A DNA stretch of 64,000 nt, taken from Burkholderiales bacterium (lineage in GTDB: Bacteria; Pseudomonadota; Gammaproteobacteria; Burkholderiales; Casimicrobiaceae). Below the pieces are notes generated by a model. The model ran no database searches. It was given only the letters and a program-made list of their open reading frames with translations, and had not been told where the DNA came from. Positions 1-64,000 of this stretch are shown here, one piece after another; position 1 is the first letter of the stretch; every line of letters begins with the position of its first letter. The stretch is from assembly GCA_016790165.1 (NCBI GenBank), contig JAEUPL010000001.1, positions 62,001 to 126,000 of the forward strand, read 5' to 3'. Position numbers and translations under genes: made by a program.

Positions 1-459
1 CGCTACGCGCGACACTTCACGAAACCGTGCGCGATCCCACGCGGGGAACAGGGTATCGCCCGGCACGTCGGCGCCGATCTCCGTGAGATAGAGATCATCG
101 GCCAGCGGCATCGCCTCCTGATACATCGCGTTGCCACCGATGATGAAGATCGGCGTCGCCGCGAACGGTGCCACGGGCGCGGGCAATGCGAGGGCGGCAG
201 CGAGCGAGGCTACCTGGCGCACGCCATCGGGCAGATCAAGCGCGGCGGAAGAAACCACCACGTGCTCACGGTTCGGCAGCGGGCGCGGGAACGATTGCCA
301 GGTGCGGCGCCCCATCACGATCCGATGCCCCGACGTGACCGCCTTGAAATACCGTAGATCTTCCGGCAGACGCCACGGCAGCGTGCCGTCGCGACCGATC
401 ACGCCATTGCTTGCCACGGCGGCGATCAACGCGACGCGGGGCGGTGCTTGCAAACTCAT
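1..459 (-). CDS. folA: Dihydrofolate reductase, 3' end cut by window edge
   Basis: Reduces dihydrofolate to tetrahydrofolate with NADPH, supplying one-carbon carriers for thymidylate and purine synthesis in the cytosol. Translating the minus strand from the ATG at 459 gives 153 residues with the family landmarks in order: an N-terminal strand followed by NGVIG and LPWRLPEDL (active-site loop, about residues 18-33), the NADPH-binding GRRTW motif near residue 50, and FIIGG near residue 107. The family is usually about 160-180 residues, so only a short C-terminal piece lies beyond base 1. In many proteobacteria thyA lies upstream of folA, but here the upstream neighbour on this strand is a 407-base gap and then a divergently transcribed gene, so no thyA coupling is visible on this side. 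Confidence 0.95.
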   Translation of the reverse strand, partial: MSLQAPPRVALIAAVASNGVIGRDGTLPWRLPEDLRYFKAVTSGHRIVMGRRTWQSFPRPLPNREHVVVSSAALDLPDGVRQVASLAAALALPAPVAPFAATPIFIIGGNAMYQEAMPLADDLYLTEIGADVPGDTLFPAWDRARFREVSRVA

Positions 460-866
460 GCCGGCATTTTATGGCTCGCTGTTTTGGGCCCTGTTCAAGC
501 AGTTCTCACGAGATGCGTTGCCAGGGGAAGCGATGACTGCAGGGCGCGAGGCGAACCGCGTGGTGGATCACATTCGAGCGTCGCAACGCCGCAGACGCCC
601 CGTCTCGCTGCAACCCCGCGGGGCGTGCCGTACGATGCACCCAAATGAGTCGATTCGCGTGACTCGCGAGGTCAAGGCAGGTCGTCCTCGCCCGCAGAGG
701 GCGCTCCGGCGATGTTGCGCGGCAGCAACACGTCGCGCGGCACGACGATGAGCGTGGCGCGCCGGTTTCCGATCTCGCGAACGGCGTCAGATAATTCTGT
801 ACCGCGCAGCCCCGTAAGGCGCTGTCGCTGTTCCTGCGGACACCGTTCAATCGACAAGGACTTCAA
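460..866. other. Intergenic stretch between divergent folA and secreted-protein gene
   Basis: This 407-base gap holds no convincing gene. A 64-codon minus-strand reading frame (672-866) has no recognisable domain and no ribosome site, so I did not call it. One hairpin is visible near 595-627, with arms ACGCCCCG and CGGGGCGT around a 17-base loop; it has no T-run and is not a normal terminator. The stretch must carry the promoters of the two divergent genes, but I see no clear -35/-10 pair. Confidence 0.4.
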
Positions 867-1748
867 ATGCTATTTCGCATGTTTGCCGCGCTGGCGGCCT
901 TTCTGGCCTCCACAGCATTTGCGCAGGCCGTGCTTTACGGCACCGTCAACGCGTCGGGCACCAGCACGCTGGTGCGGCTCGATCCCGCCACGGGTGCGTT
1001 GTTGCAAACCATTGGTCCGGTGGGCTACGTCCTCAACGGTCTCGCCTTCGATCCGACGACAGGCATGTTGTATGGCTCAACGTCCTCACGCGGAGAGTCT
1101 GGCCCCGGCAGCAGTATCGTCACTATCAGCACCACCACAGGCGCCGCAACCGTGGTAGGCCCGACCAACCAGAGCCAAGTCGCCACCATTGCCTTTACTC
1201 CGAACGGCACGCTTTACGGTTGGTCAGACCTCGTGACGACGCCCGGCGGGAACGACGACCTCGTCGTGATCAACAAGGCCACTGGTGCGGCCACCTGGGT
1301 GGGCGACTCGGGGCTCAGCACTTACGAGCAAACGTTCGCCATCAATGCGAACGGTACAGCTTACCTGCTGAACGGCGCCGGAGACGCTTACACGATCAAT
1401 CTCTCCACCGGGGCGGCGACGCCAGTGGGCAGCTTCACGCGGCCCTCAGGCACCACCAATCACCACGGCGCGTTCAACCCCGCCAATGGCCTGCTCTACG
1501 TGATCGACCGCACGAACGACTCGTCGCCGTCGAACCCGCGCAACATGTCCACCTTCAACACGGCCACGAACGCGTTTGTGGGCAGCCCAATTCCCATTCC
1601 GAACGACGTTCATACGCTTGCGTTCCTGCCGAAGGTCGCAGCGTCAGTGGTGCCGGCGAACGAAACCTGGGCACTCATGCTGCTCGTCGTGGCCGTGATT
1701 GCTGGCTCGTTCCTGCTCGGCAGACGTCGCACCCACGCCGCACCCTGA
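867..1748 (+). CDS. Secreted repeat protein with IPTL-CTERM-like sorting tail
   Basis: The protein is 293 residues. A signal peptide ends at AFAQA near residue 20. The middle is rich in Gly, Thr and Asn with recurring units of the type YGTVN, LDPATGALLQ, FDPTTGMLYG and INKATGAATWVG, which look like blades of a small beta-propeller. The C-terminus has a short PxxxxWALMLL motif, a hydrophobic helix and a final GRRR cluster, the architecture of IPTL-CTERM sorting signals handled by exosortase-type enzymes. So it is probably a surface or matrix protein released after C-terminal processing. No exosortase gene is in the window. An in-frame ATG four codons downstream is an alternative start; the first ATG follows an AAGGAC-like ribosome site. 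Specific function unknown. Confidence 0.7.
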   Translation: MLFRMFAALAAFLASTAFAQAVLYGTVNASGTSTLVRLDPATGALLQTIGPVGYVLNGLAFDPTTGMLYGSTSSRGESGPGSSIVTISTTTGAATVVGPTNQSQVATIAFTPNGTLYGWSDLVTTPGGNDDLVVINKATGAATWVGDSGLSTYEQTFAINANGTAYLLNGAGDAYTINLSTGAATPVGSFTRPSGTTNHHGAFNPANGLLYVIDRTNDSSPSNPRNMSTFNTATNAFVGSPIPIPNDVHTLAFLPKVAASVVPANETWALMLLVVAVIAGSFLLGRRRTHAAP

Positions 1749-1827
1749 GTGCCCGCGAACCGCCGCGTAGAGTTCGCGACGGCGATCTCAAGCGTCGGTT
1801 AGCGCGCGGGCACCTGCAGTGCTCGCC

Positions 1828-2985
1828 TCAGGCCGTAATTCGCAGAATGGCCTTCGCCCGTTGCCCCAGGGCGAGCGCCGCATCGAGCGTGGGCGCCGTG
1901 CAGGTCACGTGGCCCATCTTGCGTGCTCGGCGCGGCTCGGCCTTGCCGTAAAGATGCAGGTGCGCGCCACTGAGCGCTTGCAACTCGGCCCAGGCCGGTT
2001 GCATCGGCGTGGCGGCGTCGAACCACACATCGCCCAGCACGTTCACCATCACGGCCGGCTCGAGCAGCCGTGTGTCGCCGAGCGGCACGCCCGCGAGGAT
2101 TCGGGCCTGTTGTTCAAACTGTGAGGTGACGCAGGCTTCAATCGTGTAGTGCCCGCTGTTGTGCGGGCGCGGCGCGATTTCGTTGAGCAGCACTTCGTCA
2201 CCGAGTACAAACATCTCAACGCAGAGCACGCCAACGTAGTCGAGCGCGGTGACCAGCGCGGTGGCCACCTGCTGCGCGCGGGCAGCCAGCGCCGCGTCGA
2301 TGCGTGCCGGCACGATGGTCAGATCGAGAATGCCGCCGGCGTGCTGGTTTTCCTGCACCGGCCACACGGCCGTGCGGCCGTCGCTGGCGCGCGCGGCCAG
2401 CACCGAGATTTCGGCGCGGAACGGTACCAGCGCCTCAAGCACGCAAGGCACCTGCTTGAGGCTCATCCAGGCCAGCAGCGCGGCTTCGCGCGTGCTGACG
2501 CGGGCTTGTCCTTTGCCGTCGTAGCCCAGCGTCGCGGTCTTGAGTACCCCCGGGAACAACGCGGCGGGCGCGTCGCGCAGGTCTTCGGCGCGTTCGACCA
2601 CGGCAAAGGCACCGACCGGCAGACCGTGATCGCGGAAGAAGGTCTTCTCACGGCGCCGGTCCTGCGCAATGCGCACGGCCGTCGCAGCGGGGCGAGTCGG
2701 CAGCGTCGCCGCCAGCGCGTCCAGCGTGGCGGCGGGGACGTTTTCGAATTCGGTGGTCACCGCGGCCACGCGTGCGGCCAGCGCCGCGATGGCGGCGTGA
2801 TCATCGTAGGGCGCGGCGATCACGTCGTCGGCCGCCTGCGCAGCAGGTCCGTTCGCGTCGGGGTCGAGCACCAGGACGTGATAGCCCATGGCCTGTGCGG
2901 CGTGCGCGAACATGCGGCCCAACTGGCCGCCACCCAGACAACCGAGCCACGAACCCGGTGGAAGCGCCGCCTGCGACACCGTCAC
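1828..2985 (-). CDS. purK: N5-carboxyaminoimidazole ribonucleotide synthase
   Basis: ATP-dependent carboxylation of aminoimidazole ribonucleotide to N5-CAIR in de novo purine synthesis. The 385-residue protein begins with a Rossmann-like preATP-grasp segment (LGGGQLGRMFAHAAQ, about residues 17-31), carries the ATP-grasp region including GYDGKGQ, and near residues 255-275 has the metal-site stretch with EMFV, LLNEIAPRPHNSGH, which is diagnostic of PurK. Length is normal for the family. The start is GTG at 2985; its G is the last base of the purE TAG stop, so translation of the two genes is almost certainly coupled. Product is passed directly to PurE. The C-terminal residues run to the stop at 1828, with a short 79-base gap to the convergent neighbour. 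Confidence 0.96.
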   Translation of the reverse strand: MTVSQAALPPGSWLGCLGGGQLGRMFAHAAQAMGYHVLVLDPDANGPAAQAADDVIAAPYDDHAAIAALAARVAAVTTEFENVPAATLDALAATLPTRPAATAVRIAQDRRREKTFFRDHGLPVGAFAVVERAEDLRDAPAALFPGVLKTATLGYDGKGQARVSTREAALLAWMSLKQVPCVLEALVPFRAEISVLAARASDGRTAVWPVQENQHAGGILDLTIVPARIDAALAARAQQVATALVTALDYVGVLCVEMFVLGDEVLLNEIAPRPHNSGHYTIEACVTSQFEQQARILAGVPLGDTRLLEPAVMVNVLGDVWFDAATPMQPAWAELQALSGAHLHLYGKAEPRRARKMGHVTCTAPTLDAALALGQRAKAILRITA

Positions 2986-3506
2986 TATTTGTCGGCGAGC
3001 ACCGGCGGCACGATCATGGCGCGCGCGCTGGCGGTTTGCTCATCGCGGAACGACAGCAGTTGCTGCGCCAGCGATTTGTTCGAGATCGCCAGCATGGCCA
3101 CGGCGAACAGGCCGGCGTTCGCGGCACCGGCTTCACCGATGGCGAATGTCGCGACCGGCACGCCCTTGGGCATTTGCACAATGGAGAGCAGCGAATCTTC
3201 GCCGCGCAGGTATTTCGACGGCACCGGCACGCCGAGCACGGGCACCGTGGTCTTGGCGGCGATCATGCCGGGCAGATGCGCGGCACCGCCGGCGCCGGCG
3301 ATGATCACGCGAATGCCACGCTCGCTGGCTTCTTCGGCGTAGTCGAACATGTCGTCGGGCGTACGGTGCGCCGACACCACTTTCGCCTCGTAATTCACGC
3401 CAAAGCGGTCGAGCATCTCGACGGCGTGTTTCATGATGTCCCAATCCGAAGAGGAACCCATCACCACACCGACTGCGGCACCCACGCCGTTGGCTACGTT
3501 CTGCAT
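2985..3506 (-). CDS. purE: N5-CAIR mutase (class I PurE)
   Basis: Converts N5-carboxyaminoimidazole ribonucleotide, made by PurK, to CAIR. The 173-residue product shows the PurE signature early: GSSSDW at residues 17-22, the substrate loop SAHRTP at 45-50, and GGAAHLPG near 74-81 for phosphate binding. The presence of purK next door supports class I (mutase) rather than the class II AIR carboxylase. I chose the ATG at 3506 because the product then matches the usual length of 160-175; the reading frame is open a further 21 codons upstream but that extension is low-complexity and outside the family. It is divergent from slt, with 110 bases between the two starts that must contain both promoters. 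Confidence 0.96.
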
Positions 3507-3616
3507 GGGCGCGATTGTAGCGGCGACGCCGCGGCCGCCTCGGAATCTTCCCGGCACGTCAACCGACACCGCGCCTCCGACGTGTTCAACATGACCGCAT
3601 CATCCGCCGCCGAGCG

Positions 3617-5662
3617 ATGACCGACAATACGCGCATGACGCGACCACCCACCGCCACCGCACCCCGCCGTCGTACTGGCCCGTTGCTGGCACTTGCGGCG
3701 TTGCTGCTGGCCCTCGCTCACGGCGCCGCACAGGCGGCGGGCAGTCCGGCGGTGTCGAGCGCCAGTGACGGCGCGGTGAAGGATGCCGCGGAAGCGTACC
3801 GCTTCGGCGAACCGAAACGACTCAGTACGGCGCTCTCGCAGGTGCGCGGCCATGTTCTTGAGCGCTACGTTGAGTACTGGGCGCTGCGATTGCGCATCGA
3901 CATCGCTGATGCCGCCGAGGTCGAGCGCTTCCTGCGAGTCACGCAGGGCACGGCGATTGGTGAACGCATGCGCACCGACTGGCTAAAGCAGCTCGGCAAG
4001 AGCGGCGACTGGGTGCGCTTCGCGCAGGTGGAGCGCGACTTCGTCACCGAGGACAGCGAGATCGCGTGCTACCGCACCACCTTCGCCGGCCGCACGGGCG
4101 CGGCGCTGCCGGTCGACGTGCCGCGCGGTGTGTGGGAAGAACGGCTGACCGAGGCCTGCGCCGATGCCTCCGCTGCGCTGGTGCGGCAACAACGCGTCAG
4201 CGCCGATGACGCCGCATGGCGCTTCCGAAGCAGCGCCGATGGCGGCACGCTGCTCGCCGCATCGCGCGTGGCGGAGGCGCTCGGCGACGCGGTCGCACCG
4301 TCGGCAGCCGCGTTGCAGCGCGCGTATTCGAACCCCGAGGCCTACCTGCGCGCGCTCCTGCCGCAACCAGCGCGCGCCGAGCGCGAAGCCGCGCTCTTTG
4401 CGCTCACACGCTGGGCGCGCAGCGATGTCGCCAAGGCGCGTGCTGCGTGGCCCGCGCTGGCGCCACGATTCAGCAGCGACGAACAACGCTACGTCGCGTT
4501 GCAGCTCGCCGATAAAAGCGCCCGCCGGCTCGACGTGGCTGAAGCCCTGCACTGGGCGCGCGCTGCCCAGCTCGATGGCAGCTACCCGCGGCTGGGCGAC
4601 TGGCAGGCGGCGTGGATCGCGCGCGTTGCATTGCGCGCCGGTGAGTGGCAGGAGGTGTCACGCGCCGTCGCCGCAATGAGCGCCGCGACCAGTGGCGGGC
4701 GTAACGATCCGGCGTGGCGCTACTGGCATGCCCGGGCGCTGGCGGCAGGTGGCGATCGTGCGGCTGCGCAGGCGATCTACTCCCCGCTGGCCGGCGATCT
4801 TGGTTACTACGGCCTGCTTGCCGCCGAGGAACTCGGGCGCCCGCTGCCGCCCGCTGCGGCATTGAAGTCGGGCACGCTCCCCGCAGGCAGCGAGACGATG
4901 CGTGAAGCGGTGTTTCGGCGGCTCGACCGCTCCGACGCTGCACGTCGCGTGCTGAAACTCTCCGAACTCGGGTTACGCGCCGACGCCGCACGCGAGTGGC
5001 TCAGCGTGGTGAAGGACCTGGACGACGTAGAAACCCTCGCCGCGGCCGAATGGATGCGGCGCAAGGGGGTGTGGGATCGTTCGATCAACACCGCGGAGCG
5101 CACACGCACGCTGCACGATATGAGTCTGCGCTTTCAGACTCCCTATGGCGACGAAATCCGCAAGGCCGCAACGCAGGCGTCGCTTGATCATGCGCTCCTG
5201 TTTGGTTTGGTGCGGCAGGAATCGCGGTTCTGGGCGGAGGCCATTTCTTCGGCGGGTGCGATGGGCCTGATGCAGGTGATGCCCGCCACGGCGAAGTGGA
5301 TCGCGGCCAAGATCAAGGCGGGTGACTTTCGTCCGAGCCATTTGCTCGACGCCGGTACCAACGCCGGCTTTGGTGCGTTTTATCTGCGCACGGTGCTTGA
5401 TCAGCTCGGCGGCTCCGAACCGATGGCCGCCGCCGCTTACAACGCCGGGCCCGGCCGCGCCCGCGCGTGGCGCGGCGACACGCCGCTCGAAGGCGCGATC
5501 TACGCCGAGTCGATCCCGTTCAACGAAACGCGCGACTACGTGAAGAAAGTGCTGGCCAACGCCGTGTGGTACGCGCACTTGCAGGGCTCTGGTGACACGT
5601 CCCTGAAGTCGCGTCTCGGTACGGTGCCTGCAAGGCAAGGACGAAAGACGAATGACGAATGA
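3617..5662 (+). CDS. slt: Soluble lytic murein transglycosylase (Slt70 type)
   Basis: Periplasmic enzyme that cleaves the MurNAc-GlcNAc bond of peptidoglycan and leaves 1,6-anhydro ends. The 681-residue protein has a basic N-terminus and hydrophobic signal segment (about residues 20-42, ending AAQAAGS), a long Ala-rich alpha-superhelical U/L region, and a C-terminal lysozyme-like domain. The catalytic glutamate is E535 in RQESRFW, followed by SAGAMGLMQVMPATA and later AAAYNAGPGRARAW, which are the standard family 1 GH23 motifs. Length fits E. coli Slt70 (about 645). The last residues (GRKTNDE) are encoded by a heptamer repeat and probably add nothing. Followed by an NDUFA9-like reductase on the same strand, an arrangement that I recall from other Burkholderiales. 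Confidence 0.95.
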   Translation: MTDNTRMTRPPTATAPRRRTGPLLALAALLLALAHGAAQAAGSPAVSSASDGAVKDAAEAYRFGEPKRLSTALSQVRGHVLERYVEYWALRLRIDIADAAEVERFLRVTQGTAIGERMRTDWLKQLGKSGDWVRFAQVERDFVTEDSEIACYRTTFAGRTGAALPVDVPRGVWEERLTEACADASAALVRQQRVSADDAAWRFRSSADGGTLLAASRVAEALGDAVAPSAAALQRAYSNPEAYLRALLPQPARAEREAALFALTRWARSDVAKARAAWPALAPRFSSDEQRYVALQLADKSARRLDVAEALHWARAAQLDGSYPRLGDWQAAWIARVALRAGEWQEVSRAVAAMSAATSGGRNDPAWRYWHARALAAGGDRAAAQAIYSPLAGDLGYYGLLAAEELGRPLPPAAALKSGTLPAGSETMREAVFRRLDRSDAARRVLKLSELGLRADAAREWLSVVKDLDDVETLAAAEWMRRKGVWDRSINTAERTRTLHDMSLRFQTPYGDEIRKAATQASLDHALLFGLVRQESRFWAEAISSAGAMGLMQVMPATAKWIAAKIKAGDFRPSHLLDAGTNAGFGAFYLRTVLDQLGGSEPMAAAAYNAGPGRARAWRGDTPLEGAIYAESIPFNETRDYVKKVLANAVWYAHLQGSGDTSLKSRLGTVPARQGRKTNDE

Positions 5663-5738
5663 CGCAAGCGCTGCATCTGGAATGGCTACCCGAAACCCCT
5701 TCTGACAAAGAGAATCGGCTATCGTCATTCTTCGTTTG
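5641..5738. repeat. AATGACG heptamer repeat with distal inverted copy
   Basis: Bases 5641-5664 contain tandem units of the type GACGAAT, reading ACGAAAGACGAATGACGAAT and on, and bases 5721-5738 contain the inverted form (TCGTCATTC is the exact reverse complement of GAATGACGA). The direct units encode the C-terminal tail of Slt and its stop. A similar run (28991-29015) forms the start of trmB. No coding role is evident; the pair could form a stem across the slt downstream gap. Confidence 0.55.
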
Positions 5739-5759
5739 TTTTCCCTCTTGCATAGCAGC

Positions 5760-6689
5760 ATGAATATCCTCACTCTGGGCGGCAGCGGTTTTGTCGGGCG
5801 TACGATCTGCGCGATGCTGGTGGCGCAGGGCGACACGGTGACCGTGCTCACGCGGCGCCGCGAGCACGCACACGCGCTTTCGTCGCTGCCGGGCGTCACG
5901 ATTGACGAGGGTGTCGATCTGTTCGCGGGCGATGCGCTCACGGCGCGGCTGCGCGGGCACGACGCGGTGATCAACCTCGTTGGCATCCTGCACGGTGATT
6001 TTCAGCGCAGTCACGTTACGCTGACCGAGCGCGTGATCGCCGCCTGCGAAGGCGCGGGCGTGCGTCGTTATCTGCACATGAGCGCGCTCGGTGCCGACGC
6101 GCAGGGACCGAGCGAATACCAGCGCAGCAAGGGACGGGCGGAAGCGCTGGTGCGTGGCGCTGGCCTCGACAGCACGGTGTTCGCGCCGTCGGTGATCTTC
6201 GGGCGCGACGACCGCTTTCTCAACCAGTTCGCGAATATGGTTGCGCTGCTGCCGCCGTGGATGCCGATGCTGTTGCCCGGCGGCTACGCGAGCTTTCAGC
6301 CGGTGTGGGTGAACGACGTGGCGCGCGCGTTCGTGTGCGCGCTGCGCGAACCGGCGAGCATCGGGCAGCGCTATGAGCTGGTGGGACCGGCGCGCTACAC
6401 CCTGGCCGAACTGGTGCGCTATGTCGTCACGCTGAGCGGCACGCGTCACGCGGTGGTCGGTTTGCCGCGTGCCGCAACCGCATTGGCCGGCGCGCTGCTG
6501 CAATTTGCTCCGGGCAAACCGATGACGCCGGACAACGTGAAATCGATGTCGGTCGACAACGTATCGTCCGCACCGTGGCCGGCGTTTGCCGGAGACCGAG
6601 CCGCGCTCGAGACCGTGGTCCCGTCGTGGCTTGGGCGTGCCGCCGCGTATGATCGGCTGGCCGATGTGCGTCGCCGCGCGCGGCATTGA
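5760..6689 (+). CDS. NDUFA9-like NAD(P)-binding oxidoreductase
   Basis: An extended short-chain dehydrogenase-like protein of 309 residues related to complex I accessory subunit NDUFA9 and to bacterial homologues annotated as complex I NDUFA9 subunit family protein. The Rossmann motif GGSGFVG lies at residues 6-12, followed by VTVLTRR (residues 26-32) which sets nucleotide preference, NLVGIL near 76, and a YQRSKGRAEALV stretch near 120 where the Lys takes the place of the SDR catalytic residue. C-terminal half has the substrate-side FQPVWVNDVARAF motif. The ATG at 5760 places the first beta strand at the start; an in-frame ATG eight codons upstream is less likely. It is probably membrane-associated or quinone-related, but no reaction is established. 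Confidence 0.82.
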   Translation: MNILTLGGSGFVGRTICAMLVAQGDTVTVLTRRREHAHALSSLPGVTIDEGVDLFAGDALTARLRGHDAVINLVGILHGDFQRSHVTLTERVIAACEGAGVRRYLHMSALGADAQGPSEYQRSKGRAEALVRGAGLDSTVFAPSVIFGRDDRFLNQFANMVALLPPWMPMLLPGGYASFQPVWVNDVARAFVCALREPASIGQRYELVGPARYTLAELVRYVVTLSGTRHAVVGLPRAATALAGALLQFAPGKPMTPDNVKSMSVDNVSSAPWPAFAGDRAALETVVPSWLGRAAAYDRLADVRRRARH

Positions 6690-6693
6690 CCGA

Positions 6694-6817
6694 TACAGCT
6701 TTTTGCCCATGTCGGCGGCCCCACGGTCATTTCCGCCTGTTTTTTTACAGAAGTCGATTTATGAGAAAAACGCCATGTAACGACCGTCGACTGGTCGTTA
6801 GCACCATCAAGCTGTTA
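6694..6817. repeat. Palindromic dispersed element, copy A
   Basis: A 124-base imperfect palindrome that begins four bases after the stop of the NDUFA9-like gene and ends 17 bases before the next start. The left end reads TACAGCTTTTTG and the right end CAAGCTGTTA; subterminal CGACCnnnnnnnGGTCG blocks and a T-run/A-run pair flank a central GTCGAT (6753-6758). The element centre (6755.5) falls exactly on that core. It shares this plan with 25252-25373, 37610-37731 and 55249-55370. Confidence 0.85.
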
Positions 6818-6834
6818 CGCAACGGAGCGCCGGC

Positions 6835-7785
6835 ATGAGCGCGCTCGACCCGGATCTCGCCGCGTACTTCGCCAACCTCGGCACGATGTTTTCGCCGCTG
6901 CCGGCGGACCCAACGCCGCTTGAGCGCCGCGCCCGCTACTGGGCGCTGGTGGGCCTGGGCCGCACGCCGCTGCCGTCGAGCGTGACGATGAACGACGTGC
7001 AGCTCGATCTGGCGTCCGGCCCGGTCGGCGTGCGCCTGTTCTACGGCCACGATGGCGCCGATGAGCCGGTGCCCACAATCATTTACTTTCACGGTGGCGG
7101 CTGGGTGGTCGGTGACACCGACACCCACTCCGTGACCTGCGCGCGCCTCGCGCACGAGGCCAATGCACTGGTGGTGAGCGTGGATTACCCGCTCGCACCC
7201 GAGGCGCATTGGCGCACCATCACCGATGCCTGCTTCGAGGCCGCGTCTGCCATCGCCGCCGATCGCGTGGCTCAGGCGGCCGGCACCCCCGTTGCCGTGG
7301 CGGGAGACAGCGCCGGCGCGCATCTCGCCGCCGTCACCGCGCTGCGCGTGCGCGACGAAGGCAATTTCCACATCGCGCTGCAGGCCTTGCTTTATCCCAC
7401 GATCGCCCCCGACTTCGGGACGCCCAGCTACATCGACTTCGCTGCCGGCCCCGGCCTCACGCGTGCCGACATGCAGTGGTACTGGCGCCAATACGCGGGC
7501 GACGACCAGGCGGTCAACGACTACCGCATCACCCCCACGCGCGCCGCATCGCACGCCGGCCTGCCACCGGCATACATCGTCACGGCCGGACGCGACCCGC
7601 TGCGCGACGAAGGCCGCAGCTACGGGCTGCAACTGCGTGGCGCGGGCATCGAGGTGGCGCACGATGAGTTCGACTCGCTGCCGCACGGCTTTTTGCGCAT
7701 GGCGAAGTACAGCGCCGCGACGGATGCCGCGATCGCGCGGATCAATCGCCGCATCGGAGAATCGCTGCGCGCATCGCGAAGCTGA
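6835..7785 (+). CDS. Alpha/beta hydrolase, hormone-sensitive lipase family
   Basis: A 316-residue cytosolic esterase. The oxyanion-hole motif HGGGW lies at residues 86-90, the nucleophile elbow GDSAG at about 157-161 with Ser159 as nucleophile, a likely acid Asp in AGRDPLRDE near 257, and the catalytic His in LPHGF near 283. This set and spacing are those of the HSL (family IV) esterases, which act on acyl esters of short to medium chains; the real substrate cannot be read from sequence. There is no signal peptide. The ATG at 6835 is preceded by GGAGCGCCGGC. A TauE/SafE permease gene begins 10 bases after its stop, so they may be cotranscribed. Confidence 0.88.
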   Translation: MSALDPDLAAYFANLGTMFSPLPADPTPLERRARYWALVGLGRTPLPSSVTMNDVQLDLASGPVGVRLFYGHDGADEPVPTIIYFHGGGWVVGDTDTHSVTCARLAHEANALVVSVDYPLAPEAHWRTITDACFEAASAIAADRVAQAAGTPVAVAGDSAGAHLAAVTALRVRDEGNFHIALQALLYPTIAPDFGTPSYIDFAAGPGLTRADMQWYWRQYAGDDQAVNDYRITPTRAASHAGLPPAYIVTAGRDPLRDEGRSYGLQLRGAGIEVAHDEFDSLPHGFLRMAKYSAATDAAIARINRRIGESLRASRS

Positions 7786-7795
7786 GCACGCGCCG

Positions 7796-8548
7796 TTGAA
7801 CTTCATCACCGACCCCTGGTTCTACGTCTGGGCGATCCCGGCGGTCATCATCACCGGCATCTCAAAAACCGGGCTCGGTGCGGGCGTCGGCGGCGTTGCC
7901 GTGCCGATGATGAGCCAGGTCATTGCGCCGGGCGTCGCCGCGGGCATCATGCTGCCGATCCTCTGCGTGATCGATCTGTTTGGCTTGCGCGCCTATCGCG
8001 GACAGTTCTCGTGGCAGGGCGTCAAGCCCATGCTATGGCCCGCGCTGATCGGCATTGCGATCGGGGCGCTCAGTTTCGGAACGCTCTCGGTGGGCAGCAC
8101 CAAAGCCCTGCTCGGCGCCATCTCGGTGTCGTTCGCGCTCTATCAGCTGATCCCGGCGCTGCGCAACCTCAAGACCTGGCTGCCCGAGGCGCTCCGGCCG
8201 TGGCTCTGGTGCGGGCTGTCGGGCTTTACCTCCACGCTCGCGCACGCGGGCGGCCCGCCGGTCACGATCTATTTGTGGCCCAAAAAGCTCGACCGCATGC
8301 AGTTCATGGCCATCACCATCGTGTTCTTCACCGTGGTCAACGCCGTGAAGCTGATCCCGTTCGCGCTGCTCGGGCAACTGAGCCTCACCAACCTCGCCAC
8401 CTCGCTCATGCTCATGCCTTTCGCCCCCGTCGGCGTCTGGCTCGGCGTACGACTCAACCGCTACATCAATGACCAGACTTTCCGACGCGTGACGCTGGCG
8501 TGTTTGTTCCTGCTTGGCTTGCGGTTGTTGTTCGAGGGGTTGAAGTAG
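7796..8548 (+). CDS. TauE/SafE family membrane permease
   Basis: A polytopic inner-membrane protein of 250 residues with about seven to eight hydrophobic segments. The N-terminal half has the family signature TGISKTGLGAGVGGVAVPMM (first 35 residues), and the second half carries FTSTLAHAGGPPVTIYLWP, the typical repeat of the TauE/SafE fold in which each half has a conserved Gly-rich helix. Members export sulfite, sulfoacetate or related organosulfonates, or have unknown substrates. I chose the TTG at 7796 since it lies ten bases behind the previous stop and gives a full first helix; the reading frame is open far upstream but that part is out of register with the hydrolase. It is 30 kb from the sulfonate genes, so a functional tie is only a guess. 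Confidence 0.85.
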   Translation: MNFITDPWFYVWAIPAVIITGISKTGLGAGVGGVAVPMMSQVIAPGVAAGIMLPILCVIDLFGLRAYRGQFSWQGVKPMLWPALIGIAIGALSFGTLSVGSTKALLGAISVSFALYQLIPALRNLKTWLPEALRPWLWCGLSGFTSTLAHAGGPPVTIYLWPKKLDRMQFMAITIVFFTVVNAVKLIPFALLGQLSLTNLATSLMLMPFAPVGVWLGVRLNRYINDQTFRRVTLACLFLLGLRLLFEGLK

Positions 8549-8570
8549 AGTCACTGGGGTTCGTCGCACA

Positions 8571-8633
8571 GGCGTTTGTGGGTCGCTGACGATGGCCCTC
8601 GATTCCACTTCGTTGCATCGAGGCTACGGCACG
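8571..8633. repeat. REP-like hairpin repeat, copy 1
   Basis: About 58 bases here match bases 16638-16696 at roughly 49 positions. The core is a stem, CCTCGAT (8597-8603) and ATCGAGG (8617-8623), around a 13-base loop. It lies shortly after the TauE/SafE stop. It resembles widely spread REP-type sequences of proteobacteria that pair CCC(T/G)CGAT with ATCGAGG, which is from memory and unchecked. Confidence 0.7.
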
Positions 8634-8674
8634 ACGGGAACAGCAATTGCTCGCCGCTCCGCCAAAATAGCGGC

Positions 8675-11020
8675 ATGAACACTGCTACTGCCATCACGCT
8701 GGTCGCTGTTGACTGCGCTTACCCCGAACTGGCCGCGAAGGCGCTTGCGCGCTCGGCGCGGGCATTGCCGGTGGCGCGCACGCTGCTCTTGACCGATCGC
8801 GACCTCGCGCATCGGGGCGTGGAGGTGCAGCGCATCGCGCCGATTCGCTCGCGGGCGGCGTATTCCCAGTTCATGCTGAAGTCGCTCGCGCCGTTCATCG
8901 CCACGTCGCACGCACTCGTGGTGCAGTGGGATGGTTTTGTCATTGACGGCAGTGCCTGGGCCGATGAGTTCTGGCACTACGACTACATCGGTGCCCGCTG
9001 GCCGCATGTGGCCGGAGATTTTCGCGTCGGCAACGGGGGATTTTCGTTGCGCTCGAAGCGCCTGCTTGACGCACTGGCTGACGACGCGATCACGCTCGGC
9101 GAGGACAACGAAGACGAAGCGATCTGCATCCGCCATCGAGAGTTGCTTGAACGCAAATACCGCGTCGCGTTCGCAAGCGAGCGCGTGGCGGACCGGTTTG
9201 CCTTCGATGTCGGCCGCCCGGTGGGCCCGACGCTCGGCTTTCACGGCGTGTTCAATTTCTGGCAGGTGATGAGTGACGAAGAACTCATCACCTTCTCACG
9301 CACGGCGCCGGAGGCCATCGCTGAGGGGCTGGGCTTTGGCGCGCTGTGCCGCAATCTGGTGGACCTCAAACGCATCGCCGTCGCGCGCGAATTCGTGACA
9401 CGCCGCCTCGCGTCATTGCCGCAGGACGTGACCGGCCTCGATCTGCGCGAACGCTTGCGCGCGCTGGAGACACCGAACACGCCAGCGACGCCCGCCACGG
9501 CGTCCGATTCCGGAACGATCAAGCCGCCCGCGTCGCGCAATTCGCCCTGCCCCTGCGGTAGTGGCAAGCGCTACAAGGACTGTCACGGCAAGATCGCGCC
9601 GTCGCCTGCGACAGCCGTTGGCGCCGGTGCGCTCAACGTCGATGCGGTGTTGCAGGAGGCGCTGCAGTGGCATCAGGGGGGCCAGATCGATGCCGCGGTT
9701 GATCGCTACGCGCGCGTGCTGCAGGTCGAACCGGAGAACCCGACGGCGTTGCACTTTGCCGGGTTGTCTCAGTATCAGCAGGGGCAACCCTCGGCGGCGC
9801 TGGAACTGATGTGGCGCTCGGTCAGGCTCGCCGATCAGGAACCGGAATTTTTCAGCAACATCAGCGCAGCGGCGTGGAACGCGGGTCGCTACGACGAGGG
9901 GCGCTGGGCGGCGGAGCGCGCGCTCGCGCTGAATGCGGAGCACGTGGGCGCGTTGAACAACCTGGGCTTCAACCTGCGCTCACTGAACGACATTGATGGG
10001 TCCATCGCCGCGTTCGACCGCGCCCTGACGCTCGCGCCGCAGTTTGACTACGCGCGTTGGAATCGCACGTTCTCGTTGCTGGCGAAAGGGGATTACGCGC
10101 AAGGCTTTGCCGACTACGAATTACGGCTGCGCTTTCCGCAGACGCAACCGGGCGGCAAGATTCCCGCCGCCACGTTGTGGCGCGGCGAGGCGCCGGCACC
10201 AGGCAGCCACCCGAGCATCCTGCTGCTCTGCGAGCAAGGCCTGGGCGACACCTTCATGTTTGCTCGCTTCGTGCCGTGGGTGGCGGGGCGCGGTCTCGTG
10301 GTCACCCTCGCCGTGCCGCGCTCGCAAGTGGCGTTGATGCAGCAGTCGTTTCCTGGCATTCGGGTGATCGCCGTCGGTGAACACGAGGCGATGACGTTTG
10401 ATTATTGGGCGGCGCTCTGGTCGTTGCCTGCTGCGCTTGGTGTGACGCTGGACAACCTGCCCGCACCCAATCGATTTTTGCAAACGCAACCGGAGGCGGT
10501 GGCCCGCTGGCGCCAGCGACTCGATTCGCTCGCACCTCTGTCCAACGAGGGTGCCGATGCTGCTTCGACGCGGGCACTGCGTATTGGCCTCGTGTGGCAA
10601 GGGCAATTCGCGGGGCAGGACAACCAGATGGCGGATCGCTCGGTTCCGCCGCGTCTGATACGGCAGTTTGTTGAGGCGCATCCCGAGCATCGCTGGGTGT
10701 CGTTGCAGCACGGCGCCGCTGCGTTGGGGGCCTCGAACATCGTCGACTGGACGGCGGAGACCGTGGAATTCACGCAAATGGCGGCGCTGATCGATGCGCT
10801 CGATCTCGTGATCAGCATTGACACCGGTGCCGCGCACCTAGCCGCCGCGCTCGGCGCGCGCACCTGGGTGGCGCTGCGCGAGGCGGGCGACTGGCGCTAC
10901 GGCATCAGCGGTGATCGCTGCGCGTGGTCACCCACCATGCGGCTGTTCCGGCAGGACCGCTCGCGGCGCTGGGAGCCGGTGCTGGCGCAGCTCTCGGCCG
11001 CGCTGGGCTCAACGCGTTAA
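8675..11020 (+). CDS. DUF5672 - SEC-C - TPR - glycosyltransferase fusion protein
   Basis: A 781-residue four-part protein. Residues 1 to about 230 match the DUF5672 glycosyltransferase-like domain (VVQWDGF near 86, YDYIGARW near 105, VGNGGFSLRS near 118). Residues 289-305 hold a SEC-C zinc motif (CPCGSGKRYKDCHG), starting at Cys292. Residues about 325-490 are TPR repeats. The C-terminal part (about 520-781) resembles the GT9/GT41-like domain that follows TPRs in other bacteria, with LLLCEQGLGDTF and ISIDTGAAHLAAALG. The start ATG at 8675 places the DUF5672 strand first; further in-frame codons upstream overlap the REP-like repeat. It is likely a sugar transferase acting on a protein or cell-surface glycan; substrate unknown. 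No sugar genes adjoin it. Confidence 0.8.
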   Translation: MNTATAITLVAVDCAYPELAAKALARSARALPVARTLLLTDRDLAHRGVEVQRIAPIRSRAAYSQFMLKSLAPFIATSHALVVQWDGFVIDGSAWADEFWHYDYIGARWPHVAGDFRVGNGGFSLRSKRLLDALADDAITLGEDNEDEAICIRHRELLERKYRVAFASERVADRFAFDVGRPVGPTLGFHGVFNFWQVMSDEELITFSRTAPEAIAEGLGFGALCRNLVDLKRIAVAREFVTRRLASLPQDVTGLDLRERLRALETPNTPATPATASDSGTIKPPASRNSPCPCGSGKRYKDCHGKIAPSPATAVGAGALNVDAVLQEALQWHQGGQIDAAVDRYARVLQVEPENPTALHFAGLSQYQQGQPSAALELMWRSVRLADQEPEFFSNISAAAWNAGRYDEGRWAAERALALNAEHVGALNNLGFNLRSLNDIDGSIAAFDRALTLAPQFDYARWNRTFSLLAKGDYAQGFADYELRLRFPQTQPGGKIPAATLWRGEAPAPGSHPSILLLCEQGLGDTFMFARFVPWVAGRGLVVTLAVPRSQVALMQQSFPGIRVIAVGEHEAMTFDYWAALWSLPAALGVTLDNLPAPNRFLQTQPEAVARWRQRLDSLAPLSNEGADAASTRALRIGLVWQGQFAGQDNQMADRSVPPRLIRQFVEAHPEHRWVSLQHGAAALGASNIVDWTAETVEFTQMAALIDALDLVISIDTGAAHLAAALGARTWVALREAGDWRYGISGDRCAWSPTMRLFRQDRSRRWEPVLAQLSAALGSTR

Positions 11021-11078
11021 GGAAACGCTGAATAGGTCTGCGTGATCGGTCGCGCGTGAGACTTGTTCACCGTTTCCT
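11020..11078. terminator. Inverted repeat between convergent genes
   Basis: The two 17-base arms AGGAAACGCTGAATAGG (11020 on) and CTTGTTCACCGTTTCCT (to 11078) pair with about 13 matches around a 25-base loop. It spans exactly from the stop of the fusion gene to the stop of the convergent gene, so it may end both transcripts, although it lacks a long T-run. A related half (GGGGAAACACTGAATAAACG) occurs near 52140 without its partner arm. Confidence 0.5.
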
Positions 11079-13087
11079 CAATTCGGCACGCAGAACGCCA
11101 CGCCTTCGCCATCCCAGCCTAACCCGACGAACTGGTTGTACACGGCGAGCGATGTCGTGAAGCGGTGGTTCGGATCGTCCGGAAACTTGCTGCCGCGGAA
11201 CAGCCGATACAGCGGCGCCGTACCCGAGGGGCAGGTGGCGGAAACGCCACTGCCCGTGGCGCGCCACGCGAAGCTGTCGATGCCTTCGTTAACCGGTTTC
11301 TGCGGCAGCGCGGCGTTGCCCGGGTTCAGCGCCTGCAACACGGCCACATCCGCCGGATTGGTAGTGTAGAAGTGGCTGCCGCGCGTGTTGTTTTTCGCGA
11401 TCTTGTCGAAATAAAAGCGCGTCACGCCGCCGAGCGCCGCGTCCGGGTTGAGCATCATTTTGAAGCTGGCCCCGGTTTTCGTCCACGCCGGTACCGCATC
11501 GAGCAGCGACTTCTCGTTGTCGCGTGAGGTGATGAAGTAATAGTTCAGCTGCGGATGGAAATATTCGATCGCGGTCACCTGCGTCGGCAGCGTGACCGCC
11601 GAATCCACCGTGGCGATCAGCGCTCCGCGACCGCCGGTGGCGACGAAGAATGGCGCGCCGGGAAAGATCGCCAGCCCTTCGTGCACCGTGCCTCGCTCGC
11701 GTGCCTCCATGCGCTGCGCGAAATAGCTGTAGTAGCTCATCGCATCGGCACTCAGCAGGCCCTCCGACACCACGACGGTCGCCACGCGGAACGTGCGCTG
11801 CGCCGCGCCCGTCGCCGGCGTGCGCGGGCCATTCGCCGCGACCACGTCATTAGCGGTCAATCGGCTGAAGCCGCTGCTCAGCACTCGTCCGTCACAGAGC
11901 GCGGGCCAGTTGTTGACCCAGTTGCTGTCCGTCACCACCCATTGATCCGGCACGTCTGACGCTGCGATCATGCCCATCAGATACAGATCCAGCGGGTTGT
12001 AGCTCATCGCGCGCAGGTAATTGAGCGGCGTTACGCGCAAGCCATTGCCCTCGGCGGTGAGCTGGCAGTTGAACTGCCCACCTGCGCCGCTACCGGGGAT
12101 GGACAAGCCCATCAGGTCAGCCGCCATGGTGGACGCGGGCCAATGTGGCGATCCACTGGTCAGGGACGCGTTCTTGAGAAACGCCATCCATTGATGCCCG
12201 ATTTCATGCTGGTGTGCTGCGGACGCACCGTCGAAATAGTCGGAGATCGGAAACACCGTGATGCCGACGAGCCGGCTGGCGCCGCCGTACTGTGCATTGC
12301 TGTTGTAACTGGATTGCCCGGTGCCGGCGACGCTGTTGCGTGTGGCAAAGTGATAGCGATTCTGCGGCTGCACCTTGTCGAAGACGATGTTCAGAAAATC
12401 GAACTCGTCAGTGAGGTACTGGTAGGCGGCGCTGGCGACCGCCGCAATGTCGGGCAGCGCCACGTCGTGCGTGCGGTAGAGGGCGGCCGGTGCGATGTTG
12501 AGCACGTAGCGCGACATCTGCGCGCTGCCCGACAGCGGCTTCACCGTCGCCGCAGCGATCTCCGGCCCACGCACCTGAGCCGTCACTCCGTTGCGGCTGA
12601 CGCGTGCGCTGCCGGCGTAGGTATCCAGGAACCCGAGTTCGACGCGAAACACATCCGTAGCGGTGTGCCGGGACAGGATTTGCTGCACCGGCAGCAGCGT
12701 GGTGTAGATGCCATCACCCGCCGTCACGTCGCCATTGGCGCCGTTGTCCGTGAGCGCATAGGTCACGCCCCAGTTCGATACCAGTTGTAGGGTTGTTGGC
12801 GTCGGGCCGTCCATTCTCGCCGTGAGACGGACGGTGCCGGTGGCGCTGGTGTTGATTACTGAGGGGGCGAGCACGAAGTTGGCAACCGTGGGTGTGGTCG
12901 GCGTGGCTTTGGCACGCTCCGCGTTGCTCGTCGCGCCGCGCACACTGGCGGACGTGGGGCTGGCGACGTCGCTGTCACAACCATCACCATTGTGAGCGGT
13001 GGCGGGCCACGCGGCGAGCAGTCCGACGATCAGGCACGCCGCCGTCGGGGCGGTGCCGCGGGCGAAGCGGGGGCGTAGGGTTGACAT
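11078..13087 (-). CDS. Secreted HExxH protein with DUF5648-type tail
   Basis: A 669-residue exported protein. Signal peptide from the ATG at 13087 ends at ATAHNG (about residue 32). An N-terminal region with VTYALTDNGANGDVTAGDGIY resembles choice-of-anchor/immunoglobulin-like domains that measure time-course or pressure-type properties. The centre carries a zinc-protease motif HEIGH (His294, Glu295, His298) in AAHQHEIGHQWMAF. I see no third ligand that I can assign. The last 150 residues (YFHPQLNYYFITS, FYFDKIAKNN, HRFTTSLAVYNQF, GWDGEGVAFC) match DUF5648, a repeat-rich secreted module common in Burkholderiales. So it is a possible secreted metallopeptidase. A further 22 codons upstream are open; the ATG used here begins a normal signal sequence. 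Confidence 0.72.
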   Translation of the reverse strand: MSTLRPRFARGTAPTAACLIVGLLAAWPATAHNGDGCDSDVASPTSASVRGATSNAERAKATPTTPTVANFVLAPSVINTSATGTVRLTARMDGPTPTTLQLVSNWGVTYALTDNGANGDVTAGDGIYTTLLPVQQILSRHTATDVFRVELGFLDTYAGSARVSRNGVTAQVRGPEIAAATVKPLSGSAQMSRYVLNIAPAALYRTHDVALPDIAAVASAAYQYLTDEFDFLNIVFDKVQPQNRYHFATRNSVAGTGQSSYNSNAQYGGASRLVGITVFPISDYFDGASAAHQHEIGHQWMAFLKNASLTSGSPHWPASTMAADLMGLSIPGSGAGGQFNCQLTAEGNGLRVTPLNYLRAMSYNPLDLYLMGMIAASDVPDQWVVTDSNWVNNWPALCDGRVLSSGFSRLTANDVVAANGPRTPATGAAQRTFRVATVVVSEGLLSADAMSYYSYFAQRMEARERGTVHEGLAIFPGAPFFVATGGRGALIATVDSAVTLPTQVTAIEYFHPQLNYYFITSRDNEKSLLDAVPAWTKTGASFKMMLNPDAALGGVTRFYFDKIAKNNTRGSHFYTTNPADVAVLQALNPGNAALPQKPVNEGIDSFAWRATGSGVSATCPSGTAPLYRLFRGSKFPDDPNHRFTTSLAVYNQFVGLGWDGEGVAFCVPN

Positions 13088-13232
13088 GGCGGTTAGGTGG
13101 GCGCGTGGTGTTGGATGATGGCAAAGACGGGATATCGCGGCGATTCTGGCCATGAGGATTCGCGGCCGTGGCGCGCCACCGCGCTAAAGTATGCTTCTTC
13201 CGTCAATTTCCCCGCCCTCTGCAGCGCCTACC

Positions 13233-13730
13233 GTGACTACCTTTGCAACGACCGACCTCTGCGACGCCAACGAGCCGCGGCTAGCCGATGGCAGCTTGCG
13301 CGTGCTCGCCCCGAATTTCCATCGCTATGGCCAGCACCCACGCTTCGCCGGGCGTGCCAAAACGTTGAAGGTGTTCGAGGACAACACGCTGGTGCGCACC
13401 GCCCTGGAAAGCCCCGGCCACGGCCAGGTGCTGGTGATTGATGGTGCCGGATCGCTGCGCTGCGCACTGCTGGGTGGCAATCTGGGCAAGCTGGCCGAGA
13501 AAAACGGTTGGGCCGGGGTGGTGCTCAACGCGCCCATTCGCGATGCCGATGAAATTGATGCCTGCGCGATCGGTGTGCGCGCACTGGGCACCTGCCCGGT
13601 GAAGAGCAAGAAGGCGGGCGCCGGCACGTTCGACGAGCCACTCGCATTCGGCGGCGTGACTGTCAAACCCGGCGACTGGTGTTATGCCGATCGCGATGGC
13701 GTGTTGTTTTCCGATGTGGAGCTGGCATGA
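13233..13730 (+). CDS. rraA: RraA family protein (RNase E regulator-like)
   Basis: A 165-residue protein aligned end to end with E. coli Rra[11 protein letters not shown] (residues 5-14), [37 protein letters not shown], then PIRDADEID and [17 protein letters not shown] near the end. Family members either bind RNase E and lower its activity or act as 4-hydroxy-4-methyl-2-oxoglutarate aldolases; sequence here does not decide which, although the G-D-G substrate strand is shared by both. The GTG at 13233 gives the family length; an ATG 14 codons upstream gives an extension that is Ser/Pro-rich and unaligned. Its stop overlaps the next ATG by four bases, suggesting coupled translation with the hydrolase. 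Confidence 0.9.
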
Positions 13731-14617
13731 TTCCGACCCCTGATCGCCGCGCCCGCGTCGTGGTGCCGCTGGGCGACGCGACGCGCAACATGGTCGTCCA
13801 CGACTGGGGCGACGAGCGCAATCCGCGGGTGGTCGTCTGTGTGCACGGGCTCTCGCGCAACGGCCGCGACTTCGACGTCGTCGCGCCCGCGCTGGCCGAT
13901 GACTATCGCGTGCTCTGCCCTGACATCCCCGGTCGCGGCGAGAGCGACTGGTACGCAACCGCCGCCGACTACACCATTCCCAACTACATCGCGGCGATCC
14001 AAGCGATGTTTGCGCAGCTCGGCGTGACGCGCTACGACTGGATCGGCACCTCAATGGGGGGCTTGATCGGAATGGTGATGGCCGCGACGCCGGGCTCGCA
14101 GATGCGCCGCTTTGTGATCAACGATATTGGCCCGGTGATCGAGAAGGCGGCGCTTGACCGGATTGCGGCGTATGTGGGCCGGGTTCCGACATTCCCGAGC
14201 TACATGGCGCTGTTTGAAGCCGTGCAGCCGATCAACGCCAGCTTCGGCCCGCTCACCGATGAGCAGATGCATCACATGGTGAAGACGGCCGTGCAGCAAC
14301 GACCGGATGGGCAGTGGGAGTTCAAGGCCGACCCGAAAATTGGCGACGCATTTCGTGCCGGGCTTCAGCAGACGGCGGTAGACATGTGGCCGCTGTGGTC
14401 CGCCATCACGCAGCCGGTGCTGGTGTTGCGCGGTGCACAGTCTGATTTGCTGAGTGCCGCAACGGTGGAAAGAATGCTTGCCGCACACCACGCTGCCGGC
14501 CGCGTGGCCGAGGCGTTGAGCATTTCCGATACGGGGCACGCCCCGATGATCATGGACGAGCCGACGGTGGCGGCGGTGAAGGGCTTCCTGCACGCGGCGC
14601 CCTGGGTGGCTGCATGA
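13727..14617 (+). CDS. Alpha/beta-fold hydrolase
   Basis: A 296-residue soluble hydrolase. [11 protein letters not shown] gives the oxyanion region near residues 40-50, [11 protein letters not shown] lies near 65-75, and the nucleophile elbow GTSMGGLIG near 107-115 (Ser109). The catalytic His is in [12 protein letters not shown] near residue 271. This is the classic alpha/beta hydrolase plan with LxxP-G cap region; the substrate is unknown. The ATG overlaps the rraA stop (ATGA) and its own stop overlaps the start of the flavin reductase gene (ATGA), so the three genes form one tightly coupled unit. Frame is open upstream inside rraA but the shared ATGA overlap settles the start. Confidence 0.88.
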
Positions 14618-15297
14618 GCAACCAGAGCACCCCGGAAACCATCTCGCTGGCGCCGTCCGATTTCACTGCGGACGAGCTGTATTTTGTGCTGCGCGATGCG
14701 ATCATTCCGCGCCCGATCGCTTGGGTTTCGAGCATTGATGCGCGGGGCATCACCAACATCGCGCCGTTCTCTTTCTTCAACGTGTGTTCGCCCACACCCC
14801 CGGTGCTTGGCTTCAGTTGCGGCCCGCGCGGCGAGGACCGATCGAATGAACAGTGGGCGTTGAAAGACACGTGGGCCAACATTCGTGAGACGCGGGAGTT
14901 CGTCATCAATCTGGTGCCGGAATCGATGGCCGAAGCCATGGTGCGAACAAGCGACCCGCTCGCCCCCGGTGTGAGCGAATTCGAGCATGCCGGGCTGACG
15001 CCGCTGGCGTCAACGCGGGTGAAACCGCCGCGTGTGGCGGGCGTGCCCGTGGCGTACGAGTGCGTATTGCGCGAAGCCATCGCACTCGGGCGCAGCACTT
15101 GGGTAATGGGCGACGTCGTGCAAGTGCATATCGACGCGCGCTGCTACGCGGGCGAAAAGCGTGGCTTCAAACATCGCGTTGATGTGCTGTCGCACACCGA
15201 GATGCGCCCCTATGCGCGGCTTGGAAGCAACTTCTACGCTCGTCTGCGCGAGATCGAAACGCTGCAAAGACGCGACGGGGGTCAACGTGGCACTTAG
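14614..15297 (+). CDS. Flavin reductase family protein (FMN-binding split barrel)
   Basis: A 227-residue protein with the flavin reductase-like split-barrel signature: FVLRDAIIPRPIAWVSSID at about residues 22-40, NIAPFSFFN at 46-54, and GFSCGPRGED near 68-77; AYECVLREA appears later. Related proteins bind FMN and either reduce free flavin for a two-component monooxygenase or have oxidoreductase roles not yet defined. No monooxygenase gene is next to it, so the partner is unknown. Translation starts at an ATG overlapping the hydrolase stop. The gene ends next to a 165-base palindrome at 15296 which overlaps its stop codon. Confidence 0.88.
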   Translation: MSNQSTPETISLAPSDFTADELYFVLRDAIIPRPIAWVSSIDARGITNIAPFSFFNVCSPTPPVLGFSCGPRGEDRSNEQWALKDTWANIRETREFVINLVPESMAEAMVRTSDPLAPGVSEFEHAGLTPLASTRVKPPRVAGVPVAYECVLREAIALGRSTWVMGDVVQVHIDARCYAGEKRGFKHRVDVLSHTEMRPYARLGSNFYARLREIETLQRRDGGQRGT

Positions 15298-15460
15298 CAG
15301 GTTGCAGAAATACTTCACGCGGCGTGCAGAAACGCAGCCTCGAACGCAGGGCGGCGTTGGTTTTTTTGCCCATAGCGACGGCTATGGGCTGCAAAAGCCG
15401 CCTTGCCCTGCGTCCGATCTGCATTCCTGCCCCTCCGCGCAAGTACTTCAGCAGCCTGCT
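15296..15460. repeat. 165-base imperfect palindrome (MITE-like)
   Basis: Both ends read AGCAGG / CCTGCT, with roughly 80-base arms that pair around the loop GACG: GAAnTACTT, GCAGnAAnGCAG, TCGnACGCAGGGC and GCCCATAGC occur in both arms. The centre is GCCCATAGCGACGGCTATGGGC (15368-15389 region). No open frame is inside. Only one copy was seen in the window. It covers the last two bases of the flavin reductase stop and ends six bases before the ATG of the TPR gene, whose AGCAGG ribosome site directly follows it. Confidence 0.8.
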
Positions 15461-15466
15461 AGCAGG

Positions 15467-16318
15467 ATGCGCTTGTTGGGCGTACTGCTGGCCAGCGCGC
15501 TTGGGGTGATGGGAGGAAACAGCATGGCTGCCGACATCGACGCCCTCTGGGACTACGCGAAGCCTGCCGAGAGCGAAGCGCGTTTCCGCGAAGCACTCAA
15601 GACAGCGACGGGTGACGGCGCCCTGGAGCTGGAAACGCAGATCGCCCGCACGTACAGCATGCGGCGCGATATTCTGCGCGCCTATGCCGTGCTCGACGCC
15701 GTCGCGGTACGCATGTCGGGGGGCACGGCCGCGCGCGTGCGCATCCGTTATCTGCTGGAACGGGGGCGCGCGCTCAACTCGTCGGGGCAGTTTGAGCAGG
15801 CAAAACCGCTGTTCGCCGATGCCTTTCAATTGGCGCAACGCGAGAACGAAGTGCTCCTTGCGATTGACGCAGCGCACATGTTTGGCTTCTCGAAAAATCT
15901 CGAGGAGGCCATGTCGTGGAATCAGGTCGCGATGCGACTCGCGCAGGGCAGCGAATTACCACGGGCGATCCGCTGGCGGGCGTCGATTGCCAATAACCTG
16001 GGTTCAACCGAGCGCGAACGCGGGAATCTGGACGCGGCCGCGCGCCACTTCGACGCCGCGCTCAAAGCGCATCAGCGCACAGGCACGCCGCTGCAAGTGC
16101 GCATTGCGTGGTGGCAAGTGGCGAATGTCAGACGCCTGCAAGGAAAGTTCGACGAGGCGCTCGCGATCCAGCAACGGTTGGAGCAGGAAATGCTTGCCGC
16201 GAAAGAACCTGACGAGTACGTCTACGACGAGCTGGCCGCGCTGTATACCGCACTAAAACGCCCTGCAGATGCGGCGCGGGCCAACGACGCACGAAAGGCG
16301 ATTACCCGCACACCGTAG
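15467..16318 (+). CDS. Exported TPR-repeat protein
   Basis: A 283-residue protein with a signal peptide (MRLLGVLLASALGVMG..., cleaved near AMAAD, about residue 23). The remainder is alpha-helical with TPR-type pairs, for example RIRYLLERGRALNSSGQFEQAKPLFADA and ERGNLDAAARHFDAALKAH. It probably scaffolds protein-protein contacts in the periplasm; partners unknown. The ATG at 15467 has AGCAGG immediately before it. The frame is open 102 codons further upstream, but that stretch is the palindromic element and the end of the flavin reductase gene. The 3' end abuts the decayed nucleotidyltransferase remnant (stop at 16318, remnant from 16325). Confidence 0.78.
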   Translation: MRLLGVLLASALGVMGGNSMAADIDALWDYAKPAESEARFREALKTATGDGALELETQIARTYSMRRDILRAYAVLDAVAVRMSGGTAARVRIRYLLERGRALNSSGQFEQAKPLFADAFQLAQRENEVLLAIDAAHMFGFSKNLEEAMSWNQVAMRLAQGSELPRAIRWRASIANNLGSTERERGNLDAAARHFDAALKAHQRTGTPLQVRIAWWQVANVRRLQGKFDEALAIQQRLEQEMLAAKEPDEYVYDELAALYTALKRPADAARANDARKAITRTP

Positions 16319-16324
16319 TTGAAT

Positions 16325-16468
16325 GACCCACATGTCGATGTCACCGGTGTAGCGTGGGCGCCCTTGCGCGGCCAGCGCGTGCGCGCCGACGATCAGGAAC
16401 TCAACCCCCGCCTTTGCCTTCCTTCAGTGTAGTCACCCGACAAACTCTTTGAAGTCTTTGTTCAGCAA
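16325..16468 (-). pseudogene. Decayed nucleotidyltransferase remnant (TA-like module)
   Basis: Reading the minus strand from 16468 gives LLNKDFKEFVG, a stop, LH, a stop, then AGVEFLIVGAHALAAQGRPR and YTGDIDMWV. This matches the N-terminus of small nucleotidyltransferase-fold proteins (DUF6036/AbiEii-like, with the GDIDxWV catalytic Asp pair), in the order expected: LNxDFKEF, then VEFLxVGAHALAxxGRPR, then TGDIDxWV. Two in-frame stops and an abrupt end at 16325, seven bases from the convergent TPR stop, show that it is broken and truncated. The upstream partner gene overlaps its 5' end. Confidence 0.8.
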
Positions 16469-16616
16469 TTGGCAAAGCCTCCATCACCGGGCGACGCAGT
16501 TCTTCCACCGCAGCAAGACGCTCCTGCACCGGGCGCGACAGCCAGTACGCCAGGTGGCGCGCATCATCGTTCGCCGTGTGCAGCGTAGTTTTCCGGACGA
16601 CTCTTGCGATGGTCAT
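16401..16616 (-). CDS. Small partner of a nucleotidyltransferase module
   Basis: A 71-residue protein: basic N-terminal strand (ARVVRKTTLHT), then DDARHLAYWLSRPVQERLAAVEELRR, a pattern I recognise from small proteins encoded directly upstream of DUF6036-type nucleotidyltransferases and often annotated as a toxin-antitoxin partner. Normal members end soon after FQRVYRIxxR; here that part reads LQRVCRVTTLKEGKGGG, so the C-terminus is altered or extended. The overlapping nucleotidyltransferase is a pseudogene, so this gene is probably a leftover, though it is itself intact. The ATG at 16616 is used; an in-frame ATG six codons upstream is possible. Confidence 0.6.
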   Translation of the reverse strand: MTIARVVRKTTLHTANDDARHLAYWLSRPVQERLAAVEELRRPVMEALPIAEQRLQRVCRVTTLKEGKGGG

Positions 16617-16637
16617 ACGGCATTGTCGCCGCATCGC

Positions 16638-16696
16638 GGCATTTGCGGGACGCTAACGGTGGCCCTTGATTCCACTGCGTTGCATCGAGGGCACGC
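16638..16696. repeat. REP-like hairpin repeat, copy 2
   Basis: Matches bases 8571-8628 at about 49 of 58 positions, including the stem halves CCCTTGAT and ATCGAGGG around TCCACTGCGTTGC. It marks the left side of the AT-richer segment that carries the OLD-like gene (16770). It lies upstream of that gene and could form part of the leader or of an integration scar. Confidence 0.68.
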
Positions 16697-16769
16697 TGTC
16701 TATAGCGTGAGGGTTGAGTCCATCACGAATCCGATACTATCGTGCACATTCCTAGCCGAGTGCGTAGCT

Positions 16770-18446
16770 ATGCGGATCACAAAGATAGAACTTGAAAATT
16801 TCAAGAAGGTTAGCCGCGCAACGCTTGACGTTGGGGCTATTACTGTTCTCGTTGGCGGCAATGACAGCGGCAAGAGCAGCTTCGTTCAAGGAATGCACTT
16901 TGCCTTAATGGCTGCCAATGCATTCCATATGGCGGGGAAGAAAACATTTCCTCAAGAGCGGTTGTTGTATTGCCCGACGCTCCCTTTCTTTCGACTCGGT
17001 AACTCCGGAGAGTATGCGAACCTATCGGGTTTCCTGAAGCTGCGGCTAACGTTCGAGAGCGAAGAGAAGATCATTGACCAGCAGATAAAAATCTATCGCG
17101 CCAAGAACGACAACGTTGGCTTCGAGTATCTGAAGTCAAGCGCCGAGGTGACAAAACTGATGCAGTCGCCCAGTCGGCTGTTTAGCGTTTATGTGCCTGG
17201 AGTAGCGGGAATCGGCCGGTCTGAACCACTACATCAGAAAGGTCAGATTAAGCGGGGAATTGCATCAGGCGATGCAAATCTCTATCTCCGCAGCGTACTC
17301 TATTGCATTCAACGTGAAGGAAAGTTGGACACTCTTCGCGCTCACGTCAAAACGGCGTTTCCGCACTTTTTCATCCGTTGCATTTTTGACGAAGAGAATG
17401 ATGCAGAGGTGAGTATCGAGGTGTCGACCGCGCAGGGTGGAATCCCTACAGTGCCACTCGAACTTGCCGCGACGGGCGTTCTACAAGTCCTTCAGTTGTT
17501 CGCGTACGTGACGCTCTTCGAACCGCGGCTCCTGCTACTAGACGAACCCGACTCACACATTCATCCAGACCGTCAGCAAACGTTAGCGCGCGCACTGGTT
17601 GAGCTTGCAAAAAAAACCGGGGTACAGATCGTTCTTACAACGCACTCGAAGCATTTGATGGCAGCCTTACAAGGTGACGCACGCTTCTTCGCGTTTAGCA
17701 GAGGTATTTCCACACCGCTAGAGACGGATCAAGAATGGGCGTGGCTACTCACGGATTTGGGCGTCGTCTCGCAACTCGAATCATTGCGCGGCGGCACGAT
17801 CGATTTCCTAATCCTGACCGAAGACACCAACTCCGTCTATCTTCAGTCGGTACTTCAATCCAACGGCGTGAAACTTGATCGCTGCTTGTTCTCCAGTTAC
17901 GGAACATCGTCGCAACTCCATTCGGCCGTGTTTTTGGCCAAATGGGCAAAGGCGAGATATCCGAATTGCAAGGTGGTGATTCATCGTGATCGCGACTTTA
18001 TGACCGACGAAGAGCTTGAGGTCTTTCGCAAGAAATTGGATGACCCTTCTTTCGAATGGCTTTTTACTCACGGGGCAGATGTTGAGAGCTACTTCTGTGA
18101 GGAGGCCGTGCTTGCAGAAATCCTTGGCAGGTCCGTGGACGACACCAGAACGATCGTCGAACAAGTTGCATGCAAGGCACACAACGCCTTGGTGCAGAAG
18201 TTCACCAACAAGCGCACCGAATCTCGAAATCTGGTCAAGGCCATTCTTAAGTCTGACGCGTCTGCGCCCAAGGCGCCAATACTTTCCGATGACAATCCTT
18301 TACCGAAGTCCCAACGATTTGGCAAGTTGCTGTTATCCCGAATTGTTGAAGAACTTCCAAAAGATCACAAACGATTGCGACCGCAAGCGGCGCTGACATT
18401 GAAATCGCTGCGCCAATCAGAACTTCAGGCAATTTTCAAGAAGTGA
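16770..18446 (+). CDS. OLD-like AAA ATPase with C-terminal TOPRIM domain
   Basis: A 558-residue protein with an N-terminal ABC-type ATPase head and a C-terminal TOPRIM nuclease-like domain, as in the OLD family. Walker A is GGNDSGKSS (residues 29-37). The signature-like ATGVLQVLQL precedes Walker B LLLLDEPDSHIHP (residues 253-265), and the H-loop is TTHSKH near 289-294. The TOPRIM Glu is in LILTEDTNS (about 346-354) and the Asp pair in HRDRDF (405-410). OLD proteins act on DNA in phage defence; related classes 2 and 4 pair with UvrD or other partners, none of which are adjacent. Base composition is AT-richer (about 50% GC by eye) than neighbours, and its 5' side has a decayed module and a REP-like repeat, so it is probably horizontally acquired. 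Ends 11 bases from the convergent IlvD gene. The ATG at 16770 begins the first beta strand; upstream open codons are low-confidence. Confidence 0.82.
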   Translation: MRITKIELENFKKVSRATLDVGAITVLVGGNDSGKSSFVQGMHFALMAANAFHMAGKKTFPQERLLYCPTLPFFRLGNSGEYANLSGFLKLRLTFESEEKIIDQQIKIYRAKNDNVGFEYLKSSAEVTKLMQSPSRLFSVYVPGVAGIGRSEPLHQKGQIKRGIASGDANLYLRSVLYCIQREGKLDTLRAHVKTAFPHFFIRCIFDEENDAEVSIEVSTAQGGIPTVPLELAATGVLQVLQLFAYVTLFEPRLLLLDEPDSHIHPDRQQTLARALVELAKKTGVQIVLTTHSKHLMAALQGDARFFAFSRGISTPLETDQEWAWLLTDLGVVSQLESLRGGTIDFLILTEDTNSVYLQSVLQSNGVKLDRCLFSSYGTSSQLHSAVFLAKWAKARYPNCKVVIHRDRDFMTDEELEVFRKKLDDPSFEWLFTHGADVESYFCEEAVLAEILGRSVDDTRTIVEQVACKAHNALVQKFTNKRTESRNLVKAILKSDASAPKAPILSDDNPLPKSQRFGKLLLSRIVEELPKDHKRLRPQAALTLKSLRQSELQAIFKK

Positions 18447-18457
18447 GACCGCCGCTT

Positions 18458-20191
18458 CTAATGACTCTCCCGAAGCACCGGCGTCCCCGACTTGCCAACC
18501 AGAAAGTCCAGATCCGCCCCGGTATCCGCACCGAGCACATGATCAATGTAGAGCTTCCAGTACCCACGATCGAGCGGCGGCTTGGGTGGCGCCCAGCCTT
18601 CCTTGCGACGGGCGAGATCAGCCTCTGACACTTCCATTTCTAGCTTGCGGCCAGCGGTGTCCAGCGTGATCCAGTCGCCCGTCTGCACGAAGGCGAGCGG
18701 GCCGCCAGCGGCGGCTTCCGGCGCGGCGTGCAGCACGACGGTGCCATACGCGGTGCCGCTCATGCGGGCGTCGCTCACGCGCACCATGTCGCTGATGCCC
18801 TTGCGCAGCACTTTCGGCGGCAGCGGCATGTTGCCCACCTCGGCCATGCCGGGGTAGCCCTTGGGGCCGCAGTTCTTGAGCACCATCACGCTGTTTTCGT
18901 CGATGTCGAGCGACTCATCGTTGATGCGGGCGTGCAGCTCCTCGATGGTCTCGAACACGACGGCTTTGCCGCGATGTTGCAACAGTTTCGCGGTGGCCGC
19001 ACTTGGTTTGATCACCGCCCCATTCGGCGCCAGATTGCCGCGCAGGATGGTGATGCCAGCGTTCGCCATGAACGGGTTGTCTAGCGGGCGAATCACTTTC
19101 GGGTCGTAGACCTCGGCGTTCTGCACGTTCTCCCAGATCGTTTTGCCGTTGGCGGTGATCGCATCTTTGTGCAGCGAGTCACCGATAATTTTGAGCACCG
19201 CGGGCAGGCCACCGGCGTAGTAGAAATCCTCCATCAGGTGCGTGCCGCTGGGCTGAATGTCCACGATGTTCGGCATCGCCGAGCCGAGCTCGAAGTCATC
19301 AAGCTTCAAGTTCACGCCGATGCGGCCAGCGATGGCGAGCAGATGCACCACGGCGTTGGTCGATCCGCCAATCGCGGCGAGCGTCTTGATCGCGTTCTCG
19401 AACGCCTGCCGGGTGAGGATTTTTGAGAGCCGCATGTCCTCATGCACCATCTGCACGATGCGGCGGCCGGTGAGCTGCGCCAGCCGATAGCGCTGCGCGT
19501 CCACCGCCGGGATCGCCGCGTTGCCGGGCAGCGAGAGGCCGAGCGATTCGACCATCGAGGCCATCGTGCTCGCGGTGCCCATCGTCATGCAGTGGCCCTT
19601 GCTGCGATGCATGCCGGCTTCGGCGTCCATGAATTCCTCGATCTTCATGAAGCCGCCGCGCACCTTCTCGCTCATCTGCCACACGCCGGTGCCGCTGCCC
19701 AGTGTCTCGGTCTTGTAGCGGCCCTTGAGCATCGGCCCGCCGGAGAGGCCAATGGTCGGGATGTCGCAGGACGACGCGCCCATCACCAGCGAGGGCGTCG
19801 TCTTGTCGCAGCCCATCAAGAGCACCACGCCGTCGATCGGGTTGCCGCGAATGCTTTCTTCCACGTCCATGCTCACCAGATTGCGGTAGAGCATCGCAGT
19901 CGGGCGCATCAGCACCTCGCCGGTGGACATCACCGGGAACTCGAGCGGCCAGCCGCCGGCCTCCCACACGCCTTTCTTCACGAAATCGGCTATTTCGCGG
20001 AAGTGCGCGTTGCACGGGTTCAGCTCGCTCCAGGTGTTGCAGATGCCAATCACCGGACGGCCGTCGAACAGGTCATTCGGATGGCCCTGATTCTTCATCC
20101 ACGAACGATGCGCGAAGCCATCCTTGTCGATCTTGCCGAACCATTGCTGGCTGCGTCGTTTGAATTTGCTGTCGTCGTCGCGGTTGGCCAT
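18458..20191 (-). CDS. IlvD/Edd family dehydratase, probably sugar-acid (L-arabinonate-like)
   Basis: A 577-residue Fe-S dehydratase of the IlvD/Edd superfamily. The cluster ligands are in MGCDKTTPS (near 128-136) and in RSKGHCMTMGTAST (near 197-210), and the substrate/phosphate-side motifs RVSDARMSGTAYGTVVLH and GYPGMAEVGN are present. Length and the FKRRSQQWFG N-terminus resemble L-arabinonate and pentonate dehydratases more than IlvD itself. No arabinose or pentose genes adjoin, so substrate is open. The ATG at 20191 follows a good AAGGAG ribosome site; the reading frame is open 72 codons upstream but that part shows no family match. Convergent with the OLD-like gene, 11 bases apart. Confidence 0.88.
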   Translation of the reverse strand: MANRDDDSKFKRRSQQWFGKIDKDGFAHRSWMKNQGHPNDLFDGRPVIGICNTWSELNPCNAHFREIADFVKKGVWEAGGWPLEFPVMSTGEVLMRPTAMLYRNLVSMDVEESIRGNPIDGVVLLMGCDKTTPSLVMGASSCDIPTIGLSGGPMLKGRYKTETLGSGTGVWQMSEKVRGGFMKIEEFMDAEAGMHRSKGHCMTMGTASTMASMVESLGLSLPGNAAIPAVDAQRYRLAQLTGRRIVQMVHEDMRLSKILTRQAFENAIKTLAAIGGSTNAVVHLLAIAGRIGVNLKLDDFELGSAMPNIVDIQPSGTHLMEDFYYAGGLPAVLKIIGDSLHKDAITANGKTIWENVQNAEVYDPKVIRPLDNPFMANAGITILRGNLAPNGAVIKPSAATAKLLQHRGKAVVFETIEELHARINDESLDIDENSVMVLKNCGPKGYPGMAEVGNMPLPPKVLRKGISDMVRVSDARMSGTAYGTVVLHAAPEAAAGGPLAFVQTGDWITLDTAGRKLEMEVSEADLARRKEGWAPPKPPLDRGYWKLYIDHVLGADTGADLDFLVGKSGTPVLRESH

Positions 20192-20287
20192 GCTCAACTC
20201 CTTGTGGTGCGCGTGCTTTGTCGACGTTAAGGCTAGCACCCGATACTGTCCGCCGGTCCGCCGCCGCATACACTCCTGAAATCGACT

Positions 20288-21832
20288 ATGGACGCCATCG
20301 CCCTCGACCCCTTTCGCGTGATCGACACGCAGGCGCTTGCGCGCGCCATGCAGACGCGCGCCCGGCGTGGGCTGGTGTGGGCGCTGGGCATTTCGCTGGC
20401 GATTCATCTGCTGCTCGGCGCGTTGCAGGTGGGTGGCGACAGCTTTGGCTGGCGGGCGCCCACGGGTGGCGCCGCGGCCGATACTGGCGCCCGGCTAAGC
20501 GCGCGCCTCGAAACCAAGCGTAGTGCCGAGACTGCGACCGCGGACAAGCAGGCTGCGGCCAGCGTCGCGCCGGCACGCAGTGAAGCACCGCCGACTGCCA
20601 CCGCCGTGACGGTGACGTCAGCACCCATCCCGCGCGCCGAGGAGCTGGACCCACCCAAGCCCAAGGAAGAGGTGCCAGTTCCGGCGGTTGAGCAACCGAG
20701 ACCGACGCCGCCAGCGGTGAAGGTGGAGACTGTCCCTGCTGCCCCGGCGCCTGCCACCACCGCGCAGGCGCCCGAGCTGGCGAGCTCGGCTAAATCGGAG
20801 CAGAAGGCGCCGCCGCCCACGGTGGCATCGCCGGTGACGCCACCGCCCGCACCAGCACCGACACCGGCGCTGGAGGCGCCGCCACCGCGGCCAGAAGTGC
20901 GCGAGGCCGCTGCCGAGCCGAAGGCCATCACGCCGCCGCCCGTCGCGCCACCGCCGGCCCCTGCCGTGACCACGCCTGCACCGTCACGCGCGGAGCCCGC
21001 CGCCCTCCTGCCGACGCCCACTGTTGATCCGGTGCCAGCCCCGGTGCGCGCGATGCCATCGACGCCGAATGCGAGAACGCCCTCGCGCGTCGAGGCCGCA
21101 CCCATGCAGCCGGTCGCACCGGTGGCTGCGCCGACGTTGGCGCCGCCACTACCGGTGCCGCCGATACCACCGGTCGCCACCCCCGCTCCCGCAGCGCCCG
21201 CGCGTCCCGTGCCGAACCCGGCCCCGGCCATTGCCGCGCAACCGGCTCCGCCGGCAACACCTATCGCCACGCCGGTGGCGACACCAGCTGTGCCGACGGC
21301 TCCGGCTGCACCTGCCGCGACCCCCGCCGCGCCTGTGGCTGCAGCTGCGACGGCCGCGCCCGCGGCGACCCCCGCTGCCGCGTCGAGCCCGACACCGGTC
21401 GCAGTACCCGCCCCCGGTCCGGCTGCCACGAACGCTCCCGCCGCTGCCCCATCGCTCGGAGCCTCGATCTTCCCAAACAATCGCCCTTCGTCGGTCACTG
21501 TGCCATCACCCGTGCCGCTGCCCACGCCACCCGAAAAGCGTGAAGAGAAGTTGCCCGCGTTCGACTTGTCCCCCGGCAAACCAGACGGGTTTGACCCGTA
21601 CAAAGCGCGATCCAGCGCGGCCAAGGACGCGGCGCGTGAGATCGACAAGCGGCTTTATCCGGTGCCGCCGTCGGTGGCGCCGTCACTTACGGCAGATCAG
21701 CGCCTGCGACGTGATACCGCACGCTCGTTCGACCCACTGTGTAACCAGTCGGTCGATCAGGTGTTCCCCAACACACCCAAGGCGTCGCGTGACGATAAGC
21801 TCGATGAGAAATGCAGGCCACTCCGGCAATAG
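20288..21832 (+). CDS. TonB-like Pro/Ala-rich inner-membrane protein
   Basis: 514 residues: a cytosolic start, a single membrane segment (about residues 29-48, LVWALGISLAIHLLLGAL), then more than 300 residues made almost entirely of Pro, Ala, Val and Thr with repeated APAPAT-type units, and a short C-terminal folded part (PLCNQSVDQVFPN). The plan is that of TonB or of energy-transducing spacers that cross the periplasm. The folded tail contains only two cysteines and does not show a recognisable TonB C-terminal domain, so I give no gene name. It lies upstream of miaB on the same strand (85 bases). Real function unknown. Long antisense frames on the other strand are products of this Pro/Ala bias. 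Confidence 0.55.
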   Translation: MDAIALDPFRVIDTQALARAMQTRARRGLVWALGISLAIHLLLGALQVGGDSFGWRAPTGGAAADTGARLSARLETKRSAETATADKQAAASVAPARSEAPPTATAVTVTSAPIPRAEELDPPKPKEEVPVPAVEQPRPTPPAVKVETVPAAPAPATTAQAPELASSAKSEQKAPPPTVASPVTPPPAPAPTPALEAPPPRPEVREAAAEPKAITPPPVAPPPAPAVTTPAPSRAEPAALLPTPTVDPVPAPVRAMPSTPNARTPSRVEAAPMQPVAPVAAPTLAPPLPVPPIPPVATPAPAAPARPVPNPAPAIAAQPAPPATPIATPVATPAVPTAPAAPAATPAAPVAAAATAAPAATPAAASSPTPVAVPAPGPAATNAPAAAPSLGASIFPNNRPSSVTVPSPVPLPTPPEKREEKLPAFDLSPGKPDGFDPYKARSSAAKDAAREIDKRLYPVPPSVAPSLTADQRLRRDTARSFDPLCNQSVDQVFPNTPKASRDDKLDEKCRPLRQ

Positions 21833-21917
21833 GCCAAGACCACGGTAGGACCGACCGCCCGCTAAAATTGGCAGTCCATCACATCGCAACGCCGGATAAA
21901 GCCGCGCGCCCTGCACC

Positions 21918-23333
21918 ATGCAAGACATCACTGCCGCTGCTGCGGAAACCTCCGCAGCGCAATCGCCTGCCGCCGCTGGCGCCCCCAAAAAAAAGCTCTT
22001 CATCCGCACCTTCGGCTGCCAGATGAACGAGTACGACTCGGACAAGATGGCCGACATCCTCGATGCCGGCACGGCCGAGGGTTTTGAGAAGACCGACACG
22101 CCGGAGAATGCCGACGTGATCCTGTTCAACACCTGTTCGGTGCGCGAAAAGGCACAGGAGAAGGTGTTTCACGACCTCGGGCGAGTCAAGGACCTGAAGA
22201 AGCTGAACCCGAATCTTGTGATCGGCGTTGGCGGCTGCGTGGCGTCGCAGGAGGGCGCGGCGATTGTCGAGCGCGCGCCGTTCGTGGACGTGGTGTTCGG
22301 GCCGCAGACGCTGCATCGTCTGCCCGCGCTGATTGCGAAGAAGCGCCAGACCGGCCGCTCGCAGGTGGACATTTCGTTCCCCGAGATCGAGAAGTTCGAC
22401 AGCATGCCACCGGCCCGCGTCGAAGCGGCCAGCGCGTTCGTTTCGATCATGGAAGGCTGCAGCAAATACTGCACGTTCTGCGTGGTGCCGTACACGCGTG
22501 GTGAAGAAGTATCGCGACCGTTTGAGGACGTACTCACCGAGATCGCCGAGCTCGCGATCAAGGGCGTCAAGGAGATCACGCTGCTCGGGCAGAACGTGAA
22601 TGCCTACCGCGGCAAGATGGGTGGCGGCGACGCGATTGCCGATTTCGCCACGCTGATCGAATACATCGACGAAATTCCCGGCATCGAGCGCATCCGCTAC
22701 ACCACCAGCCACCCGCGCGAAATGACTCAGGCGCTGATTGACGTCTACGCGAAGGTGCCGAAGCTCGTTTCGCAACTGCATCTGCCGGTGCAGCACGGCT
22801 CCGACCGCATCCTCGCCGCGATGAAGCGCGGCTACACGGCGCTGGAGTTCAAGAGCATCGTGCGCAAGCTGCGCGCCGCGCGCCCCAATCTGTCGATCAC
22901 GTCCGATTTCATCGTCGGCTTCCCCGGCGAAACGGCGAAGGATCACGAATTGACGATGAAACTGATCGACGACGTGGCGTTCGATGGATCGTTCAGTTTC
23001 GTCTACTCCGCACGTCCCGGCACGCCCGCGGCCGACCTCGTGGACGACACGCCGGCGGCAGAGAAATCCGCGCGCCTGAGCCAGCTGCAGAAGCGCATCG
23101 ACGAACTGTTCTACGGCTATTCAAAGGCGATGATTGGCCGCACGGAACGCGTGCTGGTGGAGAGCCTGTCGCGCAAGAGCGCGAGCGAACTGGCCGGCCG
23201 CACCGAGAACAACCGCGTGGTGAACTTCCCCGGCGGCCCACATGGCGAGCGGCTGATCGGGCACTACGTCGACGTGCGTTTCACCGATGCTGCGCCGCAC
23301 AGCCTGCGCGGCGAGATGGTGCTGCCGGCGTAG
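21918..23333 (+). CDS. miaB: tRNA-2-methylthio-N6-isopentenyladenosine synthase
   Basis: A radical SAM methylthiotransferase of 471 residues that adds a 2-methylthio group to i6A37 in tRNAs that read codons starting with U. The N-terminal UPF0004 domain has [17 protein letters not shown] (about residues 29-45) and a Cys in [13 protein letters not shown] near residue 73. The radical SAM cluster is [19 protein letters not shown] (about residues 179-197). A C-terminal TRAM domain follows ([16 protein letters not shown]). The full length and every motif fit MiaB rather than MtaB or RimO. A weak stem (CACCGC... GCGGTG, about 23355-23393) follows the stop and could end the transcript. Confidence 0.97.
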
Positions 23334-23494
23334 CGAACGCCGATCAGCACCGCCGTGAGGCGTGTGGCTGCGCCCTCAGCGGTGTTTGCTCTTGGCGAGG
23401 GGGTAGGACGGCACGTCGCGGAGCAAGGGTGACCCATAGGTCGACTTGCCCTGATACGGCGGCGCCGTGGCACGTCGGACCTTCGACCGCGCGC

Positions 23495-23525
23495 AAAAAA
23501 ACGGCCGCAGACAAAGCGGCGGCCG
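23495..23525 (-). terminator. Rho-independent terminator of the DUF2917 gene
   Basis: Read on the minus strand it forms a stem CGGCCGC (23519-23525) with GCGGCCG (23502-23508) around a 10-base loop, then seven T residues (23495-23501 are A on the plus strand). It lies 46 bases beyond the stop of the DUF2917 gene on that strand. Confidence 0.85.
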
Positions 23526-23570
23526 AACGGGGAGAAATGAAACCGGGGGCGTGCGTTCAGCGTGCCGGCG

Positions 23571-23954
23571 TCAAGCGCGGGCCGGCAATGGGTCGAGCCA
23601 GTTGGCGACGCGGCGCAAGGCTTGCCCGGCGTGGTGGGCCAGCGGCGCTAGCAGCGAAACCGCGACGGCGCGCGTGAATCCGCTGCCCACAGCGCGTGGC
23701 GCGGTGGCGTGTTGCGCGATGCGAGCGGTGGCAGCGCCGGTGAGCGCCTCGAGCACGACCTCGCCATGTTGGCAGGGAATCGGCAGCCGTTCGCCGGCGG
23801 CGATGAAGAAATCCTGTTGACTGCCGGAGACGGTGATCCAGAAGCTGCCGCTGAGCGCTTCAATTGCCACGACCTGCGACGCTTGCAGCGTGAGCGCGCG
23901 GCCCGTGCCGAGCGACCAGTCCTGGGTGGCGAATGGATATTGCAGCGATTGCAT
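23571..23954 (-). CDS. DUF2917 domain protein
   Basis: A 127-residue small protein with the DUF2917 pattern: two short beta segments (GRALTLQASQVVAIEAL and GSFWITVSGSQQDFFIAAGERLPIPCQHGEVVLEAL), rich in polar and aromatic positions and with no signal peptide. Function is not established in the family. It is divergent from a LysR gene, with 125 bases between the starts, and has its own terminator at 23495-23525. This LysR/DUF2917 arrangement recurs in Burkholderiales as I recall, so the LysR protein probably controls it. Confidence 0.82.
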   Translation of the reverse strand: MQSLQYPFATQDWSLGTGRALTLQASQVVAIEALSGSFWITVSGSQQDFFIAAGERLPIPCQHGEVVLEALTGAATARIAQHATAPRAVGSGFTRAVAVSLLAPLAHHAGQALRRVANWLDPLPARA

Positions 23955-23981
23955 GACTGTACTCCTTGCGGTCTAAAAGCA

Positions 23982-24009
23982 ATCAAAAAACGAAGTGATG
24001 TCTTTTGAT
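23982..24009. promoter_or_regulatory. Inverted repeat between DUF2917 and lysR genes
   Basis: ATCAAAA (23982-23988) and TTTTGAT (24003-24009) form perfect 7-base arms around a 14-base spacer, in the middle of the divergent intergenic region. It is a good candidate LysR-type operator (T-N11-A core). Binding not shown. Confidence 0.6.
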
Positions 24010-24032
24010 GGATCGTATTTAAGAGGGATAAT
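24005..24032 (+). promoter_or_regulatory. Putative promoter of lysR gene
   Basis: TTGATG (24005-24010) as -35 and GATAAT (24027-24032) as -10, spaced by 16 bases, 48 bases before the LysR start. The -35 overlaps the inverted repeat, which fits autorepression. Confidence 0.5.
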
Positions 24033-24079
24033 TCCATCCTGTCGAACGCATTGATTGCAGTCGAGACTGCGTTTAGCGC

Positions 24080-25108
24080 ATGCAAAAAGCACTGACGACC
24101 CCGCCGCACACGCCACGCAGTCGCCCGCTGACACTGGCCGGACTGCGCGGCTTCGAGGCGGCTGCACGGCTGGCCAGCCTGACGCAGGCAGCCTACGAGC
24201 TGAGCCTCACGCAGTCTGCGGTGAGTCGACAGGTGCAGGGCCTCGAGGACGAGCTGGGCGTGGCGCTCTTCGTGCGCAAGGCGCGCGAGATTGTGCTGAC
24301 GCCGGAGGGGCGCGAGTTTCTGCCGCTGGTGCAGCAGGTGCTGGCCGACTTGGACATCGGTGTTGAACGCTTGCGCCGCGATGTGAATTCGCCGCGTGTG
24401 GCGGTGACGACGTTTGCCTCGTTCGCGTCGCTCTGGTTGATTCCGCGCTTGCCGGGCTTTCGTGCGCTGCGTCCGAATGCGGACCTCGACATCGGCGCCA
24501 CAGACCGGTTGGTCGATCTCGCCAGCGCTGACGTTGACATCGCGATTCGCTATCTTGCCGCCGAGGCGGCGCCGCCAGAGGCCACGCTCCTGTTCGACGA
24601 AATGTTGTTTCCGCTGGTGAGCCCGAACTACCTGCGCACGGCGCCACCGCTCACGACGCTCGATGATCTGAAGGGGCATACGCTGATCGAGGCCACCTAC
24701 GGTGGGCGCGCCGAGTACCGCTCCTCGTGGCCCGGTTTTTTTGAGGCCGTGGGCCAGCCCGAGGTCAAGGGCCGCTCGCAGCTCAAGTTCGATTTCATCG
24801 CGCAAACCTTCCTCGCCGCGCAGAGCGGTCAGGGCGTCGTGCTGGCGCGCACCTACGGCGCCGATGTGTTCATGTCTGGCGGGCTGGTGCGACCGCTCGA
24901 TGTGGCCGTGGCGAGTGGCGCCGGTTGTTACCTGATGGTGGCCGATCGTGCGCGCGGTCGCAGCGAGGTGAAGGCCTTCGTTGAATGGCTGCTGGCCGAG
25001 GCAAAGCGTTTCAACGCGGCGCTGGAGGCCTGGATCGCCCGCAGCGGCGCCGCCCCGGCGCGGCGGGCGCGCGTGGCCATGCGTGGCATGCCGGGCCGCC
25101 GCGAGTGA
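24080..25108 (+). CDS. LysR family transcriptional regulator
   Basis: A 342-residue regulator. The winged helix-turn-helix is near residues 18-75 (LAGLRGFEAAARLASLTQAAYELSLTQSAVSRQVQGLEDELGVALFVR), followed by the LysR substrate-binding domain (VAVTTFASFASLWLIPRLPGF and onward). The protein resembles GcvA/AmpR-like LTTRs. Target is likely the divergent DUF2917 gene, via the inverted repeat at 23982. Its C-terminal residues (GAAPARRARVAMR) are an added basic tail beyond the usual domain. Followed by a repeat element (25252-25373) and the metalloprotease gene. Confidence 0.92.
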   Translation: MQKALTTPPHTPRSRPLTLAGLRGFEAAARLASLTQAAYELSLTQSAVSRQVQGLEDELGVALFVRKAREIVLTPEGREFLPLVQQVLADLDIGVERLRRDVNSPRVAVTTFASFASLWLIPRLPGFRALRPNADLDIGATDRLVDLASADVDIAIRYLAAEAAPPEATLLFDEMLFPLVSPNYLRTAPPLTTLDDLKGHTLIEATYGGRAEYRSSWPGFFEAVGQPEVKGRSQLKFDFIAQTFLAAQSGQGVVLARTYGADVFMSGGLVRPLDVAVASGAGCYLMVADRARGRSEVKAFVEWLLAEAKRFNAALEAWIARSGAAPARRARVAMRGMPGRRE

Positions 25109-25251
25109 TCCCCGACAAGCGGAGGGCTGTCGCGTCGTCACTCGCGACGCGCAATCCGCCGTTCGTCACTTTCCGGGTGCGCGCGCAGCCTGGCGGCGGC
25201 GTCTGCCCCTACACTCCGTCGATTGCCATGGTCTGGCGCGCGCGGCTTCCG

Positions 25252-25373
25252 TACAGCTTTTTGGCGTTATCGACCAGTCAGCGGTCGATATGGGTCGGTT
25301 TTTCTTGATGTCGACTTCGTAAGAAAACGCTGCCCATCGACCGTATGAGCGTCGTTGTGGCCAAAAAGTTGTA
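25252..25373. repeat. Palindromic dispersed element, copy B
   Basis: 122 bases with left end TACAGCTTTTTGG and right end CCAAAAAGTTGTA. The arms align along the whole length; CGGTCGAT, TGGG and a T-rich block pair with their reverse complements, and the centre is GTCGAC (25310-25315; exact centre 25312.5). It lies in the 322-base gap between lysR (stop 25108) and the metalloprotease (25431). The 143 bases before the element hold no frame or signal that I can support. The family is described under findings. Confidence 0.88.
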
Positions 25374-25430
25374 TCGGACGATTTGCCGCGTGCAGCCGCC
25401 TCGCCCGAATAGAAAGAACCAGAGGAACTG

Positions 25431-28208
25431 ATGAACTACCGTCTTCGTACGCTTCCCGCCGCTTTGATGGTGCTCGGCCTGGCCTCGTGCGCCACGGTCA
25501 CGCCGCCCGCAACCGCCGATGCCACCAAGGCCACCGCCACGACCGTGGCCGCCGCGACGGGCGACAGCAAAGCCGCCGCGCCGGCACCCGCAGCTGCCGC
25601 CAGCGCGGCCCGCCCCGGCGCTGCACCGGCCGCCCCCGGTGCGCCGAAACCCTTCGCCGATGTGATCAAGGACGCCAAAGAAGAAAAGGGCTTCTTCACC
25701 ACCTGGCGCAAGGACGACAAGGTGTGGATCGAAATCCCCGAAGCGATGTGGGACCGACCGTTCTTTTTCTCTGTGAACGTGACCCACAACATTGGCGATG
25801 CCGGACTGTACGGCAACCAGATGGGTGCGTTCCTCGCTGCCGGACGCGGCCAGTACGTCGCCAGTTTCCGCAAATTCGGCCCACAAGGGGTGCAGCTCAT
25901 CGCGCGCAACATGACGCACAGGGCGGCGAAAGATGCCCCGATTCGCCACGCGGTGGAGCGCAGTTTTTCCGACAGCCTGATCGCCAGCGCGCCGCTCGTC
26001 AGTGCACCGCACCCGGAGCGCAAGAGCGTGCTGGTCGAGGCCAACGCATTGCTCATCAATGATTTTCCGATGGCGGCGCAGCAGTTGGAGCAAACTTTCC
26101 GCCAGCCGTATGCGTTTGATGACAAGAATTCCAGCATTGAAAAGGTTCGCAACAGCGACACGGAAACCGGTTTTGCCGTGCGCGGGCACTACCGTCTTGC
26201 GCGCCTCGCGTTGCCGTCGCCGGTGCCCAGCCCGGCGCCAGCGCCGCGCGTCCCCGCCACGCTGCCGGATGTCCGCTCGCTGTTCATGGGGTACTACTAC
26301 GGATTCTCTCAGCTGCCTGCCAGCCCGATGCGTCCGCGGGAAGCGGACCCGCGCGTGGGTTACTTCACGACCGGCATCAACGACTTCACCAATCCCGACA
26401 AGCGTGAGCAGAAGACTCGCTACATCAATCGCTGGCGCCTGGAGAAGAAGGATCCAGGCGCTGCGCTGAGCGAGCCGAAGCAACCCATCGTCTACTGGCT
26501 CGACAAGAACATCCCGACCGCATATCGCAAGGCGGTGAGCGACGGCATTCTCGAGTGGAACAAGGCCTACGAGAAGATTGGTTTCAAGAACGCCATCGTG
26601 GTCAAGCAGCAGGGCGACGAGGATGATTTCGACACCTCAGCCACACGCTTTGCGTCGATTCGCTGGGTGGCCGGCAACAACATCCAGTTCGGTGCGCGGG
26701 GCCCGAGCAAGGTCGATCCGCGCAGCGGCGAAATTCTCGATGCCGACATCGAGATGAACGAAGACATCTCGCGCATCTACAGCGCACGCGTCAGCGAAGA
26801 TCCGCCGCGCCCGGTGGGCGCCGCACTCGCCGGCCTGTTCCGCAACTCCGGCGAGCTGTGCACCTATGCCGACCAGAAGCTCTCCGAGGCCGCGTTCGGC
26901 CTCGACCTGCTCGTGGCGCGGGGCGAGCTTGAGTACGGTTCGCCGGAAGCGGAATCGTGGATCATGGACGCCGTGAAGGACATCACCGCGCACGAGGTGG
27001 GCCATACGCTCGGCTTGCGCCACAACTTCAAGGCGTCGCTTGCGGTGACGCCGGAGCAGCTGCGCGATCCGAAGTTCGGTGCGGAGGTTGGGGTTTCGGC
27101 GTCCGTGATGGACTACAACGCACTCAACATCGCCACGAAGGACGAACGTCAGGGTCAGTACTCGATGATCACGGTCGGCCCGTACGACCTCTGGGCCATC
27201 GAGTACGGGTACAAGGAAACGACTCCGGAAAACGAGAAGGCGGAGCTGGCGAAGACGCTGTCGCGTGCGCTGGAGCCGGCGTTGGCGTACGCGACCGATG
27301 AAGATGCGGGTTACGGCGCAATACTCGAAGGCATTGACCCTGAAGTCAATCGCAGCGATCTCTCGAGCGATCCGCTAGGCTTTTATGAGAAGCGCTTCAC
27401 AGTCATCCGCGAACTCTGGGACCGCGTGCAGGCCAGGGAACTCGCGCCGGGAACGAAGTACGAACAACTGCGCCGCAATTTTCAGCGTGGCTTCAATCTC
27501 ATGGCGCAAGTCACGGAACTGGCGGCCAAGTATGTCGGCGGTGTCACCGTGTTGCGCGATGTCGCCGGCAGTGGCCGTCAGCCGCTCACGCCGGTGGACG
27601 CCGAGAAGCAGCGCCGCGCGCTGAATCTCCTCGCGAAGCACTTGTTTGCGGTGGACTCGTTCAAGTTCAAACCCGAGTTCCTCGGCAAACTGACGCCCGA
27701 TTTCGATGCGCGCTGGGACAGCGTTTGGGAAGACGATGTTGGCGTACCGTCGGTGGCCCCGATTGATCAATCGGTCGCGGGTCGGGTGTTTGGTCTGCAG
27801 CGCGCGGCGCTCATGCAACTGCTGCGCGATAGCGTCGCCGCGCGCCTCGTCGTCGCCCCCGAAAAACTGAACGACCCGTCGAAGTCCCTGGCGCTGCCCG
27901 AGCTGTACGCCACGCTGCAGAAGGCGATCTGGAGTGAGCTCGCAAGCGGCGCGCCGATCAGTATGATGCGTCGCAACTTGCAGCGCGAGCACGTTCGCCT
28001 GATGGCCGAAGCGGTCGCCAAGCCGAGCCCACGTGCACCGGCCGATGCGCGCAGCCTGCAACGCGAATTTGCCGGCGACCTGCTTGCGCAACTGCGCAGG
28101 GCCGCGGCGAAACCCGGGCTCGCGATCGAGACTCGGGCGCATCTCAACGAGTCGATTGCGCTGCTTGATGGCGCGCTCAAGGCACAGATCGCCAAGGTGA
28201 TTGGTTAG
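25431..28208 (+). CDS. Zinc-dependent metalloprotease (DUF5117/DUF4953-type), lipoprotein
   Basis: A 925-residue exported lipoprotein. A lipobox GLASC puts the acylated Cys at residue 20, followed by an Ala/Pro linker. The N-terminal DUF5118/DUF5117-like segments lead to a metzincin-type active site HEVGHTLGLRH (His521, Glu522, His525, His531) and a Met-turn VMDYNAL near 559. This family is annotated as zinc-dependent metalloprotease; it is not a classical secreted peptidase family with known substrate. The ATG at 25431 follows a GAGGAACTG ribosome site. The gene precedes a small exported protein and trmB. A palindromic element lies between this gene and lysR. Confidence 0.88.
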   Translation: MNYRLRTLPAALMVLGLASCATVTPPATADATKATATTVAAATGDSKAAAPAPAAAASAARPGAAPAAPGAPKPFADVIKDAKEEKGFFTTWRKDDKVWIEIPEAMWDRPFFFSVNVTHNIGDAGLYGNQMGAFLAAGRGQYVASFRKFGPQGVQLIARNMTHRAAKDAPIRHAVERSFSDSLIASAPLVSAPHPERKSVLVEANALLINDFPMAAQQLEQTFRQPYAFDDKNSSIEKVRNSDTETGFAVRGHYRLARLALPSPVPSPAPAPRVPATLPDVRSLFMGYYYGFSQLPASPMRPREADPRVGYFTTGINDFTNPDKREQKTRYINRWRLEKKDPGAALSEPKQPIVYWLDKNIPTAYRKAVSDGILEWNKAYEKIGFKNAIVVKQQGDEDDFDTSATRFASIRWVAGNNIQFGARGPSKVDPRSGEILDADIEMNEDISRIYSARVSEDPPRPVGAALAGLFRNSGELCTYADQKLSEAAFGLDLLVARGELEYGSPEAESWIMDAVKDITAHEVGHTLGLRHNFKASLAVTPEQLRDPKFGAEVGVSASVMDYNALNIATKDERQGQYSMITVGPYDLWAIEYGYKETTPENEKAELAKTLSRALEPALAYATDEDAGYGAILEGIDPEVNRSDLSSDPLGFYEKRFTVIRELWDRVQARELAPGTKYEQLRRNFQRGFNLMAQVTELAAKYVGGVTVLRDVAGSGRQPLTPVDAEKQRRALNLLAKHLFAVDSFKFKPEFLGKLTPDFDARWDSVWEDDVGVPSVAPIDQSVAGRVFGLQRAALMQLLRDSVAARLVVAPEKLNDPSKSLALPELYATLQKAIWSELASGAPISMMRRNLQREHVRLMAEAVAKPSPRAPADARSLQREFAGDLLAQLRRAAAKPGLAIETRAHLNESIALLDGALKAQIAKVIG

Positions 28209-28264
28209 CGAAAGCAGCACCGCATGGCGCGTGTGAGGGCACGCGCCATGCGAAAATTTGCGGC

Positions 28265-28975
28265 ATGAAATGCACGCTCTTTTCTTCGCCGCAAACCTAC
28301 CGCGTGATTCGCGTGTGGCTTGCGTTGGCCACATCGCTCGACGTTGGCGCCGCGTTCGCCCAGTCGAACCCGGCTCCGGCCCAGACCACGGTGCCGCCGC
28401 TGTCGGCTGAGCAGTTCGCGAAGGTCTGTAGCAACACGCACGATCCCGCCGACTGCGGAAAGAAGATCGAGGCGATCCAGCTGCCGAAACTGCGCGACAT
28501 CGTCAAGCGCGACGGTTCGCTGCTCGCGGTGACGGTGCCTGGCGAGCCGCCGTTTCTGTTTGAGGATAAGCCAGGAGAAGCTGGGCCGAACGTGAGCTTG
28601 TACGCTTATCACGCCGCGGCGGACGCGGTGGTGTTGTACCGTGCGCAGGCCGACAGGATAGATTTTCTGCTGGTGCATCGAGGCACGGTGAGTAGTACCG
28701 AGTTGCCAAACGAGCCGCTGTTCAACAGCGACGGGCGGTACTTTGCGACGGCCGATTTCTGCAAGGACGGTTGTGAGAATCGACTGGCGATCTGGCGATT
28801 CGAACGCCGTGGCCCGGCTCGTGAACGTGTTTTTGCGCCGCGCACGCCGTGGAGTGACGCGGGCGTCAGTTGGGGCGCGCCGCGCCGTCTGATCGTCGAC
28901 TTCACCGACAACGGCAAGAATGCGTCGATCAATCTCGAACTGAGTGATCCGCGCTGGACGGTGTTGTTGCCTTAG
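28265..28975 (+). CDS. Exported hypothetical protein
   Basis: A 236-residue protein with an N-terminal signal peptide ending at AAFAQS (about residue 36), a short Pro/Thr linker and a cysteine pair in [15 protein letters not shown]. Later motifs [20 protein letters not shown] and [16 protein letters not shown] suggest a beta-rich periplasmic domain with four Cys. I do not recognise the family. It lies between the metalloprotease and trmB, with the trmB reading frame 26 bases further. Confidence 0.55.
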
Positions 28976-29001
28976 CCACTGCGTTGCAGGACGATAGACG
29001 A

Positions 29002-29721
29002 ATGACGCATGACGAGCGTACTCGCGTCAGCGATGCGTCGGCTCACGACGAGGTAGCGAGGCGGCCGATCCGCAGCTTTGTGGTGCGTGCAGGCCGCATG
29101 TCACCGAAGCAGGAGCGCGGGCTCGCTGAAGGCATGCAGCGGCACGGACTGGCCTACACATCGGCGCCGCTTGATTTCGCAACGATCTTTGGCCGTTCGG
29201 CACCGACGGTGGTCGAAATTGGATTTGGCATGGGGGCGACCACGGCCGAGATCGCAGCGGCGATGCCCGACACCAATTTTCTGGCGATCGAAGTTCACCC
29301 GCCGGGCGTGGGCAATCTTTGCAACCTGGTGGACGAGCGGGGCCTGCGCAATGTACGCGTGATGCAGCACGACGCGGTGGACGTATTGACGCATTGCATC
29401 CCCAAGGCATCGCTGGCCGGCGTGCACATCTATTTTCCCGACCCGTGGCACAAGAAGCGGCATCACAAGCGTCGCCTCGTCCAGCCGCCGCTGGTGGCAT
29501 TACTGGCGTCGCGCCTTGCGCCCGGCGGCTATCTGCATCTCGCAACCGACTGGGTTCCGTACGCCGAACAGATGCTTGACGTGCTCAGCGCGGAACCGTT
29601 GCTGAGCAATACCGCGACAGACTATGCGCCGCGACCGGCCTGGCGGCCAGAAACCAAATTCGAACGCCGCGGGCTCACGCTCGGCCACGAAGTGCGCGAT
29701 CTGCTGTTCCGTCGGCGCTGA
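29002..29721 (+). CDS. trmB: tRNA (guanine-N7-)-methyltransferase
   Basis: Methylates G46 in the variable loop of many tRNAs using SAM. The 239-residue protein has a SAM-binding [12 protein letters not shown] (residues 74-85), a following [15 protein letters not shown] motif, and the family signature [17 protein letters not shown] near 142-158 and a C-terminal [14 protein letters not shown]. The ATG at 29002 gives a short polar N-terminus; it lies in a GACGAAT-type heptamer run (28991-29015), similar to that at the end of slt. A TTG six codons upstream is possible but lies in the same run and is less likely. Confidence 0.95.
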
Positions 29722-29755
29722 CGTTGTTTCGTTGCGCGGCGGGTAGGTGCGCGAA

Positions 29756-31624
29756 CTACCGGAAGTCGTTCGCTGCAAGCGGCGACGACGCAGCGCGTGC
29801 AGGTGCCGTGACTGCGGGCAGCGCTGCGAACGCCGCGTCGGGAGCGAATTCGCGCGCACGCGCAACCACGTAAGCGGCCTTCTCCGTTTCGCCCTCGCGC
29901 GCTAGCGCGCGTGCCCACGCCGCAATCAAACGCTCATCGAGCAGGTGTCGCACCGGTCGTGCAAACAGGGCGAGCGGCGCCGCGTCGCCGGTGAGCATGA
30001 TCTCTGCGTAGTCGCCGAACTGCCCGTAGAGCGGACTGCGCTGTGCCGCCATGACGGCGTGCCCGCGCGCAACGGCATCGAGCCCCGGCCGATGAATGGC
30101 AGTTGCCTTTCCGTACTCGTCGATGGCCCAGAGCGTGACCGCGAACGCCACGCCAGCACTCACGCGGACGGCGAAAGCGATCCGGCCGCGGTGCCACCTG
30201 GGCGATGAATCCCGGGCTGGCGGTGCGCTCGTCGTAGCGCCCGTGGTCAATCCGCTCAGCCGCACCACGACGGCGAACACGAACACCACCGGCAGAAAAA
30301 AGTAGCTAAACCAGAGCGGGTATTCCACCAGGCTGTGCAGAAGCATCGCAAGCAGTAGTGCCATGGCCGTGACCAGTGCGGTGCGCTCGCGTTCCGTTGC
30401 TTGACGCAAGGCGCGCGGCACCCGCGTCAAGGCGATGATGGTCAGTGCGAGCACGGCGATGGCGACGGGTAGTCCCAATTCGACCGCCAGATGAAGCGGC
30501 AGTGAATGCGCGTGATCGAACACGTCGGCCGGGCGCGCGGCAAACGGAGTCAGCGTCCAGACGAAATTGAGCTGTGACCAGCCGACGCCTGTCCAGGGAT
30601 GCAAACCGATCAAGGTGACGGTTTCACGCCACAACGCGATCCGCTGCGCCAACGATTGGTCTGCCGTATCGCGTGCCGCCACTTGCCAGAGTGCGGCGAT
30701 GACGACCGCCAGCACGACGAGCCAGGGCAGCAGGCGCAGCCATGTGCGTTGGCGCGGCACGGGTTCCGGATCACGCCTTTGCCAACGCGCAAGCGCGACC
30801 GCGACGACTGCAACCGCGAACAGACTCATCACGCCAGCGCGCGAGCCCGACGCGACGAGCGCCAGCAGGAGCGGCACCGACGCCACCAGCCACGCAAGCC
30901 AGCGATGGCGCAGCAGATGCGCGGCGGCGATCAGGCCCCACACCATTAACGTTGCCAGTTGGTTGGGTTGCCGCAGGTTGCCACCCGGCCGCGGTGCTGG
31001 TGCCGCACCCGTTGCCGATACCAGCAGCTCCGGGCGCGCGATCCAGACGTCGTCCGTCCAGTTCGGCGCCACCGCTTGCAACGCAACGACCAGCGCGTTC
31101 ATCCACGCCGCGACCAGCGCCGCCCACAGCAACGTCGTAAGGCCGCGCGCCACATCGTCACGGTCACCGAGCAACACCGTCGCGCTGATGCCCAAGGCGA
31201 GCCACAGATTGAGCGCCACGGGTGACACCGCGAACCACGGCGACAGACCGGTCACACCGTGCACCGTGACCACGACCAGCAAAAGCACCCACAGTGCAAT
31301 CAGTGCCCTCGCGGCGCTTGAGTGTGGCGGAAATGCGCCGGGCTGACGGGTCGCCCGCTGCGACCCGCGATGTGTGAGGCCGACGCCCAGTGCCACGGCC
31401 AGGGCCCACAGCGCGCAGGCAAGCACCTGACTATAAAACGCCGGAAGCGGCGGCAATTGCCAGGCCCAAACCAGTGGCAGCGCGGTGGCAAGCGCGAGCA
31501 GCAGGTGGGCCGTCATCTCCGCCAGAGGCAGCAGAGAAATTTTGGTCGTGGTTGAACCGGCTCTCGGCGCCGTCGTCGCGTTCGTCACGGCGCGTGCAGG
31601 GTTGGCACGCGGGCGGCGACTCAC
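29756..31624 (-). CDS. PglL/Wzy-type O-antigen ligase or polymerase
   Basis: A 622-residue inner-membrane protein with roughly ten to eleven hydrophobic segments. A central stretch GLHPWTGVGWSQLNF and the loop FDHAHSLPLHLAVELGLPVA (about residues 350-385) match the periplasmic Wzy_C-type signature shared by O-antigen ligases, Wzy polymerases and PglL O-oligosaccharyltransferases. The C-terminal soluble part ends in an Ala-rich stretch resembling a TPR-like tail in PglL proteins. Which reaction it performs cannot be told from the sequence. The start GTG at 31624 overlaps the GST stop (GTGA), so it is coupled to the GST gene. No glycan genes are adjacent. Confidence 0.78.
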   Translation of the reverse strand: MSRRPRANPARAVTNATTAPRAGSTTTKISLLPLAEMTAHLLLALATALPLVWAWQLPPLPAFYSQVLACALWALAVALGVGLTHRGSQRATRQPGAFPPHSSAARALIALWVLLLVVVTVHGVTGLSPWFAVSPVALNLWLALGISATVLLGDRDDVARGLTTLLWAALVAAWMNALVVALQAVAPNWTDDVWIARPELLVSATGAAPAPRPGGNLRQPNQLATLMVWGLIAAAHLLRHRWLAWLVASVPLLLALVASGSRAGVMSLFAVAVVAVALARWQRRDPEPVPRQRTWLRLLPWLVVLAVVIAALWQVAARDTADQSLAQRIALWRETVTLIGLHPWTGVGWSQLNFVWTLTPFAARPADVFDHAHSLPLHLAVELGLPVAIAVLALTIIALTRVPRALRQATERERTALVTAMALLLAMLLHSLVEYPLWFSYFFLPVVFVFAVVVRLSGLTTGATTSAPPARDSSPRWHRGRIAFAVRVSAGVAFAVTLWAIDEYGKATAIHRPGLDAVARGHAVMAAQRSPLYGQFGDYAEIMLTGDAAPLALFARPVRHLLDERLIAAWARALAREGETEKAAYVVARAREFAPDAAFAALPAVTAPARAASSPLAANDFR

Positions 31625-32352
31625 GGTTTGCGGATACCGAACAGCAGCCGACGCGCTTCGTCAGAGGCTTGTGCGGCGGGGGTGGTATTCATGTCTTTCG
31701 CGATCTGATAGGCGCGTACGGTGGCGGGACGGGCCTTGATGGTTTCGAACCAGCGTTTGAGATGAGGGAAATCGTCGAGGTTCATCTGTTGGCGCTCGTA
31801 CGGCACGACCCATGGGTAGCAGGCCATATCTGCAATCGAATACTCGCCTGCGAGGAATTCCCGATCGGCCAACCGCCGATCCACCACGCCGTAGAGCCGC
31901 GCCGTTTCGTTCACGTAGCGGTCGATGGCGTAGGGCAATTTTTCCGGGGCGTAGGTGCCGAAGTGGTGGTTTTGCCCGGCCATCGGCCCGAGGCCACCCA
32001 TCTGCCAGAACAACCACTGAATGGCCTCCTTGCGCCAGTACGGCGACTTGCGGTCGAGGAACTTCTTCGACTTGTCGGCCAGGTACAGCAGGATAGCGCC
32101 ACTTTCAAAGAGCATGAACGGCTCGCTTGGTGCGGCCGGTTTGCCGCGCGCCGTCGTTGGTTCCGCTTGCATCGGCTTGTGGTCCACGATGGCCGGAATA
32201 CGGTTGTTCGGTGCCACTTTGAGGAACGCTGGATCGAACTGCGCGCCCTTGCCGATGTTGACCGGTACGAGGCGATATTTGATCTTTGCCTCCTCAAGGA
32301 ACATTGTGATCTTGTGGCCGTTGGGGGTGGTCCAGTAGTAGAGATCGATCAT
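31621..32352 (-). CDS. Glutathione S-transferase, YfcG-like
   Basis: A 243-residue GST of the nu class, closely similar to E. coli YfcG (disulfide-bond oxidoreductase). Shared stretches are TPNGHKITMFLEEA at residues 10-23, GKGAQFDPAFLK, PNNRIPAIVDH, FESGAILLYLA, and QWLFWQMGGLGPMAGQNHHF near 110. The C-terminal domain has YSIADMACYPWV. It probably binds glutathione and reduces disulfides or disulfide-like substrates. The ATG at 32352 matches the family start; an ATG four codons upstream is also possible. Overlaps the downstream ligase start by four bases. Confidence 0.9.
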   Translation of the reverse strand: MIDLYYWTTPNGHKITMFLEEAKIKYRLVPVNIGKGAQFDPAFLKVAPNNRIPAIVDHKPMQAEPTTARGKPAAPSEPFMLFESGAILLYLADKSKKFLDRKSPYWRKEAIQWLFWQMGGLGPMAGQNHHFGTYAPEKLPYAIDRYVNETARLYGVVDRRLADREFLAGEYSIADMACYPWVVPYERQQMNLDDFPHLKRWFETIKARPATVRAYQIAKDMNTTPAAQASDEARRLLFGIRKP

Positions 32353-32488
32353 TTTTCGCGGCAAAGACGGGTAGATGGTGAATTGTCCAGCAAGTCGCTG
32401 GCAGGGATCGTGTCATCTGGCGGAGCATCGGGCACGTTGGTTGCTTGAAAGTCCTGATCGCGCCTCAATGTTCATTGCGGAGACGATA

Positions 32489-32791
32489 ATGCAGACGATG
32501 ACCTCTTCCAGCCCGCTGGCCCCGACGGCCCCGATGTTCGACTCGTTGACCGCAGCGATGAACGAGGCATTGTTTGTGCAAGTGGATGACGCCGTCTTTT
32601 CGGCGGATTACCTGCATGCGCCGGATGAGTTTACGCGCCCGGACGACGTGCTGGTGGAAGGTTCGCGGGACGATCAGGAGTTGCTCCTGCTTCAGCGTGA
32701 TTTTGAAGGTGCGCGGCTTACCGGCGATGGCGAAATTTGCTTGCACGACGGTACGCGGATCCGTTTTTTGCGTCCTGCGTCCGTGCACTGA
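32489..32791 (+). CDS. Small hypothetical protein
   Basis: A 100-residue acidic protein: Ser/Pro-rich start, FVQVDDAVFSADYL, PDDVLVEGSRDDQELLLLQRDFEGARL and a C-terminal CLHDGTRIRFLRP. It has no signal peptide or membrane segment and I know no family for it. The ATG at 32489 is used because GGAG lies six bases upstream (GCGGAGACGATA); the frame is open from 32375 and an ATG at 32468 is an alternative. It is divergent from the GST gene and lies upstream of the promoter of the YgiB-like gene. Confidence 0.55.
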   Translation: MQTMTSSSPLAPTAPMFDSLTAAMNEALFVQVDDAVFSADYLHAPDEFTRPDDVLVEGSRDDQELLLLQRDFEGARLTGDGEICLHDGTRIRFLRPASVH

Positions 32792-32821
32792 TACCGCACG
32801 CAGGTCGCTTGCGCAGGCGCG

Positions 32822-32850
32822 TTGACAGCGTCAAATTGAGCGCGTAAAAC
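32822..32850 (+). promoter_or_regulatory. Strong promoter upstream of the YgiB-like gene
   Basis: A perfect -35 TTGACA (32822-32827), a 17-base spacer and TAAAAC as -10 (32845-32850). The -35 matches consensus fully. A small stem, CCATCAT/ATGATGG (32853-32878), would form in the leader, and GGAGG (32876-32880) precedes an in-frame CTG at 32885. This is the most consensus-like promoter in the window. Confidence 0.65.
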
Positions 32851-33004
32851 CCCATCATCTTGTGGCGAGCATGATGGAGGCTCTCTGTACACCGAACCAG
32901 CCACTCACGCCGCCGACGGTGACGGGCCGACCGCGCCGACGGCGCCCGCGCCCGTATCGGGCGCTACCGTCTCGCGCGGCGAGGCACCACCGGCGGCCGA
33001 TTCG

Positions 33005-33448
33005 TTGCGCCGAAAGCATGGTTCACTCCACGAGCGCAAGCGAAGCGGGGATGGCACGTTGCCGGGTACGTTGTCACGCTGGAGCAGCCGACACCTCACG
33101 CTGGTATTGATCGGCACCGCGACACTAGGCAGTCTCGCCGGCTGCGGCAACCTCGAGAACAACGATCGGCTCAGCCGCGATGTGTACGCCAGCATTGCGG
33201 ACTGCAAGGCCGACTGGGGCAATCCGGGTGACTGCGAAGAAGTGCCGGCGGCGCGCTCGTCCAGCGGTTCGCACAGTTTCTACGGCCCGCGCTACTACTC
33301 CCGCTCCGGCAGCTACGGCTACACGTCGACCTCGCGACCGGGTTCGCGCTCGACCGGCACCGTCTCGTCGTCGCCTTCTCGCGGTGGCTTCGGTGCGTCG
33401 GCCGCGCGTCACGGCGGCAGTTCGTCCGCGCATTCGTCGGGCGGCTGA
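33005..33448 (+). CDS. YgiB/DUF1190-like lipoprotein
   Basis: 147 residues related to E. coli YgiB: WSSRHLTLVLIGTATLGSLAGC carries the lipobox (Cys about 47), then DRLSRDVYASIADCKADWGNPGDCEEVP (YgiB has an equivalent Cys/Asp spacer region), then a Ser/Gly/Tyr-rich tail ending SRGGFGASAARHGGSS, close to YgiB's TRGGFGESVAKQ. It is probably an outer-membrane or periplasmic lipoprotein paired with the GSP synthase-like gene downstream. The reading frame is open another 40 codons upstream to a CTG at 32885, which has a GGAGG four bases before it. The TTG at 33005 gives the best YgiB-like N-terminus, so I used it. The function in E. coli is poorly known. Confidence 0.78.
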   Translation: MRRKHGSLHERKRSGDGTLPGTLSRWSSRHLTLVLIGTATLGSLAGCGNLENNDRLSRDVYASIADCKADWGNPGDCEEVPAARSSSGSHSFYGPRYYSRSGSYGYTSTSRPGSRSTGTVSSSPSRGGFGASAARHGGSSSAHSSGG

Positions 33449-33457
33449 CCGCGCTCT

Positions 33458-34597
33458 ATGCGACGCGAACACATTGCCCAACGGGAGTACTGGCAGAAGC
33501 GCTGCGAAGACGCGGGCTTCAGCTTTCATTCGATCGACGGCCTCTATTGGGAAGAGGGCGTCTGCTACCACTTCTCGCGGCGCGAGATCGAGGATCTTGA
33601 GCACGCCACGAAAGAGCTTTACGACATGTGCATGGCGACGGCTGAGCACATCATCGAAAAGGAACGCTTCAAGGAGCTGGCAATCCCCGAGTCGGCATGG
33701 GCGCTGATCCGCGAAAGCTGGGACAACGATCACCCTTCGCTGTTCGGCCGCTTCGATCTTGCCTGGGATGGCAATGGCCCGCCCAAGTTGCTTGAGTTCA
33801 ATGCCGATACGCCCACCTCGCTGATCGAGGCCAGCGTGGCCCAGTGGCATTGGCTTGAGGACGTGAAGTCAAAGCTCGGTCCGAATGCGGATCAATTCAA
33901 CAGCCTGCATGAAGCGCTGATCGAGCAGTGGAAGTGGCTCAAGGCCGAGCACGGTTACGGGCACGTGCATTTCACCTGTGTTGGCGATAGTGAGGAAGAC
34001 GGCGGCAACCTCGACTACCTGCGCGATACGGCGATGCAGGCGGGGCTCGCCGCACCGTGGATTGCAGTGGAGGAAATCGGCTGGAGCGAAGGCGACCTGG
34101 CGTTTGTCGATATGGACAACCAGCGCATTGAGACGTTGTTCAAGCTCTATCCGTGGGAGTGGCTGCTGGCGGATGAGTTCGGCAACAACATCCGCAAGAC
34201 CAGCATGCGCATCATCGAGCCGGCGTGGAAGATGGTGTTGGCGAACAAAGGGCTGCTGCCGATTTTGTGGGAACTTTATCCCAACCATCCGCTGCTCCTG
34301 GAGGCGAGCTTCCAGCGCCACAAGGTGCTTGGCGACTACGTGAAGAAGCCGCTGCTGTCACGTGAGGGTGCCAACGTTGAAATTTACAAGGGCGGTGAAG
34401 TCATTCGCGCCGACGGTACCTATGGCGAAGAGGGCTACGTGTATCAGCGTTACACGCCGATCCCGAGCTTCGAGGGTAACTTCGTCACCATCGGTAGTTG
34501 GATCATTGGTGACTCACCCGCAGGCATCGGCCTGCGCGAGGATGCCACTGAAATCACGATGAACACGTCACGCTTCATTCCGCATTATTTCGACTGA
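33458..34597 (+). CDS. Glutathionylspermidine synthase-like protein (YgiC/YjfC family)
   Basis: 379 residues with an ATP-grasp fold shared with the synthetase part of glutathionylspermidine synthases and with YgiC/YjfC. Landmarks are FSFHSIDGLYWEEGVCY near 20-35, WDNDHPSLFGRFDLAWDGNGPPKLLEFNADTPTSL (about 88-122), GDSEEDGGNLDYLRDTA, and the C-terminal LSREGANVEIY and GDSPAGIGLREDATEITMN. E. coli YgiC itself has no proven GSP synthase activity, so the reaction is not certain. The ATG is 10 bases past the YgiB-like stop, and a DUF350 gene follows in the same direction. The cluster matches E. coli ygiB-ygiC with a yjfL-type gene added. Confidence 0.87.
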   Translation: MRREHIAQREYWQKRCEDAGFSFHSIDGLYWEEGVCYHFSRREIEDLEHATKELYDMCMATAEHIIEKERFKELAIPESAWALIRESWDNDHPSLFGRFDLAWDGNGPPKLLEFNADTPTSLIEASVAQWHWLEDVKSKLGPNADQFNSLHEALIEQWKWLKAEHGYGHVHFTCVGDSEEDGGNLDYLRDTAMQAGLAAPWIAVEEIGWSEGDLAFVDMDNQRIETLFKLYPWEWLLADEFGNNIRKTSMRIIEPAWKMVLANKGLLPILWELYPNHPLLLEASFQRHKVLGDYVKKPLLSREGANVEIYKGGEVIRADGTYGEEGYVYQRYTPIPSFEGNFVTIGSWIIGDSPAGIGLREDATEITMNTSRFIPHYFD

Positions 34598-34658
34598 CGC
34601 GTCACTGCAACCACGTCACACTTTCATCCCGCACGAATAAAACGCCCGAGGATCACGC

Positions 34659-35072
34659 ATGGAATACTCCGTCAACGAATCCGTTCGCTACTTCGATGAT
34701 TTCCTGATTTATTTCGCCGTGGCGCTGTTGTGGCTTGCGGCGTTTACCTGGGTCTACATCAAGGTCACGCCGTACAAAGAGCTCGACTTGATTCGCGCTG
34801 GTAACACAGCCGCCGCGATCTCGCTCTCCGGCGCCATGTTGGGCTTTGCGATGCCGCTTGCCAGCGCGGTGGCCAACGCGGTGAATCTGGTTGACCTGTG
34901 CCTGTTCGCGGTGCTCGCGACGGTGGTGCAACTCGTGGCGTTCGTGTTCGCTCGCATGCTGATGCCCGGTCTGTCTGACGATATTCCAGCCGGGCACGTC
35001 GCCAAGGCCACGTTTCTCGCAGCCATCTCCCTCGCCGTTGGCTTGCTCAACGCAGCGGCGTTGGTCTACTGA
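34659..35072 (+). CDS. DUF350 family membrane protein (YjfL-like)
   Basis: 137 residues with four hydrophobic helices (about residues 15-36, 50-75, 82-101, 110-137) and the DUF350 pattern YIKVTPYKELDLIRAGNTAAAISLSGAMLGFAMPLA. Related proteins are E. coli YjfL and those that go with YjfC-like genes. It is an inner-membrane protein of unknown role. The ATG at 34659 has a GAGGAT ribosome site. It ends the YgiB-YgiC-DUF350 set. Convergent with the NRDE gene; the 81-base gap contains a weak stem CCGGT...ACCGG. Confidence 0.9.
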   Translation: MEYSVNESVRYFDDFLIYFAVALLWLAAFTWVYIKVTPYKELDLIRAGNTAAAISLSGAMLGFAMPLASAVANAVNLVDLCLFAVLATVVQLVAFVFARMLMPGLSDDIPAGHVAKATFLAAISLAVGLLNAAALVY

Positions 35073-35153
35073 GCGGCGGCTGCTTTAGCCCGGTCGCTTG
35101 CAACCGGATTTCTGTGCGTCGCTGCCCCGCTGCAAGTCGCGGGCGTACAAGAG

Positions 35154-35936
35154 CTACGAGTGCTGCAAGCCGAAGGTAAACGCGACGCGCGCCTGTGGCT
35201 CGCCGTTCACGCCAAAACCGGCCTCGCTCATGGTGACGTGATCAGCCCGCACGCTGAGTAGCGTCGACGCCCGCGTGCCATAGTGCCCGCTGCGAATGAA
35301 GATGCTGCCAAGCATGCGTTCAACGTCGAACGGCACCCCGGTATTGGGCAACTGCGCATCGGGTGTGGGGGTCGTGTTGTGCAGCAGGCGCTGCAGGCGG
35401 TCCCCCCGCTTGCCGGGGTCGCGCTCCGCCAGCGCGTGCCGGAACCCGCTCTTGAGCCGCAACAACTTTGGCCACGGTGTATCGAGCGACGCATTGGAAA
35501 AGCCGTGAATGCCGGGCTCGATGGCTTGCGCGATACGCGCCTGGGAATTGACGAACCACAGCGCGGGCGCGGCGCCGGCCAGTTCACCGCACAGCAGATT
35601 GAACCCCTCGTAACGATCTGAGTCACTCGCTGCGGATGTGATGAACTCCTGTGCTGAGTCAGTCCCTTCGACAAATCGTCGCACCAACTCGCCCCGAGAT
35701 GGCGCGCTCTCGCGCCTCAGTGCCGGATTGCGGATATTGGTGATCATCGCGAACCGTCCATGCCGCGAGATGCCCAGCCATGCGCCACCGCTGCGCAAAT
35801 CACGCCCCGCCAGCACTTCGTCCCCTGGCCACCAGTGCGCGCGCTCGGTGGGCCGCTCGTAGAACTCGTCGCGATTCGCGGCGAGCAACAACGGCTCATT
35901 CGTGTCGGGCGACCAGAGGAAGGCGGCGATGCACAT
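35154..35936 (-). CDS. NRDE/TANGO2 family protein
   Basis: 260 residues of the NRDE (TANGO2/Ser-rich protein) family: it starts with MCIAAFLW, then LLAANRDEFYERPTERAHWW (residues 17-36) and LAGRDLRSGGAWLGISRHGRFAMITNIRN. The Cys at position 2 may act as an N-terminal nucleophile residue in Ntn-like hydrolases, but this is inference. TANGO2 family members are linked to haem or lipid trafficking in eukaryotes; bacterial roles are unknown. It lies 22 bases downstream of the SauT-like gene on the same strand and may be cotranscribed with the sulfonate genes. Confidence 0.88.
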   Translation of the reverse strand: MCIAAFLWSPDTNEPLLLAANRDEFYERPTERAHWWPGDEVLAGRDLRSGGAWLGISRHGRFAMITNIRNPALRRESAPSRGELVRRFVEGTDSAQEFITSAASDSDRYEGFNLLCGELAGAAPALWFVNSQARIAQAIEPGIHGFSNASLDTPWPKLLRLKSGFRHALAERDPGKRGDRLQRLLHNTTPTPDAQLPNTGVPFDVERMLGSIFIRSGHYGTRASTLLSVRADHVTMSEAGFGVNGEPQARVAFTFGLQHS

Positions 35937-35958
35937 CGCTTCAATTCGCGCGGCAGGC

Positions 35959-37584
35959 TTATCCTGGCGACTTGTCCAGTATGTCCAGCAACTTCAGCCG
36001 CTGCACCTTGCCCGACGGACCTTTCGGCAATTCGTCGACGAAGCGGAAAACCGCGGGCGTTTTGTAACGACCGAGCTGTGCAATGCAGTGCTCACGCAGG
36101 GCCGCTTCGTCGGCGGACGCGCCGGGCTTGAGTACCACGGCGGCGAGGATGTCCTGGCCGTAGTTCTTGTCGGGGATGCCGACGGCGGCCGCCTCGAGCA
36201 CAGCGGGGTGCGCGAGCAGTGCCTCGTCAATCTCGCGCGGGGCGATATTTTCGCCCCCCTTGATGATGAGCTCCTTGATGCGTCCGGTGACGAAGTAAAA
36301 GCCGTCGCCGTCACGATGCCCGAGGTCGCCGGTGCGCAACCAGCCATCGCTGGTGAGCGCCTCCGCGGTCTTCTCGGGCGCATTCCAGTAGCCCGCCATC
36401 ACGTTGTCGCCGCGCAGTTGCAGCTCGCCGGTGGCGCCGTTCGGCAGCACGTCGCCGCTGTCGACGGCTACCACGCGCGCATCGACACCGCAAGGCAGGC
36501 CGGGGGTGCCGTATTTGCGGTGGCCCGCGTCCTGCGGGTTGCAAAACACGACCGAGGCGCACTCGGTCATCCCCATGGCTTCGATCACGCCGATGCCGAA
36601 GCGTCGTTCGAACGCCCGGTGCTGATCGGGCGGTAGCGGGGCCGACGCTGAGCGAGCAAAGCGGATGAACGGCCGTGCGGGCTCGCTCGCCTCACCGTCT
36701 GTTGCGGCGTTGAGCAGGTAGGCAATGATGGTCGGCACCACATTGATCCAGGTCGGCTGCCACGTGTCGACCCAGCCCCACCACGCGGAGGCCGAGAATC
36801 GGTGCGGCGCGACGATGCTGCCGCCGCTGACGAAGGGCGCGAGCGTGGCGATGCATTGTCCGTTGATGTGATACAGAGGCAGCGAGGAGAGCACACGGTC
36901 GGAAGGCGTCAGGCTGTGCCACGCCGCCACCGTGCGCGCGGCGTGCAGCAGGTTTCGATGCGTGAGCAGCGCGCCTTTGGGCTGACCGGTCGTGCCGGAG
37001 GTGTACATCAGCAGGGCGGCCTCGCTGCCGCGCGGCGTGCAGCGCGCGGCGGGGACGCCGGGGGGCGTGGGTTGGTCGGGCGCGGCACCATTCGCCGTGA
37101 GCTGCGCTGCCAGTGGTTGATCCACGTCCACGGTCAACACTGTCGGGAGCGGGCCTGCGCCGTGTTGAGCGCATCGGGCGACGGCGTCGTGCAGCACCGC
37201 CTCGTGTTCCCGCGAGACAAACACCAGTCGCGTTGCGCTGTGTGCGAGCACATACGCGAGCTGCGCCGCTTGCGATAGCAAATTGAGTGGCACCGAAACC
37301 CGCGCGCAAAGCATGGTCGCGAGAAAGATGGACGTGGTGGCGAGCCCGTTCGGCAGGAGAAATGCGACATGCCCGCCCGCACCCACGCCGCGCGCGGTGA
37401 GGAAGGTGTCCAGCGCCGCGACGTCGCGCTCAAGCGCAGCGTAAACGTGGCGGTGGCCGGTTTCTGGCGCGAGCAGGAGCGGAGCGTCTGGCTGCTGGGC
37501 GACATGCGCCGCAAAGACATCGGCGAGCGACGCGCCGGTCGGCGTGGATGCGGTGACGATGGAATTCGGTGGCGCGGACGTCAT
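35959..37584 (-). CDS. AMP-forming acyl-CoA ligase, SauT-like
   Basis: 541 residues of the ANL (acyl-CoA synthetase) superfamily with the P-loop LLMYTSGTTGQPKGALLTHRN near residues 200-221, then AMGMTECASVVFCN near 345, and C-terminal GELQLRGDNV, DGWLRTGDLGHRD and IKGGENIAPREID. In the sulfoacetate route of Cupriavidus necator, SauT makes sulfoacetyl-CoA; this gene is next to a SauS-like aldehyde dehydrogenase and xsc on the same strand, so I infer the same job, but ANL ligases are hard to assign by sequence. The ATG at 37584 is the family-like start; upstream 16 codons belong to the palindromic element C. Confidence 0.72.
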   Translation of the reverse strand: MTSAPPNSIVTASTPTGASLADVFAAHVAQQPDAPLLLAPETGHRHVYAALERDVAALDTFLTARGVGAGGHVAFLLPNGLATTSIFLATMLCARVSVPLNLLSQAAQLAYVLAHSATRLVFVSREHEAVLHDAVARCAQHGAGPLPTVLTVDVDQPLAAQLTANGAAPDQPTPPGVPAARCTPRGSEAALLMYTSGTTGQPKGALLTHRNLLHAARTVAAWHSLTPSDRVLSSLPLYHINGQCIATLAPFVSGGSIVAPHRFSASAWWGWVDTWQPTWINVVPTIIAYLLNAATDGEASEPARPFIRFARSASAPLPPDQHRAFERRFGIGVIEAMGMTECASVVFCNPQDAGHRKYGTPGLPCGVDARVVAVDSGDVLPNGATGELQLRGDNVMAGYWNAPEKTAEALTSDGWLRTGDLGHRDGDGFYFVTGRIKELIIKGGENIAPREIDEALLAHPAVLEAAAVGIPDKNYGQDILAAVVLKPGASADEAALREHCIAQLGRYKTPAVFRFVDELPKGPSGKVQRLKLLDILDKSPG

Positions 37585-37609
37585 GCGTTGCGAACGGGAA
37601 GGTTGCGAG

Positions 37610-37731
37610 TACAGCTTTTTGCCGAGAACCACCGGAAGACAGCCATCAGCGCTAGAAAATGCATTATCTCGACAGTTGGGAAAAACCGCTTGCAGTGGCC
37701 GCCGGCTGGTGGTTAGAACTAAAAAGCTGTT
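37610..37731. repeat. Palindromic dispersed element, copy C
   Basis: 122 bases between the SauT-like start (37584) and the SauS-like gene (stop 37719). Left end TACAGCTTTTTG, right end AAAAAGCTGTT; the core TCGA lies at 37669-37672, exactly at the centre (37670.5). Inner blocks ACCACC and AAAAACCGC pair with GGTGGT-type sequence in the opposite arm. It overlaps the 3' end of the upstream coding sequence: the minus-strand TAG at 37719-37721 lies in the element end. It sits inside the likely sulfonate operon. Confidence 0.88.
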
Positions 37732-39140
37732 GAACGCCGACCCGATTGTGCAAGATAGTCACCGAGCAAGCGTTCAACGTCGGCTTCGCGCGGTGCAATC
37801 GGCCGGGCGATGCGGGTGATGTTCAGGAAATGCCGGTAGCCCAGGTTCTCGGAGAAGCTGTTGCCACCCCAGGTGCCGCAGCCCATCGACAGCGAAAACG
37901 GCAGCCCATTGTCGAAACTGCCCCCGGTGGCGATGCAGTGCGCCTGATTGACGATGACGCGCGCGACCGGCAGTGCGAGGCCCAGCCTCATGGCCAGCGC
38001 ATCCGCTGCGCCGGGCGCAGCGTGCAGCCCGACCGAATGACCAGCCCCCTGGTAGGCGTAGATCGTGGCCACCTGCGCCGCCGCCGCGTCGAAATCGGCG
38101 GCTCGGTACACGGCGAGTACCGGCGAGAGTTTCTCTCCAGAAAACGGGAAATCCGGGCCGACGCCCGTTTCCTCGACCATCAGCACATGGGCGGTCGCCG
38201 CACGATCAATGCCGGCCGCGCGCGCAATCTCTCCCGCCGATTTGGCTGTGAGGTCTGCGGAGAGTTTGCCTGCCGGGAACAGCACCGCTTGCAGTTGGGC
38301 CTTCTCTGCAGCGTCGAGCAGCACGCAACCTTGCGCCGCAAGTGCCGCGAGCATCGCCTCATAAACGGCCGCATCAATCACCGCGCTGTTCTCGCTGGAG
38401 CAACTGGTCGCGTTGTCGAAGGTTTTCGAGCGCACGATGCGCTTGGCGGCCCCCGTGAGATCGGCGCTGCGGTCGACGATCACCGACACGTTGCCGGCAC
38501 CGACACCGAACGCGGGTGTGCCGCTCGAATAGGCGGCCTTGATATTGGCCTGCGACCCGGTGGCGACGACCAGATCAACCTGCTTCAGCAGTTCGTTGGT
38601 TAACGCCTTGTTGACTGGCGCCGGCAGCAGTTGCACCAGGTCACGCGGCGCACCGATCCGGTCGAATTCCTCGTGCACATAGCTGAGCAGGAGCGCAGCC
38701 GTGGAATAACCTTTTGGCGACGGAGCGAGAATGATGGCGTTGCGGCCCTTCATCGCGTTGATGATCATGTTCGCCGGCGTCGCCCCTGGGTTGGTTGAGG
38801 GCGTAATGGCCCCGACCACGCCGGCCGGGCGGGCGATTTCGGTGATGCCGAGTGCGGCGTCTTCGTTGATCACGCCGACCGAGCGCGCGCCATGCAGATC
38901 GCGGATCAGACCGAGCGTCTTGCGATGGTTCTTCTGGATCTTGTCGGGTACGTTGCCGAGACCGGTGTCGTGCACCGCGAGCTCCGCCAATGCGCGGTTG
39001 CGAGCGGGCTCCATGATTGCCCACGCCGCAGCGGCGACCAGGCGGTCAGCGCCTGTCTGATCGTAGCGGTCCGCGATCACCTGCGCGGCGCGCGCTTTTG
39101 CCACGAGACCAGCGATGGTCTCGGCTTCGGCAGATCGCAT
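37719..39140 (-). CDS. CoA-acylating sulfoacetaldehyde dehydrogenase, SauS-like
   Basis: 473 residues of the acylating aldehyde dehydrogenase group related to SauS and to EutE/AdhE-type CoA-dependent enzymes. NAD(P)-binding and active-site stretches are AGVVGAITPSTNPGATPANMIINAMK near 107-132, KTFDNATSCSSENSAVID (catalytic Cys247) and SGEKLSPVLAVY. In the sulfoacetate route the enzyme reduces sulfoacetyl-CoA to sulfoacetaldehyde with NADPH, which Xsc then cleaves. Next to xsc and a SauT-like ligase this role is likely but unproven. Starts six bases after the Bug receptor stop. Its last residues and stop are encoded by the end of repeat C. Confidence 0.78.
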   Translation of the reverse strand: MRSAEAETIAGLVAKARAAQVIADRYDQTGADRLVAAAAWAIMEPARNRALAELAVHDTGLGNVPDKIQKNHRKTLGLIRDLHGARSVGVINEDAALGITEIARPAGVVGAITPSTNPGATPANMIINAMKGRNAIILAPSPKGYSTAALLLSYVHEEFDRIGAPRDLVQLLPAPVNKALTNELLKQVDLVVATGSQANIKAAYSSGTPAFGVGAGNVSVIVDRSADLTGAAKRIVRSKTFDNATSCSSENSAVIDAAVYEAMLAALAAQGCVLLDAAEKAQLQAVLFPAGKLSADLTAKSAGEIARAAGIDRAATAHVLMVEETGVGPDFPFSGEKLSPVLAVYRAADFDAAAAQVATIYAYQGAGHSVGLHAAPGAADALAMRLGLALPVARVIVNQAHCIATGGSFDNGLPFSLSMGCGTWGGNSFSENLGYRHFLNITRIARPIAPREADVERLLGDYLAQSGRRSTAF

Positions 39141-39146
39141 CGCGGT

Positions 39147-40148
39147 CTAGTTGTCCACTTTCGCGCCGGACGCCTTAGCCACCTTGGCCCAGCGTTCCAT
39201 CTCGGCTTTGATGAACGCGTTGAACTCCGCCGGAGGCATACCGCCGGCGTCGGCGGAGGCGTTTGCCCAGTTCTGCTTGATCGCCGGGTCAGCCAGCGCC
39301 TTGACGATTTCGCGGTACATCGCGTCCACGATCTCGGGCGGTGTACCTTTCAGCGCCCACACGCCGTACCACTGTGATACCTCACTATTGGCGAAGCCTT
39401 GTTCGGCAAGCGTCGGAATATCGGGGTACTGTGCCGAACGCTTCGGTGCCATGAGACCCAGCGGACGCGCCTTGCCGGCGCGAATCTGGGCGGCTGTGGC
39501 GCTCATGCCGTCAATCAGAACGTCGAGCGATCCGCCCAAAAAGTCCTGCATCGCCGGGCCCATCCCCTTATAGGGCACGTGGATCAGGTTAACGCCGTTA
39601 TTGATCTTGAAAAGTTCACCCGTGAGGTGCTGCGACGTGCCTGATCCCGGCGAGCCAAAGTTGAGCTTGCCGGGGTTGGCCTTCGCGTAGTCGACCAGGT
39701 CCTTCACCGTCTTTACGTTGGGCAGCTTGGTCGGCTGCGCAGCGATGACAAACGGCATGATGGCCAGCAGCGTGACTGGGACGAAGTCCTTCTCGATGTC
39801 GTAGGCCAATTTCGGGTAGATCGACGGCGCAATGGTGTGATGCACCGCGCCGACGAGGAAGGTGTAGCCGTCCGCTGGCGCTCGCGCCGCCTGCGCGGCG
39901 CCGACCGTGCCGCCCGCGCCGCCGATGTTCTCGATGATGAACTGCTGGCCAGTCTGTTTGGTGAGTTGGGCAGAGAGTGGTCGCGCGAAGGTGTCGGTGC
40001 CCCCACCAGCTGGGAAGGGGTTGATCAGCCGCACCGGCTTGTTCGGCCAACTCTGGGCGTGGGCGGCCGGTGCCACTGCGGCGGTAATCAACGCGGCACC
40101 CGCCAACACGGCGGAAAGTGAACGAGCAACTTGCATCAATCGAAACAC
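39147..40148 (-). CDS. Bug-family periplasmic receptor (TTT substrate-binding protein)
   Basis: A 333-residue secreted receptor with a signal peptide (ending AAHAQS, about residue 33) and the Bug/TctC landmarks WPNKPVRLINPFPAGGGTD (about 35-53), NIGGAGGTVGA near 80, and later AKANPGKLNFGSPGSGTS and DVLIDGMSATA. Bug proteins pass organic anions to TctAB-type tripartite tricarboxylate transporters, whose genes are not adjacent here, a common feature of orphan Bug receptors in Burkholderiales. By context it may bind sulfoacetate or another sulfonate. Start is GTG at 40148 with AGGAGG five bases upstream; the ATG four codons later is an alternative. Confidence 0.85.
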   Translation of the reverse strand: MFRLMQVARSLSAVLAGAALITAAVAPAAHAQSWPNKPVRLINPFPAGGGTDTFARPLSAQLTKQTGQQFIIENIGGAGGTVGAAQAARAPADGYTFLVGAVHHTIAPSIYPKLAYDIEKDFVPVTLLAIMPFVIAAQPTKLPNVKTVKDLVDYAKANPGKLNFGSPGSGTSQHLTGELFKINNGVNLIHVPYKGMGPAMQDFLGGSLDVLIDGMSATAAQIRAGKARPLGLMAPKRSAQYPDIPTLAEQGFANSEVSQWYGVWALKGTPPEIVDAMYREIVKALADPAIKQNWANASADAGGMPPAEFNAFIKAEMERWAKVAKASGAKVDN

Positions 40149-40247
40149 AACAACCTCCTGAGGTGTGAAGCGGCATTGTGACTGTGGGGCAGCATGAGCC
40201 GCGAGGATCAAACGGCGACAACGCCTTCCCCTCGATACTAGCCGACG

Positions 40248-40275
40248 GGGATTGCGCGCGCATTGGCGCAATCCC
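40248..40275. other. Stable intercistronic hairpin between xsc and Bug receptor genes
   Basis: Perfect 10-base stem GGGATTGCGC (40248-40257) and GCGCAATCCC (40266-40275) around an 8-base loop, 18 bases after the xsc stop on the minus strand, with no T-run. It could slow 3' decay and set different levels of xsc and of the downstream genes. Confidence 0.6.
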
Positions 40276-40293
40276 TTGCTGCGCTGCGTGGTG

Positions 40294-42129
40294 CTAGCGC
40301 TTGATTTCGGTGTGCTTGTACTTCGGCAGGAAGCGCGTCGGTAGCGCCAGCGCATCGCGGCGGAAGGGGTCACCCAGCTCCTTGGTCACCATGACCTCAA
40401 TGACCGTGGTCTTGCCCCGCTTCTGCGCTTCGCAGGCGTCACGCAGCGCCGGGCCGACATCAGCCAGCTGGTCGATGCGCAAGCCTTCGGCACCCATTGC
40501 AATGGCCACGTTGGCCCAATGCGGCTGGTTGTCGAGCGCCACGCCAAGGTATCGACGGTTGTAGAAATCCACATGGTTTTTCTTCTCCGCGCCCCACTGC
40601 CCGTTGTTGAACACCACGGCGGTCACCGGAATGTTCTCGCGAACACAGGTTTGCACCTCGTTGAAGCTGATGCCCCACGCGCCGTCGCCCACGTACGCAA
40701 CCGCAGGCCGGTCCGGCGCGGCGAGTTTGGCGCCGATGATGGTCGGGAAGGCGTAACCGCAATTGCCAAAGCTCATGGCGGCGAACATGGAACGAGGCTC
40801 GTTAAAGCGCAGATAACTGTTGGATACCGAGCAGATGTTGCCGATATCGGTAGAGACCATCGCGCGGGCCGGCATCGCCTTCTCGAGCTCGCGCAGCATC
40901 TGCCGCGGGTGCATGAATCGGGACGCCGCCGACACTTCCAGCGAATAAGCGTCGCGCTCGTGAGTCCAGCTGTCAAGCTCTTTCTCCCACGCCTTTTTCT
41001 CTTTGGCGATGGTGTTAAGCCGCGCGTCGCGATTGGCGTGGCAGGCCAGCGATTTTCCCTTCAAGCGTGCCGCCAGTGCCAGCGCCGACGCACGCGCGTC
41101 GCCGCAGATGCCAACGGAGATCTTCTTTACCAGGCCCAGCATTTTGGCGTCGGCGTCAATCTGGATGATCTTGGCGTTCTTCGGCCAGTAATCGAGGCCA
41201 TGCTGCGGCAGTGTGCCGAACGGGCCGAGGCGGGTGCCGAGCGCCAGCACCACGTCGGCCTTGCTGATCAGCTTCATCGCGGCCTTGGAGCCTTGGTAGC
41301 CGAGCGGACCGCACCAGAGGCGATGCGCCGCAGGGAAACTGTCGTTGTGCAGATAGCTATTGCAGACCGGCGCGTCGAGGAGTTCGGCGAGCTTCACGGC
41401 GGCGTCGGTGCCATTGGCCATGATCACGCCACCGCCGGCGAGAATCACCGGAAACTTCGCCTTCGACAGCAACTCGGCCGCGTCGTCCAGCGCCTTTTCG
41501 CCACCCGCGCCGCGCTCCACCACGATGGGGGACGGGATTTCATAGTCACCGTCGCCGTAGAAATAGTCGCGCGGAATATTGAGTTGCGTCGGCCCGAGCT
41601 CAATGTGGGCACGGTCAAAGGCGCGCGCGGTCAACTCCGCCATGCGCAGTTTGTTGTTTACATGCGACTGGAACTTGGTAATCTTGGAGAAGATCGGCAG
41701 TTGCTCGGTCTCCTGGAAGCCGCCGAGGCCGAGCGTCATCGAACCGGTCTCAGGCGTGATGACCACCACGGGGGAGTGCGCCCAGTATGCGGCAGCCGTC
41801 GCCGTCACAAAGTTGGTGATGCCCGGGCCATTCTGTGCGATGCAGACGCCGTGGCGGCCAGACACGCGCGAATAGCCGTCGGCCATGTGCCCGGCGCCTT
41901 GCTCGTGCGCCACCGAGATAAAGCGGATACCCGCGCTCGGGAACAGATCAAGCGCGTCCATGTAGGCTGAGCCCACGATACCGAACACGTCCGTCACGCC
42001 CTGCGCGACTAGCGTTTCGACGAAGGCTTCTGACGGCGTCATGCGCGTCTTGCCCTGGGTAACGCGGCGGTCCACCTTGACCTTTGCCGTTGCCTTTGGC
42101 GTTGTCTTTGTTTTGGCCTGAGTTGCCAT
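40294..42129 (-). CDS. xsc: Sulfoacetaldehyde acetyltransferase
   Basis: A thiamine diphosphate enzyme of 611 residues. It turns sulfoacetaldehyde plus phosphate into acetyl phosphate and sulfite. The N-terminal part MTPSEAFVETLVAQGVTDVFGIVGSAYMDALDLFP (about 30-64) and HEQGAGHMADGYSRVSGRHGVCIAQNGPGITNFV, ETGSMTLGLGGFQETEQLPIFSKIT, and the PP-binding VAYVGDGAWGISFNE near 485 are highly characteristic of Xsc and separate it from acetolactate synthases. A Lys-rich 30-residue leader precedes the family start; the ATG at 42129 lies seven bases after an ACAGGT site. The reading frame is open further upstream. Divergent from iclR, with a palindromic operator candidate at 42273-42299. Confidence 0.95.
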   Translation of the reverse strand: MATQAKTKTTPKATAKVKVDRRVTQGKTRMTPSEAFVETLVAQGVTDVFGIVGSAYMDALDLFPSAGIRFISVAHEQGAGHMADGYSRVSGRHGVCIAQNGPGITNFVTATAAAYWAHSPVVVITPETGSMTLGLGGFQETEQLPIFSKITKFQSHVNNKLRMAELTARAFDRAHIELGPTQLNIPRDYFYGDGDYEIPSPIVVERGAGGEKALDDAAELLSKAKFPVILAGGGVIMANGTDAAVKLAELLDAPVCNSYLHNDSFPAAHRLWCGPLGYQGSKAAMKLISKADVVLALGTRLGPFGTLPQHGLDYWPKNAKIIQIDADAKMLGLVKKISVGICGDARASALALAARLKGKSLACHANRDARLNTIAKEKKAWEKELDSWTHERDAYSLEVSAASRFMHPRQMLRELEKAMPARAMVSTDIGNICSVSNSYLRFNEPRSMFAAMSFGNCGYAFPTIIGAKLAAPDRPAVAYVGDGAWGISFNEVQTCVRENIPVTAVVFNNGQWGAEKKNHVDFYNRRYLGVALDNQPHWANVAIAMGAEGLRIDQLADVGPALRDACEAQKRGKTTVIEVMVTKELGDPFRRDALALPTRFLPKYKHTEIKR

Positions 42130-42272
42130 ATCGCACCTGTCGATCATGAAGGGACACAGAGAGAACCAGTGCCACCGGTGCTGCGCACGACCTCGTTCGC
42201 GCCCACCGGATTGCACCGATCCGATGGACGAAGTGTGCGCAGCGATCCTGACGATGAACAGGTTGAACTCAA

Positions 42273-42299
42273 AAAAATGAATCGCTCCGTTTCATTTTT
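42273..42299. promoter_or_regulatory. 27-base palindromic operator candidate for the IclR regulator
   Basis: Arms AAAAATGAATCG (left) and CGTTTCATTTTT (right) around CTC form a palindrome with one mismatch; the core TGAATCGCTCCGTTTCA is at 42278-42294. It sits between the divergent xsc (start 42129) and iclR (start 42356). A possible -10, CATAAT, lies at about 42320-42325 for iclR. IclR proteins often bind such TGAAnnn...TTTCA palindromes. Confidence 0.65.
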
Positions 42300-42355
42300 C
42301 GAGTTTTCCGTCGACTTGGGCATAATGGCCCTGCAAAATAAGTTAGGAACATAAG

Positions 42356-43144
42356 ATGATGGACGAGCAGGATGACAGTCACCGGGAAAGCCGGGAAGCG
42401 GGGTCGGCAGCGCTGCGGTCGCTCTCGGTCATGGAGTTCGTTGCCAACAGCGAGCGCTCGGTCAGCCTGACTGAAATCATGCAAGCCGTCAATTTGCCGA
42501 AGCCCACGGTGTTTCGCATTCTGACGACGCTGGAAGAGGCTGGCATGCTACTGCGGGAGCCTGATGCCAAGCGCTACGTGCCCGGTGAGCGGCTCGCCAA
42601 CCTGGCGGCGAATGTGTTGCTGCACTCACCGCACCGGTCGGCGCGGCGCGCCATTCTTGAGGAATTGGTAGAGAAGGTCGGTGAAACCTGCAACCTCACG
42701 ATTCCCAACGGCCACTACGTGATGTACCTCGACCGCGTGGAATCATCCTGGCCGCTGCGCATCAACCTGCACGCCGGGTCCAAAGTTCCGCTGTATGCGA
42801 GCGCCAGCGGCAAACTGTTCCTCGCCTACGCCCCGAAGCGGATGCGTGACCGTTTGCTGACGAGTGCGCCGTTGATCGGCCACACCAAGAACACGCTCAC
42901 CTCGTTGCGTCAGCTCGAAGCGGAATTTACGCGTATTCGCCGCAGTGGATATGCCGTGGACAACGAGGAATACCTGATGGGAATTTGTTGCCTCGCGGTG
43001 CCGGTGCTCAATGATCAGGAGCGCGTGGTGTCCGCCGTGGCCGTGCACGCGCCGGTAGCGCGCATGAACGTGGCACAGGCCGAAGAATTTTTGCCGGCGT
43101 TGAAGGAGGCGGCGGAGCAGATTGGACAAACCCTCGATTGGTGA
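42356..43144 (+). CDS. IclR family transcriptional regulator
   Basis: 262 residues. The N-terminal winged helix includes SLTEIMQAVNLPKPTVFRILTTLEEAGMLLREPDAKRYVPGERLANLAA (about 37-85), and the C-terminal effector domain includes GKLFLAYAPKRMRDRLL, RRSGYAVDNEEYLMGICCLAVPVLN and VVSAVAVHAP. It is divergent from xsc and upstream of pta, so it probably controls both sides of the sulfonate cluster in response to a sulfonate or intermediate. It starts at ATG 42356 after AGGAACATAAG; another ATG one codon later is possible. The 3' end overlaps pta by 23 bases. Confidence 0.92.
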   Translation: MMDEQDDSHRESREAGSAALRSLSVMEFVANSERSVSLTEIMQAVNLPKPTVFRILTTLEEAGMLLREPDAKRYVPGERLANLAANVLLHSPHRSARRAILEELVEKVGETCNLTIPNGHYVMYLDRVESSWPLRINLHAGSKVPLYASASGKLFLAYAPKRMRDRLLTSAPLIGHTKNTLTSLRQLEAEFTRIRRSGYAVDNEEYLMGICCLAVPVLNDQERVVSAVAVHAPVARMNVAQAEEFLPALKEAAEQIGQTLDW

Positions 43145-44117
43145 GTCGCTAGCCGGCCCGTTGGACGTGCCGGAGGCCGCAGGGGTTGCCGCCCATGCGC
43201 CGCGTCTGAGCGCCATGGTCCGGCGCGCGCGATCCTTGCGCCCGCTACCCACAGCGGTGGTCTATCCCTGCGAAGCGGTGGCGCTGCAGGCGGCGGTTGA
43301 TGCGGTGCGTTTGGGTCTTGCTGAAGCCAGGTTCTACGGGCCCGCAGAGCGCATCCGCGCGCTGGCGACGGCGAATCGCATCGAGGTGCCCGGCGCTGTC
43401 ATCGATTGTGGTGATGCGCCAGTTGCCGCGGCGGAGCGTGCGGTGACTGACGCTGCCAGCGGGCTTGTGCAGGCATTGATGAAAGGGAGCCTGCACTCTG
43501 ACGAACTGCTCGGCGCTGTGCTCGCTCGTGACGGTGGCTTGCGACAAAGTGGGCGCATCACACATACCTTTGTTTTTGACGTGCCGCGATACCAGAAACT
43601 GCTGGGTGTGACCGATGCGGTGGTCAACATCGCTCCTGACCTGAAGACCAAGTCGGATGCACTCCGCAATGGCTGCGAGCTGCTGCGCCGTATCGGTGTG
43701 ACCGCGCCCAAAGTGGCGGTGCTCGCGGCGATCGAAACCGTGAATCCGTCGATTCCGGCGACGCTTGATGCCGCTGAGCTGGTCCGGCTTGGGCAGGCGG
43801 GGCATTTTGGTGATGCGCTGGTGGAAGGCCCGTTTGGTTTGGACAATGCGATCTCCGAGCAGGCCGCGCGCGCCAAAGGACTGCAGTCAACGGTCGCAGG
43901 ACAGCCCGACCTGCTCTTGGTGCCGGACTTGAACGCGGGAAATATCTTTTACAAGAGCCTGATTTACCTCGCCGGCGGCGAATGTGCCGGCATCGTCCAG
44001 GGGGCGAAGGTGCCCGTCATTCTCACGAGCCGGGCGGACTCGGCGTTCAGTCGCATCGCGTCGTGCGCGCTGGCTCGATTGTTTGTTCCAGATCAAATAA
44101 CCGGGTCAATTTGCTAA
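43122..44117 (+). CDS. pta: Phosphate acetyltransferase
   Basis: 331 residues of the phosphate acetyl/butyryltransferase fold. Landmarks are GRITHTFVFDVPRYQKLLGVTDAVVNIAPDLKTKSDALRNGCELLRRIGV (about residues 146-195), ALVEGPFGLDNAISEQAARAKG, PDLLLVPDLNAGNIFYKSLIYLAGGECAGIVQGAKVPVILTSRADS. It converts acetyl phosphate made by Xsc into acetyl-CoA, fitting its place in the sulfonate cluster. The start is TTG at 43122 (inside the end of iclR) with GGAG five bases upstream. Other starts in frame further in would cut off the fold. It belongs to the short Pta form, without the N-terminal domain of E. coli Pta. Confidence 0.88.
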   Translation: MDKPSIGESLAGPLDVPEAAGVAAHAPRLSAMVRRARSLRPLPTAVVYPCEAVALQAAVDAVRLGLAEARFYGPAERIRALATANRIEVPGAVIDCGDAPVAAAERAVTDAASGLVQALMKGSLHSDELLGAVLARDGGLRQSGRITHTFVFDVPRYQKLLGVTDAVVNIAPDLKTKSDALRNGCELLRRIGVTAPKVAVLAAIETVNPSIPATLDAAELVRLGQAGHFGDALVEGPFGLDNAISEQAARAKGLQSTVAGQPDLLLVPDLNAGNIFYKSLIYLAGGECAGIVQGAKVPVILTSRADSAFSRIASCALARLFVPDQITGSIC

Positions 44118-44325
44118 ACTTCCACGGTTTTCCGGCGCGGTGTGAGCTTGCCTGTGGGCAACTGTCGCACGCCGGGAGGGGGATTGGCGTGTTGCCCGAA
44201 GGCTGCTTGGAGGGGGATTTCCGGGCAGCGCTCGATCGAGGCGATGACGCCGACTGACGAATTGAACATCGCGTTCTCGGGCCGTCTGCCGAGTGCGCCG
44301 GTTGGGGATAGTCGTGCGAATCGGG
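44118..44325. other. Leader region before coxB with 11-base direct repeat
   Basis: No frame is supported. GGAGGGGGATT occurs at 44175-44185 and again at 44209-44219. The coxB promoter should lie here but I cannot place a clear -35/-10. Confidence 0.35.
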
Positions 44326-45900
44326 ATGAAATCTGTGAACTCTGCAAGCAATAGTTGGCGCTCGGGCGCTTCCGCGTTGTCGACCCGTGTGTTGCGGGCA
44401 GCGACGGCATCGTTAGCCTTGTTGCCCTTGTACGCATCAGCCGACTGGAAGCTGAACCTGCAGACGCCCGCATCGGCGGTTGCTGCCGAGGTGTACGACG
44501 TCCACACCCTGATTACAGTGATTTGCGCCATCATCTTTGTCGGCGTGTTTGGCGTCATGTTTTATTCGCTCTACGCACATCGCAAGAGCAAGGGGCACAA
44601 GGCGGCGCAATTCCACGAGAGCGCGACCGTTGAGGCGGTGTGGACGATCATCCCGTTCTTCATTTTGCTCGGCATGGCGTTCCCCGCGACCAAAGCGCTG
44701 TTGCACGCCCGGGATACTTCCGCGTCTGACATCACGGTCAAGGTCACCGGTTACCAGTGGAAGTGGGGCTACGACTACATCAACGACGGCTTTGGCTTCG
44801 TTTCGAATCTTTCCACCCCGCTGGCACAGATCAAGAACGCCGAAACCAAGGGCGAAAACTATCTGCTTGAGGTCGACAACCCGCTCGTTGTGCCCGTGGG
44901 CAAGAAGGTTCGTCTTTTGTTGACTGCGAACGACGTGATTCATGCGTGGTGGGTGCCCGCGCTGGGCGTCAAGCAGGACGCCGTTCCGGGCTTCATTCGT
45001 GATACCTGGTTCCGTGCCGATCGCCCGGGCGTTTACCGCGGCAACTGCGCCGAGCTGTGCGGCAAAGAGCATGGCTACATGCCGATCGTCGTTGAAGTCA
45101 AGACGCAAGCCGACTACGACAAGTGGGTCGCCACTCAGAAGGACAAGGCGGGCGTCGGCAAAGTGGCCGCCGCGGTTGTCGACACCAAGACCTATAGTCG
45201 CGACGAATTGGTGGCACACGGAAAGACCATTTATGAGGGCGCTGGCGGTTGCCAAGGCTGTCATCAGGCCAATGGCAAGGGCACGGGCGCGTTCCCCGCG
45301 CTCGACGGCTCGAAGCTCGTCAATGGTCCGAAAGACGCCCAGATCAACATTCTGCTGAATGGCAAACCCGGCACCGCGATGGCGGCATTCAAGCACCTGA
45401 GCGACAAAGATTTGGCCGGCGTGATGGCGTTCACTCGTAGCACCTGGTCGAACAAGGCGGCGGAATTTGCGCAGCCGGTCGATTTCGCGAAAGCGCGCAA
45501 CGGCGGCGTGTTGCCCGCGAGCGCTGGCGCGGCTACGGCCACGGCGGCCCCAGCGCAGGCGCCTGCTACTGCGCCGGCGAGTTCGGCGCTTGCCGAGAAG
45601 ATCTTCTTTGCGACCGGCAAGAAAGATCTCCCGGCCGAAGCAAAGGCGTCGATTGATGCGGCCCTCGCGTTCCTGAAAGGGAAGGCCGACTCGAAAGTTG
45701 AAATTACCGGTTACACCGACAAAACAGGTGACGTCGCGGCCAATCTCGAACTTGCGAAGGAACGCGCGAAAGCCGTTCGCGACGCGCTGGTGAGCGCAGG
45801 TGTCGCGCGCGAGCGGATCAACATGAAGCCGCCAGCGGAAGTAACAGGTGGCAAGGACAACCGCGAAGCGCGGCGCGTCGAAATCAACGCCGGCGCTTGA
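44326..45900 (+). CDS. coxB: Cytochrome c oxidase subunit II with fused cytochrome c and OmpA-like domains
   Basis: 524 residues. A signal-like start and two membrane helices anchor the protein ([19 protein letters not shown] and [16 protein letters not shown]); the periplasmic CuA site has [14 protein letters not shown] (Cys241, Cys245, His249, Met252). A c-type haem site CQGCH follows (Cys309, Cys312, His313). After a Pro/Ala linker near 400-420 the C-terminus is an OmpA-like domain ([45 protein letters not shown]), which normally contacts peptidoglycan. So the oxidase subunit is a three-module fusion. The ATG at 44326 is chosen as start; a GTG 11 codons upstream is possible. It is the first gene of the aa3 oxidase cluster. 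Confidence 0.93.
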
Positions 45901-45967
45901 AGAGCCCGCTCGATCCGACCCCGTTCAAAAGATAAGAAGCGATTCAGAGATTCAGGAGCAGGCGATC

Positions 45968-47572
<1,605 letters not shown>

Positions 47573-47575
47573 GAT

Positions 47576-47707
47576 ATGTCAGGGTTGCACCCCGTGGCAG
47601 GCACCGACGCCGTCAGCCTGCGCCGACGAAACGCCCGTACCGGATGGGTGCTTCTCGCGCTGGCGATTGGCATTGCGCTTTCGGTCTGGTACGCCCGGGT
47701 TGCCTGA
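47576..47707 (+). CDS. Cytochrome oxidase small assembly protein
   Basis: A 43-residue single-helix protein: basic LRRRNARTGW then VLLALAIGIALSVWYA. It begins three bases after the ctaD stop and ends three bases before ctaG. Small membrane proteins at this position are annotated as cytochrome oxidase small assembly protein in Burkholderiales. Too short for most gene callers. Confidence 0.75.
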   Translation: MSGLHPVAGTDAVSLRRRNARTGWVLLALAIGIALSVWYARVA

Positions 47708-47710
47708 ATC

Positions 47711-48313
47711 ATGGCGCTGTCACGGCTCATCTCTTTTGCCAACAAGCAGATGCTGGGCAAACTGGCAGTCTTCACGGCCATCATGTTTGCGTTTGGTTTC
47801 GCGCTGGTGCCGATCTACAAGAAGATTTGCGAGGTTGCGAAGGTCAACGATTTCATGCGTCCTGAGCAGGTCAAGAACACTCAGGTTGATCTTTCCCGTA
47901 AAGTGCGGGTCGAGTTCGACTCCAATATCAGGAACCTGCCGTGGACATTCAAACCGGAGAAGACCTCCATTGAGGTGCACCCGGGCGAGCTGACTACGGT
48001 GGTCTATGAGGTGCACAACACCACCGGACGGGCAATGACTGGGCAAGCGGTGCCCAGTTACGGTCCGACCGAGGCGGCGGACCACTTTCGCAAGCTCGAA
48101 TGCTTCTGCTTTACTGCGCAGACATTCAAGGCGTCCGAGACTCGGCAGATGCCGGTCGTCTTTCTGATCGACCCCAAACTGCCGCGTGATGTGAGCACCA
48201 TCACGCTGTCCTACACGTTCTTTGAAATGCCCGGTGCAGGCACGCCGTCGACGCAGGCGCCCGCCGGAAAACTGGAAACAAACATGGTGGGCACGCCGCG
48301 CCAGGCGAGTTGA
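47711..48313 (+). CDS. ctaG: Cytochrome c oxidase assembly protein CtaG/Cox11
   Basis: 200 residues: an N-terminal membrane helix (MLGKLAVFTAIMFAFGFALVPIYKKICE) and a periplasmic copper domain with YGPTEAADHFRKLECFCFTAQTF carrying the CFC motif that binds copper, and VVFLIDPKLP. It delivers copper to the CuB site of subunit I. The ATG lies three bases after the small assembly protein gene. Confidence 0.95.
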   Translation: MALSRLISFANKQMLGKLAVFTAIMFAFGFALVPIYKKICEVAKVNDFMRPEQVKNTQVDLSRKVRVEFDSNIRNLPWTFKPEKTSIEVHPGELTTVVYEVHNTTGRAMTGQAVPSYGPTEAADHFRKLECFCFTAQTFKASETRQMPVVFLIDPKLPRDVSTITLSYTFFEMPGAGTPSTQAPAGKLETNMVGTPRQAS

Positions 48314-48372
48314 ATCGCTCCGCGGCAACCGCCTACTTCGACTGACTTGTACTGCTAACCCGAGAGCTTGAG

Positions 48373-49233
48373 ATGAGCGCTTCTACCCACGATACCCCCG
48401 GCAAGTATTTCGTACCTCAGCCGTCCCATTGGCCGCTCGTTGGCAGCGCGGCATTGCTGACCCTCGCTTTCGGCGCAGTCGGCAGCATGAATAGCCTGTC
48501 GTGGGGCTTGCCTGTGCTTGCAGTGGGCTTCGGCATTCTGCTGGTCATGTTGTTCGGTTGGTTCGGGGCGGTGGTGCGCGAAAGCGAAGGCCGCCTTTAC
48601 GGCAAGAACGTTGACACGTCGTTCCGCTGGAGCATGAGCTGGTTCATCTTCTCGGAAGTCATGTTCTTCGCCGCGTTCTTCGGCGCTTTGGGTTATGCCC
48701 GTTTGCGCTCGGTGCCTGATCTGGCGAACGGCGTGACATCCATGCTGTGGCCTGATTTCGCGGGAACATGGCCGACCGCGGGGCCGCACCTGAAAGAAGT
48801 GTTCTCACCGATGGGCGCGTGGGGCATCCCCGCGATTAACACCGCACTGCTGCTCACCTCGGGGGTGACGCTGACGATTGCACATCACGCACTGATCGCG
48901 GGCAAGCGCAGCAAACTCATCACTTGGCTGGCCGCCACGATCGCACTCGGGGTGGTCTTCCTGGGCCTGCAGATCTACGAATACATCCACGCTTATAGCG
49001 CGCTCAACCTCAAGCTGTCGACGGGCATCTTCGGCTCGACGTTCTTCATGCTCACCGGCTTCCACGGCTTCCACGTGACCGTCGGCGCCATCATGCTGGC
49101 GGTCATTCTCGCGCGTTCGATGCGCGGCCACTTTGATGCTCAGCACCACTTCGCCTTCGAGGCGGCCGCGTGGTATTGGCACTTTGTTGACGTCGTCTGG
49201 CTTGGCTTGTTTGTTGTCGTCTACATGCTGTAG
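48373..49233 (+). CDS. ctaE: Cytochrome c oxidase subunit III
   Basis: 286 residues with seven membrane helices, starting with the family motif HDTPGKYFVPQPSHWPLVGS and containing MSWFIFSEVMFFAAFFGALGYAR and GFHGFHVTVGAIML, ending with WYWHFVDVVWLGLF. It stabilises the oxidase core. The DUF2970 gene that often sits between ctaG and ctaE in relatives is absent here (59-base gap). A strong terminator follows at 49257-49285. Confidence 0.97.
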   Translation: MSASTHDTPGKYFVPQPSHWPLVGSAALLTLAFGAVGSMNSLSWGLPVLAVGFGILLVMLFGWFGAVVRESEGRLYGKNVDTSFRWSMSWFIFSEVMFFAAFFGALGYARLRSVPDLANGVTSMLWPDFAGTWPTAGPHLKEVFSPMGAWGIPAINTALLLTSGVTLTIAHHALIAGKRSKLITWLAATIALGVVFLGLQIYEYIHAYSALNLKLSTGIFGSTFFMLTGFHGFHVTVGAIMLAVILARSMRGHFDAQHHFAFEAAAWYWHFVDVVWLGLFVVVYML

Positions 49234-49256
49234 CCGAGAGCGACGTAACCAAATGG

Positions 49257-49285
49257 CAAAGCGGCCCGCGGGCCGCTTTTGCTTT
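49257..49285 (+). terminator. Rho-independent terminator after the cox genes
   Basis: An exactly self-complementary GCGGCCCGCGGGCCGC (49261-49276) is flanked by AAA and followed by TTTTGCTTT. It lies 24 bases after the ctaE stop and closes the coxB-ctaE transcript; because of the AAAGC...GCTTT symmetry it may also work on the other strand for the DUF2909 gene. Confidence 0.88.
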
Positions 49286-49321
49286 CTGCGTGAGCCGCAG
49301 ATCGTAAGCTGCGTGCGTGGT

Positions 49322-49528
49322 TTAGCGCCCGACGCCTTGCGGCCCGATCAGACCAAATTTGTAGGCCGCCATCAGGAAGATGAATAATCCGATCGAGATG
49401 GCCACGCGGATGGTCAGAGCGCGCAGCATGCGGGACGATCCTCGTCCCCCATCACGGAACAGAAAGACGAGGGCGGACGCCATCGAGACGATGATCGCGA
49501 TCAGACAAAGAATGACAAGCCAGCGCAT
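49322..49528 (-). CDS. DUF2909 twin transmembrane protein
   Basis: A 68-residue protein with two hydrophobic helices (about residues 3-23 and 39-60) and the DUF2909 pattern VILCLIAIIVSMASALVFLFRDGG...TIRVAISIGLFIFLM. Found beside cox genes in many betaproteobacteria; role unknown but presumably oxidase assembly. It is transcribed against the cox genes and away from SURF1. Confidence 0.9.
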   Translation of the reverse strand: MRWLVILCLIAIIVSMASALVFLFRDGGRGSSRMLRALTIRVAISIGLFIFLMAAYKFGLIGPQGVGR

Positions 49529-49555
49529 CCGCGCATTTTAAGAGCCAGATTGACG

Positions 49556-50356
49556 ATGCCCGACACCACGCCGAGTGCGCAGCGCCGACGATTCCGCCCG
49601 AGACTGTGGGCGGCGTTGTTGACGGCTGTCTTTGTTGTGATCACGGTTCGATTGGGCAACTGGCAAGGCGACCGTGCCGGATGGCGTTTGGCACAACACG
49701 CGCAACTGCAGGCGGCGACAGCGGCGCCGCCGCTCATGACGGAAGAATTGCCGTTGGCCGTGAGCGACGCCGACGCGCTTCGCTACCGTCGCATCAACGT
49801 ACGAGGCCGTTTTTTGCCGGATCAGCAATACCTGCTCGACAATCGGGTGCAGGATGGCCACGCCGGGTTAGCCGTGCTGCAGGTCTTTGCGCTGGAAGCG
49901 GCGCAGACCGACCGCCCGACGGATTCCCCTGAACGAAGCGGCTACGTGCTCGTCGATCGCGGCTGGATTGCCGCACCAGCGAATCGCGCCCAACTCCCAA
50001 TCATGGACGCGCCGCCGGGCGTCGTCACCATCGACGGTCGTCTCAATCAGCCGATGTCACGCAATCCGGGCACCGCTGACAACGCACCCGGCCGTTTGCT
50101 GAACTACGTACACCTCGGCGAACTTAGCCGTCAAACCGGCGTTGCTTTACGACCCTGGTTGCTTGAGCAAACAGCGGGCCCGGGTTTCGTGGGAGGCAGC
50201 CGGCCGGCGCCGGGGGCAAATCACGAGAAGAACCTGATTTATCAGATGCAGTGGTACGCCTTCGCCGGGCTCGCCGTTGTACTGTTCGTCGTCCTGAGCT
50301 TCCGACCACATACTGCGCCTCGCGAGGCTGGAGCTCACACCAAGGAATCGAATTGA
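49556..50356 (+). CDS. SURF1 family assembly protein
   Basis: 266 residues: an N-terminal helix (LWAALLTAVFVVITVRLGNWQGDR, about 14-36) with the characteristic LGNWQ motif, a periplasmic domain (YRRINVRGRF, QQYLLDNRVQDGHAGLAVLQVF, LVDRGWIAAP), and a C-terminal helix (YAFAGLAVVLFVVLSF) after NHEKNLIYQMQWYAFA. SURF1 helps haem a insertion into subunit I. The ATG at 49556 is used; a TTG two codons earlier is also in frame. Its stop overlaps the next gene's TTG start (TTGA). Confidence 0.94.
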   Translation: MPDTTPSAQRRRFRPRLWAALLTAVFVVITVRLGNWQGDRAGWRLAQHAQLQAATAAPPLMTEELPLAVSDADALRYRRINVRGRFLPDQQYLLDNRVQDGHAGLAVLQVFALEAAQTDRPTDSPERSGYVLVDRGWIAAPANRAQLPIMDAPPGVVTIDGRLNQPMSRNPGTADNAPGRLLNYVHLGELSRQTGVALRPWLLEQTAGPGFVGGSRPAPGANHEKNLIYQMQWYAFAGLAVVLFVVLSFRPHTAPREAGAHTKESN

Positions 50357-50919
50357 AGTCTTCCACCAAAATGATTGCGCTGGTAGCGCTGGTCTGTGCG
50401 GCCCCGTTTGTTTCGGCGTGGGTGGCCTATTTCATCGTTCAACCTGGGGGCGGAAAGAGCTATGGCACGCTGCTGCCGACGCAACCATTGCCGGCGCTTG
50501 ACGGTAACCCGACGCGAAAGCGGCTAGCCGAGTCCAGCACCGGCTCCGCTGCACCGGGTTTGCCAGCCAAATGGAGCGTCGTGATCTCGCTGCCTGATCC
50601 GTGTGATGCGGCCTGCGAGGCGACGCTCTACGCCACGCGCCAGGCGCGAACGATGCTCGGCAAGGAGCGTGAACGCGTTCAGCGGATGGTGGTGACCAAC
50701 GGCAATGCGCCTGCCGGGTTTTCTGCGAATCATCCGGACGCCGTCATCGTATCGCCGAAGGATGGTGGACTGCCTGCTGCGTGGTCGTCATTACTCGGTC
50801 GGGGCATTGTGCTGGTCGATCCGCTGGGCAACCAGGTTCTGCTCTGGCCATCGCAGCCCGATCCGAAAAGGCTTAATCAGGACTTGTCGCGCTTGCTGCG
50901 GGCGTCACGGATTGGCTAG
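50353..50919 (+). CDS. Membrane-anchored thioredoxin-like protein of the cox cluster
   Basis: 188 residues from TTG 50353 (AAGGA ribosome site; ATG at 50371 also possible). It has one N-terminal helix (MIALVALVCAAPFVSAWVAYFIV) and a periplasmic part SVVISLPDPCDAACEATLYATRQARTMLGKERERVQRM with a Cys-x3-Cys pair that resembles SCO/thioredoxin folds, followed by the usual VLVDPLGNQVLLWP end. Genes like this sit between SURF1 and ctaA/ctaB in Burkholderiales and are annotated as transmembrane or SCO-like proteins. It may carry copper or thiols for oxidase assembly. Overlaps SURF1 stop by four bases. Confidence 0.72.
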   Translation: MKSSTKMIALVALVCAAPFVSAWVAYFIVQPGGGKSYGTLLPTQPLPALDGNPTRKRLAESSTGSAAPGLPAKWSVVISLPDPCDAACEATLYATRQARTMLGKERERVQRMVVTNGNAPAGFSANHPDAVIVSPKDGGLPAAWSSLLGRGIVLVDPLGNQVLLWPSQPDPKRLNQDLSRLLRASRIG

Positions 50920-50934
50920 CACGGAGGGTTGTGA

Positions 50935-51840
50935 ATGTCTGCTCCTACCCCCCCCGCAATGCCCACCATCCGCCCATCGTCACCTTGGCGTGACTACTGG
51001 GTCGTCACCAAGCCTCGCGTGACGGCGCTCGCAGTGTTTACGTCGTTTATCGGCATGTTGCTGGTCGACACCCGTTTTCCGCCGATGTCCATCGTGATCG
51101 GCGGATGCCTCGGGATTGCGCTGCTCGCCGGCGCCAGCTTTGCGATGAATTGCCTGCTGGAAGCTGCGGTGGACGCGCGCATGAAGCGCACGCAGCGGCG
51201 ACCGTCGGCGCAGGGACGCTTGTCAACCATGCAGATCGTGCTATTCGCCCTTCTACTGGGGGCGCTTGGCAGCGCAGTGTTGATCGTCACCACCAACGTG
51301 CTCACTTGGGCGCTCACACTCGGCACCTTCTTTGGCTACGCGTTTGTCTACACGCTGTACCTGAAACCGAATACGCCGCAAAACATCGTGATTGGCGGCG
51401 CTGCCGGTGCGATGCCACCAGTGCTCGGCTGGGCGGCCGTGGCCAACGATGTATCCGCTCCAGCTTTGCTTCTGTTTTTGATCATCTTCGCGTGGACACC
51501 GCCGCATTTCTGGGCGCTCGCGCTGTACCGCCAGGAAGACTACGAGAAATCGGGCCTGCCGATGCTGCCGGTCACGCACGGTCGCGATTTCACACTGCTA
51601 CACATGCTGCTCTACACCTGGCTACTGCTCGCGGTCTCGCTGCTGCCGGTAGCGATTCGCATGAATGGCCTGATCTACGGCGTCGCCGCACTGCTGCTCG
51701 GTTTACGCTTCGTGCAACTGGTGTGGCAGCTGCGACGCGACTACAGCGATGCCAAATCGCGCGCTGTATTCCGCTTTTCGCTCACGTATCTCGCTGCGCT
51801 ATTTGCGGTGCTGCTGGCCGATCACTATCTTCGGTTCTGA
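50935..51840 (+). CDS. ctaB: Protohaem IX farnesyltransferase (haem O synthase)
   Basis: 301 residues of the UbiA prenyltransferase family; it has nine predicted membrane segments. Landmarks are YWVVTKPRVTALAVFTSFIGMLL near 22-44, NCLLEAAVDARMKRTQRRP (the NxxxDxxxD polyprenyl-diphosphate site) near 80-98, and a second aspartate stretch YRQEDYEKSGLPML near 198. It farnesylates protohaem for haem O and then A. The ctaA (haem A synthase) gene usually just upstream in relatives is absent here, and SCO1 does not follow. Start ATG at 50935 has GGAGG upstream. Convergent with rubredoxin, 21 bases away. Confidence 0.95.
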   Translation: MSAPTPPAMPTIRPSSPWRDYWVVTKPRVTALAVFTSFIGMLLVDTRFPPMSIVIGGCLGIALLAGASFAMNCLLEAAVDARMKRTQRRPSAQGRLSTMQIVLFALLLGALGSAVLIVTTNVLTWALTLGTFFGYAFVYTLYLKPNTPQNIVIGGAAGAMPPVLGWAAVANDVSAPALLLFLIIFAWTPPHFWALALYRQEDYEKSGLPMLPVTHGRDFTLLHMLLYTWLLLAVSLLPVAIRMNGLIYGVAALLLGLRFVQLVWQLRRDYSDAKSRAVFRFSLTYLAALFAVLLADHYLRF

Positions 51841-51861
51841 CCGGTCGCTACGAGCAACCTG

Positions 51862-52026
51862 CTAGAGCTCGGCCATTTCGAAGTCGTCCTTGCGTGCGCC
51901 GCACTCCGGACAGGTCCAGTTCATCGGAATGTCGTCCCACTTGGTGCCTGGGGCGATGCCGTCCTCGGGGCAACCTTCTGCCTCGTCGTAGATCCAGCCG
52001 CAGATGAGGCACATGTACTTTTTCAT
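51862..52026 (-). CDS. Rubredoxin
   Basis: A 54-residue iron protein with [13 protein letters not shown] (Cys pair at about residues 6 and 9) and [12 protein letters not shown] (about 39-50) that together hold one Fe(SCys)4 site, with the typical [14 protein letters not shown] between. It carries single electrons to alkane hydroxylase-type or other oxidoreductases. No partner gene adjoins. Start ATG at 52026 gives the normal length; the longer frame upstream is not family-like. Confidence 0.95.
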
Positions 52027-52162
52027 GGTTCGCAGGCGCAGCGCCGAATGAGGCGCAAATTGAGTCAAACCGCCGGATTTTAGGTGAAACACTTCACGGC
52101 GAACGAATTGAACTCTGCGTCCTCATTAGAATCCAACATTGGGGAAACACTGAATAAACGGG

Positions 52163-53971
52163 GTGAGTCCGGTGGAGTCCGCCGACCATAGTCAACCATC
52201 GTCCGGCCAGTCCACATCGAGTTCGCCATCGATTCTCGCGTCACGCGCCGTGCCGCTGGCACCCGGGTCCGGGCAGCGTCTCAAGCTGGGCGCGATCCTG
52301 TTGGCGCGAGGCAAGATTGACGAAGCGGAGCTTGATCGCGCGTTGCGCCTGCAAGCGGCTTCAGCACGACCGGACAAACTGGGCAATTTGCTCACCACGC
52401 TTGGCATCGTATCGGCGCGCGACGTCACCCAGGCCATCGCCGAGCAGGCGGGTCTGCCGTACGTTGAGCCGTCGGCTTTCCCGGAAATCCCGATACTCGA
52501 AGAGCGCATCTCGGCGCGCTTTCTGCGTGATGCGCGGGCGCTGCCACTGGAAGAAGACGAAGAGACGCTCACGCTAGCGGTGGCCGATCCGGCCGACGAC
52601 TTCGTGCGGCACTCGTTCGAGTTGATCAGCAACCGCAAGATTCATCGCGTCGTTGCGATCGGTAGCGACATCGATGCCGCGATCGAGCGGCTCTACGGCA
52701 GCGGCCGTACGGCCGTCGCGCAACTCACCGAGGGCGATCTTGAGGCGCGCCTCGATGCCGACGCCCTGGGCGACGACGTGCAGGCGCTGAAAGACCTCGC
52801 CTCTGAAGCGCCAGTGATTCGTCTGGTCAGCCTGCTGATCACCAACGCCCTCGAAGCTCGCGCGTCCGACATCCATGTCGAGCCGTTTGATAACCGCCTC
52901 ATCGTGCGCTACCGTATCGACGGCGTCCTGCACGAGATCGAATCCCCGCCGAAGCGTCTCGCTGCGGCCGTGATTTCGCGCATCAAGATCATGGCGAATC
53001 TGGACATCGCCGAACGCCGCCTGCCGCAGGACGGTCGCATCCGCCTGCGCATTCAGGGCAAGGACATTGACCTGCGCGTCTCGACCGTGCCCACCATGCA
53101 CGGCGAAAGCGTGGTGATGCGTATTCTCGACAAAGGCGGCGTGCAGCTCAATTTCGAGAAGCTTGGCTTTGCGCCCGACATCCTCGCCCGATTCAAGGAT
53201 GCGCTCGCGCAGCCCAATGGCATTTTGCTCGTCACCGGCCCAACTGGCTCCGGCAAGACGACCACGCTCTATACCGCGCTCGATGGCCTGAACCAGCCTG
53301 ACGTGAAGATTCTCACGGTGGAAGACCCGGTCGAATACCAGATGGCGGGGATCAACCAGATTCAGGTCAAGCCACAGATTGACCTCACCTTCGCCAACGC
53401 CTTGCGTTCGATCGTCCGGCAAGATCCGGACATCATCATGATTGGTGAAATTCGCGACCTCGAAACCGCGGAAATCGCCGTTCAAGCCGCGCTGACGGGC
53501 CATCTCGTGCTCTCCACGCTGCACACCAACGACGCGCCAGCCTCGGTGAGCCGTCTGCTCGACATGGGCGTGGACGACTACCTGCTGACCAGCACGCTGA
53601 TTGGCGTGCTGGCGCAGCGTCTGGTGCGCACGCTCTGCACGCATTGTCGCGAACCGCATACGCTCGACGAACTCACGGCGAAGGAAATGGGGCTCAATCG
53701 CGTCACCAGCGAGCGCACGCCGGTGGTGTACAAGCCGGTCGGGTGTAGCCACTGCGGCAATACCGGGTTCACCGGTCGTGTGTGTATTGCGGAAATGCTG
53801 CCGATTTCGGAGCCAATCCGCCGCCTCGTGATGCAGAAGGCCAATGCCAGTGAACTGCGCCAGGCCGCGATCAGCGAGGGCATGCTGCCGATGTACGACG
53901 ACGGCCTGCGCAAGGTCGCCGCCGGCGTGACGACGCTGGAAGAAGTCCTGCGCGCGACGCGCGAAGGCTAG
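52163..53971 (+). CDS. gspE: Type II secretion ATPase GspE
   Basis: 602 residues: an N-terminal MshEN-like segment (RLKLGAILLARGKIDEAELDRALRLQ and a second LGNLLTTLGIVSARDVTQAIAEQAGLPYVEP), then the ATPase with Walker A GPTGSGKTTTLYTALD near 358-373, Asp box LTVEDPVEYQ, Walker B IIMIGEIRDLETAEIAVQAALTGHL, a His box LSTLHTNDAP, and CTHCREP plus CGNTGFTGR for the zinc clamp. It powers pseudopilus assembly at the inner face of the membrane. The start is GTG at 52163, with another GTG three codons later; this choice is uncertain. It heads the gsp operon. Confidence 0.95.
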   Translation: MSPVESADHSQPSSGQSTSSSPSILASRAVPLAPGSGQRLKLGAILLARGKIDEAELDRALRLQAASARPDKLGNLLTTLGIVSARDVTQAIAEQAGLPYVEPSAFPEIPILEERISARFLRDARALPLEEDEETLTLAVADPADDFVRHSFELISNRKIHRVVAIGSDIDAAIERLYGSGRTAVAQLTEGDLEARLDADALGDDVQALKDLASEAPVIRLVSLLITNALEARASDIHVEPFDNRLIVRYRIDGVLHEIESPPKRLAAAVISRIKIMANLDIAERRLPQDGRIRLRIQGKDIDLRVSTVPTMHGESVVMRILDKGGVQLNFEKLGFAPDILARFKDALAQPNGILLVTGPTGSGKTTTLYTALDGLNQPDVKILTVEDPVEYQMAGINQIQVKPQIDLTFANALRSIVRQDPDIIMIGEIRDLETAEIAVQAALTGHLVLSTLHTNDAPASVSRLLDMGVDDYLLTSTLIGVLAQRLVRTLCTHCREPHTLDELTAKEMGLNRVTSERTPVVYKPVGCSHCGNTGFTGRVCIAEMLPISEPIRRLVMQKANASELRQAAISEGMLPMYDDGLRKVAAGVTTLEEVLRATREG

Positions 53972-53978
53972 GTACGGC

Positions 53979-55214
53979 ATGGCGCTCTATGCATTTGACG
54001 CGGTTCGTGCCAACGGCGAGGCGGTCTCGGCGCAAGTAGAAGCAGCGAGCGAAGCCGAGGCCGTCGAGCGGGTGCGTGAGCAGGGCCTCATCCTGCTCAA
54101 GATTCAAACGGCAGCGTCGGCGGCGTTCGCCTCACACGAAAAAAAATCCAGCACCTTAGGCCGGTTGTTCGCATCGAAAAAGGTTTCGCGCGAACAAATC
54201 GTCGCGTTCACGCGCGATCTTGCGAATCTGATCGGCGCCGGGTTGCCGCTCGACCGCGCTTTCGAGCTGCTGGTTGGGCTCGCTGATACGGCGCCAGTCG
54301 CGGCGTTGCTCCAGGACCTGCGTGATCGCGTGCGCAGCGGCAAATCACTGTCGCAGGCGCTGGCTGAGCATCCCAAACTGTTCGACCGGCTCTACGTCAA
54401 CATGGTTCGCGCCGGCGAAGCATCTGGCACGCTGGGGCCAGTGCTGGCGCGCATCTCGGAATTTCAGGAGCGCAGTGCCGAGTTGCGCTCCAGCGTGCAA
54501 TCGTCGCTGATGTATCCCATCGTGCTGGTGGCGGTGGCCGTGGTTGCCGTATTGACGATGCTCTTTTTCGTGGTGCCGAAATTCGAGAGTACCTTCAAAC
54601 AATTCGGCAAGGCGCTGCCGCCCGCGACAGAAAACCTGCTCGCCCTGTCGCACTGGCTGCGCAGCGACGGCTGGATGCTGCTGATCGGTCTGGTGGCGAT
54701 CGTGATCCTCGTGCGCGGTCGCCTGCGCACGCCGCAAGGGCAGCTTAACTGGCACCGCCGCAAGCTGACGCTCCCGGTGCTCGGTGACTTGTTCAGCAAG
54801 ATCGAGGTCGCGCGTTTTGCCCGCACACTCGGCACACTGCTCGGCAACGGCGTGAGCCTGTTGCCTGCGCTGACCATCGTGAAAGACACGGTGGACAACC
54901 GGGCACTGGCGGGCTCGCTGGATGGCGTGCTCACTCGGCTCAAGGCCGGGCAGGGCTTCGCCCGCCCGCTGATGGAAACCGGCCTTTACCCGAAGCTCGC
55001 GGTGCACATGGTGGCCGTAGGCGAGGAGACCGGGCGGCTGGACAGCATGCTGGTCAAGGTGGCCGATGTGTACGATCAGGAAGTCAACACGGCGCTGAAA
55101 CGCGCGCTCGGATTGCTTGAGCCGGTGCTGATCCTCACTCTGGCGGTCGTCGTGGGCGGCATCATCTACGCGCTGATGAGCGCACTGCTCGGCCTCACGG
55201 AATTTACCGGCTGA
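53979..55214 (+). CDS. gspF: Type II secretion inner-membrane platform protein GspF
   Basis: 411 residues with the repeated GspF fold: first cytosolic domain with LGRLFASKKVSREQIVAFTRDLANLIGAGLPLDRAFELL and a second copy with LFSKIEVARFARTLGTLLGNGVSLLPALTIV, and three membrane helices (about 172-197, 225-243 and the C-terminal one). It connects GspE to the pseudopilus. It starts seven bases after gspE. After its stop a palindromic element D (55249-55370) separates it from gspG. Confidence 0.95.
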   Translation: MALYAFDAVRANGEAVSAQVEAASEAEAVERVREQGLILLKIQTAASAAFASHEKKSSTLGRLFASKKVSREQIVAFTRDLANLIGAGLPLDRAFELLVGLADTAPVAALLQDLRDRVRSGKSLSQALAEHPKLFDRLYVNMVRAGEASGTLGPVLARISEFQERSAELRSSVQSSLMYPIVLVAVAVVAVLTMLFFVVPKFESTFKQFGKALPPATENLLALSHWLRSDGWMLLIGLVAIVILVRGRLRTPQGQLNWHRRKLTLPVLGDLFSKIEVARFARTLGTLLGNGVSLLPALTIVKDTVDNRALAGSLDGVLTRLKAGQGFARPLMETGLYPKLAVHMVAVGEETGRLDSMLVKVADVYDQEVNTALKRALGLLEPVLILTLAVVVGGIIYALMSALLGLTEFTG

Positions 55215-55248
55215 TGGCGGGTCACACGGCGTACGCGGGTGATCAACG

Positions 55249-55370
55249 TTCAGCTTTTTGGCGATAGCGGCCAGCGGGCGGTCGTTGGAGCCTGTTTTTT
55301 TGGCGAGTCGACTTTGGAAATAATTGGGCTATAACGACCAGCCAGCCGTCGCGGCAAGCAAAAAGTTGTT
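55249..55370. repeat. Palindromic dispersed element, copy D
   Basis: 122 bases, left end TTCAGCTTTTTGG and right end GCAAAAAGTTGTT, with GTCGAC at 55307-55312 exactly at the centre (55309.5). It lies in the gspF-gspG gap: 34 bases after the gspF stop, 38 bases before the gspG ATG, so it interrupts the otherwise close gsp operon. It shares internal blocks (GGCGATAGCGGCCAG, CGGTCGTT) with copies A and B. Confidence 0.88.
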
Positions 55371-55408
55371 TGCGTCACGGCATCGTCCCAGATACTCAGG
55401 AGAAAACC

Positions 55409-55843
55409 ATGAAACCACGCACTCACACCCGCCGTCCGCAGCAACGCGGCTTCACCCTGATGGAACTGCTCGCGGTGATCATCATCATCGGCGTGCTGGC
55501 GGCGACGGTCGGCGGGCGCTTCCTTGGTCAGACCGAAAGCGCCAAGGCCGGCGTCGCCAAGACGGAAATGGGGCAGATCGTTCAGGCGCTTGATCTGTTC
55601 AAACTCGAAACGGGCCGCTACCCGGCGGCGCAAGAGGGACTCGAAGCGCTGATCAAGAACCCGGGCAACGTGCCGAACTGGAATGGCCCGTACTTCAAGA
55701 AAGACAACATCAAGGATCCGTGGGGTAACGATTACAAATACACCAATCCCGGCCCCAACAACACGCCTTTTGAGATCAAGTCGCTCGGCGCCGACGGCAA
55801 GGAGGGCGGCGACGGCCCGAATGCCGACATCGTCAAGGGCTAG
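55409..55843 (+). CDS. gspG: Major pseudopilin GspG
   Basis: 144 residues with a prepilin leader: GspO cleaves between Gly14 and Phe15 in QRGFTLMELL, leaving N-methyl-Phe and Glu5 (Glu19 here). The C-terminal domain matches GspG: GRYPAAQEGLEALIKNPGNVPNWNGPYFKKDNIKDPWGNDYKY and FEIKSLGADGKEGGDGPNADI, including the calcium-binding end. It polymerises into the T2SS pseudopilus. ATG at 55409 has CAGGAG upstream; the longer frame comes from the element D flank. Confidence 0.97.
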   Translation: MKPRTHTRRPQQRGFTLMELLAVIIIIGVLAATVGGRFLGQTESAKAGVAKTEMGQIVQALDLFKLETGRYPAAQEGLEALIKNPGNVPNWNGPYFKKDNIKDPWGNDYKYTNPGPNNTPFEIKSLGADGKEGGDGPNADIVKG

Positions 55844-55864
55844 GAAACGGGGCGGACTTCGGCG

Positions 55865-56326
55865 ATGCGGCGGGTGTCTCGCAGACTTCGAGTGCGCGGC
55901 TTCACGCTGCTCGAAATCCTCGTCGTGATCGTCATCATTGCGGCGGTGACGGCGATTTCGCCGCCTCTGTGGTCATCGGGCGTATCCTCAGCTGAACATC
56001 GCGCCGTGACGCGCGCCATTGCGCAGACGCTGCGTTATGCGCGCAGCGAGGCCGTGGCCAATCGCACCGACGTCGGCGTTGAGTTCAACCTTCAGGAACA
56101 CGTCTATCAACTCCCCGGCGGCAAGCGCCAGGGCAAGTGGCCTCCCACGATGGAGCTCGAGCTCGTCACGACGGCGGCGGAAACCGTGGACGAACAGCGC
56201 GCCTTCGTGCGCTTCTATGCGGACGGCGGCTCCACGGGCGGACGCGTCACGCTCAAGGTGAAAGACCGAGCCTACCGTGTTGATATCAACTGGCTGACGG
56301 GGCACGTCAGCATTGACGACGCATGA
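55865..56326 (+). CDS. gspH: Minor pseudopilin GspH
   Basis: 153 residues with the type IV prepilin start VRGFTLLEILVV (cleavage after Gly12) and a GspH-like body with HRAVTRAIAQTLRYARSEAVANRTDVGVEFNLQ. A minor pseudopilin at or near the pseudopilus tip. Its stop overlaps the gspI ATG (ATGA). Confidence 0.9.
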   Translation: MRRVSRRLRVRGFTLLEILVVIVIIAAVTAISPPLWSSGVSSAEHRAVTRAIAQTLRYARSEAVANRTDVGVEFNLQEHVYQLPGGKRQGKWPPTMELELVTTAAETVDEQRAFVRFYADGGSTGGRVTLKVKDRAYRVDINWLTGHVSIDDA

Positions 56327-56766
56327 TCGGCCCCATCGCAGCGCCGCGGCGAAGCGACGGCTTCACCCTGCTTGAAGTGATCGTCGCGGTGATCATCGCT
56401 GCGCTCTGCCTGTCGGCACTGGCAGAGGTGTTTGCCGGCGGCGTTCGCGCAGCGGGCGCCACCAGCGAATACACGCGTGCGACCGCGCTCGCGCAGTCGC
56501 TGCTGGCGGGCGTCGGCGTCGAGAAGACCGCGAGCGACGGTGTCGAATCCGGTCTGACCCCGGACGGCCAGCTCAACTGGATGCTCTCGATCACACCTGA
56601 GCCGGTGGACGAAGCCGATGGCGGGTTGGTCAGGCCGCCGCTGGAACTGAAGCGCGTCGTGGCGCGCGTGGTGGCGGTCGACGCCGGCGCGCCACAGAAC
56701 GGCACCGGGCGTTCGCGCGCGGTTGAACTTTCCACGCTGGTGGCCGTGCCGAGGCAAACCCCGTGA
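56323..56766 (+). CDS. gspI: Minor pseudopilin GspI
   Basis: 147 residues with prepilin motif DGFTLLEVIVA (cleavage after Gly13). The remainder (AGATSEYTRATALAQSLLAGVG, then a C-terminal beta part) matches GspI, the hub of the GspIJK tip complex. Starts at ATG overlapping the gspH stop; its stop overlaps the gspJ start. Confidence 0.9.
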   Translation: MIGPIAAPRRSDGFTLLEVIVAVIIAALCLSALAEVFAGGVRAAGATSEYTRATALAQSLLAGVGVEKTASDGVESGLTPDGQLNWMLSITPEPVDEADGGLVRPPLELKRVVARVVAVDAGAPQNGTGRSRAVELSTLVAVPRQTP

Positions 56767-57494
56767 TGCCCGCGACCGATTCGACTCGGCGGAGCGTCCG
56801 GCATCGCGAGCGCGGCTTTACGCTGATCGAACTGCTGGCAGCGCTCACCCTGCTGGCGGTGCTGGCGGCGGTATTGGCGGGTACGGTGCGTGGCGCCGAG
56901 CGCTCGACGAGCGCGGCGACCAACGTCGTCGAGCGTACCGAGCAATATTCCCGCGCCCAGGCGTTTCTGCGCGAACACATCGCCGGCATGCTGCCATTGC
57001 GCTGGCGCCGCGATGCACTGCAGCCGCTCAAGTTTGATGGCCGCGGCGATCGCATGACCTATCTCGCGCCGGTCACGTCACAAATCGCCGAGGGGGGGGT
57101 CACGTGGTGGCAGCTCATCGTCGCCAGCGATGGCAGCCCGGCGCGCAACAAGCTCATGCTGCGTCGGCAGCCGATTGATCCGGAACAAAAGCAGGTCCCC
57201 GATCTGAGCACCGCGCCCGAGCCGATCATCCTCGCCGACAACATTGAATCGTTGGCGATTTCGTACTTCGATGCCGGTAACGACCCACTGAACAATCGCG
57301 ATGCCGGGACCTGGGTCAATGCCTGGGACGAGAACGCGCGCACACCGTACCTGATCAACATCCGCGTCACCGAAGTCGGCGGCCAGCGCTGGCCCGATCT
57401 GATCATCCCGCTCAAACTGACGCAGGCACTCGGCTGCAACTTCGATTTCCAACGCCAGCGCTGCATCATTTCCAACGCGGCGGCGCAGCGATGA
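56766..57494 (+). CDS. gspJ: Minor pseudopilin GspJ
   Basis: 242 residues, prepilin motif ERGFTLIELLAAL (cleavage after Gly17). GspJ-type body with REHIAGMLPLRWR and GVTWWQLIVASDG. Start ATG 56766 shares its A with the gspI TGA; a GTG at 56763 is also possible. Forms the tip complex with GspI and GspK. Confidence 0.88.
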   Translation: MPATDSTRRSVRHRERGFTLIELLAALTLLAVLAAVLAGTVRGAERSTSAATNVVERTEQYSRAQAFLREHIAGMLPLRWRRDALQPLKFDGRGDRMTYLAPVTSQIAEGGVTWWQLIVASDGSPARNKLMLRRQPIDPEQKQVPDLSTAPEPIILADNIESLAISYFDAGNDPLNNRDAGTWVNAWDENARTPYLINIRVTEVGGQRWPDLIIPLKLTQALGCNFDFQRQRCIISNAAAQR

Positions 57495-58507
57495 CGAAGC
57501 GAAGTGTAAAACCCAGCTCCCGATGCGACGCGGCTCGTCCTGCCCTGCGCGACTCGCAGCAGGGGATGGCGCTGATCATGGTGCTGGGGCTGGTGATTTT
57601 TCTGTCGATCGTGGCGCTGTCGTTCAGCGAAAACCAGCGTCTGAGCACGCGAATTACCGACAACACTGTGCAATCGGCAATGGCGCAGGCCGCCGCCGAT
57701 GGCGCGGTGCAACGCATGGTGTTCGAACTCTCCCGACCGCGGTCGCCCGATGCGCAGATTGCGCAGATGCAGTGGAAATCCAATGGGGTGGTGCACGAAT
57801 ACGCGGAAAACGGCATGCAGATTGCCGTTTCAGCCCGAAATGAGGCTGCTAAAATCGATTTGAACTTTGCCGCCGAAGCGCTACTCAAACAAGTCTTCCT
57901 GCGCGGCGGGGCGGCGGACGACGAAGCCACTGCGATTGTCGCCGCGATCAAGGACTGGACGGACGCCGACAATCTGAAGCGACCGAATGGGGCAGAAGCC
58001 GACGACTATCGCACCGCAGGCAAAAAGGTGTTGCCGTCGAACGACTTTTTCATGGCTATTGAGGAACTGCAAAACGTGCTCGGGGTGACTCCGAAACTGT
58101 ACAACGCGGTCGCGCCGTATTTCACGGTGCAGTCGCGCTCGCCTGGCGTTGATCCTCAATCGGCGTCGCTGATGGTGATGAGTGCGCTGCCGGGCATTGA
58201 TGCCGGGGTTGCCGCCACCTGGATCGAGCAGCGCGATCAGGCATTGCGTGATGGCCTCACTGTGCCGCCGCTGCCGTTCAGCAACCCGTACTTCGCCACG
58301 GGCCTGACCGCCACGCGGATTCGCGCCGATGTCATCACTGCGACGGGCATCCGCGCCTCGCGCGAGGCAAGCATTCGCACCAGCGGCGCGCAGCGCGGCC
58401 GACCGCAATACTTCCTCTGGCAACGCGGGTTGCCCGCCGATGCACAGGGCGGGGCTCGTCCCGAGACGGATGCAAACGGCGCGATGCCCGGAGCAACCCG
58501 TGGCTGA
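57491..58507 (+). CDS. gspK: Type II secretion tip pseudopilin GspK
   Basis: 338 residues: prepilin-type start SQQGMALIMVLGLVIFL with cleavage after Gly25. Position +5 is Met rather than Glu, as is usual in GspK. The GspK body follows with DWTDADNLKRPNGAEADDYR and AIEELQNVLGVTPKLYNAVAPYFTVQS. GspK caps the pseudopilus. ATGA overlap with gspJ. Its end overlaps the gspL start by eight bases. Confidence 0.92.
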   Translation: MTKRSVKPSSRCDAARPALRDSQQGMALIMVLGLVIFLSIVALSFSENQRLSTRITDNTVQSAMAQAAADGAVQRMVFELSRPRSPDAQIAQMQWKSNGVVHEYAENGMQIAVSARNEAAKIDLNFAAEALLKQVFLRGGAADDEATAIVAAIKDWTDADNLKRPNGAEADDYRTAGKKVLPSNDFFMAIEELQNVLGVTPKLYNAVAPYFTVQSRSPGVDPQSASLMVMSALPGIDAGVAATWIEQRDQALRDGLTVPPLPFSNPYFATGLTATRIRADVITATGIRASREASIRTSGAQRGRPQYFLWQRGLPADAQGGARPETDANGAMPGATRG

Positions 58508-59927
58508 TCTGCCCAACGCCTCCGCGACGCTCGGACAGAGTGCAACACAGTTCCTTCACTGGTGGAAGCAACATCTGTGGGAATGTGTACCGGCCGGGCT
58601 CCGCAACGCGTTGACGCAATCGCAGCGTCCCGCCATGTGGTCTGGCGCGAATGATCACGTCTGGGCGCGCGGCGCAGCCATCACCGATAACAAACCCTAT
58701 TTGCAATCGTCGCTCGCGCAGTCCGGTGGACCGGTTGCGCTGGTGGTCGGGGAAAGTAATGGCTTTCGTCGTAGCGTCGTGTTGCCGCTGAATGTTGAGC
58801 CGCAGCTGCAGCAGGTGCTCGGCTACGAAGTCGATCGCCTCACGCCCCTGCGGGCCAACGATGTGTACTACGACATTCGGGTCAGGCAGCGTGATACCCA
58901 GGCGGGCACGCTCACGGCGGAGTTGGTCGCTGTGCCGAAGTCGCGCGTGGCCCCGATGCTGGAGCTGGCCACCAAACGCAACTTGACGGTGGATCGGGTG
59001 GTGCTCGCTCCAGAAGACATCGACACCGGGCTTAATTTGCTGGCGTCTTCTCGTCGTGTCGACGAGGCAACCGGTCCGCGATACGGGTGGGTGAATCCGG
59101 CGTTGATGGCGCTCTGCGCGGGGCTCGCGCTCGCCGTCGTGGCATGGCCGCTGTGGGAAATGCGTCAGGAAATCATTGCGCTGCAACCCGTCGAAGCGAC
59201 CGCAAAGCGGGACGCCGAAACCGCCAGTGTGCTGCAGCGGCAGCTCGAGCGGCAGATTGGGGAATACAACCTCCCGCTTGCGCGCAAGCATGGCGCGCCG
59301 CTGGTTGTGCAACTGCTCGATGACCTGAGCAAACGGTTGCCAGAAGACACCTGGGCACAGACGCTGGAAGTCAAACCGGTGCCCAACCAGAAAAGCAAGG
59401 AAGTCATCATTCAGGGCGAAACCGGTAGCGGTGGCAAGATTCTGCAGCTGGTGCAGGAATCGCCGCTGATCAAGGACCCAACATTCAAGGCGACGATGAC
59501 GCGAGTGGCGCCGACCGCAGAGCGCTTTCACATCGCGGGCGAGTTGATCGTCGCCGATTTACCCAAGCCATTGCAGCTGTCGGACGCTGCCGCGGTGACC
59601 ACAGTGCAGGTCGCACCGGCTCCTGCCGCCGGGGCCCCCGCAGCACCCAAGGCGCCAGCAACGACGGGGGCCCCCACCACGGCGACGGCGAACCCAAATC
59701 CGACCGGCAGCGCCCCGCCTGTGGCCGGTGCCACGCCGCCGGGTAGCGCGTCGATGACGCCTCCGACGAGCGGCCACACGCCACCTCCGGCGGTGCAACC
59801 GCCTGGCGATGCGCGCAAGCCTGCCCCGGCACCGACCGCCACGCCGATCCCGAATTCAGGAGGGGGCGTCAGCACGCCACCGTCAGTGACGCCCGCAACG
59901 ACTTCGCTCCCGGAGAAAAAGCCATGA
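58500..59927 (+). CDS. gspL: Type II secretion inner-membrane protein GspL
   Basis: 475 residues from the GTG at 58500 (CCGGAG seven bases upstream). N-terminal actin-like cytosolic part (VALVVGESNGFRRSVVLPL), one membrane helix (ALMALCAGLALAVVAWPLW, near 200-220), then a periplasmic PilN/GspL-like domain (HGAPLVVQLLDDLSKRLPEDTWAQTLEV). The C-terminal 100 residues are a Pro/Ala/Thr-rich disordered tail, unusual for GspL and possibly a spacer in the periplasm. Overlaps gspK by eight bases, and gspM by four. Confidence 0.85.
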   Translation: MADLPNASATLGQSATQFLHWWKQHLWECVPAGLRNALTQSQRPAMWSGANDHVWARGAAITDNKPYLQSSLAQSGGPVALVVGESNGFRRSVVLPLNVEPQLQQVLGYEVDRLTPLRANDVYYDIRVRQRDTQAGTLTAELVAVPKSRVAPMLELATKRNLTVDRVVLAPEDIDTGLNLLASSRRVDEATGPRYGWVNPALMALCAGLALAVVAWPLWEMRQEIIALQPVEATAKRDAETASVLQRQLERQIGEYNLPLARKHGAPLVVQLLDDLSKRLPEDTWAQTLEVKPVPNQKSKEVIIQGETGSGGKILQLVQESPLIKDPTFKATMTRVAPTAERFHIAGELIVADLPKPLQLSDAAAVTTVQVAPAPAAGAPAAPKAPATTGAPTTATANPNPTGSAPPVAGATPPGSASMTPPTSGHTPPPAVQPPGDARKPAPAPTATPIPNSGGGVSTPPSVTPATTSLPEKKP

Positions 59928-60535
59928 CGCTGCCGACCGGCGTGAAGGGACGTTTGCTGGCGATTGTGCTGGTGTTGTTGTCGGTGCTGGCCGTGGTCGC
60001 TGCGGTCGCCATTCCCGCGTATCTGTTGTATCGCCATTACGACACCGCGTTGATGGAGCAGCGTGAGCGCATCGAGCGTTACCGGCGTGTTGCGGTGCTC
60101 AAGAATGATCATCAGCGCGCGCTCGATGTGCTGAAAGCACGCGAGGCAACCCGGTTTTTTCTCAAGAATTCCGCGCCCAATCTGGGCAGTGCTGAGCTGA
60201 CCGACATGGTGCGCCCGGTGCTCGAAAGCAATGGCTCGCGCCTGACGTCCATCCAGCCCGTAACGGTCAAAGACGATGCGGGTTTCCGGCTGTACACGCT
60301 GGTCGTGGGTTTCAACGCAACTCCGGCGGCGCTGCAGAAGACGCTCTACGCGCTTGAAACCGCGATGCCGTATCTCTTCCTTGAAAACGTGACGTTGCGT
60401 GCCACGGTGCCGCGCGGCTTCAAACCCGCGCCGAATCAGGAGCCGGAGGTAACCGCGCAAGTCGAAATTCAGGCGTACGGCCCGAAAGACGCGCCTCGCG
60501 TCGCGCGCCCGGCGGCAGCGGGGAGCAAGTCATGA
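59924..60535 (+). CDS. gspM: Type II secretion protein GspM
   Basis: 203 residues: a membrane helix (LLAIVLVLLSVLAVVAAVAIPAYLLY, about 8-33), a coiled-coil-like RERIERYRRVAVLKNDHQRALDVLKA, then a small alpha/beta periplasmic domain (LTSIQPVTVKDDAGFRLYTLVVGFNATPAALQKTLYALE) as in GspM/PilO. It links GspL to the rest of the platform. Start ATG overlaps gspL stop; its stop overlaps the next start (ATGA). Confidence 0.88.
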   Translation: MTLPTGVKGRLLAIVLVLLSVLAVVAAVAIPAYLLYRHYDTALMEQRERIERYRRVAVLKNDHQRALDVLKAREATRFFLKNSAPNLGSAELTDMVRPVLESNGSRLTSIQPVTVKDDAGFRLYTLVVGFNATPAALQKTLYALETAMPYLFLENVTLRATVPRGFKPAPNQEPEVTAQVEIQAYGPKDAPRVARPAAAGSKS

Positions 60536-61329
60536 CGCGCCTGATAAGTCTTCGCAATGCATTGATCGTGCTCGCGCTCGCGCTCATGGCGGCGCTAGGC
60601 TATGAGACGGATTGGGGTTCGGCGCTGTTCAACGGCAGTCCAGCGACTGTGCGTACACCAACCGGTAAGCACGAGATGGCTACGGTATTGCCGGACTTCA
60701 AACTATCGTCCGAGGCGTCGACCTATTCCCAAATCGTCGACAAGCCGCTGCTTAATCCAACACGCAAACCTGCGCCAACTCAAATCATTCAGGCGGCGAC
60801 CGAGCCGCCCAAGCCGCAGATTCGGCGCGGCCTGTATCAACTGGTTGGCGTGACCGATTTCGGCAAGACGCGTGTAGCACAGCTGCGCGAAGTCGCCAGC
60901 AATCGCGTGCAGAGCGTTCGCGAGGGCGACAAGCTGCAGGAACTGACGGTCAAAAAAATCGACTCGGCGCAGGTCGTTCTCGTGTTTCAAAACGAGACGG
61001 ATGTCGTGGATTTGCCCAAATTTACTGCTTCGGGGAAGGTACCTGCGCCGCCGGCCCCAGTCGCTCCGCCTGCGCCGCCGCCCGTCGCGGCGGCCACCCC
61101 GCCCACACCGGCGGCCGCCGTCGCGTCTCGACCCGTGGGCAACGCCGTGCCGCTGCCCGGTCAGGCGCCTACACCGGGCGTCGTTGCGGCTCCGGCGACT
61201 GCGGCGGCGCCCACGACGGATAGAAACGCGCTAATTTCCAATGCCCCGTTGCCGAATGGCCAACCGTACACGCCTGCGAACGCCGACGCCTTTATCGAGG
61301 CTCGGCGCCGCGCGCGCTTTGGCCAATGA
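60532..61329 (+). CDS. GspC/GspN-like inner-membrane protein of T2SS
   Basis: 265 residues: an N-terminal membrane helix (ALIVLALALMAALGYE, about 9-24), a homology-region-like domain with QLVGVTDFGKTRVAQLREVASNRVQSVREGDKLQELTVKKIDSAQVVLVF, and a Pro/Ala-rich tail. The beta-rich segment matches the HR domain of GspC, which contacts the secretin GspD, and this operon has no other gspC. Annotations in relatives use GspN or GspC. Hence the name is left open. Overlaps gspM by four bases and is followed by gspD. Confidence 0.72.
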   Translation: MTRLISLRNALIVLALALMAALGYETDWGSALFNGSPATVRTPTGKHEMATVLPDFKLSSEASTYSQIVDKPLLNPTRKPAPTQIIQAATEPPKPQIRRGLYQLVGVTDFGKTRVAQLREVASNRVQSVREGDKLQELTVKKIDSAQVVLVFQNETDVVDLPKFTASGKVPAPPAPVAPPAPPPVAAATPPTPAAAVASRPVGNAVPLPGQAPTPGVVAAPATAAAPTTDRNALISNAPLPNGQPYTPANADAFIEARRRARFGQ

Positions 61330-61402
61330 TGCCGCTACTGATCGAATGATGAACACACATAAGAGCGATTCGACATACTTCGCTACGCTCCGGAGCTTGC
61401 AG

Positions 61403-63706
61403 ATGCCCAACGCACGATTTGTATTGGCTGCTTTTGCTGCCACCGTTAGCCTCACTGCGTGCACGCAGAGCCCGGTGAAGTCGTCGGAGAACGGTGTTTC
61501 ACAACTCACGCCACGTGTGGCTGCCAGCCAGCCCAAGCTCGTTGGCGCAGAGTCCACTGACTCGGCGGAGAAGTTGGCTGAAGCCACCAAGAAGGCGGCT
61601 ACGGCTCCGTTCGTTTCGTTGGGGACGGGCGATTTCGTCAATCGTCAGATCATGCGCCGACCGCCCGCTGCGGAAGCCGAGAAGGGGCCGACACTCAGCC
61701 TCAATCTCGAGAACGGTGACGTTCGCGAACTGGTGAAGAACGTCATCGTCGATACGTTGCAGGAGAACGTCATCGTCGATCCGAGGGTGACGGGCACGGT
61801 GACGATCCGCACCCCCAAAGGACTAGCGCGCAACGAGCTGATCCCCGTGCTCGACGCCTTGCTGCGCAGCGTTGGGTTCATGCTCCTGAAAGATGGCAAC
61901 CTCTGGCGTGTTCTGCCGGCGGCTGAGGCGGTGCAGGGCACGACCACGCCGCGCGTCAACTACCGTGCCGTCGGGCCGGGTGCCAGCGTCGTGATTCTTC
62001 CCGTGCGCTGGGTGGGTGCCAAGGAACTGCAGCGGCTGATGGCGCCTTTCGCAAAGAACCCGGAAGCATCAATTCGGGTCGACGAGATTCGCAACCTGCT
62101 GTTCCTGTTTGGCACCGAAACCGAAATCAAGCACCTGCTTGAGATTGCAGAGATGTTCGACGTTGACCTGTTGTCGGGGATGTCGTTTGTCATCTACCCG
62201 TTGCAGAGCGCCGAGGTCAAGACGGTCGTCGCAGACTGGGAGAGGATTTTCCCGGCGGCCGGCAATCCATTGGCGGGCCTGGTTCGACTGGTGCCGATTG
62301 AGCGCATGAATGCACTGCTCGTGATCTCGCCCAACCCTGACGTCATCAAGGAAGCCCAGCGAATGCTGGAGCGGCTTGATCAGGGCAACGACGCCGGCGG
62401 CGGGGCACGACTCTATGTCTACAACGTACAGTACACACAGGCTGAAAAGCTGCAGGTGACTCTGCAACAGGCCATCACCGGACGTGTCAATCCCGTGCCC
62501 GCAGCGACTGTCGCTCCCGGACAGGTGCAATCGACATTGACGGCGCCGGTGTCGCCAATCGCTGGTCAGGGGTTGGTGGCGCCAGGCAACACCTTTGCAA
62601 ACCCGACGACACCGGTTCAGACGCTTCAGGCGAATCCCACGATTCAGCGGCCGCAGGTTGCCGGGGCCGCAAATAGTCAGGCCAGCGCCCTCGCCCGCAA
62701 CGCAACCGTGATTGCCGACAAGGATCGCAACGCGCTCTTGATCGTGGCGACGCCATCTGAGTATGCCGCCATTGAAGCGGCGATCAAGAAGCTGGATACG
62801 CCGCCGAAGCAGATCGCCATTGAGGTGCAGCTCGCGCAGGTGCAACTTACCGGCGACCTCAGTTTGGGGTTGCAAGGCACGTTCAGCGGCAAACCAAACT
62901 CGCCCATTAACCGGCTGACCTCCGCTGACGGGTCAGGGGCGCTGAGCGGAGGGGGCTTTTCCTATACGTGGCAAAACTCTGCCGCGAAGGCGCTGCTGAG
63001 TACGTTGCAGTCGAAGTCCCAATCGCGACTTCTCGCCGCGCCGACGCTGATCACGCTGGATAATCAGAAGGTCAGCTTCACCAACGGAACGCAAGTTTCC
63101 GTGCGTACGCAGTCCACCACCGCATCGGGAGTTACGTCCGGTACGGACTCCTACCAGTACATCAATACGGGGTTGACCATTAATTTGACACCACGCGTCA
63201 GCGGCGACAACGTGTTTCTCGAAATTCAGCAGCAGAACAGCACAGCGATTCCCAAGAAGAGTGATTCCACGAATCCCAATCCTGACATCGTGCAGAGCTC
63301 GCAGCAGACCACAGTGATGGTGCCAAACGGTGACACGATGCTGCTTGGGGGGTTGTTTACGGACTCGGGATCGTTTGATTCCGCGGGATTGCCGCTGGTG
63401 TCGACAATTCCGGTGCTCGGCGGCTTGTTCGGCAGCCAGGGGTGGAACTCGACTCGTTCCGAGCTGGTTATGCTCGTCACCCCACGAATTCTTTCGTCGG
63501 TCGAAGATACGCGCGGAGTCGTTGATGAGTTGCGCGGAAAACTCAAGAATATTGAAGCGATGATTGCACCGGTCAGCACCGCCACTCTGCCCGCCTCTGG
63601 TACGTTGCGCAAAGAGCGTGCGAAAGCGGAGGCGGAGTCCAACTCGAATGCGCTCGGTGAATTCGCCAAATCTCTGCGCGTACTAGGTGTCGGCGCAACG
63701 CAATGA
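61403..63706 (+). CDS. gspD: Type II secretion secretin GspD (lipoprotein form)
   Basis: 767 residues. A signal peptide with lipobox LTAC (Cys20) suggests an acylated secretin. N0/STN-like domain (LSLNLENGDVRELVKNVIVDTL), repeated N-domains (VVILPVRWVGAKELQRLMAPF and later LYVYNVQYTQAEKLQVTLQQAITG), a Gln/Pro/Ala-rich spacer (about 400-470), and the secretin core (TLQSKSQSRLLAAPTLITLDNQKVSFTNGTQVSVRTQ, VPNGDTMLLGGLFTDSGS, LVMLVTPRILSSVED). It forms the outer-membrane pore. The ATG at 61403 is preceded by GGAG; a longer frame upstream is less likely. The ordering with gspD at the 3' end is less common than gspCDE. Confidence 0.95.
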   Translation: MPNARFVLAAFAATVSLTACTQSPVKSSENGVSQLTPRVAASQPKLVGAESTDSAEKLAEATKKAATAPFVSLGTGDFVNRQIMRRPPAAEAEKGPTLSLNLENGDVRELVKNVIVDTLQENVIVDPRVTGTVTIRTPKGLARNELIPVLDALLRSVGFMLLKDGNLWRVLPAAEAVQGTTTPRVNYRAVGPGASVVILPVRWVGAKELQRLMAPFAKNPEASIRVDEIRNLLFLFGTETEIKHLLEIAEMFDVDLLSGMSFVIYPLQSAEVKTVVADWERIFPAAGNPLAGLVRLVPIERMNALLVISPNPDVIKEAQRMLERLDQGNDAGGGARLYVYNVQYTQAEKLQVTLQQAITGRVNPVPAATVAPGQVQSTLTAPVSPIAGQGLVAPGNTFANPTTPVQTLQANPTIQRPQVAGAANSQASALARNATVIADKDRNALLIVATPSEYAAIEAAIKKLDTPPKQIAIEVQLAQVQLTGDLSLGLQGTFSGKPNSPINRLTSADGSGALSGGGFSYTWQNSAAKALLSTLQSKSQSRLLAAPTLITLDNQKVSFTNGTQVSVRTQSTTASGVTSGTDSYQYINTGLTINLTPRVSGDNVFLEIQQQNSTAIPKKSDSTNPNPDIVQSSQQTTVMVPNGDTMLLGGLFTDSGSFDSAGLPLVSTIPVLGGLFGSQGWNSTRSELVMLVTPRILSSVEDTRGVVDELRGKLKNIEAMIAPVSTATLPASGTLRKERAKAEAESNSNALGEFAKSLRVLGVGATQ

Positions 63707-63750
63707 TTCAGCTTCTGTCCAAGGTTCTACAACATCTCTCCGAGTCAACA

Positions 63751-64000
63751 ATGTTGCGAAATAACAACAGAACACCCGCGGCGGCCCTGCTGCTCGCCGT
63801 CATCGGCGTTGCACTTCTCGCTGCGTGCCAAACCGCGCCCAAGATGAGTGACGACAAGGCTTTCTGGGAGGCCAAGGTGGAGCAGCGCGCCCGTGACCGC
63901 TGGCAGGCGCTCATTGATCGTCGCTACGCGGATGCCTATAAATACTTTTCCGAGCCATCCCGGCAGGGCTTGAGCCTTGAGCAGTTCGAGCGGCAGATGA
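63751..64000 (+). CDS. Lipoprotein, 3' end cut by window edge
   Basis: The visible 83 residues start with a signal peptide and lipobox (LLAAC, Cys about 25), then MSDDKAFWEAKVEQRARDRWQALIDRRYADAYKYFSEPSR, likely an alpha-helical periplasmic domain. I do not recognise the family. The frame is also open from an ATG at 63703 that overlaps the gspD stop (ATGA), but the shorter start gives a typical signal sequence. It follows gspD in the same direction and could be a pilotin-like or secretion-associated lipoprotein, which is inference from location only. Confidence 0.6.
   Translation, partial: MLRNNNRTPAAALLLAVIGVALLAACQTAPKMSDDKAFWEAKVEQRARDRWQALIDRRYADAYKYFSEPSRQGLSLEQFERQM

Follow-up and report, generated by a model that had tools for sequence, protein, structure and literature searches.

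Dispersed sites that are recognized by proteins, such as matS, parS and the dialects of the DNA-uptake sequences, are roughly 10 to 20 bp in length and carry a partly lineage-specific wording. The sites described below are written in dialects as well, but they extend over 122 bp and hold several blocks at fixed distances.

Larger elements offer a closer match in size. ERIC elements and MITEs are palindromic and intergenic, measure around 127 bp at full length, and are present in tens to hundreds of copies, as given in excerpts of two reports (PMC10969869, PMC2267715), and the sites examined here share their symmetry, intergenic location, approximate size and high copy number. However, the same excerpts present the ERIC of E. 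coli as predicted to fold into one long stem-loop, and ERIC as complete in part only (128 of 241 copies in Y. pestis), whereas the sites here give no sign of hairpin constraint and include no truncated copy in the DNA fetched. Near-random linkers, species dialects and the lack of a target duplication separate them further from ERIC, a separation that rests on descriptions of ERIC and not on its sequence. REP/BIME palindromes likewise have many extragenic copies, for which roles in supercoiling and termination have been proposed (excerpt of PMC3733652). Their units measure 20-40 bp, in contrast to a single 122-bp unit that lacks signs of a constrained hairpin.

Two other systems resemble the sites in geometry. 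The DNA gyrase motif of E. coli spans 130 bp, is symmetric about staggered cuts that are 4 bp apart, and has a 10.75-bp periodic GC content in both flanks (PMC6379681, in part). The motif is degenerate and forms no repeat family, whereas the sites reported here are base-specific, hold about 100 bits and were found in one genus. The CNE of Alphabaculovirus is also long and non-coding, has a conserved length and keeps its conserved clusters at fixed positions (PMC3989284, in part), but it is a viral element, whereas the present sites occur many times per bacterial genome. No paper on a family matching these sites came up in the open-access literature searched, and the first-pass annotation of this DNA likewise knew of no described family with these ends.

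A family of long palindromic sites

The window (the whole stretch of 64,000 nucleotides that was analyzed) had been annotated as carrying four related palindromes, each centred on TCGA and located between genes of the same direction. All four are present where they had been placed (Table 1), with TCGA as the middle four bases of each, and a simple gene caller assigns codirectional neighbors to every copy. The copies can be aligned with one another and form a real family with matched ends, CGACC/GGTCG blocks, T/A runs and TCGA centres. The symmetry of the copies and their central TCGA are borne out, but pairing between the arms does not extend from end to end as had been claimed. Complementarity between the arms is 0.62 for the copy at 25252, 0.49 for 37610, 0.57 for 55249, and 0.34 for 6694, where the count is ungapped and one arm is 1-2 bases longer. 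When the whole window was scanned, scores of 42 to 121 bits were obtained at the four sites and -60 at the next different place, and the reversed window, used as a control, gave no more than -38.5 bits.

Table 1. Palindromic sites, example blocks and flanking genes in the window.
Feature	Coordinates	Strand	Remarks
Site 1	6694..6817	.	centre TCGA 6754-6757; one arm 1-2 bases longer
NAD-epimerase-like gene	5760-6689	+	flank of site 1
alpha/beta-hydrolase gene	6835-7785	+	flank of site 1
Site 2	25252..25373	.	centre TCGA 25311-25314
LysR-type gene	24080-25108	+	flank of site 2
met-zincin-like gene	25431-28208	+	flank of site 2
Site 3	37610..37731	.	centre TCGA 37669-37672
AMP-binding enzyme gene	35959-37584	-	flank of site 3
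aldehyde-dehydrogenase-like gene	37719-39140	-	flank of site 3
Site 4	55249..55370	.	centre TCGA 55308-55311
gspF-like gene	53979-55214	+	flank of site 4; type II secretion
gspG-like gene	55409-55843	+	flank of site 4; type II secretion
Site 4 outer block CAGCTTTTTG (example)	55251..55260	+	mirrored at the site's other end
Site 4 central block AGTCGACT (example)	55306..55313	+	

A search with a profile built from the four copies, which had been recommended as a check, recovered further copies in the same genome, the best new one with an E value of 3e-22. This host genome (G000) consists of 3,761,777 bases in 41 contigs and contains the end CAGCTTTTTG 78 times, versus 9 occurrences of the pattern read backwards. 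With at most 3 mismatches allowed, a search for 24 fixed bases distributed across 114 positions identifies at least 187 fixed-spacing sites in its 3.76 Mb, or approximately one per 20 kb, and 0 in the reversed control. With the sequence-only profile R1, 150 of 1157 candidates in G000 were scored and all 150 were significant, corresponding to about 75 sites counted on both strands. Because no more than 150 candidates from any genome were scored in the profile searches, and 55-59 in the two large runs, the numbers of matches are lower bounds. None of the 16 single-hit records outside assemblies JAGNQL01 and JAKPSO01, which their isolate names suggest to be of sewage type, scores as a site.

The copies were assembled in several sets. 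From the 26 first copies, L020 was left out of the first profile, and L020, L025 and the window copy at 6694 were left out of alignment A2. Alignment A3 comprises 64 of 86 references. The 70-copy set used below was collected anew by score and is a fetched subset of the sites (at least 187) in G000.

Architecture of the site

An ungapped symmetric profile derived from the 70 distinct G000 copies holds approximately 102 bits. Its conserved blocks, from the outside inwards, are wwCAGCTTTTTG, A.CGAC, CGGTCGTT.CAG, an A/T run located 11-15 bp from the centre, and the central AAGTCGACTT. In G000 the middle block reads AACGACC-N7-GGTCGTT and the outer block (A)CAGCTTTTTG. Between the blocks the linkers are near-random, with many positions near 0 bits, and pairwise identity among the 70 copies has a median of 0.57 and a maximum of 0.72.

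The spacing of the blocks is fixed. In G000, 126 of 140 arms carry the outer block 57 bp away from the centre (3 carry it at 56 or 58 bp, and 11 are unreadable by the pattern), as do 43 of 46 in G008; in G015 the distance is 56 bp for 41 of 46 arms. A/T content is periodic within 9.8-11 bp in the single arms of five species (p 0.0005 to 0.0115), which were tested after a spectrum over both arms had peaked at 9.5 bp. The period is not clean, and the best value for G011 is 7.6.

All 140 half-sites above threshold reside within complete sites, and the few that have a low-scoring partner, for example those at 6694, L025 and L137, reflect register shifts or small indels. Neither solitary half-sites nor a transposon bounded by half-sites was found in approximately 344 kb of overlapping fetched DNA. 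This negative carries more weight in the window and in the first 30 loci, retrieved with the 10-base end alone, than in the majority of loci, which were fetched for a complete match.

Tests for covariation of the two arms

The first-pass annotation proposed that each transcript strand could fold into a single long hairpin. This proposal fails on two counts, since the arms do not covary and the sites fold no better than chimeras made by swapping arms between copies. Among the 70 G000 copies the arms of one site match at 0.540 versus 0.550 after permutation (z -1.8, or -1.5 when G-U pairs are allowed). The corresponding z values are 0.27 for G008 (n=23), -0.59 for G013 (n=21), -1.43 for G015 (n=23) and -1.5 for G011 (n=40), and the value of +1.57 for G005 derives from 5 sites only. 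Two enforced extra pairs per copy would yield a z of about 3.7 in this test, and one such pair about 0.95. Complementarity within one arm around position -34 is close to expectation.

Most of the top mutual information values belong to adjacent columns. A high value is also seen for the mirror pair -47/+47; its complementarity, however, is below expectation, and mirror pairs are inflated by counting on both strands. In folding predictions for five species the real sites perform no better than the arm-swapped chimeras (p 0.71 to 0.96). Both fold better than shuffled sequence (-43.2 kcal/mol for real G000 sites versus -30.7 for shuffled ones), as is expected because the consensus is symmetric. 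The lack of arm covariation and of extra folding indicates that the symmetry belongs to the double-stranded motif. A hairpin RNA or a cruciform thus finds no support in the arm tests of G000, G008, G013, G015 and G011, with the 5 sites of G005 too few to decide, nor in the folding of chimeras.

Dialects and phylogenetic range

The outer block, the A/T run and the centre are common to the species, whereas the middle block and sometimes the spacing differ. In G000 and G008 the middle block is CGACC...GGTCGTT or nearly so, whereas G015 carries ACGACC...GGGGCTA. The G013 version is GCATCCATAACGGGCTTGG, and there the distance to the outer block is 57 bp in 25 arms and 56 bp in 15. The G011 version, CAGCTTTTTTG...ATGCCTTATGAAATAAGGGCTA...TTTTCGAAAA, is present in all 40 stretches fetched for that genome. 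When arms are classified by middle block, 119 of the 140 in G000 are GGTCGTT-like, 10 are GGGC-like and 11 are undecided, whereas all 42 in G013 are GGGC-like (GGGCTT-like). The classifier leaves 39 of 46 G015 arms and 40 of 80 G011 arms undecided. Sites with one arm of each kind make up 8 of the 70 in G000.

Dialect and the gspF tree are not in simple agreement. In this tree G000 is placed, with weak support, beside G005, G012 and G013, yet its middle block is shared with G003 and G008.

Two kinds of arm, CCGCATCC and TGACGTCC, occur in G013 (L176-L195), where the outer block lies either 57 or 56 bp out, and one arm of each spacing is found in 12 of 20 readable sites.

Among the genomes searched, matches to the family are restricted to the genus of the host. 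Profile R1 matches 13 of 60 genomes, all of which belong to the genus. Profile R2, which was built from five species, matches 16 of the 17 members of the genus. When it was run across the family under stricter filters, it matched 15 of 64 genomes, with none among the 47 outside the genus. Profile R3, which represents the second dialect, matches 6 of the 7 genus members on which it was run, and in five of these the number of matches ranges from 59 to at least 150; the search beyond the genus used R1 and R2. G016 gives no match to R1, R2 or R3, and G009 gives few. These two are among the smaller genomes of the genus (2.6 Mb for G016 and 2.5 Mb for G009) and are paired in the gspF tree.

Retention at orthologous places

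Comparison of the flanks of the 70 G000 sites with those of 23 sites from G008, 21 from G013 and 23 from G015 revealed six pairs in which both flanks match and several in which one does. Linker identity is 0.61 and 0.68 in two pairs from close species. In ten more distant pairs it drops to 0.23 to 0.36, with 0.48 to 0.82 at block positions. Sites therefore persist at orthologous places after their linkers have become saturated. Base-specific blocks, fixed spacing, free linkers and orthologous retention are together the features expected of a family of dispersed chromosomal recognition sites.

The interval between gspF and gspG (site 4) is readable in all 17 genomes. A site is present in 10 of them, with scores of 10.4 to 125 bits in intergenic regions of 194-277 bp, and is absent from the other 7, where the score is -69 bits or lower and the intergenic region measures 21-97 bp; reversed loci, which serve as the null for orthologous places, reach at most -25 bits. 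The 10 genomes with the site form one side of the 92/91 branch in the gspF tree and include all members of that clade.

Site 2, upstream of the met-zincin gene, has a wider distribution. It is found in 13 genomes from both main clades at 4.3 to 120 bits, is weakest in G002 (4.3 bits), and scores best in each genome with that genome's own dialect or a related one. There is none in G007, G009 or G016, and G004 is without a matching region. Its presence across both main clades in local dialects indicates that some sites already existed when the main clades separated and have since switched dialect without moving. Site 3 is present in G000, G005, G012 and G013 and, in the second dialect, in G011. 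It is doubtful in G010 (-4 bits), and none is found in G001, G003, G004, G006, G008, G014 or G015. Its absence from several genomes indicates that sites are gained or lost.

On contig C169 of G008, the interval between the LysR-type gene and the met-zincin gene is enlarged by over 2 kb, and within 3.7 kb there are two sites (L094 and L109). The middle block of L109, GGGGGTTAAA/AAAACCCC, is unlike the dialect of G008.

Gene context

For 137 sites from four species, a simple codon-usage gene caller placed 72 between codirectional genes, 45 between convergent and 17 between divergent genes; 1 falls within a called gene, and 2 could not be assigned. Convergent gaps are thus favored over divergent ones (p 0.0005), whereas gene pairs of these two types occur with similar frequency in the window (8 and 9). 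Of the 72 sites in codirectional gaps, 52 lie closer to the stop codon of the upstream gene.

The 18 flanking proteins examined have unrelated functions, including alanyl-tRNA synthetase, transketolase, carbamoyl-phosphate synthase and type II secretion. A regulon was rejected as an explanation on this basis.

In several species the met-zincin site is located between a promoter-like stretch and the start codon (25373-25431 in the window, and L093, L096, L100 and L103), which contrasts with the usual placement on the stop side.

A putative architectural recognition site

On balance we think it probable, if far from certain, that each copy is a two-fold-symmetric double-stranded recognition site for a putative architectural protein that possibly wraps DNA. 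The fixed spacing, the two-fold symmetry and the A/T steps about every 10 bp in each arm suggest a dimeric or larger protein, around which the DNA would bend or wrap and which would contact a single face of it. Selection by such a protein might then keep the conserved blocks in place. Since the sites are mostly located close behind genes, but also inside an operon, and beside genes of unrelated function, the likely role would be in chromosome architecture, perhaps as a boundary of supercoils or domains or as a loading place for a topoisomerase, rather than in the control of one regulon.

The size and number of the sites weigh against this reading: at approximately 100 bits they are far longer than usual bacterial operators, and some 190 of them cannot arise by point mutation, so that a mechanism for their dispersal must have existed. 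The unclean A/T period, the positive z of G005, the discord between dialects and the gspF tree, the lack of matches in G016 and the patchy distribution of site 3 also count against it. The sites may have spread early in the genus, probably with a mobile step, and may have been kept thereafter. Later genome-wide shifts of the middle block, and of the outer spacing by 1 bp in some species, are what would be expected if the sites follow a binding protein that changes.

It is a serious possibility, though somewhat short of a probable one, that the family exemplifies a new kind of chromosomal nucleoprotein site: nucleosome-sized, base-specific and wrapped with two-fold symmetry, present about 190 times per genome at gene ends in one genus, and with dialects that co-evolve with a putative architectural protein. 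Similarly, these new dispersed chromosomal recognition sites might deserve a class of their own, a proposal that we advance tentatively. If this is correct, bacteria have base-specific sites as long as the DNA of a wrapped particle, in numbers close to two hundred per chromosome, and recognition has changed several times within one genus with the sites following. The 17 available genomes would make the co-evolution of a chromosome-wide binding code and its protein directly testable. Moreover, intergenic palindromes are usually filed as mobile debris, and these could be re-examined by arm permutation, linker saturation and orthologous retention.

Alternative explanations

The main alternative is that the sites are old MITEs of the ERIC, Correia or RUP type, meaning non-autonomous elements with terminal inverted repeats that were mobilized in trans and are now partly used by the host. 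We regard this as unlikely. A likeness to ERIC or NEMIS elements had been pointed out in the first pass, and it holds for size. The intergenic location, the symmetry, the TA-like ends and the clade-wise difference at gspF-gspG also fit a MITE, and some 190 dispersed copies need a mobile step. Furthermore, a neutrally decaying palindrome would lack arm covariation as well, so the arm test alone does not exclude a MITE.

A search for target-site duplications, however, returned neither TA nor any longer duplication. TA flanks both ends of 10 of the 70 G000 sites (expected 10.0) and of 9 of the 23 G008 sites (expected 8.5), and identical end dinucleotides occur at 12 G000 sites versus a shuffled mean of 11.5. 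The end dinucleotides of the two sides are independent, with TA at 53 and AA at 54 of 140 G000 ends. Flanking repeats of 4, 5, 6, 8 or 9 bp appear at no more than 1 of the 70 G000 sites at any offset tested. At gspF-gspG, which is filled in 10 genomes and empty in 7, the empty DNA is too diverged to yield a junction. Likeness over the whole length together with decayed or truncated members, as a MITE would lead one to expect, was not seen: conserved blocks at fixed spacing stand beside near-random linkers, the most similar pair among 70 copies reaches the identity of 0.72 given above, and the half-sites in the fetched DNA all belong to complete sites. Old sites at orthologous places are, in addition, written in the local dialect. 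The mobile-element reading is therefore poorly supported by the lack of target duplication, the random linkers, the fixed spacing and the orthologous retention, and a recognition site for an architectural protein remains our preferred explanation.

An improbable explanation is that the sites are strong sites for DNA gyrase. The enzyme would then position its cleavage gate at the four central bases, wrap the 122-bp site and remove positive supercoils behind genes. The length of 122 bp, the symmetry about TCGA and the A/T phasing in the arms parallel the E. coli motif, and the stop-side and convergent bias suits such a function. Length and symmetry thus agree, and periodicity is significant in single arms, but the best period varies. 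In addition, the E. coli motif is degenerate, whereas the present sites are base-specific, differ by species and were found in one genus only. Repeats of the GyrA C-terminal domain, scored for presence alone, occur 6 or 7 times in 16 of 17 genomes, including that of the site-less G016, and none was recovered in G013. We regard the likeness to the 130-bp motif as an analogy only. Because gyrase is universal and its C-terminal repeats are found with or without sites, a putative genus-specific protein is preferred over gyrase.

The sites could also be targets or dispersal sites of a putative recombinase or homing system, in which case retention would reflect drive and not use by the host. Such a system would account for spreading and for genome-wide dialects, and two-fold symmetry suits a pair of recombinase subunits. 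We nevertheless consider it quite improbable, since the linkers are not homogenized within species and whole sites have thus not been copied recently. Viral contigs gave 0 exact matches, although this test is weak, since no more than some 29 of the 187 G000 sites fit a comparable exact pattern.

Finally, a transcribed hairpin serving as a terminator, an RNase III target or an mRNA stabilizer is very improbable, for although the sites are located behind genes and their symmetric consensus lets transcripts fold better than shuffled sequence, arm covariation and any folding gain over chimeras are absent and the window contains no Rfam match at the gathering score.

Other inverted repeats in the window

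An inverted repeat at 15340-15417, which was not recovered as a member of the family, lies 3' of a gene on the + strand. Its 37-nucleotide arms are 73% complementary around 4 nucleotides, and the structure may be a terminator.
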